34,479 nucleotides of DNA from a virus, in the IMG/VR virus record IMGVR_UViG_3300020411_003746, positions 1 to 34,479 of that record. The stretch is one strand, 5' to 3'. The notes beneath the pieces were generated by a model. That model was not told the origin of the DNA, did no database searches, and saw only the letters and a program-made list of their open reading frames with translations. The position numbers were made by a program, and so were the translations under genes. Below are positions 1 through 34,479 of this stretch, piece after piece. The first letter of the stretch is position 1. Every line of letters starts with the position of its first letter.

Positions 1-5
1 ACTGA

Positions 6-326
6 GTGACAGACCCGCACTCCTATGGTAAACGTAAATTTTATAACGAAGTAAGAGAATATGATGCATCCCTTGAACCTTGGCTAAGAGCTGAGTATAG
101 AAACCTATCTGACGCTGAACAAGCGTTCTATCAATACAAAAGTGAAAAAGAAAAATCTAATCCTAGTCTCCTAAAAAGATTTTTTAATGCTTTAAATTTT
201 TCATCTTTTTCGATGGGTGGAATAACAAACAAATCAATTGAAGATTATCTTTCACAAGCTAGAGATCATTATGATCTTGAGCAAAGAGAGAGAAATCTCA
301 TGAATGGAAATGTGAGGTTCGCATGA
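6..326 (+). CDS. Hypothetical protein, 106 aa, GTG start
   Basis: I do not recognise this protein. It is charged and soluble-looking, rich in Tyr, Glu and Lys, with no signal peptide or clear membrane segment. An in-frame TGA occupies positions 3-5 directly before the GTG, so the GTG at 6 is the first possible start, and the next in-frame ATG is past the middle of the gene. The gene lies just upstream of a gp59-gp32 pair, a region where T4-like phages carry small replication and transcription accessory genes (gp33 in T4). No gp33 signature is visible: the C-terminus lacks the short hydrophobic clamp-binding tail of T4 gp33. Its stop overlaps the ATG of the next small gene (ATGA), which suggests co-translation. 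Confidence 0.65.
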   Translation: MTDPHSYGKRKFYNEVREYDASLEPWLRAEYRNLSDAEQAFYQYKSEKEKSNPSLLKRFFNALNFSSFSMGGITNKSIEDYLSQARDHYDLEQRERNLMNGNVRFA

Positions 327-409
327 ATAAAATCAGAAAAGAACTTTACACTTCATCCGTGGTATTAACACTCATTGGATTTTTACTTTATTGGCCAAAT
401 TACTATTGA
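323..409 (+). CDS. Putative 28-aa single-span membrane peptide
   Basis: This short reading frame begins with an ATG that overlaps the TGA of the 106-aa gene (ATGA). It encodes a basic N-terminus (MNKIRKELY) followed by a hydrophobic stretch (SSVVLTLIGFLLYW) long enough for one membrane helix, then a short polar end. The coupled start and the well-formed membrane segment are the only support, because frames of this length arise easily by chance. Its stop codon lies inside the -35 box of the downstream promoter. Function is unknown; small membrane peptides are common among phage early genes. Confidence 0.35.
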   Translation: MNKIRKELYTSSVVLTLIGFLLYWPNYY

Positions 410-434
410 CAAATTAAGTATTCCATGTTAATAT
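406..434 (+). promoter_or_regulatory. Sigma70-type promoter
   Basis: A perfect -35 box TTGACA lies at 406-411 and a -10 box TAATAT at 429-434, separated by 17 bp. A perfect TATAAT also lies at 432-437, but with a 20-bp spacer. Transcription would start near 441. The -35 box overlaps the end of the 28-aa frame. Such promoters are used by host RNA polymerase early in infection. Confidence 0.6.
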
Positions 435-436
435 AA

Positions 437-444
437 TATAAATA
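437..444 (+). promoter_or_regulatory. T4-type late promoter TATAAATA
   Basis: A perfect match to the T4 late promoter (TATAAATA), read by RNA polymerase carrying gp55 with gp33 and the sliding clamp. It sits just downstream of the sigma70-type -10 box. By the T4 rule (box at -13 to -6) transcription would start near 450, so the 81-aa gene and probably gp59 could be transcribed both early and late. Confidence 0.6.
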
Positions 445-489
445 CTTCTGTAGGGAAGCTTTTCTAAAAGTTTTCTCTGCGGAAGTATT
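441..489 (+). promoter_or_regulatory. Leader hairpin (10-bp stem)
   Basis: AATACTTCTG (441-450) pairs with CGGAAGTATT (480-489), giving a 10-bp stem with one G-U pair. It encloses about 29 nt that can fold a little further (CTTTT...AAAAG). The 5' arm coincides with the predicted start of the early transcript, whereas a late transcript starting near 450 would lack it. The stem ends before the Shine-Dalgarno sequence at 502-510. Confidence 0.45.
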
Positions 490-508
490 AAACTAACGCG
501 GAAAGGAG

Positions 509-754
509 GTGGTCATAGGTATCTCTATTACGTATGAAATGCTTGAAAATCATGAAAGAAAGTGGGGCAAAAAGTTAAATCTAGGTGCTGATATTCCCAT
601 ATCGCACGTCAATCCATTCTCTAAAAAACCTGTAGATGATGTACCTGGTGATTATTCTCCAAAACAAAAGACTAAAAAGAAAAGTAAAAAGTCTTATTAT
701 AAAAATGATAGGCGACTGACTTTAGCAAAAAATAATTATGCTGAGAGGTTTTGA
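509..754 (+). CDS. Small basic protein upstream of gp59 (start uncertain)
   Basis: This protein of up to 81 aa is unrecognised. It has a Lys-rich C-terminal half, including the run KQKTKKKSKKS, which would suit a nucleic-acid-binding role. It lies where T4 places gene 33, the late-transcription coactivator, directly before gene 59, but no gp33 motif is visible. The start is problematic. The GTG at 509 lies inside a near-perfect Shine-Dalgarno sequence (AAAGGAGGT, 502-510) and so cannot be served by it. At the ideal distance the frame offers only non-standard codons (ATA at 515, ATC at 521, ATT at 527), and the first in-frame ATG is at 539, giving 71 aa. The stop overlaps the next start by 17 nt, suggesting coupling to gp59. 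Confidence 0.55.
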   Translation: MVIGISITYEMLENHERKWGKKLNLGADIPISHVNPFSKKPVDDVPGDYSPKQKTKKKSKKSYYKNDRRLTLAKNNYAERF

Positions 755-1382
755 CGTATATAAAACTTATCTTGCTTTAAAGAGACACTTCAACTCTGAT
801 AGATATAATTACTTCAATTATTCTTTTAAGAACAGAGGTGTCTCCGCAAGATACACTACATATCAAAATAGAAATGATGTTTTTTATTTTGAGAGTCTAG
901 CAAAAGATCTAAAAAAACATGATGAGGTAGAAGGGTTTCTTGTTGCTAATTTTGTATACAATCCCTCAATGTGGGTTGGAGAAATGTATGGTGATGAATG
1001 TAAACGAGTTTACTCTGAATGGAAAAAACAAGTAGAATCATTATCATATAAATTTAAAGAAGATATTGATACTCTATATGATTTAATTGACAATTTTAAT
1101 AATAGTGATTTGGGTTTAGAGTTGGGGTTTGATAGAATTTTTACTGTTGAACAAGGTCAACATCCTGTTTTATTAGAACAAGTATTGGGAAGACATATTA
1201 GTTTAGAGTCTGCAATTATTATGAATAAAATATTATCTTTTATTGGTGATTGGAATAATAAAATACTTGATAAGGTTGTTTGGCCAGATGTTTGCCGCAG
1301 AATGATTAAATATGATCCATTTTTAAAAATAGATGATATATCAAAATATAAAAAAATAATGTTGACCCGACTTGACATTTGA
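738..1382 (+). CDS. 59: gp59, helicase loader
   Basis: T4 gp59 loads the replicative helicase gp41 onto gp32-coated single-stranded DNA at forks and recombination intermediates. This 214-aa protein has T4 length (217 aa), and from memory the N-terminal half aligns with it: DVYKTYLALKRHF matches the T4 segment SVYKLYLMIKQHM, followed by a shared YQxRxDxxFF-like stretch, a VANxxxNPxxWVGE-like segment and KFKEDI. The ATG at 738 gives the N-terminus expected from this match, although no good Shine-Dalgarno sequence precedes it. The start lies inside the end of the upstream gene, so translational coupling is likely. gp32 follows, the same order (59 then 32) as in T4. The C-terminal half is more diverged. 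Confidence 0.85.
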   Translation: MLRGFDVYKTYLALKRHFNSDRYNYFNYSFKNRGVSARYTTYQNRNDVFYFESLAKDLKKHDEVEGFLVANFVYNPSMWVGEMYGDECKRVYSEWKKQVESLSYKFKEDIDTLYDLIDNFNNSDLGLELGFDRIFTVEQGQHPVLLEQVLGRHISLESAIIMNKILSFIGDWNNKILDKVVWPDVCRRMIKYDPFLKIDDISKYKKIMLTRLDI

Positions 1383-1400
1383 TTATAAATAGAGTATAAT
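1372..1400 (+). promoter_or_regulatory. Perfect sigma70-type promoter before gp32
   Basis: TTGACA (1372-1377) and TATAAT (1395-1400) are both perfect and separated by exactly 17 bp. The -35 box overlaps the last codons of gp59. Transcription would start near 1407, leaving a leader of about 50 nt before the gp32 ATG. A strong early promoter fits the large amount of gp32 needed for replication. Confidence 0.7.
1384..1391 (+). promoter_or_regulatory. T4-type late promoter nested in the gp32 promoter
   Basis: A perfect TATAAATA lies wholly within the 17-bp spacer of the sigma70-type promoter. Its predicted start, near 1397, is about 10 bp upstream of the early start. In T4, gene 32 is likewise transcribed from several promoter classes, including a late one. 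Confidence 0.6.
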
Positions 1401-1447
1401 ATTATGTATAGTGTGAATCAGATGAAATATATTAAACAATCAAATAT

Positions 1448-1453
1448 AAGGAG
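1448..1453 (+). promoter_or_regulatory. gp32 ribosome binding site in an AT-rich leader
   Basis: AAGGAG lies 5 nt before the gp32 ATG at 1459, one of the best ribosome binding sites in the window. The leader before it (about 1407-1447) is almost pure A/T with no stable hairpin. T4 gp32 represses its own translation by binding such an unstructured leader. A similar operator here is inferred, not shown. Confidence 0.6.
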
Positions 1454-1458
1454 ATACG

Positions 1459-2391
1459 ATGAATTCATTTTCTGATTTAAAAAAATCCCGTCAAAAATCA
1501 ATTGACAAAATCAACCAAAAACTTCAAGAACAAACAGAATCCTCAAAAGGATTTGTTGAAGATACTCGCTTCTGGAAAGCAGATCTAGACAAGTCTGGAA
1601 ATGGCTATGCGGTTATTAGGTTTCTTCCCGCACCACCAGATGAAGATTTGCCTTGGGCAAAAACTTGGAATCATGGTTTTCAAGGAGTTGGTGGATGGTA
1701 CATTGAAGAATGTCCAACTACTATTGGTAAAAAATGTCCTGTTTGTGAATATAATTCTACTTTGTGGAATTCTGGAATTGAAGCAAACAAAGACATTGCT
1801 CGTAAACAAAAGAGACGTTTAGTTTATGTCTCAAATGTTCTTATTGTTAAAGATCCTGCTAATCCAGCAAATGAAGGTCAAGTGAGACTTTTCAAATATG
1901 GTAAAAAGATCTTTGATAAAGTTAATGATCTTATGAATCCTCAATTTGAAGATGAAACACCAATTAATCCATTTGATCTTTGGGAAGGTGCGGACTTTAG
2001 ATTGAAGATTAGAAAAGTTGATGGATTTAATAATTTTGATAAATCTGAATTTGATTCACCATCACCACTTTATGATGGTGATGATACAAGACTTGAGGCT
2101 CTTTGGAAGTCAGAAAATTCTTTGATAGAATTTACTGCTCCAGAAAAGTTTAAAGAATTTTCTGATCTTAAATCTAGATTGGATAGAGTTTTAAACGCTG
2201 ATACTGAACTTCAAGTTCCAGTAGAATCAAATAGGATGTCTGAAATGATGGAAAAGTCTAATCCTAATAAAGTTCCATTTGAAGGTGGCCAATCAATGAA
2301 CACTCCTGTTCAAGAAACTGTTGCTTCAACCGCTGAAGACGAAACTGATGAATCATTGTCATATTTTCAAAAATTGGCAAATGAACAGTAA
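1459..2391 (+). CDS. 32: gp32, single-stranded DNA-binding protein
   Basis: gp32 coats single-stranded DNA cooperatively during replication, recombination and repair, and contacts gp59, the polymerase and recombination proteins. The 310-aa length matches T4 gp32 (301 aa). The basic N-terminus (LKKSRQKS, residues 7-14) corresponds to the cooperativity region. The zinc site is visible as His72, Cys85, Cys93 and Cys96, the H-x12-C-x7-C-x2-C variant of T4's His64-Cys77-Cys87-Cys90. Aromatic-rich segments (RFWK near 37, WYIEE near 80) belong to the OB-type core. The C-terminal tail from about residue 285 is acidic (AEDETDE), as expected for the protein-protein interaction domain. The start is fixed by AAGGAG 5 nt upstream. 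The gene is converging with the - strand block and stops 20 nt short of it. Confidence 0.95.
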   Translation: MNSFSDLKKSRQKSIDKINQKLQEQTESSKGFVEDTRFWKADLDKSGNGYAVIRFLPAPPDEDLPWAKTWNHGFQGVGGWYIEECPTTIGKKCPVCEYNSTLWNSGIEANKDIARKQKRRLVYVSNVLIVKDPANPANEGQVRLFKYGKKIFDKVNDLMNPQFEDETPINPFDLWEGADFRLKIRKVDGFNNFDKSEFDSPSPLYDGDDTRLEALWKSENSLIEFTAPEKFKEFSDLKSRLDRVLNADTELQVPVESNRMSEMMEKSNPNKVPFEGGQSMNTPVQETVASTAEDETDESLSYFQKLANEQ

Positions 2392-2405
2392 TTAGTTTAG
2401 TAATT

Positions 2406-2441
2406 GGGGCTTAACCGTAATTTAATTTAAGCTTAAGCCCC
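2406..2441. terminator. Hairpin between convergent genes, possible bidirectional terminator
   Basis: GGGGCTTAA (2406-2414) and TTAAGCCCC (2433-2441) form a perfect 9-bp stem with an 18-nt loop, placed between the gp32 stop and the convergent 623-aa gene, whose stop codon it overlaps. Neither side carries a clear U-run, so the hairpin may stall polymerase or protect 3' ends rather than act as a classic intrinsic terminator. Confidence 0.45.
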
Positions 2442-4282
2442 ATCAAGTCAGTTGCACTAGAAGATACATTAAAATTAAAACTATGTCCACCTGTTGTGAT
2501 ATGAGAAGGTGAACTATTATCTACAAAAACTGGTGAAGAACTATTTCCACCATAACCTGGTGAGTTCATGAGAGAGGAATTCCATCCAAGCATCATTCCA
2601 TTTTCTAATGATTTCGCTGGGTTTGGTAAAAAAGTACCTTCAAAATTATCATCTGGATCACTTCTAAAAATACCAGATTCATAAGGGTTGAAAAATTTAT
2701 CCCAGAAATCCGGATTTTTCTTGTAGAAATCTTCTTCTTTCATAGGTCGCGTATAATTTTCTAAATCAGCTGGATTAATATTTAATTTTTTCATTATTTC
2801 GGCGTTAATGCGACTTGGGGGAAAAATATAATATCCATTATCTACTAATTCTTTAATGGTGAGTCCTGAAATATCTTCAATTAGTTTTCTATCTGTATCA
2901 GACATACTAGCATAATATTTTTCAACAGGGACACTATATTTTTGTTTAAAAATGAATGAAAGTGGTACATTAGAAGGATCATAATTTGGATTATCCATAT
3001 CATTTTTATACATAAATGCGCCTTCATCCATCCCTTTTCTATCCATTCGATATCCTTTTGAGTCACCGGGCCAACGCATTGCACCAATACCACTTGGATT
3101 GATCCAATTCTCAGGATTCTTTGCTGAATCTAATATAGAATCAGCTTCTTTACCAATTGCATCCATCATTTTTGCGATTCTTTCTCCACCAAAATAACCA
3201 AGAACTGCACCCAATATACTTCCAATTAAAAATCCAATAATATTTCCTGGTCCTGGAAATATTGATCCAATGGCCATTCCTGCAAATCCACCCTTTACTG
3301 CACCAGTAAGTGCTCCAACTCCACCAGAACTAGTTCCACCAAGAGCAGCGCCAACTATTGCAGAAAATTTTGAGGTATCCCATTCTTCAGCTTTAAAATA
3401 TCCAGCAATACCGTCAAATATTATAGGTAGAACTGAAAAACCTATTTTACTCATTGCAGCAGCAATACCTAATCCAGCAAATGCGCTTCCTGCTCCAAAT
3501 TTAAATCCTGTAAGAGCTTTTACCCAAGCTATACTTCTAAATTGATTTAATAAGACTGCTCTTAAACCACGTAATAGTCCACCCTTTCTTGGACCCTTAC
3601 CATCTTTACCTGATGGGCTTCCAAATATTAATGTTCTTGCTAATGAAGCTACTCCTAGTGATGCTAATATTGTACTACCTAAAGATAAACCATCACCAAG
3701 AAGATCATCTGGGAGTAATTGTGTAAACCATTCAGAAGAATCTAGTTCTAAACCTTCAATATAATCTCTTAATTTTGTCATTGCTGCAATAATAAGTCCG
3801 CCTAAACCCATTAAACCTAAACTTTTTAAATCAAATCCTTTTGCTCTTTCTTCAGAACCTACTCTTTTTGATGTTCCTTCTATTATTTTTGGTGCGTTTT
3901 CTCTTTTTGCTTCAATGAAAGCTAATGGATCTGATATAATTTTAACGGGTAATGGTTCTTTAAATAATCTTTCTAAATTACTCATCCATAATGTATTTTG
4001 TCCTGGACTACCAGATGATTGTACTCTTGAAACAGGACTAGATGTTCCTCTTGCAAATGGACTAGATAACATTCCATACATACTTGCTTGAGCAAATCCA
4101 GGAAGAAAACCCAAAGCAGATGATGTTAATCCCATCATTTTTGATTCTGTTGCTCTTCTTAAATTACCAGTAGTTTGTGATTGTAAATTTCTTGCGAAAT
4201 CTGCTAAACTTTCTGATCTACCAAGTCTTAATTGCTGTTGACCAAAAGATTTAGTTCCTGTTCCCCCGTATGCTTGTGCCAT
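2411..4282 (-). CDS. Probable tail tape measure protein (gp29-type)
   Basis: A 623-aa, Gly/Ala-rich protein with several strongly hydrophobic stretches at about residues 154-168, 200-220, 262-290 and 306-366. The last is a Gly-rich, glycine-zipper-like run. Tape measure proteins set tail length, occupy the tube lumen and typically carry such hydrophobic segments. T4's tape measure, gp29, is 590 aa, close in size. The main argument is position: the gene directly follows gp26 and its frameshifted extension, the arrangement of tail-assembly chaperones before the tape measure in long-tailed phages. I see no direct sequence match to gp29, so the call is synteny plus composition. The ATG lies 1 nt after the stop of the -1-frame extension and has no clear Shine-Dalgarno sequence, so translation may depend on ribosomes finishing that frame. 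A membrane-active or other structural role is the alternative. Confidence 0.6.
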   Translation of the reverse strand: MAQAYGGTGTKSFGQQQLRLGRSESLADFARNLQSQTTGNLRRATESKMMGLTSSALGFLPGFAQASMYGMLSSPFARGTSSPVSRVQSSGSPGQNTLWMSNLERLFKEPLPVKIISDPLAFIEAKRENAPKIIEGTSKRVGSEERAKGFDLKSLGLMGLGGLIIAAMTKLRDYIEGLELDSSEWFTQLLPDDLLGDGLSLGSTILASLGVASLARTLIFGSPSGKDGKGPRKGGLLRGLRAVLLNQFRSIAWVKALTGFKFGAGSAFAGLGIAAAMSKIGFSVLPIIFDGIAGYFKAEEWDTSKFSAIVGAALGGTSSGGVGALTGAVKGGFAGMAIGSIFPGPGNIIGFLIGSILGAVLGYFGGERIAKMMDAIGKEADSILDSAKNPENWINPSGIGAMRWPGDSKGYRMDRKGMDEGAFMYKNDMDNPNYDPSNVPLSFIFKQKYSVPVEKYYASMSDTDRKLIEDISGLTIKELVDNGYYIFPPSRINAEIMKKLNINPADLENYTRPMKEEDFYKKNPDFWDKFFNPYESGIFRSDPDDNFEGTFLPNPAKSLENGMMLGWNSSLMNSPGYGGNSSSPVFVDNSSPSHITTGGHSFNFNVSSSATDLMGLKLKLNYG

Positions 4283-4283
4283 A

Positions 4284-5188
4284 TTAATATCTTTGCTGTT
4301 GTTGTTGTTCTTTTAATTTTTGTTCTTGTTCTTTTAACCAATTTACTAATAATTCAAGATATATTTGTCTCTCCCAAGGCATCATTTCATTTAACTCTGT
4401 CAGTGAATATTTATGATGTTGCATCAATCCGAAATTCGTCAAATAATGAGATTCGAGATTTTCATGATTGAGCGCTATCCTAAAAAATCCTGCAAGCCCC
4501 TAAGAATAACGATTTCTTCACTACCACAAGCTGGACATTTGTAATTTATTTCATGATATATTGTTGGAGAAGTTTCATAAAACTGTTGAACTTTTAACAT
4601 TTGTTCTTGCGTCAATTGTTCAAAAAATTCTATTCTTTCTTCTTTTGTATAATCTTTAGTTTCATGCATTTTTTCACCTTCTTGTATAAATTCAATACCT
4701 GAAGATAAAAATTCTATTATGTTGTCAGTATTATCATCTGTTAATGATAATAGTCCAGCGGTTAATGTTGGATATTTTAATATAAGTGTAATATCATCAG
4801 TTATTTTTACATTTTTATTGTGTATTGGATTATATTGAATTTTTACTTCTTTTAAATCCAGTTTCATTTGTGTTATATGTTTACATGGATTTGAATCATC
4901 AGAATGTTTAAATTGCATATCAATAACATCACCAATTGAATGTATTCTTAGTTGTAAAAACAACCATTCTATATCAAATGTTGGTAGTTTTTCAATATCA
5001 AGTTCTGATATCATACAATTGTTTACAATTTGTTTTATTGCATTAATTTTTTCAACTTCATCTTCACCTTGGTTAGCCATAAGAAGTATTTTTTCTTCTT
5101 TAACTAAAAATGGTCTAAATGTTATTTGATTTCTAGTTGATGGTAATTCTGTTGAAAATGTCGGGACATCAATTTTTGGTAAAGGCAT
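4284..5188 (-). CDS. gp26 with -1 frameshifted extension (predicted 301-aa fusion)
   Basis: Ribosomes that slip back one base on T TTT TTA (4481-4487) would read 236 codons of gp26 and then 65 more in the -1 frame, ending at TAA 4284-4286. The extension contains LTELNEMMPWERQIYLELL and then a Glu/Lys/Gln-rich helical tail. In the -1 frame a TAG lies about four codons upstream of the slippery site and the first ATG lies well inside, without a Shine-Dalgarno sequence, so the extension has no good start of its own. It fills almost the whole gap between gp26 and the tape-measure candidate. Phages of the lambda type make tail-assembly chaperones G and GT this way. In T4, gp26 and gp51 are separate genes. 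The slippery site and frame geometry are seen directly; the chaperone role is inferred. Confidence 0.7.
4475..5188 (-). CDS. 26: gp26-like baseplate hub / tail assembly protein
   Basis: This 237-aa protein matches the T4 gp26 family in length (T4 gp26 is 208 aa) and layout: an N-terminal stretch with TFRPFLVKEEKILLMA, a central segment on the theme DIEWLFLQLRIHSIGD, and a C-terminal metal-binding-like end with Cys218-x2-Cys221 followed by GLQDFLG. A further Cys102-x-His104 pair may complete a zinc site. In T4, gp26 is needed for assembly of the baseplate hub. Because family members behave like tape-measure chaperones in other phages, assembly factor and structural roles are both possible. Translation starts at an ATG preceded by GGAGAAA (7-nt spacing). 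The last codons contain the slippery heptamer, so this 0-frame product would be the shorter and probably major one. Confidence 0.8.
   Translation of the reverse strand: MPLPKIDVPTFSTELPSTRNQITFRPFLVKEEKILLMANQGEDEVEKINAIKQIVNNCMISELDIEKLPTFDIEWLFLQLRIHSIGDVIDMQFKHSDDSNPCKHITQMKLDLKEVKIQYNPIHNKNVKITDDITLILKYPTLTAGLLSLTDDNTDNIIEFLSSGIEFIQEGEKMHETKDYTKEERIEFFEQLTQEQMLKVQQFYETSPTIYHEINYKCPACGSEEIVILRGLQDFLG
4481..4487 (-). other. -1 frameshift slippery heptamer T TTT TTA
   Basis: Read on the - strand, gp26 codons GAT TTT TTA GGA TAG place the heptamer T|TTT|TTA in exactly the X XXY YYZ register required for tandem -1 slippage. The 0-frame stop follows one codon later. Re-pairing in the -1 frame continues AGG ATA GCG into a 65-codon open frame. 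I see no strong stimulatory hairpin just downstream, so efficiency cannot be judged. Confidence 0.75.
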
Positions 5189-5203
5189 AATATTTCTCCA
5201 TAA

Positions 5204-5815
5204 TTATTGATAAATTCTTTGCCAACGAGAGTAGGCAATTACAACTTGAAGCTTCATTACTTCATTTGATGAAAAACTTAAATTTATTGGATTTACTTGT
5301 TTTGGGAAAGCTTCATGTAGTTGTATCATATATTCTTTTTCATAATTATTACTAGTTGTACTTAAATCTTTTTTTAATTTACAGATCACAACCGTTCCAT
5401 AATAATCTTTAGGATAAACTTGGATGTTGTTTGTTAAATACTCTCTATTTCTTTTTTTATTTGTTAATGGCATAATCAATTCTTGCCAATCATCAAAAAA
5501 GTTTTTCACAAACATATCATCTGTTAGATTGAATGTTAATGTTAAAGTATCATTAAAATTATTTGAATGTACAAATTCTCTTGAAACACTTCCTGTTCTA
5601 AAACTCTGTGTTGCTAAATTTCTTCCAGGAAAATTTGTAGCTTCACAAAAATATGACATATCTTCCAAACTTTTATTGTAATCAAGAGTGTTAAAATGAT
5701 TTGCTACTTTTGGATTAGTTGTTGGTAGAGTCACGGACTTTAATAAAAATTTATTGGCTTTTGATATTCCGCCATGTTCTTGTAATTTTGATATGAAAGA
5801 AGTTGATGTATACAT
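5204..5815 (-). CDS. gp19-fold tail tube paralog (gp54-like candidate)
   Basis: This 203-aa protein has the layout of the T4 tail-tube fold: a segment CEATNFPGRN (T4 gp19 has CKATALPAGI), a central region NDTLTLTFNLTDD-xx-VKNFFDDWQ comparable to gp19 DDWTVTVMNDE...RQKFVDWQ, and a final strand ending with an aromatic (VIAYSRWQ; gp19 ends LALDYWE). It is longer than gp19 (163 aa), and the main tube gene normally lies near the sheath gene in another cluster. I therefore favour a baseplate tube-initiator paralog such as gp54, which shares this fold, but the main tube protein cannot be excluded. The start overlaps the upstream stop in a TAATG junction. Confidence 0.6.
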   Translation of the reverse strand: MYTSTSFISKLQEHGGISKANKFLLKSVTLPTTNPKVANHFNTLDYNKSLEDMSYFCEATNFPGRNLATQSFRTGSVSREFVHSNNFNDTLTLTFNLTDDMFVKNFFDDWQELIMPLTNKKRNREYLTNNIQVYPKDYYGTVVICKLKKDLSTTSNNYEKEYMIQLHEAFPKQVNPINLSFSSNEVMKLQVVIAYSRWQRIYQ

Positions 5816-6408
5816 TATAGCATTCCTAATGAGTCTTTCCAGACTTTTTGTTTACTTGTGTTGAAATTTTCTATTGGTAAAAATATAACAAATTTTAATT
5901 GATCAGTTCCTTCAACAGTCATACCATTTGTTCCTTGAACATGACTAATTAAATATTGTTTTATACATGGTGCAACAATTTTATTCTTTTTTAAAGAGTT
6001 CCAATTTATTCTTGCACCATATCTTACCGCATCTAACAATCTAGCTCTGTGAGAATATGGTAAATAGTGAAAATTTAATCCCCAAAATCTATCACTTTCT
6101 TTAGAAATGATCATTGACATAGGAAATCTGTCATAATATGGTAATTTTTTAGCATGTTTTGCTCTATATTGAAATAAAGTCAATTTTGCTTCATTAATTG
6201 ATCTAGGTCTTATCAATTTTGATTTTTCTATAAGTTGTTCTGATGTCATACTAGTATCATCAAACGTAACATTCAAATTTCTTCTAAAATTTCTAATTTG
6301 ATGCCTAAGCCATTGAGCAGATCTCTTATTTTCTTGAGATATTTCTTTTCTTCTAATAACATCAGATAGAATATCAACAAAATTTTGACTATTTTTAAGT
6401 TTTGCCAT
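5815..6408 (-). CDS. Unassigned T4-like structural or DNA-end protein, 197 aa
   Basis: A basic, Arg/Lys-rich protein. The recognisable part is about residues 90-128, with LPYYDRFPM, then FWGLNFHYLPY and RARLLDAV. This pattern (YYD-x-P followed by GLNxHYLP) recurs in T4-like phages next to head-completion genes. I cannot name it with confidence. In T4 the neighbour of gene 4 is gene 2, the DNA end protector, so gp2 is one candidate by synteny only. The ATG overlaps the end of gp4 by 14 nt and its own stop overlaps the next start, so it is translated as part of the tightly packed - strand operon. Confidence 0.6.
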   Translation of the reverse strand: MAKLKNSQNFVDILSDVIRRKEISQENKRSAQWLRHQIRNFRRNLNVTFDDTSMTSEQLIEKSKLIRPRSINEAKLTLFQYRAKHAKKLPYYDRFPMSMIISKESDRFWGLNFHYLPYSHRARLLDAVRYGARINWNSLKKNKIVAPCIKQYLISHVQGTNGMTVEGTDQLKFVIFLPIENFNTSKQKVWKDSLGML

Positions 6409-6844
6409 GTTTTTTTCTTCTTTTTTTGATTCCTAGATCATATTCATCTTGAATTAGGAAGTGCCAACCCTTATTTTTACAAAATTCTTCCGCGGCCTTC
6501 CATTTTGCCTCATTTTTTGCGAATTTTTTAGCTTCGTTGATGAATTTTCTTGATTTTTCACGTTTTTTGGGTGGTTTTGTCTCTCTATTTGGCTTAACTT
6601 CAATGATTACGACCTTTTTATTGGCAAATTTTACCCAAAAATCGGGAAAATATCTGTGAATTTTTCTATCTAATGGTGATCGATATGGAATTACAACTTC
6701 TTCTGATGCCCACTCTTCAACTTGTGGACTTAAATCCAGTTTTTCCATAACTTTTTTTTCCCAACCAGATCTATAAACAATTTTAGTTGGATTTCCTCTA
6801 TATTTATTTGGGTTCACTGGTTTATATTTACCTTTTTTAATCAT
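6395..6844 (-). CDS. 4: gp4, head completion protein (nuclease-fold)
   Basis: gp4 is needed to finish DNA-filled heads before tail joining. This 149-aa protein has T4 length (150 aa) and clear matches to T4 gp4: GKYKPVNPNKYRGNPTKI near the N-terminus, IPYRSP-x-D-x-KxHRYFPDF, and KWKAAxxFCKNKGW near the C-terminus. It also shows a complete PD-(D/E)xK nuclease signature: Pro67-Asp68, then Glu82-x-Lys84, with Glu29 in YRSGWE as the usual upstream acidic residue of TnsA-like nucleases. The nuclease activity is inferred from these residues. It is the first gene of the - strand block, 34 nt downstream of the predicted start of a late transcript. Confidence 0.92.
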   Translation of the reverse strand: MIKKGKYKPVNPNKYRGNPTKIVYRSGWEKKVMEKLDLSPQVEEWASEEVVIPYRSPLDRKIHRYFPDFWVKFANKKVVIIEVKPNRETKPPKKREKSRKFINEAKKFAKNEAKWKAAEEFCKNKGWHFLIQDEYDLGIKKRRKKHGKT

Positions 6845-6847
6845 CTG

Positions 6848-6855
6848 AATAAATA
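6848..6855 (+). promoter_or_regulatory. Possible late promoter variant AATAAATA before gp48
   Basis: AATAAATA differs from the T4 late box in its first base and lies about 50 bp upstream of the gp48 start, in the divergent 61-bp gap. Near-matches occur by chance in such AT-rich DNA, so support is weak. Confidence 0.25.
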
Positions 6856-6883
6856 GAAATAGATTAAATTGTTAGTTATATTA

Positions 6884-6891
6884 TATTTATA
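6884..6891 (-). promoter_or_regulatory. T4-type late promoter for the - strand block
   Basis: A perfect TATAAATA read on the - strand in the gap between the divergent gp4 and gp48 genes. Transcription would start near 6878, giving a leader of about 34 nt before the gp4 ATG. It is the only promoter-like site I see for the five-gene - strand operon. Confidence 0.6.
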
Positions 6892-6905
6892 GAGGAAAGA
6901 ATAAA

Positions 6906-7985
6906 ATGGCTGATCCATCACAAGTAATGTTAGCGGCAGCACAACAAGTACCACTTGGTAGAGCAACAGAAGTGCGAGGTAAGGGAAGTCATACGTCTGT
7001 TGCTATTAGAAAATTTCCACAAAATTTAGCACAAGATGAATCAGATACTAAAAACTTTGTAATGTTCTATGTCAAACCCGGTGGGCCTGGAAATAGAGGA
7101 AGTAGTGGTTTATCAGGAACATCATCTTTGATCGCTTTACATATTCCACCTGGAGCATTAAAAACTTCATTTGAAGGAAAGTATGAAGAATTTAGAGGTG
7201 GTAGAGTTTTTGAACAAGGATTACCAAATTTAGCTGCAGTTGCTGGTCCAGCGGCACTAAGTTCATTAGTAACCAAAAGTCCAATCATCGCAGGAATTTC
7301 AGCGGTTCTTGGTGGGGTGGCAAAAGGAATTTCTGATACAGGTAGTTTGGACCCAGGAATAGTTTTTAAACAAACAGTAAATAATCTTGGTGATGCTGGT
7401 GGTTCTATTGCGACATTAGCTGTTGGTGGAGCGGCAAGTGGTGGATTACTAAATCCGTTAAAGGCTGGAATGGGATTTGCTATTAATCCTCATTCTTCAT
7501 TAATTTATCAAGGACCAGGTGCTTTTAGAACACATGATTTTTCATTTGACTTTTGGCCAAGAAGTTATCAAGAAGCAATAGAAGTTGCTGGAATAGTACA
7601 AACATTTAAAGAAAAAATGTTACCTAAGATGAAAGATTTTTGGAAATTAAAAAGTGTTTATTTTGGATTCCCACATGAATTTCATATTGATTTTTATATA
7701 AAAACAGATGGAGGAACAAAAGAATTTTCACAAATGGGAATAAAAAGATCAGTTTTAACAAAAATGAATGTTAATTTTGATGGACCTCAAGGCCCTGCTT
7801 TTTATGATCCCCCCGAAAAAGGGCAAGAACCAATGCCTGTTCATACAAAATTGGATTTAGTTTTTCAAGAAACAGAATTTATTTTGGAGTATGAAGGTAA
7901 GACAACAGATCTTCAAAATTATTATGGTCAAGATTTTAGAGCTACAGATGATGATTACGTTCATGGTAAATATCATGATTATTAA
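6906..7985 (+). CDS. 48: gp48, baseplate tail tube cap
   Basis: gp48 caps the baseplate hub and, with gp54, starts polymerisation of the tail tube. The 359-aa length matches T4 gp48 (364 aa). Diagnostic regions are INPHSSLIYQGPGAFRTHDF near residue 195, followed by FWPRSYQEA and the helix VQTFKEKMLPKM, and then a tube-type beta region ending FDGPQGPAFYDPP and a strand LDLVFQETEFILEYEG. A Gly/Ala-rich segment at about residues 105-185 separates the N-terminal part from the tube-like C-terminal part. GAGGAA lies 8 nt before the ATG. It is the first gene of the + strand baseplate operon and is divergent from gp4. Confidence 0.85.
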   Translation: MADPSQVMLAAAQQVPLGRATEVRGKGSHTSVAIRKFPQNLAQDESDTKNFVMFYVKPGGPGNRGSSGLSGTSSLIALHIPPGALKTSFEGKYEEFRGGRVFEQGLPNLAAVAGPAALSSLVTKSPIIAGISAVLGGVAKGISDTGSLDPGIVFKQTVNNLGDAGGSIATLAVGGAASGGLLNPLKAGMGFAINPHSSLIYQGPGAFRTHDFSFDFWPRSYQEAIEVAGIVQTFKEKMLPKMKDFWKLKSVYFGFPHEFHIDFYIKTDGGTKEFSQMGIKRSVLTKMNVNFDGPQGPAFYDPPEKGQEPMPVHTKLDLVFQETEFILEYEGKTTDLQNYYGQDFRATDDDYVHGKYHDY

Positions 7986-7994
7986 AGGAAACTA

Positions 7995-8612
7995 ATGTCA
8001 GAATATTTTAGATACATTCCTAATCTTTATTATAGATTGGATAAAGGTAGAAATAATTCAGGAGAACAAATTGATGATGTTCATCAAAAATTGATTACCG
8101 ATATTACTATGAGAACAAGATTAAGAAAGTTTGTTAAAGATGATTTAATCAACTATTATCCCTATATTGTTCCTGATGGCCAAAGACCTGATAACATCGC
8201 TAATGAATATTATGGTTCAATAAAATATACATGGATTGTATTTTTATCAAATAATATTTTTGATCCACAATTTGAATGGCCGATGTCCTCTGAAGCTTTG
8301 AGAAAATTCATCATATCAAAATATGGTAGCTTGGATAATTCAATTAAAACAATTCATCATTATGAGGAAATTATTCAACCACACAGTGAAGCTGATGGTG
8401 ATAATCCAGAAATTCTTGAAAGAACAATTGAAGTTGATGAAAAGGAATATAGAAGATTGGTTCAATTGGGCACGGATAGAGGTAAACTGGTTACTAATTA
8501 TCAATATGAACAAGATCTTAATGATTCTAAAAAGAATATACAATTGATTGAAAATATATATGTTGAAGATATTTTGACAAATGCAAGAGAACTTTTCACA
8601 ACAGGATTTTAA
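7995..8612 (+). CDS. 53: gp53, baseplate wedge subunit
   Basis: gp53 joins the hub and wedge parts of the T4 baseplate. This 205-aa protein is close to T4 gp53 (196 aa). It begins with the typical YFRYIPNLYY, followed by an arginine-rich segment and then YYPYIVPDGQRPDNIANEYY, which resembles the LysM-like core of the family (asparagine/isoleucine pattern around NIANEYYG), and TWIVFLSNNIFDP. A Shine-Dalgarno-like AAAGGAAAC precedes the ATG, which lies 9 nt after gp48. The stop overlaps the next start (TAATG). Confidence 0.85.
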   Translation: MSEYFRYIPNLYYRLDKGRNNSGEQIDDVHQKLITDITMRTRLRKFVKDDLINYYPYIVPDGQRPDNIANEYYGSIKYTWIVFLSNNIFDPQFEWPMSSEALRKFIISKYGSLDNSIKTIHHYEEIIQPHSEADGDNPEILERTIEVDEKEYRRLVQLGTDRGKLVTNYQYEQDLNDSKKNIQLIENIYVEDILTNARELFTTGF

Positions 8613-10294
8613 TGGCAACATTAGATGAAATGTTATTGAATGATCAGGCGATGAGAAGGCATATGTATGATGTCCCTCATCATCCTGGAGAAGTAGAAAT
8701 TAGCAGACTTTCATTGATAAGTCCTAATAATTTTTCAATAGCAGTAGATTTACAATTTGTTTTTTCACAAATTGAAATAAGGGAAAATATATTTTCTCCT
8801 TATGTTGATGGTTATATTACTATAACAGATTCAGTAGGTCTTTATGAAAGAATGCCAATCATAGGTGAAGAATTTTTACATATTACTTTTAAAACAAAAG
8901 GTGCAACATCTGAAGACGAAATTGATAAAATTTTTAGAGTAGTTAAAGTTAGTGCATTTAATCAAGATCCAGAAAATCCAAGAGTTTTTGTATACACATT
9001 AGAATTTAAAAGTATTGAATATATTTTGAATCTTAAAACAAAAGTACAAAAAACATATAAATCAAAAACAACCAAAGAAATGGCTGAAGACATTTATGAT
9101 AACTACATAAAAAACCATATGAGTAATGGTTGGTTTCATGATTATACAAAAGATTTTTTAGCAGAAGATACGTCTAATGATCATAATATTGTTATACCTA
9201 ATATGACTCCATTTGATGCTTTAACTTTTTTAGCATCTCGATCAAAATCAGCTGATGTTGAAAGTACAGGTGCTTCTTTTACATTTTTTGAAAGTTTAAA
9301 ATATGGATATAGATTTCAATCTATTGAATCATTAATGCAAAATCCATCTACATTTTCTTATTTTCAAGCACCAGAAAGTATACCAGAACAAGATTTTTAT
9401 AAAAAATTTGTTCATAGTTCTCATAATATTAGTGAATATTCTAGAATTTCACCAATTAAAGTTGATGAAAATTTAAAAAATGGAATGTATGCAAATAGAC
9501 TAATAGCACATAATATGCTTAGAATGAAATATGATATTCATGATTTACATTATCTAAAACCATTAAGATCTGGATTAGGTAGTAGAACCTTTGATAGATC
9601 CACTGGTGCAATGGTGGAAGAAGATCCTGAAAATGTTTTAAATGATTTTGGTGAAAATATATCAAGTTATTCTGAATCAAAAATGGAACAATTAGTAAGG
9701 TCAAATGTTTTAAATTATTATTCATTTTCTAATAATTCCGTAGTATCTGCTGCGTCTGATGTTTTAAACAGTCCTTTATCAAATGTTTCTTTAGTTTCAA
9801 CAAATGAGGGTTGTCAGATGAAATTTGGAGCAGGAACGGATAGTAATATTTTTGTAAAAGATCCTAGTATAAGAGATAATGATATTGAACATTGGCATAG
9901 TAGAAGAAAAATGCAAGGTTTATTGTTGAATAGTTTCATTTACAATATAAAAGTTAAGGGAAATACACATAGGTCTGTCGGTGATATAATTAATTTAGAT
10001 ATACCAACGTCATTAAATGAAGAAATTAATTCCGCCTCACAATTATCCTCTGGATTGAGAAGTAATACATTAGTTTCAGGAAATTTTATTGTTACCAGAC
10101 TTTCTCATGTTTTTAAAAGAGATTCAGCTAGTACTGACCACATTTTAAATTTACATATAATGAGAGATAGTTTGTCTAGAAAATTGCCTGAACCGGTAAA
10201 TAGAAATGCTTTAATTGGACCGGGTATGTATACTGGGGACGATCCTTTTGAAGATCAAGAAAATAATATAGATACAATGAAAGTAATAGGATAA
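8612..10294 (+). CDS. gp27-like baseplate hub protein
   Basis: This 560-aa protein occupies the position between gp53 and gp5 where the hub ring that carries the spike would be expected. The N-terminal part contains a beta-barrel-like stretch (FSIAVDLQFVFSQIEIREN, then SPYVDGYITITDS). It is followed by a segment typical of gp27 and Mu gp44-type hub proteins: an extended strand FVYTLEFKSIEYILN, then KTYKSKTTKEMAEDIYDNY and NIVIPNMTPFDALTFLASR. T4 gp27 is 391 aa, so this homologue is enlarged in the C-terminal half (about residue 260 on), which includes a late-control-type strand HRSVGDIINLDIP near residue 455. Assignment rests on fold-like motifs and neighbours rather than strong identity. Both ends overlap neighbours by TAATG junctions. 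Confidence 0.7.
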   Translation: MATLDEMLLNDQAMRRHMYDVPHHPGEVEISRLSLISPNNFSIAVDLQFVFSQIEIRENIFSPYVDGYITITDSVGLYERMPIIGEEFLHITFKTKGATSEDEIDKIFRVVKVSAFNQDPENPRVFVYTLEFKSIEYILNLKTKVQKTYKSKTTKEMAEDIYDNYIKNHMSNGWFHDYTKDFLAEDTSNDHNIVIPNMTPFDALTFLASRSKSADVESTGASFTFFESLKYGYRFQSIESLMQNPSTFSYFQAPESIPEQDFYKKFVHSSHNISEYSRISPIKVDENLKNGMYANRLIAHNMLRMKYDIHDLHYLKPLRSGLGSRTFDRSTGAMVEEDPENVLNDFGENISSYSESKMEQLVRSNVLNYYSFSNNSVVSAASDVLNSPLSNVSLVSTNEGCQMKFGAGTDSNIFVKDPSIRDNDIEHWHSRRKMQGLLLNSFIYNIKVKGNTHRSVGDIINLDIPTSLNEEINSASQLSSGLRSNTLVSGNFIVTRLSHVFKRDSASTDHILNLHIMRDSLSRKLPEPVNRNALIGPGMYTGDDPFEDQENNIDTMKVIG

Positions 10295-12177
10295 TGATAT
10301 CACACGAATCTATGGGTTTGGAATTTGTATGGTGGATAGGTGTTGTTGAAAACAGACACGATCCATTATATTTGGGTAGATGTAAAGTTAGGTGTTTGGG
10401 TTGGCATACTGAAGATAAAAATTTAATGCCAACAGATGATTTACCTTGGGCTTTTCCACTTATGCCTATAACTTCTGCTTCTCAAACAGCAGTTGGTCAA
10501 GCACCAGTTGGTCCTGTTGAAGGAACATGGGTTATGGGATTTTTCAAGGATGGTCAATCAGGCCAAGATCCGGTCATGTTAGGGACATTACCTGGAATAC
10601 CTGAACAAGATGCAAGGTCTATTTACACTTTAACTCAAGGATTTCATGATGCAAGAGCGTATGATAATTCTTTTTACACTGATGAGCATATGCTTGATGG
10701 TTCCGCATTAAAAAAACAAATAAGATCTCTTATTAACGGAGCAGATAATCAACAAACAGTAAATAAAGTTCCTAGAGAACCAGATTCTTTAGATTTTTCT
10801 AAAGGTCCAGTTGTTATTATGGAACAACAAGAAATTTCACCATTTCCAGATTTTAATTATTTGAATCAACCAACTACTCCACCTTTAGCTAGAGGATTTT
10901 ATGATACTTCTTCAGGTTTAAGAAGTAGTGAAAATTTAAAATCGGTTGAAAGTCCATTTTCTATTATTGCAAGAAAGAGAGATTCAATTGAAAAGGCGGG
11001 ACATTTAAATATTCCAACAGCTGGTCAATCTACTGGTCATGGAACACCTGTGAAAATGATGATGAGAAACCTCACCGCGGAAGCTTTTGTTTCTCCAAGT
11101 GGTGATTTATCAGAAAATTCACAAAAAAAGCATAAAATACCAAGAATTCCGCCAAGTATAACAACTTTTAGGGAACCTTCATCTCCATATAATGCAAGAT
11201 ATCCTTATAATCATGTAACACAAACAGAAAGTGGTCATGTATTTGAAATGGATGATACTCCTGATTCAGAAAGAATACATTTATATCATAGATCAGGATC
11301 TTTTATAGAATTTCATCCTTCAGGAAATGTTGTTAATAAAACAACAAATAAATTATATAATATAATTCATGATAACTTATATCAACACGTTTCTAATCAT
11401 AAAATAGAAACAATAGATGGTAGTTATCAACTTTATGTTAATAAAAGAGCGGGAAACCGTGATTCAAACTTTATTACTAAAGTTGGTTCAGGTGGTTCTC
11501 ATTATTCTTTTGTTGAATCAGGAAATTATTATTTTGAAGCACCAGATGGAAGTTTTAATTCTGAAAGTTTAGATTATTTTTTAAGTAGCACAGGAACAAA
11601 AGTTGTAGGTGGTTCTGGATTATCATTAGAGTCGACAGGTGGTGTGAGAATAAAATCTGTTGGAACACTACAAGCAAATACTTCAAATTTTATAGTTCAA
11701 TCTGAAGGTTCTGTAAAAATTAAAACTATTGCTGGAAATTTAAATGTAGGAACAGAACTTGGTTCAATTAATTTAAATTGTACGGGTACACCATTTTTAC
11801 CTGGTGGAGGAATAAACATAAAAAGTGGGGTAAGTCCGATAGAAATTGGTGTGGCAGAGTTGACAGAGGGAAGTACAGGATATATTAATATGTTTCTTGG
11901 AAAATCTGGTACGTTAGGAAAATTCTTCATGGCTCCAGCAGTAATAACCGCACAAACTCCTGGTGCTATGGCTCTAGATGCTGGTATTATATCACTAAGT
12001 TCAAAGGCACCAATGTCTATAGGATCTTCCTTAAAATCTTTGAAATCTTGTTTTGATGATTTGATAGATGAAATAGCAAAAATTACTGTACCTACAGGAT
12101 CAGGAAATAGTGGAACACCATTGAATACAGCACAACTTCAGGCTTTAAAACTAAAAATTGCTGCATGTGTAATTTAG
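10294..12177 (+). CDS. 5: gp5, baseplate central spike without visible lysozyme domain
   Basis: gp5 forms the trimeric membrane-piercing spike under the hub. Residues 10-105 match the T4 gp5 OB-fold: WWIGVVENRHDPLYLGR, then PTDDLPWAFPLMPITSAS and PVEGTWVMGFF. Residues 303-345 match the start of the T4 triple beta-helix (YPYNHVTQTESGHVFEMDDT, then HxSGSFIEFHPSGN). The rest of the C-terminal part is Gly/Ser-rich beta-helix-like sequence, with few of T4's regular VxGxxxxx octads. Between the OB and helix parts, residues 110-300 contain neither the T4 lysozyme Glu-Asp-Thr active-site region (EGLRLKVYWDTEG type) nor its GIGH motif. The spike therefore seems to lack the muramidase found in T4. The total, 627 aa, exceeds T4 (575 aa) because the linker and helix are longer. 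Confidence 0.88.
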   Translation: MISHESMGLEFVWWIGVVENRHDPLYLGRCKVRCLGWHTEDKNLMPTDDLPWAFPLMPITSASQTAVGQAPVGPVEGTWVMGFFKDGQSGQDPVMLGTLPGIPEQDARSIYTLTQGFHDARAYDNSFYTDEHMLDGSALKKQIRSLINGADNQQTVNKVPREPDSLDFSKGPVVIMEQQEISPFPDFNYLNQPTTPPLARGFYDTSSGLRSSENLKSVESPFSIIARKRDSIEKAGHLNIPTAGQSTGHGTPVKMMMRNLTAEAFVSPSGDLSENSQKKHKIPRIPPSITTFREPSSPYNARYPYNHVTQTESGHVFEMDDTPDSERIHLYHRSGSFIEFHPSGNVVNKTTNKLYNIIHDNLYQHVSNHKIETIDGSYQLYVNKRAGNRDSNFITKVGSGGSHYSFVESGNYYFEAPDGSFNSESLDYFLSSTGTKVVGGSGLSLESTGGVRIKSVGTLQANTSNFIVQSEGSVKIKTIAGNLNVGTELGSINLNCTGTPFLPGGGINIKSGVSPIEIGVAELTEGSTGYINMFLGKSGTLGKFFMAPAVITAQTPGAMALDAGIISLSSKAPMSIGSSLKSLKSCFDDLIDEIAKITVPTGSGNSGTPLNTAQLQALKLKIAACVI

Positions 12178-12184
12178 GATAATT

Positions 12185-12661
12185 ATGGCTTTAAATTTAC
12201 CAGGATTAAAATCTACATTAATGAGTGGATTTGGAAAATATAATGCTACAGGTTTTGAGGCAGCACGTATTATAACAAATGGAATAAGACAATATACAAG
12301 TGGTTTAATGGACCCAGCAGGAGGAACTTTTGTTAGTATGTCTGGTTTGGAAACATTAACACCACAATTAGCAAATATTTTTGAAAGAAGATCTCCTTCA
12401 GGAGCAATTGTTGGTGCAAATGTTGCTAGAAAAATAAATCAATGTTTTATGACCTTAACAACTAATAGATTTATATCAGTTGTTACAGTCCCCGCAGGTT
12501 TACTTTCTGATTTAAGAATGATATTTCAAAAATATCCACCACAAGGTGCAATGTTTGGAGAAAATTTATCACAAGCGATAAATAATTATACAACAACAAT
12601 AACCATAACCGCAGTAATACCTGGATCACCACCAGTAGTAGTATCAGGACCGCCGTCATGA
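12185..12661 (+). CDS. Unassigned 158-aa protein with three internal repeats
   Basis: I do not recognise the family. Three imperfect repeats of about 48 residues can be aligned at residues 8-50, 59-106 and 107-147. Each has the pattern F-x-(K/R)-(Y/R)-x3-G-A-x2-G-x-N-(V/L)-(A/S)-x2-IN, followed by a Thr-rich strand and a Pro-Ala-Gly turn. The clearest units are FERRSPSGAIVGANVARKIN and FQKYPPQGAMFGENLSQAIN. The C-terminus is a short Pro/Val/Ser-rich tail. In T4 a PAAR tip protein (gp5.4) sits on the gp5 spike, and this gene directly follows gp5, but no PAAR motif or metal ligands are visible. TTAGGA near the gp5 stop serves as a weak ribosome binding site, and the gene end overlaps the next ATG (ATGA). 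Confidence 0.65.
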   Translation: MALNLPGLKSTLMSGFGKYNATGFEAARIITNGIRQYTSGLMDPAGGTFVSMSGLETLTPQLANIFERRSPSGAIVGANVARKINQCFMTLTTNRFISVVTVPAGLLSDLRMIFQKYPPQGAMFGENLSQAINNYTTTITITAVIPGSPPVVVSGPPS

Positions 12662-15351
12662 CAACAAGAAATGAAAAAATTGATGAATTAGTTAGTGATT
12701 TGAATAACGCTCCATTTGAGGTTATTGATTCAAGATTAACTTCTATTAAAGAAATAGAATTGTTTGAAGATACGTTTCAGCATTTATGTGAACCATTGTA
12801 TAATGATTATGGATCAGGACAAAATCTTCATGATATTGCTTTAGAACTTTCTAAAATTAGAGCAAATTGTTTAGGAGCAAATAGTAGTGATGTTTTATAT
12901 TATGACTTAAAATCATCATCTTCTTATTCATCTTTAACTGATTTTTCTTTTCCATCTTTAACTTCAGGAACTAATTCTAAACCAAAATTTGTTGTATTGG
13001 TTAAAAATATTGATAATAATTATTCAATAAGTTTAAATAATACTTCTGGAAGTACTGAAACTTCTGTAGAATTAGATGGTACATCAAACACATATAGTAA
13101 TTATATTGGTGATTATTATTTTGTTAGAAGTAGAGAAACAGGAAATTTATTGGATTTTTCAAGTAATAATACAGCATATTTTAATCCATCAGTTAATATG
13201 GAATTTGGAAATACAGTTCCTTTTGGTGATGATATTCAAAATGAAGAAGGAAATTGGAATGAATTGTTTGCGTATGCTAATATTGGAACAGTAGAATATA
13301 ATAGTACAAGTGATCAATTTATAACATTATCACATGATTTGGACCAAGGATCAAATGGTACAGCTGCAAAACCGCCGAATATTGGTGAAACATTAGGATT
13401 AAAAAGATTTGAACCAGTTTATGAAAACATAACAATAACTGCCAATTCTATCATAGATCTTTTAAGTAATAATGCTTCTGATAGAATATTAACTTCTAAT
13501 GCTAGTTTAGTAAGCATTGGTTCAGAATTATCACATTCAGATTGGTCTTCTAATTTAACAGTTACAGCTGTTAATACTGATGAAAATATTATTATGTTAA
13601 ATTCCAATTTGGATTTAGTTTTTACGGACACAGAAATTCAAGTAAAAAATTTAATAGCTGAAGAACATACATTATTTGCTTTAGCTCAAGTAGTTACAGA
13701 GGGAATGCAACCTAATCCTAATTGGAAATCTTTGGGAGACAATGATGCAAATTATTCAGAAGTAAATGAAACACCAGAGGAATCAACTTTATTAGATAAT
13801 AATGGATATGATACTAGATTGGGAGTATTTGTTAATCCTTATCGAAATATGGATTTATTTAAGTCAGCTGATCCAGAATTACTTTCTAGTGGAAATGAAG
13901 TAGGTCAACATTCAGGAAATTATCCAAATGTTGAATTGAATCCATTTAATCCTGCAGTTGAGGGTGCGAGAAATGAATATGGGACAGATACAGGTGTACA
14001 ACCACAAAGTATGGGAATGAATGATATTTTTGTTGGTAGATTTGTTAAATATGATGAAAATAGAAAAGATAATAGTGGTACTAATATTGGTGATTATAGA
14101 TATATGATTGATGCGGCAGCAAAGTTTTTTTACTTACCAAATCCTTTAATACAAGTTCATCCCACAATTGATTCAGAAGAAGTAGAAAATTCTAATAGTA
14201 CTCATACGTGGACAGAAACAGTATATACAACTTTTCAAATATCACCAACAACAATACCTCAATCTGGTGCGGGACGTGGAGAGGAACCTTTAGCAAAATA
14301 TGCAGATGGAAGAACAACAATTTTAACAGACTCTATAGACAGAATAAGATCCGCACTTCAAGTAATTCATGACCGAACTCCAAAATCAGTTAGTTCTACA
14401 AGTGGCACAACTCCTGGAACAGTACCAAGTCCTTGGTCTGCGTCCCATTCAGTGGCTAATGAAAACGGTATAGGAAGTATAAATAAAACATTTACTTGGG
14501 GAACTGAAGATTCGTTTACTACAACTTCTGTCTATACTTCTCAACCGCCTAATGTACCAGATGTAACTATTTACGCCAAATCTGGTACGGGATCTTATGT
14601 AGTGGGTGACATAATTTACACTCATGCATTTACTTGGAATACATACAACTCAGGAACCCAACAAGATCCACGATGGAAAATTTCTCTTGGATATCAAATT
14701 CAAGAAACAACACACGCTTGGAATGATTTAATGCACATGAAAAATGGTGACACAAATAATGGTTTGGTGGCGGGAGATTATGATTTTGTTAAATCCAAAA
14801 TAGTAGCTTTAGATGGATTGAGGGAGTTTAGAGATCCAATTATAGAAGATTCCAATGGAGCAGAATATGATGTAAATAAGAAAAATGCAGCACAATCTTT
14901 TGATGATGCAATTGAAGCAGCGAAACAAGATATTGATGATCTTGAAGCACACTTTAATGATATTGATTCTAATCCAAGTGGTGATACAATTGATACTAGT
15001 GATGCATTGACACTAAAAGCGACTTTGGACACTGCCAGTACACAAATTACTGCTAGAATTGTAGAAATCAATTCTAGAATTGGTGAACCGACTTATACAG
15101 GATCACAATCAAGTGGTGGATCTTTACCTGCTATAAGAGTTTCAGCAATACCAGCTAAGTCCGCAACGTCATTAGTTCCTTATGGTAGAACAATATATGA
15201 AGCGGTTAATTTAAGTTTAGGTAATGATATTAATCTTATATCAAATGTTGTAGATGAAGTAGAGGCTATAAAATTTCGTTATAAATCAATTAGAGACAAA
15301 AGAAACCAATATGATATTTTGAATGGAAGGGGTAAATATTATGGAAGCTGA
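12658..15351 (+). CDS. Unassigned large structural protein, 897 aa
   Basis: The gene is certain as an open frame but I recognise no family. The first 80 residues look helical (LVSDLNNAPFEVIDSRLTSI). A long Ser/Thr/Asn-rich beta-type middle region follows, with a Tyr-rich patch (SDVLYYDLKSSSSYSS) and a Trp/Thr-rich part near residues 600-690. The last 200 residues return to helix, with a coiled-coil-like stretch at about residues 735-815. Composition is that of a secreted or virion surface protein with no enzyme motif. It lies between the spike gene and gp25 in a baseplate operon, so a baseplate-associated structural role is likely. The ATG overlaps the preceding TGA, and its end overlaps the next gene by 11 nt. 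Confidence 0.7.
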   Translation: MTTRNEKIDELVSDLNNAPFEVIDSRLTSIKEIELFEDTFQHLCEPLYNDYGSGQNLHDIALELSKIRANCLGANSSDVLYYDLKSSSSYSSLTDFSFPSLTSGTNSKPKFVVLVKNIDNNYSISLNNTSGSTETSVELDGTSNTYSNYIGDYYFVRSRETGNLLDFSSNNTAYFNPSVNMEFGNTVPFGDDIQNEEGNWNELFAYANIGTVEYNSTSDQFITLSHDLDQGSNGTAAKPPNIGETLGLKRFEPVYENITITANSIIDLLSNNASDRILTSNASLVSIGSELSHSDWSSNLTVTAVNTDENIIMLNSNLDLVFTDTEIQVKNLIAEEHTLFALAQVVTEGMQPNPNWKSLGDNDANYSEVNETPEESTLLDNNGYDTRLGVFVNPYRNMDLFKSADPELLSSGNEVGQHSGNYPNVELNPFNPAVEGARNEYGTDTGVQPQSMGMNDIFVGRFVKYDENRKDNSGTNIGDYRYMIDAAAKFFYLPNPLIQVHPTIDSEEVENSNSTHTWTETVYTTFQISPTTIPQSGAGRGEEPLAKYADGRTTILTDSIDRIRSALQVIHDRTPKSVSSTSGTTPGTVPSPWSASHSVANENGIGSINKTFTWGTEDSFTTTSVYTSQPPNVPDVTIYAKSGTGSYVVGDIIYTHAFTWNTYNSGTQQDPRWKISLGYQIQETTHAWNDLMHMKNGDTNNGLVAGDYDFVKSKIVALDGLREFRDPIIEDSNGAEYDVNKKNAAQSFDDAIEAAKQDIDDLEAHFNDIDSNPSGDTIDTSDALTLKATLDTASTQITARIVEINSRIGEPTYTGSQSSGGSLPAIRVSAIPAKSATSLVPYGRTIYEAVNLSLGNDINLISNVVDEVEAIKFRYKSIRDKRNQYDILNGRGKYYGS
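14478..14485 (+). promoter_or_regulatory. TATAAATA inside the 897-aa gene (doubtful)
   Basis: A perfect late-promoter octamer lies within the coding region, about 850 nt before the next gene. It could serve the downstream 54-aa and 1412-aa genes, but its position inside a gene makes a chance match as likely. Confidence 0.2.
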
Positions 15352-15505
15352 AAAAGAATTGAGATGGAAAACAACTAAAGAAGAGTTGCCACCAAATCCA
15401 ACTCTTGATAAATTAGAAGAATTGTTAAAAGTGTTAAAACTTACAAAATCTGCAATTGGTTCAAATTTAGAATCATTGAAACAAGAGGTTAAAGAGAAAA
15501 AATAA
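15341..15505 (+). CDS. Small coiled-coil protein, 54 aa
   Basis: A short charged protein, largely helical, with a leucine-rich segment LDKLEELLKVLKLTKSAIG that suits a coiled coil and a Lys/Glu-rich end. I prefer the ATG at 15341 over the in-frame ATG at 15323 because GGAAGGGG (15327-15334 region) is then correctly spaced as a Shine-Dalgarno sequence. The gene starts within the last codons of the 897-aa gene and its stop touches the ATG of the 1412-aa gene, so it is probably co-translated with both. A small partner or assembly factor for one of these large proteins is plausible but not shown. Confidence 0.6.
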   Translation: MEAEKELRWKTTKEELPPNPTLDKLEELLKVLKLTKSAIGSNLESLKQEVKEKK

Positions 15506-18500
15506 ATGAGTGTATTTTCCAAAAAAACTGCAGAAGCGGCAGAACGTGCTAAGAAAGTTTGGAGAGGCAATACCGCTGAAATTTCTGGAATGCCTGGTAA
15601 TCCTGATAAAGTTAGACTCACTAAAGGCGGTTCTCCAAGAGATTGGCAGGCTCTTCCTGGCGAAGAAAGAGATAAAATTTTTAGGGAGGCAGGATTAAAT
15701 AACCAATGGTTGAGTGTTAGTTTTCAGACCAATGAGGCTTTTGCTGAAGTTATAGAAAAAACACAAACATTGGTCAATGGTTATAAGTCTGCAATGGAAG
15801 CTGGTAAAACTTTAATGTATGCTAATAGAGCTTTGGCGTTAGCTACTTTAAATCCAGCCGCTTTAGCTCTTGAACAATTAATAGAATTAGCAAAAAGCAC
15901 AATTGATGACATAATGGGTGCGGGAATGTATTGGATTTTAATTGATAGTCAACAATTAAATGAAAAAGATCATGGAGTAAAACCTAGAGATTATAATTTG
16001 GAATTTAGTAGATTTAATTTATCAGGACTTACAATTGATCCTTTTACAAATACTATGTTTTTTCATATACAGCCTATTATGGATATCAATGTATTGAGAG
16101 CAAAGTCTAGACAATGGGATGATAATTTATTAAAGTATCCTGGAATTGGGGTTCGTAATCCATATCGACAAAAAGTTTGGGAATATGCGAATCAACCAAG
16201 TAAGTATTTAATTTATAATGGAAAAATTTATAATAAAACAACTAAAGAACCAGTGTATGTGAATGCAAATACAGTGTATAATATGCCTTCTAAGCTTTTG
16301 CGTAATGCGATGTCAACTTTACTTTTTGGAAAATTGGATAGAAATATTTGTACACCAAAAAAGATGATAGAAGTAATGAATGCATCTTTTGATGATAAGG
16401 ATGATCCCAAAAGACCTTTATTCTCTGATAATGCGAGAATTGGGGGTTTGGTTATAATAGCGGGTGTTACTGATCCTACAAAATTGGCAGAAAAAATAGT
16501 AAAACTTTACAATTATTTTAGTGGATTCGGTCCTTTGGCAAGAGCAGCAAATATCGCACTTAATGCTTTAAATTCATCATATAAGTATAGAACTGAAACA
16601 ATAATAGTTGAAAATTTATGTGCTCCTAATAATTTTAATAATCCACCACCAAATGAATGGCCATTGACTGCTGGTGAGGATGCGAATTTATTAAGATCAA
16701 GAGATGTTTGGAGATTGGGACATAATTCTGATAATGTAGATAGATATGGTGGTGGAATAACAAAATATAATAAAGATAAAGTTCTTTTAAAAAATTTAAG
16801 AACAAAAGAAGTTATGCAAGTTATCAGTGTTGGGCCAGCTGAAAAAATAGATGTTCCATCAGCGGCAGGGCAAGATAAAGTTATGGATAGTGATGGTCGT
16901 GCTGTTAGAGCATCACAAGGAACTGTTGATTATTATGAAGCTGAAAACACAGAGATGATGGTTGGTCCTGAAACAGGATTAGCAAATGAGCAAGGAATTG
17001 ATATATTTAATTCAAGATCACAAAAAACAAAAATTAGATATAGGCAAGAAATTATTGTACAACATAATGATATTAAAATTGATACGGAACCAGGAGATGT
17101 ATTGATTGAGGTGGAGGTTTCAGGATTCCGCAATTTAAATAAAGATACAGGAGAAACACAAGCTCAGCCATGGTGGGAAACTCCCGTAGATAATGATGCA
17201 GTTGGAACTTCTCCGGAAGATTCAGCTGAAATAATTGAGGCCACTGCAGAAACACAAGATCCGGATTATTTGCAACCTCTTGATGAAATGAGTGGGGATG
17301 GTGCCGGAGGGGGATTTACAACTCGGGCTGAAGGAGATTGGAAAGACTATTGGAATAATTTTGGTAGAGTTCCAATTTTTACATTGAAAAATGGAACCCC
17401 ATTACAAGATGATAAAGATGTAGAAAAAGTTTTTAATATGATAATGTTAGACCGATCAATTGCTGCTGGGGATATGGAAGAAAAACAATTAATAGAAGCT
17501 CATTTGCATTATTCTAATAAAATTAATTCTGATGAAGAAACTTACAGAAGGGATTTAACATATTTTCTTGAAGTTTCTGAAGATGAGGCTAGAGATTATT
17601 TTTCTTCACTTTCAACTGGAACATTGGGAATGGACGCTATAGCAGAAATTAAAGATGAATCAGGTTTTCCAATTATTGATTTGCCAAAAAATCAAGAAGA
17701 AGCTACATTATGGATGGATATTAATTCTATGGATCAAATAATTGAAAGACAAGAATCACAATTAAGAGATTTATCAGGAGGAAGTTCAGGGCCAAATGTT
17801 GATTCTGAGGCTTCTAAAAAATCTGCAGTAGCAGATATTCAAGGAAAAATTGAACAATTAAATGAAAATATATCGACAAATGAATTAAAGCTTGAAGCAT
17901 CTAAAAATAATATCATAAGTTATGAATCAAAATTAAATAGTTTAAATTTAATTTTATCAGAAATACAAAATGTTACATCAGAAGGATTGTATGGTGATAT
18001 TCGACAAAAATCTGCTGAAGTTTATTATCCTTCAGGAGACATTCAAAAAAGAATTGCAGATTTAAAAGAAGAGAATGAAGGGTTTAAATCACAAATGGTT
18101 ATGCATTTTGAAGATGCAAAAGAAGATTATATTGGATTAAGATATTATGTTCATATTAATGAAATTTTAACGGAAAATAGAAGAAACTTAATTAGTGTGG
18201 AACTTAATCAGGAATCAACGGGTTTACTTCCTGAACCAACAAACGAACAAATTGCAGAAGCTCAACAAAAAGCAGAAGATGATTGGAATGAAAGTGTGGG
18301 TTATAGTACACAAACAGGACTTCCAGAATATTTTCCACAACATCCTGGTGCTGTATATGATAATTTACATATCAAATTAGTTTCTGGTATAGAACAGGTC
18401 AAAAAATTAGAAGCAGGATTTCAACAAGAATTAGAAACTCAAGTATTTAATTCTTCTACTGATAATAAATTAGAAGAAAAATTAAATAATTCACTTTATG

Positions 18501-19744
18501 AATTTTCTGATGGTATAATTCCAATAGATTCATTGAGTTTTGATAATAAAATTGAATTATTGAATCAAAGAATTGAAAATCTTGAAATGGATAGATTTAA
18601 TGAAGAGACAAATAAGATTACTCTTGAAAATTCACTAGTTTCTGATAAAGATAGAAAAAATAATTTAATAATTGATAAGCATACAATTCTTTCTTACATG
18701 GAATCTGATGATATAGAAACATCTTTGGAAGCTATTAAGTTAAGAAGAAAAAGAAAATTTGAAACATTACAAGGTCTTATATCTACTCGTCCCCAAAGTG
18801 AAGAAAATTTGGGAATTTTTGTAATTGAAAAAGTTGCTAGAGGTAGATGGGAAAAAATAAAAATGGATAGACTGTCTGCAATCGCTAACGCAATTAATTA
18901 TGATTTGGATAATGATACTATGTCAGATTATGGTGTAGTTATGTCATCAGAAGATCTTTTAGCAAAACAAAAATGGGAAACTTTATTATATTCATTAGTC
19001 GCTCAAGATCCTGACGAAATTTTAGATATAGATCACACTCAATGGCAATTACAAGATTTAAAATTAACTAAAACTGAATCTTTAAAAGCAGTTAAATTGA
19101 TTCAAGATTTTTCAGCAGTTGATTTTCCAACAGGAACATTGTCTGCAGATATGAAGAATTTTTTTGAAAATATGTTAGATGAGCATTTATATTTTCCTTA
19201 TTATAAAAATTCTTCAAGTGGAACAATTTTGCCAGCTCCAAAATATATGAGTGTTGTTAATACAGAAAATATAGAATTAGACAAACCAAAGGTTACTAAT
19301 GATCTAAAAGGTACATATCCTGATTGGGAGAGTGTTACTTTGGAACGTATAATACCAGGATTTCGGGATGCTTTGAACTTAATTGTTACATTATTACAAA
19401 AGTCAAAAGATTTAATTGCAACAACAGTATCAGCTATTGATGATATTATAAGATTTATTGAAGATGAAATTATTCCACAATTGGAAGAAATCATTGCGAT
19501 GATACAAGAATTTATTGATATATTAAAAATAGGAATTATTGATGCAGGAATTTATTTTTTACATATTCCTGTAGGATTTGGCGGAACAAATAGATTTAGG
19601 AAAGAGTTGGTAAACGGAAAGAATCCACCACCTGAAAATATAGATTTTACATATGGAATTATGGCATTTCAAGGTTCTGCGGGGGAAGAAAGTTCTAAAT
19701 CTTCGGCGATGGAGATTCTTGAACCATTTTTAGGTGTTTCTTAA
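15506..19744 (+). CDS. Unassigned giant structural protein, 1412 aa
   Basis: No family is recognised. The N-terminal ~370 residues look globular, with Ala-rich helices near residues 90-135 and a stretch on the theme RFNLSGLTIDPFTNTMFFHI. Residues about 370-600 are mixed, Gly/Asp/Glu-rich. From about 700 to 1130 the protein is strongly helical, with long coiled-coil segments (IQGKIEQLNENISTNELKLE near 775). Near the C-terminus, residues about 1285-1345 hold amphipathic or hydrophobic helices (FRDALNLIVTLLQKSK, EIIAMIQEFIDILKIGIID), followed by a Gly-rich end. There is no signal peptide and no enzymatic motif. Placed between the spike region and gp25, it is probably a large tail or baseplate component. 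The ATG directly follows the preceding stop. A TATAAATA promoter for gp25 begins right after its end. Confidence 0.7.
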   Translation: MSVFSKKTAEAAERAKKVWRGNTAEISGMPGNPDKVRLTKGGSPRDWQALPGEERDKIFREAGLNNQWLSVSFQTNEAFAEVIEKTQTLVNGYKSAMEAGKTLMYANRALALATLNPAALALEQLIELAKSTIDDIMGAGMYWILIDSQQLNEKDHGVKPRDYNLEFSRFNLSGLTIDPFTNTMFFHIQPIMDINVLRAKSRQWDDNLLKYPGIGVRNPYRQKVWEYANQPSKYLIYNGKIYNKTTKEPVYVNANTVYNMPSKLLRNAMSTLLFGKLDRNICTPKKMIEVMNASFDDKDDPKRPLFSDNARIGGLVIIAGVTDPTKLAEKIVKLYNYFSGFGPLARAANIALNALNSSYKYRTETIIVENLCAPNNFNNPPPNEWPLTAGEDANLLRSRDVWRLGHNSDNVDRYGGGITKYNKDKVLLKNLRTKEVMQVISVGPAEKIDVPSAAGQDKVMDSDGRAVRASQGTVDYYEAENTEMMVGPETGLANEQGIDIFNSRSQKTKIRYRQEIIVQHNDIKIDTEPGDVLIEVEVSGFRNLNKDTGETQAQPWWETPVDNDAVGTSPEDSAEIIEATAETQDPDYLQPLDEMSGDGAGGGFTTRAEGDWKDYWNNFGRVPIFTLKNGTPLQDDKDVEKVFNMIMLDRSIAAGDMEEKQLIEAHLHYSNKINSDEETYRRDLTYFLEVSEDEARDYFSSLSTGTLGMDAIAEIKDESGFPIIDLPKNQEEATLWMDINSMDQIIERQESQLRDLSGGSSGPNVDSEASKKSAVADIQGKIEQLNENISTNELKLEASKNNIISYESKLNSLNLILSEIQNVTSEGLYGDIRQKSAEVYYPSGDIQKRIADLKEENEGFKSQMVMHFEDAKEDYIGLRYYVHINEILTENRRNLISVELNQESTGLLPEPTNEQIAEAQQKAEDDWNESVGYSTQTGLPEYFPQHPGAVYDNLHIKLVSGIEQVKKLEAGFQQELETQVFNSSTDNKLEEKLNNSLYEFSDGIIPIDSLSFDNKIELLNQRIENLEMDRFNEETNKITLENSLVSDKDRKNNLIIDKHTILSYMESDDIETSLEAIKLRRKRKFETLQGLISTRPQSEENLGIFVIEKVARGRWEKIKMDRLSAIANAINYDLDNDTMSDYGVVMSSEDLLAKQKWETLLYSLVAQDPDEILDIDHTQWQLQDLKLTKTESLKAVKLIQDFSAVDFPTGTLSADMKNFFENMLDEHLYFPYYKNSSSGTILPAPKYMSVVNTENIELDKPKVTNDLKGTYPDWESVTLERIIPGFRDALNLIVTLLQKSKDLIATTVSAIDDIIRFIEDEIIPQLEEIIAMIQEFIDILKIGIIDAGIYFLHIPVGFGGTNRFRKELVNGKNPPPENIDFTYGIMAFQGSAGEESSKSSAMEILEPFLGVS

Positions 19745-19750
19745 CAATCA

Positions 19751-19758
19751 TATAAATA
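19751..19758 (+). promoter_or_regulatory. T4-type late promoter immediately before gp25
   Basis: A perfect TATAAATA lies in the 22-nt gap between the 1412-aa gene and gp25. By the T4 rule transcription would start near 19764, only about 3 nt before the gp25 ATG at 19767. No Shine-Dalgarno sequence is present, so a transcript from here would be nearly leaderless. Confidence 0.55.
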
Positions 19759-19766
19759 TTAGTAAT

Positions 19767-20318
19767 ATGGCTTATTCACACGCTTCTCTAGAGAGAGATA
19801 AAATACACGAGAGATTTGAAAACAGGTCGAGAGATGCAATTTTAGATGAAGTTGTTTCTAAAGGTCAATCTGGTTTAGTTGATATATCTATTTCTTTTAA
19901 AGTCAATCCAGCGCATTCAGAAAAAGATATTGAAAATTATATCAGTAGGATTGGATGGGATAATGATTTTGTTGTTAAAGATATCAAGCATGATGTTTTT
20001 ATTAAAAGAGATGATGATGTTATTGTTCAAGGAGTAAAATATTTACTAAGAACAAGAAGAAATGAAGCTTTATATGATCCAGATTTCTTTTGTAATTTAG
20101 AAGACTTTTTATTTGAGTTTGTGAATGATGTTTCAGCTCAAGGTATGAAAAAATACATTAAAGAAGCTATTGAAAAAAACTTATCTGATGTAATAGAGTT
20201 TAAAGGTGTTGACGTTGAACCACGGCCTGATGAAAATGGTTATAGAATAGTAATATTTGTTTCACAGATAGGTAGAAGTGAAATAGTAAAAATAACAGAC
20301 TTTTTGGAAATACAATAA
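19767..20318 (+). CDS. 25: gp25, baseplate wedge subunit
   Basis: gp25 lies at the core of the wedge and primes sheath assembly; it is related to T6SS TssE. The C-terminal 110 residues match T4 gp25: a VKYLLRTRRNEALYDPDFFC segment (T4: SLLGIITTRKGSRPFDPEFGC), NLEDFLFE and INK-type helix, then VDVEPRPDENGYRIVIFVSQ. At 183 aa it is longer than T4 gp25 (132 aa) because of an N-terminal addition of about 50 residues. I chose the ATG at 19767 because the upstream in-frame GTG at 19734 lies inside the preceding gene and before the promoter. The stop overlaps the gp6 start (TAATG). Confidence 0.88.
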   Translation: MAYSHASLERDKIHERFENRSRDAILDEVVSKGQSGLVDISISFKVNPAHSEKDIENYISRIGWDNDFVVKDIKHDVFIKRDDDVIVQGVKYLLRTRRNEALYDPDFFCNLEDFLFEFVNDVSAQGMKKYIKEAIEKNLSDVIEFKGVDVEPRPDENGYRIVIFVSQIGRSEIVKITDFLEIQ

Positions 20319-22177
20319 TGGATATCTCTAACAATAAATTAAATGTAACAGATTTAGATTTTGATCAAATTAAAGCTAATTTAAAATCTTTTTTAACAAA
20401 TCAATCTGTTTTATCATCATATGATTTTAGTGCGTCAGCTTTGAATCAGATTTTAAATGTTTTATCATATAATACACACTACAATGCTTATTATATGAAT
20501 ATGTTAGCGAATGAAATGTTTTTAGAAACTGCTTCTATTAGATCTTCTGTTTCTTCTAAAGCTAAAATGTTAAATTATGTGCCAAGATCTATGAAAGGTA
20601 GTGAAGCACAATTAATGGTTGATATAATTCCTTTGGGATCACCAGACTCTATTGTAGTTGATAAGTATACAAAATTTAATTCTGTAAAAAATGGAAAAAT
20701 TTTTACATTTACAACACTTGACAGTGCAACCATTGAAAAATCAACTAGTGGAAATTTTCAATCTATATTAAATTTAAGAGAAGGTTATCCAACTACATTT
20801 ACATACACAAAAGATTCATCCGACCCTGAGCAAAGATTTATCATACCAAACTCTAATGTTGATGTTTCTACTATTGAAGTCACTGTAAGGCCGTCAGAAA
20901 GTGATTTAACATATTCATTATTTCAAAAAGCGGGCGATTTTACAGATCTTAAACCAACATCTAACGTATATTTTTGTTCAGAAACAACCAATGGTAGATA
21001 TGAAGTGGAATTTGGTGATGGTAATGTTTCAAGAGGATTGTCTGATGGTAACATTGTTCAAATTAAATGTTTAATATGTAATGGAAAAGAAGCTAATGGG
21101 TGTTTTATTTTTAATCCTACAGATAGTGTTGGTGGATATAATAATGTTTCTACAAAAACTTTATCTCCCTCTTTTGGTGGATCAGAAAGAGAAACAATTG
21201 AGTCAATTAAATTTAATGCACCAAAAACATATGCTGCGCAAAAGAGAGCAGTTACTGCTGAAGATTATCAAGGATTAATATATCAAAATTTTCCGGACGC
21301 AGATAGTGTTCAGACATGGGGTGGAGAAGAAGAAAGTGATCCAGTATACGGAAGAGTTTATATTGTTGTTAAACCCAAAACGGGAGATTTTTTAACTTCT
21401 GCTCAAAGATCAGCAATCAATACTTTATTGACAGAAAGAAAAATGATGTCAATTACTCCTGTTATTGTTGATCCAGTTATTTTCAAAATAGTTCCTGAAG
21501 TTATTGTTAAGTATGATTCTGTTAAGTCTTTGGTTGGATCTTCGCAAATAGGAGCATTGGTAAAAAATACCATCAATGATTATAATAATTCTAATTTAAA
21601 AATGTTTGGTAGAAATTTTAAATATTCTAAATTATTAAATCTTATAGAAAATTCTGAAAATAGTATTACAAATGCTTTAATGTCAATAAAATGTTATACA
21701 ACATTTACACCATCATATAATTTAAGTACTTCATATGAGTTTAAATTGAATAATGAAATAAACCATCCATTTCAAAATTATGAAGGTGCGATAGACAGTA
21801 CTTCTTTTACATATACTGACAATTTAGGAGCACAACATTCATCATGTAGAATTGATGATTTAAATGGTGTTTTGAGAATATATCGAATGGTTGGAACAAA
21901 TAAAAGTATTGTTAGATCAAATGTTGGTACTGTAAATTATTCTACAGGATTAATAAAATTATCAGCTTTCTTACCTGTATCAGCTGTAGGAAATATTGTA
22001 AGTATATACATTGAACCAAGATATCAAGATTTAGTTCCTGTTAGAGAACAAATTTTGAAAATTTTAGAAAGAGATATAACAATAACAATGATAGATGTTA
22101 ATGCATTAGAAAGAAGAAATTTTACATCTGATTCTTCTTTGACAACAACTGTCACTTCAACAGGATCTGAATACTAA
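20318..22177 (+). CDS. 6: gp6, baseplate wedge subunit (Baseplate_J-type)
   Basis: gp6 forms the inner ring that links wedges. The 619-aa length is near T4 gp6 (660 aa). The N-terminus is typical: FDQIKANLKSFLTNQSVLSS, then the Tyr-rich LNVLSYNTHYNAYYMNMLAN and the helix FLETASIRSSVSSKAKMLNY followed by PRSMKGSEA. The mid-region shows the Baseplate_J-like YEVEFGDGNVSRGLSDGN and, later, TYAAQKRAVTAEDYQGLI, both conserved in the family including P2 gpJ. The C-terminal 150 residues (from about 460) form a beta domain and an arm. TAATG overlaps join it to both gp25 and gp7. Confidence 0.92.
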   Translation: MDISNNKLNVTDLDFDQIKANLKSFLTNQSVLSSYDFSASALNQILNVLSYNTHYNAYYMNMLANEMFLETASIRSSVSSKAKMLNYVPRSMKGSEAQLMVDIIPLGSPDSIVVDKYTKFNSVKNGKIFTFTTLDSATIEKSTSGNFQSILNLREGYPTTFTYTKDSSDPEQRFIIPNSNVDVSTIEVTVRPSESDLTYSLFQKAGDFTDLKPTSNVYFCSETTNGRYEVEFGDGNVSRGLSDGNIVQIKCLICNGKEANGCFIFNPTDSVGGYNNVSTKTLSPSFGGSERETIESIKFNAPKTYAAQKRAVTAEDYQGLIYQNFPDADSVQTWGGEEESDPVYGRVYIVVKPKTGDFLTSAQRSAINTLLTERKMMSITPVIVDPVIFKIVPEVIVKYDSVKSLVGSSQIGALVKNTINDYNNSNLKMFGRNFKYSKLLNLIENSENSITNALMSIKCYTTFTPSYNLSTSYEFKLNNEINHPFQNYEGAIDSTSFTYTDNLGAQHSSCRIDDLNGVLRIYRMVGTNKSIVRSNVGTVNYSTGLIKLSAFLPVSAVGNIVSIYIEPRYQDLVPVREQILKILERDITITMIDVNALERRNFTSDSSLTTTVTSTGSEY

Positions 22178-25100
22178 TGGCTCTAGTCAATAATAATTTA
22201 TCTTCAGTTGTAGATTTTCAATTTCCTGAAGTAATTAGAAATGAAAATCCTGATTTTGTTAGGTTTATAAAATCTTATTATCAATTTTTAGAATCTATTC
22301 AATTATGTGTTAAAGATTCTACAGGAGATTTTATAGAAGGAACAGATGTCCGTGGAGCAAATTCCAAAGCTGTTGGAAAAATACTTTCAATTGATACTTC
22401 TGAAGAATTGGGAGAGGGTATTTATCTTTATGTACATCAAACTAAGAGTATTATTTTTCAAGAAGGTGAAATTGTTTCTTCAGATTCCGCATCTGGAAAT
22501 TTAAGTCATTTCAAAAGAAATCCATTAAATGCTTCAAAAAGTTTAATAGATTGGACAGATCCACATACTGTAAATAATGAATATTTTGGAAGTAATCGTG
22601 GTGAATTTTTTGAAAATTATCCTGAATGGTTAAAGGTTGATAAAGAATTATTTCTTACAAAAATTAGAGAACTATATTTAGAAAAAGGTAATGAAAGATC
22701 TTATAAGACACTGTTTAACATGGCTTTTGGTCCTGTTAGGGGAAGATTACAAGAAAATTTAGAATTTTACTACCCAAAGGTAGATATATTAAAACCTTCT
22801 TCTGGTGAATGGATTATCCAAACAACTTTACAAATTTCTCCAGATTTATCAAATTATGATTTTATAGCTAAAGAGATTGTTGGTGAAGAATCACTTGCGT
22901 CTGCGTTTGTAACTGAAGTTTCTCTTAAAAAAGTTGCTTCAACACAAGTTCTTGAATTATATTTAAAAAATACAATAGGAAAATTTTTGCTTGGTGAAAA
23001 AATTGAAGCGACTTCTGCAGAATCTGACGGCCACTTTGCTAATACAAATCTTTTGGGGATGTTGACGACAGACCCCAATAAAGAATCTATAAAAATCTTA
23101 GATGGTGGAAATGGTTACTTAGATGAAGAAGATTGTCCACTAGTTAATGCAACTGGTGTTGGAGCAAAAATGACAATCAATGAAACTAGTCAAGATCAAG
23201 TAGTAAAAATTCAAATTGATAATCCAGGAAATGGATATCAAGTGGATGATGCAGTTGATTTTGATAATCATTCAACAATACCAGTATCTAGTGCCAGAGC
23301 TAAAGTCAAAACATTAAAACCAACAACATTATTTACAAAATCTATAAACAATGAAAGATTGTGTGATGTTTGTCAGACTCATGTTTTGTTTTTAGAAACG
23401 AATACAGATATTCCAATAAGAGAAGGATTTTTAATTTCAAATTATTCAGTATATGAAGATGCACTTTCTACTAAAAAAGGAATAGTTATAGATGTTTATT
23501 CAAATACAAATTTTAGATATACATCAACAGAAGGATCTCTTTTTACTAATGGTGATACTCTTTATGCTTATAATGATCAAGGTCAAGCATACTATCCACA
23601 CTTAGTATCTGAAGTTTCCGGACCAAGTATTCCTTATACTAATGATATAACATTAGATTCTCCTGATTTTTCTCAAACAAGTGCTAATACAAACTTTGAA
23701 GGATCATTTACACAAAATAGAGAATCTATTTTGACAGAATCAAATGATTCAATAATTTCTGAATCAGGTGATCATATTATATCAGAAAAATTTAGAGATC
23801 CGATTAATATTAATTCTACTTTAGATAATTTTTCATTTTATGATAAAACATTTGGTGAAATAAGTGAAATAGAAATATTGTCTTTTGGTAAAAATTATAC
23901 CGGAATACCAACTGCGAGTATTAAAACAAATTCAAATCTAAAAGAACTTAATGATCATTCAGAAAATTTTACAATGGGAACTAATGGTTCTTTAAGTATT
24001 CCAATTCTTGGTGGTGCAATTAAAAGTATAAGAATTGATAATCCAGGAGCAGCTTTTTCAAATACCGCTCCAGGATTTGATTTTAGTAATACTGGTGATG
24101 GTTTAGCAAACGCTACAATAACATTAGACTCTACAAGATATTATGATGGATATTATAAAGGATCTGACGGCCAGTTGAGTTCTCATAAAAAAATTCAAGA
24201 TAGTAATTATTATCAAGATTTTTCATATGTCCTATGGGCAGATCAAGATGTTAATAATTATAGAGATTTAGTTTTAAATACAATTCATCCAGCAGGAACT
24301 AGGATGTTTGGTGAAGTTGTGGTTAGATCTCTTTTAGATTTAAGATTGTTTGAACAAAATAAAAGAGATATAAATTGGGGAGCAGTTCAAAACAATGCTG
24401 TTTATAGATGGTTGGGTATCATTTATGAACAAATGATCAATTTACAAATTCCAGAATATACAATTACAGGTGCAAAAAATTGGGAAACGTATTTTGAGAT
24501 TAATACTGAAGATATAGTTTATATAGATGGTGTTCCATTAAAAAATGGAACAATTTCTACAGTAGCTACAAACACATTTGAAAATGATTTAAAAGTAGAA
24601 AATCATTTACCACATGATGTTAGATTTTGGTCAACAATTCAATCATACAATTTAGAATTGATTGATGTAAAATATGAAAAATATCATTATGATTTGGAAC
24701 CAATGGATATAAATGTAAATTCAACATCTATTACATTAACTTTGGATTATTATCCTGGTTCATTGTTGGTTTACAGAAATGGTAATTTAATTCCTAAAAA
24801 TGAGGTGGATCAGTCTTCAGGAACAACATTTACAATACCACTAAGTTCAGATGATAAACAAAATGGATCAGATGCTATTAATTCACAAATAGAAGTAACT
24901 CAAAGTTATATTAAAATTAAAGTAAAACCTCATGATCATATTGATGGTGGAAAATCTTTAATTCTTGATGATGTGTTTGGTCCTTTGGATGGTGGACATC
25001 CTAGTTTAACACGTTGGACACATAATATACCAAATCCTTATAATATATCATCATATGAAGAAACAATGGATGGTGGAAACGCCGGTCCACCTGAAGATCC

Positions 25101-25755
25101 AGGGTTTTATTTAAATGAAGATGATGTAGTATATGTTCAATGTGATGGAGAATTGAATGATGTTATTAGGGAACAAAAATTTTTAATTAAAAATATTGAT
25201 GGTGATAAGAGAGAAGCAATTTTATATCAATTGTCTGATTGGCCTTTAAAAAATTATTTAAATGCAGGACAAGTAGATAATCAAGTTGATTTTAAATTGT
25301 TTAAACCAAGTAAAGATTTATGGTCAACTAGTATAATAAAAATGTTAGAAAATGAGAGGGTTGGATATTATAGAAAAAATACAATTGATGAATATTATTT
25401 TGAACAAAATTCAGATATGAGAAATGTATTTTCTGCAGATGATAATATATTTTTAGATAAAACTTATTTAAGTATTAATGAAGATATATTAATGGAAGAT
25501 GGAAATACAATTGGGATAGAACAACTAAATACTAATATGAGTTTGGAGGGTGTTGTTGCAAAAGGGCCAAATGATATTGATTGGAGACTACCAATAAATG
25601 AATATCAATATCATACAGTTGAATCTGTTGATCCTTATAGAATAGTTTTAGGTCAGCATGTCAGTCATAGATTGAACTCTGGATACCTTGGTAGTTCATA
25701 TCACGTACCAGCATACTATACATTACAAAGTCAAACTATAATGAAAAGAATATAA
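22177..25755 (+). CDS. 7: gp7, baseplate wedge subunit
   Basis: gp7 is the long wedge protein that runs along the gp6 heterodimer and carries gp8 and gp10 in T4. This 1192-aa protein is somewhat longer than T4 gp7 (1032 aa). It begins with a typical NNLSSVVDFQFPEVIRNENP segment, then FVRFIKSYYQFLES, and continues with the characteristic LTKIRELYLEKGNERSYKTL. GNGY modules occur near residues 311 and 353, and a period-8 repeat (IxxExGD) lies at residues 517-540. The C-terminal half contains wedge features such as WADQDVNNYRDLVLNTIHPA and GVPLKNGTIS. It directly follows gp6 (TAATG). Its stop lies inside the late promoter of gp8. Confidence 0.85.
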   Translation: MALVNNNLSSVVDFQFPEVIRNENPDFVRFIKSYYQFLESIQLCVKDSTGDFIEGTDVRGANSKAVGKILSIDTSEELGEGIYLYVHQTKSIIFQEGEIVSSDSASGNLSHFKRNPLNASKSLIDWTDPHTVNNEYFGSNRGEFFENYPEWLKVDKELFLTKIRELYLEKGNERSYKTLFNMAFGPVRGRLQENLEFYYPKVDILKPSSGEWIIQTTLQISPDLSNYDFIAKEIVGEESLASAFVTEVSLKKVASTQVLELYLKNTIGKFLLGEKIEATSAESDGHFANTNLLGMLTTDPNKESIKILDGGNGYLDEEDCPLVNATGVGAKMTINETSQDQVVKIQIDNPGNGYQVDDAVDFDNHSTIPVSSARAKVKTLKPTTLFTKSINNERLCDVCQTHVLFLETNTDIPIREGFLISNYSVYEDALSTKKGIVIDVYSNTNFRYTSTEGSLFTNGDTLYAYNDQGQAYYPHLVSEVSGPSIPYTNDITLDSPDFSQTSANTNFEGSFTQNRESILTESNDSIISESGDHIISEKFRDPININSTLDNFSFYDKTFGEISEIEILSFGKNYTGIPTASIKTNSNLKELNDHSENFTMGTNGSLSIPILGGAIKSIRIDNPGAAFSNTAPGFDFSNTGDGLANATITLDSTRYYDGYYKGSDGQLSSHKKIQDSNYYQDFSYVLWADQDVNNYRDLVLNTIHPAGTRMFGEVVVRSLLDLRLFEQNKRDINWGAVQNNAVYRWLGIIYEQMINLQIPEYTITGAKNWETYFEINTEDIVYIDGVPLKNGTISTVATNTFENDLKVENHLPHDVRFWSTIQSYNLELIDVKYEKYHYDLEPMDINVNSTSITLTLDYYPGSLLVYRNGNLIPKNEVDQSSGTTFTIPLSSDDKQNGSDAINSQIEVTQSYIKIKVKPHDHIDGGKSLILDDVFGPLDGGHPSLTRWTHNIPNPYNISSYEETMDGGNAGPPEDPGFYLNEDDVVYVQCDGELNDVIREQKFLIKNIDGDKREAILYQLSDWPLKNYLNAGQVDNQVDFKLFKPSKDLWSTSIIKMLENERVGYYRKNTIDEYYFEQNSDMRNVFSADDNIFLDKTYLSINEDILMEDGNTIGIEQLNTNMSLEGVVAKGPNDIDWRLPINEYQYHTVESVDPYRIVLGQHVSHRLNSGYLGSSYHVPAYYTLQSQTIMKRI

Positions 25756-25758
25756 ATA
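25751..25758 (+). promoter_or_regulatory. T4-type late promoter before gp8
   Basis: A perfect TATAAATA overlaps the stop codon of gp7. Transcription would start near 25764, giving a leader of about 27 nt with the Shine-Dalgarno sequence AGGAG before the gp8 ATG. The site would allow gp8 and the following genes to be expressed independently of the long upstream transcript. Confidence 0.6.
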
Positions 25759-25790
25759 AACATAAAGAATTATCATAGGAGTTTTTAATA

Positions 25791-27554
25791 ATGCCTGCTT
25801 TAGTAACAAGAAAATTTAGAATACACAACGCAAAGCAATTTAAAGAAAGCGTTGAAGAATCCTCAGCTTGGGGTGGTGCTACTGTTGATGGTTCAGAAGG
25901 CTCAACGAGTTTGAATGATCATTATTATCTTTTTATAGGAAAGACAACAGAATGGACTGATGATAATGATCCAGACATCCCCTTGGATACAAAAACTGAA
26001 AATACTTATTCTCCTTGGGATTCTATGATCTCAATGAAAAAGGTGGGTTATGGAGATATTTCTCATGTAATTCCAAGATATAATTGGACATCAAATACGG
26101 TATATTCAATGTATACACATGATGATCCAGAAATGCATTCTAATACTACTAGTCCATTAATAGTTATGACTTCGGACTTTAATGTTTATAAGTGTTTGGA
26201 CAATGCTAATAATTCAGTTTCAACATCAAGACCAATTTCTGTTAGTACTGAATCAGGTGCTATAGATGATAAGTATGGTCAAGATAATTATAAATGGAAA
26301 TATCTTTATACAATTACTGCTGCAGAAGCTTTGAAGTTTGTCACACCAAATTTTATTCCTGTAAAAACATTAAGAAGTGCAAATTCAGCTGGGTTTTCTG
26401 GATCAACTGGAATTGCATATGATGATGGTTCCGCACAATATGATATAGAGACAAATGCTGTAGATGGTTCTATAGAAGTTTATACTGTTGAACAAAAAGG
26501 ATCAGGATATCAATTTTTTAGTGGTTCATGTTTGGATGGTGTTAATGATTCTAGTACAACAAAAGTTGTTAGTTTAACATCTGGCGTTAATGTTACCAAT
26601 GGTGTTTATGACAATTCTGGTATCTATGTTAATAATTTAGTTAGAAAAGTACTATCATATGAATATGATGCAAATAACAGTAAAGCTATTTTTACATTGG
26701 ATGAAGCTTTACCATCTGCTGCAACAGGCGCGTTTCATGTATTTCCACAAATTAAAGTTTATGGTGATGGTGTTGGTGCAAATGCAAGATGTTTAGAAGG
26801 TTCTGAATCTGGAACAATTGGTGCGGTTTTTGCAGGAGATGTTGGAGCAAATTATGGTTCAGCTGAAGTAAAAGTCATTCAAAACGGTTATAGTGCATCT
26901 GGTATAGGTGGAATAGTTAAACCCATCATATCACCAAAAGGTGGACATGGATATGATATAGTTGAAGAAACTGGAGCAAATTATGTGATGGTTAATTCTA
27001 GGTTGGAACAAAGTGAAAATGATAAATTTACAGTATCTAATGATTTTAGAAAATTGGGTGTTATAAAAAATCCATTAACAGCTAATGGTACTCATAGATA
27101 TACAGAAACGGTTGGTACTCAAGCAGTTACAGTTAGAGTTGGATCTGTTTCTGGAACGGGATTTATTTCAGATAATGTTATTGAGGGACAAACATCAGGA
27201 GCAACTGCAAAAATTGTTGATGTTACTGATGTAGAAGTAAATGGTGTAAATTATAAAGATTTGAGAGTTATTTCAATTGTTAATGGTCCAGGACTTTCAG
27301 ATAGAAATAATGGAGTTACGCCTGTAGTTGGAAGTGATATGACCAATATCGCTGGTGGAATGGTGTCTGGAATTATGGGAGGTTTAATAGATGGAGAAGG
27401 TATTACTTGTAGTGGAAGTACTGCGACATTGATTTCACTAACTGCGGGTGAAATGAAAAAATATACAGGTGATATTATTTACATAGAAAATCGTTCTCCG
27501 GTCGCAAGGGCAGCAGATCAGACAGAAGATATCAAACTAATTATAGAATTCTAA
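25791..27554 (+). CDS. 8: gp8, baseplate wedge subunit with large insertion
   Basis: gp8 is a dimer in the T4 wedge. Both ends match T4 gp8 from memory: LVTRKFRIHNAKQFKESV and WDSMISMKKVGYGDISHVIP...WTSNTVYS at the N-terminus, YKWKYLYTITAAEALKFVTP near residue 165, and the C-terminal MKKYTGDIIYIENRSP-x-ARAADQTEDIKLIIEF-like block (T4: GEMIYMENRPP...MDQTEEINILF). The protein is 587 aa against 334 in T4. The extra ~250 residues lie between about 200 and 550 and are Gly/Val/Thr-rich beta-type sequence with a GSGY module and a FISDNVIEGQTSGATAKIVD segment of a kind common in phage structural proteins. AGGAG precedes the ATG. Confidence 0.9.
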   Translation: MPALVTRKFRIHNAKQFKESVEESSAWGGATVDGSEGSTSLNDHYYLFIGKTTEWTDDNDPDIPLDTKTENTYSPWDSMISMKKVGYGDISHVIPRYNWTSNTVYSMYTHDDPEMHSNTTSPLIVMTSDFNVYKCLDNANNSVSTSRPISVSTESGAIDDKYGQDNYKWKYLYTITAAEALKFVTPNFIPVKTLRSANSAGFSGSTGIAYDDGSAQYDIETNAVDGSIEVYTVEQKGSGYQFFSGSCLDGVNDSSTTKVVSLTSGVNVTNGVYDNSGIYVNNLVRKVLSYEYDANNSKAIFTLDEALPSAATGAFHVFPQIKVYGDGVGANARCLEGSESGTIGAVFAGDVGANYGSAEVKVIQNGYSASGIGGIVKPIISPKGGHGYDIVEETGANYVMVNSRLEQSENDKFTVSNDFRKLGVIKNPLTANGTHRYTETVGTQAVTVRVGSVSGTGFISDNVIEGQTSGATAKIVDVTDVEVNGVNYKDLRVISIVNGPGLSDRNNGVTPVVGSDMTNIAGGMVSGIMGGLIDGEGITCSGSTATLISLTAGEMKKYTGDIIYIENRSPVARAADQTEDIKLIIEF

Positions 27555-27558
27555 AAAT

Positions 27559-30500
27559 ATGTCAACATTAAGTTTACTATCAACGTTACAGCAATCACCT
27601 TATTTTGATGATTATAATGAAACTAAAAAGTTTCTTAGAATGTTATTTCAACCAGGTGTATCATTACAAGTCAGAGAATTAACACAATTACAAACTATCT
27701 TACAAAATCAAATCTCAAGGATGGGAGATGCATTTTATAAAGATGGTAGTTTGGTGACAGGAGGACAATTTAGTTTTGATCCAAATGTTCATTACATTAG
27801 ATTAGCAGATGATGCTGATCCATCACAATTTTTAAATCAAAAGGTTCAGTTATTGGGTGATGTTGCCACTTCTTCAGAAGTAATTGCAGCAGAAGATGGA
27901 ACTAATACTGAATCACCAACACTGATTGTAAGATATACTGGACCCACACTCATTACTTCAAATTCAAGTAGTATTCATGTTGTTGGTGATACGGCAATAA
28001 CTGCAGATCTAGCTTTAACAGGAACTGTTAGTGGACCAGCTTCCATTGCTACAGTTACCGAAGGAATTTATTATACTAATGGATTTTTTATTATAATTAA
28101 TGAACAATCTTTGGTATTAGAAAAATATAATAATACTCCAACTTATAGAGTTGGTATTACTATTTCAGAATCAGTAGTTACTAGTTCTGGTGATTTATCA
28201 TTATTAGATAATGCTTCAGGTTCATTTAATGTAAATGCACCAGGAGCTGATAGATATACTATTAATTTACTTTTAGATAAAAAATCTTTTAATAGCATTT
28301 CTGATGAATCATTTATTGAAATGATGAAAATTGATAATGGCGAATTGATAAAATTAATAAATTATCCAATATATTCTGAATTAGATCATACCTTAGCAAG
28401 AAGAACATTTGATGAATCTGGGGATTATACGGTACGTCCATTTTTAATAAATGTAAATGACCATAAGGGTTCAACAGGAACAACATCATCTAGTACAACA
28501 ACAAATATTATTGGTGACAATACAAGTTTTTTAACAGAATTCTCTGTAGGTGATTCAATATATTTAACTAATGGATCAGTAAGTTCAACTTCAACAACAA
28601 TTTCATCAATATCAAATAATACTTCTATGTTGGTAGCTGATCAAGTTGGTACAGGACAAGTTCAAAAAATAATTAATAATGATAAAGTTTCATTAGGTTT
28701 AGAGCCAGGAAAAGCGTATGTTAAAGGTTATGAATATGAAAGTATTGGAACACAATATGTTGATTTAAGAAAAGGAAGAGATACAACTAAATTAGAAGAT
28801 GTGGTAGTTAATCCAAATTTTGGTAATTATTTTAGAGTAGATAATATAAGAGGTGTTCCGGATATAGATACTCATTCTAAGATTGATATTCACTGTTCAA
28901 CAACAATTGATTACAATTCATCTAATGATTATAATAAAACAAAAATAGGAACAGTAAGACCAAGACAAATAGATTATTTTTCAGGTACTCCAGGAGAACC
29001 TGATGGTACTTATGATTTTTATGTCTATGATATAAAATTTTCCAGTATTAATACATCTGCAGCATCTGGACTTGCCTCTGGAAATTTGACATTATCTCTT
29101 GACCCCACAACATCAGCGGGAAGTGATCCTTGTTATATTGGAGCTAAAATTAAAGTAACAAGTGGAAATGCTATTAATCAAATTAGAACAATTGTTGGTC
29201 ATTCAGGAAATGATGTATTAATTGATAGAGCTTTTACTACAGCAATTGCTTCATCTGATCAAGTTTCTTTAGATTTTTCAATAAAGCAAATTGAGTCATT
29301 TGCAGAAAATCTTTCAACAGGATTACATTTAAAAATTTCACAATATGGAAAAGTTGATAGATTAGATCCATCAAGTGATACAAAAATATTTGAAACAGAT
29401 AAAAATTCATTAGTATTTGATTTACCAGCAAATGTTGTTAAAACTGTAAAACCAAATCCAGATTCCAAATTTTCTTATGTTGTTAAACATTCATATAAAA
29501 ATGTTGCTTTTACTGCTGGTGAAGCAAGTAGAAGTTTGACTTTTGGATCTTTTATGCCAGGGTTAGAGGGGAGTTTAGGAACAACAGGATTTTTAAATAA
29601 TATATTAATTGTTGTTTCTGATAATCAAAATTCAGGAAGATCTGTTGGTGATATTATTAATATTATTCCCACAGGATTGTCAGATGGACAACCTAGAGCA
29701 TATTTAACAGGAACAAATACATTGACATTGGATACTAATGGTGTTGGAGCAACATCAGATTTGGCATCTAATGATACTTTTATAGCTACTGTTATAGTTA
29801 CTGTTTCATTGGAGGTTAGTGCAGTTTCAGGATTTAGAGTTAAAAATCATGTTTCAGGAACCATTGATTCATTTGTTTCAACTGATAGTGAATCTGTATT
29901 AAGAAATTCTGGACAATATGCCATAACAAATTCTACAGAATATTCCAAATCAGAAATAAGTTTAAGAACATCTGATGTTAGTAAATTGGTTGCGGTAATT
30001 GAATCTCCTGCAATGGATATGACAACATTAACTAATCAAGTATTATCTGATTCGATAGCAAATAATGATTCATATAATATAACTGATAATTATATTTTTA
30101 ATAATGGTCAAAAAGATAATTATTATGATCATGCATCAATCATATTAAAACCGGGAAAATCAGCACCAACAAAACCAATTTTAGTGATATTTAATTATTT
30201 TACCCATGGTGATCAAGATGGACCATTTACTGTTGATTCATATAGTGTTGATTATTCTTCCATTCCTGATTTCACGAGTCCTATTACCGGCAAAACAGTA
30301 AATTTAAGAAATACTTTAGATTTTAGACCAAGAAGAGTAGATGGTGATGTATCAGATAATTTCTCATTACAATCAAAAACTATTGAAGGTTCCACTAATT
30401 ATGTTTTACCAAGACTTCCTGACGCTGATGTTATATTAACAACTGATATTGAATATTATTTGGCGAGAAAAGATAAGGTAGTTTTGAATAAGAATAGAGA

Positions 30501-33500
30501 ATTTAGTATAATAGAAGGCGTTCCTTCAACTGATCCTATTGTTCCATTAGATAATGAAAATTCTATGACACTTTATATTGCTGATGTTCCTGAATATACT
30601 TTTAATTTAAATGATATTGATTTACAATATATTGAAAATAAAAGATTTACAATGAGGGATGTTGGTAAGCTAGAAAAAAGAATAGAGCAATTGGAATATT
30701 ATGCTGCACTTTCATTTTTGGAAAAAGACGCAAAAGATGAACCTGTCTTCACTGATGATGGTATTGAAAGATTTAAAAATGGAATTTTAGTGGATCAATT
30801 TTTGGGCCATGCGGTAGGTGATGTTTTAGATGATGATTATGCGTGTTCTGTAGATTATGATAGAAATACTTTAAGAGCACCTTATACTTCTGAAAATTTT
30901 AAATTTAATTTTGATCGTGTACAATCAAATTCAAATATTGAAAAAACAGGAGATTTAATTAGTGTAGCATATACTGATCAAGATTTTGTCAATCAACCTG
31001 TTACAACTAGAAAAGAAAAAGTAAATCCTTTTGGTTCAACTCCTTTTAATGGAAAATTGACATTATCACCTTCAAGTGATACATGGTTTACACAAAATAA
31101 ATATTCTGATGTTTTAATGAATCTTGAAGGACAAAATGATAATTGGATTTCAGGTAAATATAATTTTGGATTTGGAACTCAGTGGGATAGTTGGTCAAAA
31201 AATTGGAGTGGTATTGAGGTAAATAATGATGACATATCTAAAAAAAGAAAAAAGAAATCTACAACAACCAATGTTGATAGATCTGCAAAAACAGTTGAAG
31301 AAAATCTTTCAAGAGATGGTATCATTTCTCAAAATCAACCTGAATCAATTAAAAAGACAGTTAATAATAGAATAATTAATGATACAATTGTTCCATACAA
31401 TAGAACACATAAAATTGTTTTTAAAGCTGAAGGTTTAAAACCTAGAACAAGACATTACATTTATATTGATGACATTGAAGTAACAAGTCAATCTGAAGCG
31501 GCTTTGACATTATCAGTATCTTCTCAAAATACGTTTGAAGCTAAAGAAGGTGAATTTGTTGACGTTTTTGATTCTTCCAACAATTCAATAACTGGAACAT
31601 TAGTTTCTGTAGATTCTTCAGGAAACACATCATTTTTAATCACAAATACAAATGGTCCGTGGACTGATACTGCTGTTGTTACCACAAATTCACAAATCTC
31701 AGCAAATTATCCATTACAAACTGGAATGGATCTAAGAACTGCAACATTAACGGCAGCGGCCTCAAATACTACTTTTTTCTCAGATACAAGTGGTGTTATG
31801 GCAGGAACAATAGTGTTGAATGATGGTCAATTTAGAGCAGGAGAAAGATTAATTAGAATTACTGATGAACCTGATAATACTTTATCAAACACAAATTCAG
31901 TTGCGGAAAAAACTTATCATATCAAAGGGTTAGAATCTACAATTGACGGTTCAATTGTTTCAACAAGATCACATATTAGTAGAAGAGAAGATATTAGATT
32001 AAATTCTATAACAAAAGATCCTGTTTCAAGAAAAACTAAATCAGTAAATTCAACTAATCCAATGGCTCAAACATTTCACGTCATGGAAAGTCTTTATCCA
32101 AATGGTTTATTTTTGAGAAATGTTTCATTATTTTTCTCAAAGAAAGACTCAGGATTACCAATACTTTTACATATTAGACCTATTGTAAATGGTGTTCCAA
32201 GTTTGTCTTCCATTTTACCTTTTAGTGAAGTTGTTTTGGGTCCAGATGATATTGTAGTAACAACTGCACCTTCAACTAGTGATGTTGCAAGTCAGACAAA
32301 ATTTGAATTTTCTTCACCTGTTTACTTAACACCTGGAGAATACGCATTTACTTTAACCACTAATAGTATGAATTATGAATTATTTACTTCTATTGAAGGT
32401 GATATGGTAACAAACAGCTCTAGTCCAAACACTAAAGCTGCAAAACCTACAGAAGTAGGAAATTTCTTTGTTACTCAAAATACTAGTGAATGGATTCCAG
32501 TAAAAAATAGAAGTTTGATGTTTAAGGCACAAAGATGTTCTTTTCAAACATCATCTCATGTTGCTAACGCTTTTGCATTAGATATAAATCCAAAAGCATT
32601 ATCATCATCAACTGCTAATACTTCTTTTGATCTATTTAAAGTAGTTTCTTCCGATTTAGAATTTTCTAGTTCTGTTTTAGAATATCAATTTCAAGCTACT
32701 CCAAATAGTGATGTTGATCCTAATGCACAATTTAGAGATGTTACTTATACACCATTTTCTCAAAATAAAAATAAAAAATTAAATCAAAGAAAATTTATTA
32801 GAAATGAATATTATGATTTAAATTCAAAACCTGATTTTAATTTACAATGTTCAATGTCTACAAGTGACACTTTTACATCACCAATTTTAGATGTATCAAG
32901 AATAAATTTAATTACAGTAAAAAATGAAATTTCCAATGGAGAAGTATTTGACGAAAATGTTTCAATTATTACTCCAGGATCAGGATATAATGGTGGTGTT
33001 GCAGGAGACACTACTGTTGATATTGTTGGAACAACTGGATTGGGTGGACAATTAACATTTACTACAGATGATACAGGTTCTATAATTGGAACAACCATAT
33101 CTAATCCTGGAAGTGGATATTTTGACGATATTAGTGTGAATCTTGTTGGTGGAACAGATGGTGAAATAAAAATATCATCGGAAACAGATCAAAGAGGTGG
33201 AAATAGTAAAGGAAGATATATTACTAGAAGGGTTTCTCTTGCTGATGGATTTGATGCAAAAGACTTGATGGTTTACTTTAGAGCTTACAAACCAAGCACA
33301 TCAAATATTTTAGTATATTACAAAGTATTGAGTGCTAATGATCCTTCTACTTTTGAATCAAAATATTGGACTAGAATGGAACAAACTACAGATGTAAACA
33401 TTTATTCTAATAATGAAAACGATTTTCAAAATTATACTTTTGGTACTACTAATAGTAGTGCAGCATATGTGAGTGAGGGTACAACTTATAATGAATTTAA

Positions 33501-33591
33501 AACTTTTGCAATTAAACTAGTATTTGCTTCTTCGGAAAATGAAAATGTTCCAGAAGTCAAAGATCTTAGAGTGATTGCTTTAGATGAATAA
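27559..33591 (+). CDS. DUF4815-type giant baseplate/tail protein, 2010 aa
   Basis: The N-terminus (about residues 1-75) shows the pattern of the DUF4815 phage family: SPYFDDYNETKKFLRMLFQP, then VREL-TQLQT and GDAFYKDGSLVTGGQ. After a long beta-rich region, a helical segment (KLEKRIEQLEYYAALSFLEK) lies near residue 1040. Around residues 1500-1620, MAQTFHVMESLYPNGLFL, HIRPIVNGVPS and SPVYLTPGEYAFTL form the carbohydrate-binding-like module usual in this family. Two GSGY repeats lie near residues 1808 and 1850, followed by a beta domain ending VPEVKDLRVIALDE. The position after gp8 corresponds to T4 gp9/gp10, which connect the baseplate to the fibres, so a peripheral baseplate or fibre-attachment role is likely. 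I cannot equate it with one T4 gene. Confidence 0.75.
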   Translation: MSTLSLLSTLQQSPYFDDYNETKKFLRMLFQPGVSLQVRELTQLQTILQNQISRMGDAFYKDGSLVTGGQFSFDPNVHYIRLADDADPSQFLNQKVQLLGDVATSSEVIAAEDGTNTESPTLIVRYTGPTLITSNSSSIHVVGDTAITADLALTGTVSGPASIATVTEGIYYTNGFFIIINEQSLVLEKYNNTPTYRVGITISESVVTSSGDLSLLDNASGSFNVNAPGADRYTINLLLDKKSFNSISDESFIEMMKIDNGELIKLINYPIYSELDHTLARRTFDESGDYTVRPFLINVNDHKGSTGTTSSSTTTNIIGDNTSFLTEFSVGDSIYLTNGSVSSTSTTISSISNNTSMLVADQVGTGQVQKIINNDKVSLGLEPGKAYVKGYEYESIGTQYVDLRKGRDTTKLEDVVVNPNFGNYFRVDNIRGVPDIDTHSKIDIHCSTTIDYNSSNDYNKTKIGTVRPRQIDYFSGTPGEPDGTYDFYVYDIKFSSINTSAASGLASGNLTLSLDPTTSAGSDPCYIGAKIKVTSGNAINQIRTIVGHSGNDVLIDRAFTTAIASSDQVSLDFSIKQIESFAENLSTGLHLKISQYGKVDRLDPSSDTKIFETDKNSLVFDLPANVVKTVKPNPDSKFSYVVKHSYKNVAFTAGEASRSLTFGSFMPGLEGSLGTTGFLNNILIVVSDNQNSGRSVGDIINIIPTGLSDGQPRAYLTGTNTLTLDTNGVGATSDLASNDTFIATVIVTVSLEVSAVSGFRVKNHVSGTIDSFVSTDSESVLRNSGQYAITNSTEYSKSEISLRTSDVSKLVAVIESPAMDMTTLTNQVLSDSIANNDSYNITDNYIFNNGQKDNYYDHASIILKPGKSAPTKPILVIFNYFTHGDQDGPFTVDSYSVDYSSIPDFTSPITGKTVNLRNTLDFRPRRVDGDVSDNFSLQSKTIEGSTNYVLPRLPDADVILTTDIEYYLARKDKVVLNKNREFSIIEGVPSTDPIVPLDNENSMTLYIADVPEYTFNLNDIDLQYIENKRFTMRDVGKLEKRIEQLEYYAALSFLEKDAKDEPVFTDDGIERFKNGILVDQFLGHAVGDVLDDDYACSVDYDRNTLRAPYTSENFKFNFDRVQSNSNIEKTGDLISVAYTDQDFVNQPVTTRKEKVNPFGSTPFNGKLTLSPSSDTWFTQNKYSDVLMNLEGQNDNWISGKYNFGFGTQWDSWSKNWSGIEVNNDDISKKRKKKSTTTNVDRSAKTVEENLSRDGIISQNQPESIKKTVNNRIINDTIVPYNRTHKIVFKAEGLKPRTRHYIYIDDIEVTSQSEAALTLSVSSQNTFEAKEGEFVDVFDSSNNSITGTLVSVDSSGNTSFLITNTNGPWTDTAVVTTNSQISANYPLQTGMDLRTATLTAAASNTTFFSDTSGVMAGTIVLNDGQFRAGERLIRITDEPDNTLSNTNSVAEKTYHIKGLESTIDGSIVSTRSHISRREDIRLNSITKDPVSRKTKSVNSTNPMAQTFHVMESLYPNGLFLRNVSLFFSKKDSGLPILLHIRPIVNGVPSLSSILPFSEVVLGPDDIVVTTAPSTSDVASQTKFEFSSPVYLTPGEYAFTLTTNSMNYELFTSIEGDMVTNSSSPNTKAAKPTEVGNFFVTQNTSEWIPVKNRSLMFKAQRCSFQTSSHVANAFALDINPKALSSSTANTSFDLFKVVSSDLEFSSSVLEYQFQATPNSDVDPNAQFRDVTYTPFSQNKNKKLNQRKFIRNEYYDLNSKPDFNLQCSMSTSDTFTSPILDVSRINLITVKNEISNGEVFDENVSIITPGSGYNGGVAGDTTVDIVGTTGLGGQLTFTTDDTGSIIGTTISNPGSGYFDDISVNLVGGTDGEIKISSETDQRGGNSKGRYITRRVSLADGFDAKDLMVYFRAYKPSTSNILVYYKVLSANDPSTFESKYWTRMEQTTDVNIYSNNENDFQNYTFGTTNSSAAYVSEGTTYNEFKTFAIKLVFASSENENVPEVKDLRVIALDE

Positions 33592-33803
33592 TGATTGTAA
33601 AAACAGAAGATCCTGGATTTGTTAAAGATTTACAAAATAATGCTTTACTAAGAAATGATATTGAATCTTTAACTAATCATAGAAGAATGTTAAAATATAA
33701 AAGGAATGAAAGAGAAGAGATAAATATATTGAAGAAAGAAATTTCTAATATTTACAATCAATTGGAAGAAATAAAAACTTTATTACTTAATAAGACAGAA
33801 TAG
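33591..33803 (+). CDS. Small coiled-coil protein, 70 aa
   Basis: A short charged protein, helical from about residue 15 onward, with Leu/Ile spacing that suits a coiled coil (INILKKEISNIYNQLEEIKT). The ATG overlaps the stop of the 2010-aa gene (TAATG), so it is probably translationally coupled to it. No family is recognised. Like the 54-aa protein before the 1412-aa gene, it lies next to giant virion proteins and may be a small partner or chaperone; this is inference from position only. Confidence 0.6.
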   Translation: MIVKTEDPGFVKDLQNNALLRNDIESLTNHRRMLKYKRNEREEINILKKEISNIYNQLEEIKTLLLNKTE

Positions 33804-33811
33804 GTTAGAAA

Positions 33812-34479
33812 ATGGCAACAAATTTCGCAAACGTAGCTTTAACAGATACCTTTGATACGTGGAGGACAAGAACAAACCAGCTTGTTACTGATGCTAATGA
33901 TTCAACTCATTTAAATACGGCAAACACTGTGGTTAGACGCGGTGGATTAAATGAAACTGAAATTAAAGTTGGCCAAATAACAGCAGAAGGTGCCATATTT
34001 GCACAAAAGGATTTAGGAACAGGATTATCTGTAAGTTCTACTTCTGATATAACAACACCATTTCAACCTGATTCTGGGGCAGTTGTTATTAATGGTGGTG
34101 CATCAATTTTTAAAAGTTTAAATGTTGGTGCTAATGTATACGTAAAAGGGACAGTCGAAGCTCAAGGGGATATAACATTAGGAACAACAGGTCCTGATGA
34201 CGATACTTTAGCATTAAATGCAGACATTAATACTAATATTGAACCAGAAGGAACATCTGCTGGTACAGAAGTTAGTATAGGTACAGATGAAAAAAGATGG
34301 AAACGTGGGCATTTTTGGAGATCTGTTGGAGCAAACTCTTCTTCATATTTAATGATTCCATCTGGTGGAACCAACGAAAGTCCTACAATAGATGAATATA
34401 GTTCTGGTTCTGATAGAGATCTTCACTTACAAGGAGCAATAAGATATAATCATGATCTTTCTAGATTTGAAGGATATAA
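33812..34479 (+). CDS. Fibre-like structural protein, N-terminal part (runs off the window)
   Basis: The frame is open from the ATG at 33812 to the last base with no stop, so at least 222 residues are present and the 3' end is missing. The N-terminus FANVALTDTFDTWRTRTNQL is of a type I know from tail-fibre-like proteins of marine T4-like phages. Repeating beta motifs follow, including GASIFKSLNVGANVYVKGTV and VEAQGDITLG, then SIGTDEKRWKRGHFW, a common fibre element, and GAIRYNHDLSRFEGY at the window edge, which recurs in fibre stalks. It starts 8 nt after the 70-aa gene. Receptor binding or fibre assembly is the likely role, but the distal part that would show it is absent. Confidence 0.7.
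   Translation, partial: MATNFANVALTDTFDTWRTRTNQLVTDANDSTHLNTANTVVRRGGLNETEIKVGQITAEGAIFAQKDLGTGLSVSSTSDITTPFQPDSGAVVINGGASIFKSLNVGANVYVKGTVEAQGDITLGTTGPDDDTLALNADINTNIEPEGTSAGTEVSIGTDEKRWKRGHFWRSVGANSSSYLMIPSGGTNESPTIDEYSSGSDRDLHLQGAIRYNHDLSRFEGY

Follow-up and report, generated by a model that had tools for sequence, protein, structure and literature searches.

The gp26 homologue of the virus record IMGVR_UViG_3300020411_003746 (IMG/VR) and the -1 frame that follows it very probably form one tail assembly chaperone (TAC) gene, from which a short and a long form would be made by a -1 slip of the ribosome. The window analysed here is the whole stretch of 34,479 nucleotides of this record. We observe a slippery signal at the end of gp26, conservation of that signal among relatives, selection on the extension in the -1 frame, homology to T4 gp26 and gp51, and a likeness to the TAC fold.

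Slippery site and reading frames

Both parts of the locus lie on the minus strand, which an earlier reading of the same DNA from its letters (the sequence-only reading) had not given. The features, including two candidate stimulators discussed below, are as follows.

4475..5188, minus strand: gp26 homologue, predicted short tail assembly chaperone (TAC-N), 237 aa, stop TAG at 4477-4475
4481..4487, minus strand: slippery heptamer T TTT TTA, P codon TTT, A codon TTA
4284..4481, minus strand: -1 frame extension (predicted TAC-C part), 65 residues plus stop TAA at 4286-4284
2411..4282, minus strand: tape-measure-like protein, 623 aa, directly downstream, weak PHROG matches
4497..4501, minus strand: SD-like AGGGG, possible stimulator, about ten bases upstream of the heptamer
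4421..4475, minus strand: possible downstream stem-loop, candidate stimulator, starting 5 nt after the heptamer

The gp26 open reading frame ends in TTG CAG GAT TTT TTA GGA TAG. The heptamer T TTT TTA is in the X XXY YYZ register of gp26, and a single codon (GGA) separates it from the TAG. Upstream of the heptamer the -1 frame contains a TAG, followed by four codons (GGG CTT GCA GGA) and then the site; the 65 residues of the extension read RIALNHENLESHYLTNFGLMQHHKYSLTELNEMMPWERQIYLELLVNWLKEQEQKLKEQQQQQRY. All coordinates given in the sequence-only reading hold (heptamer at 4481-4487, its register, TAG one codon on), as does its description of a -1 frame that is closed by a TAG four codons upstream, opens for 65 codons and ends 1 nt before the next gene, whose ATG is at 4282.

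This next gene, the tape-measure-like ORF at 4282..2411, has weak matches to tail length tape measure PHROGs (phrog_167, 3.6e-5; phrog_23574, 6.1e-5). Phages HTVC008M and Cr30 have an annotated tail tape measure downstream of the extension, with one small ORF in between. A position directly upstream of the (weakly matched) tape-measure gene is as expected for a TAC. The window gp26 matches PF12322 (T4_baseplate; E=1.1e-55) and phrog_150 (baseplate hub; E=1.7e-61), and the extension matches phrog_634 ('baseplate hub assembly catalyst', gp51; E=2.8e-25).

Conservation among relatives

Relatives were drawn from IMG/VR and from annotated phages and provided 184 usable loci. Scans of IMG/VR viral contigs yielded two loci with the KVP40-like gp26 query and one with that of OLIVR5; the scan with gp26 of Vibrio 1.255.O returned no loci. 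An in-register T TTT TTN by the gp26 stop is present in 176 of the 184 related loci, and in every one of these the -1 frame is open for 50-65 codons beyond the gp26 stop. This frame is often closed just upstream of the heptamer and is never closed between the heptamer and the end of the extension. The relatives that carry the site include Kyanoviridae cyanophages, Pelagibacter phage HTVC008M (SAR11), Methylophilales phage Melnitz, Caulobacter phage Cr30, KVP40-like Schizotequatrovirus, Sinorhizobium phages phiM9 and phiM19, Agrobacterium phage OLIVR5 and Desulfovibrio phage 7757. Aligning gp26 homologues, a check suggested in the sequence-only reading, thus shows both the heptamer and an open -1 frame to be retained, including in the phages examined of cyanobacteria, SAR11 and Caulobacter and in the KVP40-like vibriophages. 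The eight loci without the site belong to T-evens and an Acinetobacter phage of T-even layout (L087, L099, L103, L104, L105 and L107) and to the Ackermannviridae (L091 and L092).

Within a non-redundant set of 108 loci (<90% identity), the codon before the P site is always NNT and the P-site codon is always TTT, against a TTT background of 66%. The A-site codons are TTC (78 loci), TTT (27), TTA (2) and TTG (1); replacement of Phe by Leu at the A site is tolerated, as in the window, and the U6 string is invariant. Because the loci are related and not independent, we attach no formal probability to the conservation of the heptamer.

Several loci show variant arrangements. Sinorhizobium phage phiM9 (L094) has T TTT TTG, the sole heptamer ending in G among the 176. 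In four loci (L034, L065, L075 and L081) the zero frame of gp26 extends further past the heptamer, so that the slip site is internal to the gene. Five loci keep a TAC-C-like -1 extension, recognizable by its MMPW/SMPW motif, without a canonical heptamer. These are Vibrio phages 1.255.O and K471 (L091 and L191), in which gp26 ends in CTT TTY with an overlapping TAATG, and Kuttervirus and Taipeivirus (L092, L192 and L193), in which it ends in GAR ATT TTC ATT TAA. Such extensions may be reached by a non-canonical slip or by re-initiation.

Correspondence to T4 gp26 and gp51

In RB32, a member of the T4 group, genes 26 and 51 are separate and lie on opposite strands. The gp26 profile matches T4-type gp26 (hhalign probability 99.5, E=9e-23, 208 columns), and gp26 terminates at the same point as T4 gp26. 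A profile of virtual frameshift products matches six T-even-type gp51 sequences with a probability of 98.5 (E=2.7e-15, 237 columns), in an alignment that runs straight across the junction and covers nearly the full length, while the extension profile alone matches the C-terminus of T4-type gp51 (E=2.5e-6). The alignment spanning the junction indicates that the frameshift product corresponds to T4 gp51 in full. The sequence-only reading had proposed a fusion of gp26 to gp51; the link by frameshifting stands, but these are not two genes fused, as the product matches gp51 in its entirety.

T4-type gp26 and the N-terminal part of gp51 are paralogues (E=6.8e-8). Judged from these comparisons of sequence, it is T4 that carries two separate paralogues. 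The abstract of the 2022 paper by Vladimirov and co-authors reportedly states that several groups of T4-like phages retain frameshifting, with T4 relying on separate genes 26 and 51.

Predicted fold

The AlphaFold2 model of the window gp26, made with 67 relatives, has a pLDDT of 93.4. For residues 1-95 of this model the top three PDB chains are 3FGX (Z 7.7), 2OB9 (the HK97 TAC; Z 7.5) and 3KLU (Z 7.3), followed by a row at Z 5.6; values of Z below 8 are middling in the structure-comparison tool and can reflect a common arrangement. The three chains align over 83-85 residues at an rmsd of 4.0-4.3, and all are called phage tail assembly chaperones (PMC9603447). Given that three described TACs occupy the first three places, a true relation is likely despite Z <8, and the model suggests that the N-domain of gp26 is likely to be related to the TAC fold. 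Foldseek alone gave no match to the gp26 model at E <0.001, the TAC matches having come from the VIA re-alignment. A PDB sequence search with the gp26 profile found nothing relevant, and there were no TACs among the matched rows for a model of T4-type gp51, the C-terminus of which is of low confidence. Based on the gp51 alignment, the gp26 match and the TAC-like N-domain, we predict that gp26 is TAC-N and that the gp26-frameshift product is TAC-NC.

Selection on the extension and alternative readings

Slippery-looking strings are abundant in this AT-rich contig. The 21 main ORFs of the window (10961 codons) contain 130 canonical heptamers in register, and synonymous codon choice alone, with the same residues, would place a heptamer at the end of gp26 46% of the time. 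These figures speak for a chance reading, in which an ordinary gene happens to end in such a string, with non-coding sequence beyond. We therefore make no argument from rarity and rely on conservation and selection instead. Of the 130, the gp26 site alone is followed by an open -1 frame of more than 50 codons (67; next best 47), and the heptamer and open frame recur in the relatives as described above. The extension has a pN/pS of 0.15 in the -1 frame versus 1.40 and 3.29 in the other frames (67 independent pairs, no sequence being used in more than one). When the window is compared with L008, its nearest distinct relative, dN is 0.083 and dS is 0.726. Purifying selection, for which the sequence-only reading had suggested a test, thus acts in the -1 frame only. 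Together with the homology of the extension to gp51, these comparative sequence data already refute an origin by chance, to which we give a negligible probability.

A second site in the window is of separate note. In the gp4-like head closure gene (6395-6844, minus strand), an A AAA AAA heptamer lies in register four codons ahead of the stop and is followed by 47 open -1 codons, the second longest such frame in the window. There is overlap with the following gene, and the site may be of no significance.

It could also be argued that the extension is coding but is a separate small gene, the short 'gp51', with its own start or translated by re-initiation after gp26. Database records annotate it as such, 49 of the 108 loci have an in-frame ATG or GTG no more than 25 nt from the end of gp26, and TAATG occurs in the nearest relative (L008). 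However, the remaining 59 loci, including the window, have no ATG or GTG in the extension frame within that distance, and 29 of the 108 lack any ATG, GTG or TTG before +50 nt. The starts found in the window up to 75 nt past the gp26 stop are TTG at +35, TTG at +50 and ATG at +53, and no Shine-Dalgarno (SD) sequence was found for these three. Over the 108 loci, the mean anti-SD energy of the best extension start is -1.0 kcal/mol, compared with -4.9 kcal/mol for gp26 starts, and we did not find the combination of own start and ribosome binding site that an independent short gene 51 would have. The absence of an SD-served start noted in the sequence-only reading is confirmed in the window, and no such start is conserved in the relatives. 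Moreover, the conserved residues of the extension begin right after the heptamer, before many of the annotated starts; its T4-type homologue gp51 is a single uninterrupted protein; and a separate gene would leave the fixed heptamer unexplained. The public records themselves place the start of 'gp51' inconsistently or omit gp51 (among them L095, L096, L098, L189 and L190), and the extension is unannotated in S-CAM8, ACG-2014i and P-RSM1. The public cyanophage record regions viewed contain no joined slippage CDS for gp26 and the extension. Overall, we consider a separate gene very unlikely.

Alternatively, RNA polymerase rather than the ribosome might slip at this site, which consists of six or seven consecutive T; a T run is a requirement of polymerase slippage too. 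Runs of 6-7 T are generally too short for this process to be efficient. In 78 of the 108 loci the run is broken by a C after six T, indicating that long runs are not favoured, and the register X XXX XXN, with its last base free, is the pattern of tandem tRNA slippage. Transcriptional slippage is thus a highly improbable source of the long form, and we prefer a -1 slip of the ribosome at the heptamer.

Candidate stimulators

Anti-SD pairing energy dips sharply at the G-rich SD-like element upstream of the heptamer, to a mean of about -6.5 kcal/mol in the 108 loci. On average the element is stronger than a synonymous-codon control (-6.75 versus -5.38; 76% of loci), while that of the window itself does not exceed its synonymous control (-5.6 versus -7.07). 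Downstream, positions 4420-4479 of the window are predicted to fold with -17.2 kcal/mol. The 60 nt downstream of the heptamer in the relatives have a mean z of -1.5 against codon-shuffled controls, versus -0.1 to -0.6 elsewhere, and S-PM2 has a long perfect stem at this place. No single conserved downstream RNA structure was detected with RNAalifold in 100 gap-free loci, and hairpin stimulation therefore stays a candidate only. The Rfam search identified no family, and its one sub-threshold match, to a miRNA, was put down to chance.

We tentatively suggest that frameshifting T4-like phages use a compound signal similar to the dnaX cassette, in which the U6 heptamer, an upstream SD-like element and a lineage-specific hairpin would tune the ratio of TAC-NC to TAC-N. 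The T-evens would then have swapped a ratio set by slippage for two separately expressed genes. We regard this proposal as plausible, with its chances somewhat below even.

Proposed mechanism

From the observations above we infer the slippage itself and its efficiency, a role for the stimulators and the chaperone function. Most ribosomes would terminate at the TAG at 4477-4475 and release TAC-N (gp26, 237 aa). On U UUU UUA a minority would move back by one base, probably aided by the upstream SD-like element and the downstream hairpin, and would translate 65 more codons to give TAC-NC (301 aa), the predicted counterpart of T4 gp51. On the model of lambda gpG and gpGT, TAC-N would coat the product of the tape measure gene that follows directly, and tail tube subunits would be brought in by the TAC-C part of the long form.

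Relation to previous work and known systems

Frameshifted tail chaperones of tailed phages have long been known. The sequence-only reading had stated that it knew of no described gp26-gp51 frameshift in this group, and this claim to novelty does not hold. The TACs of T4-like phages, gp26 (TAC-N) and gp51 (TAC-NC), are reported to have been identified by Vladimirov, Gautam and Davidson 2022 (Virology 566:9-15). As cited elsewhere, it covers poly-T -1 signals in the TAC-N genes of T4-like phages (PMC12846349) and T4-like phages with a short gene and a fused long gene (PMC10885494). In view of these citations the locus is not new in kind, and gp26 here belongs to the same gene family. The contig has UUA as its A-site codon, which is seen in two of the 108 non-redundant loci. 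The present analysis contributes the number of loci compared, the test for selection, the alignment spanning the junction, the candidate stimulators and the link to a remark by Sullivan 2010 described next; some of these may already be in that paper.

The gp51 of cyanophages and marine vibriophages has been noted to be without the first ~200 amino acids of T4 gp51 (Sullivan 2010, PMC3037559). This short 'gp51' is the same reading frame as the extension described here, but in that study it is treated as a reduced separate gene and frameshifting is not mentioned. The oddity would be explained by the predicted frameshift: gp51 seemed short by about 200 residues because those residues come from gp26.

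We found 497 phage records matching the extension, which could be checked and annotated as a single gene with ribosomal slippage, and the fused protein could be supplied to proteomics searches. A natural comparison is also offered by phages in which slippage would set the chaperone ratio and by T4 with its two genes.

The lambda gpG/gpGT pair and the siphophage G/GT frameshift family, reportedly described by Levin in 1993 and by Xu, Hendrix and Duda in 2004, share with the present locus the short and long forms, a -1 slip near the end of the first frame and a position immediately before the tape measure gene. Gene order and fold support the comparison with lambda G/GT that the sequence-only reading drew. 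The slippery sequence differs, however, being U UUU UUN here, and we claim no sequence similarity; gp26 is also larger, extending beyond its TAC-like N-domain by a further C-terminal region. Phage P2, with the -1 frameshift of E and E+E' that Christie is said to have reported in 2002, belongs to a different phage group but likewise has a contractile tail, and in it too a -1 frameshift links two tail genes that precede the tape measure. The T-evens (RB32 and Acinetobacter W16) are alike in that their gp26 is matched by gp26 here and their gp51 by the virtual frameshift product, and differ in that genes 26 and 51 are separate, each on its own strand, and the slippery site is missing.
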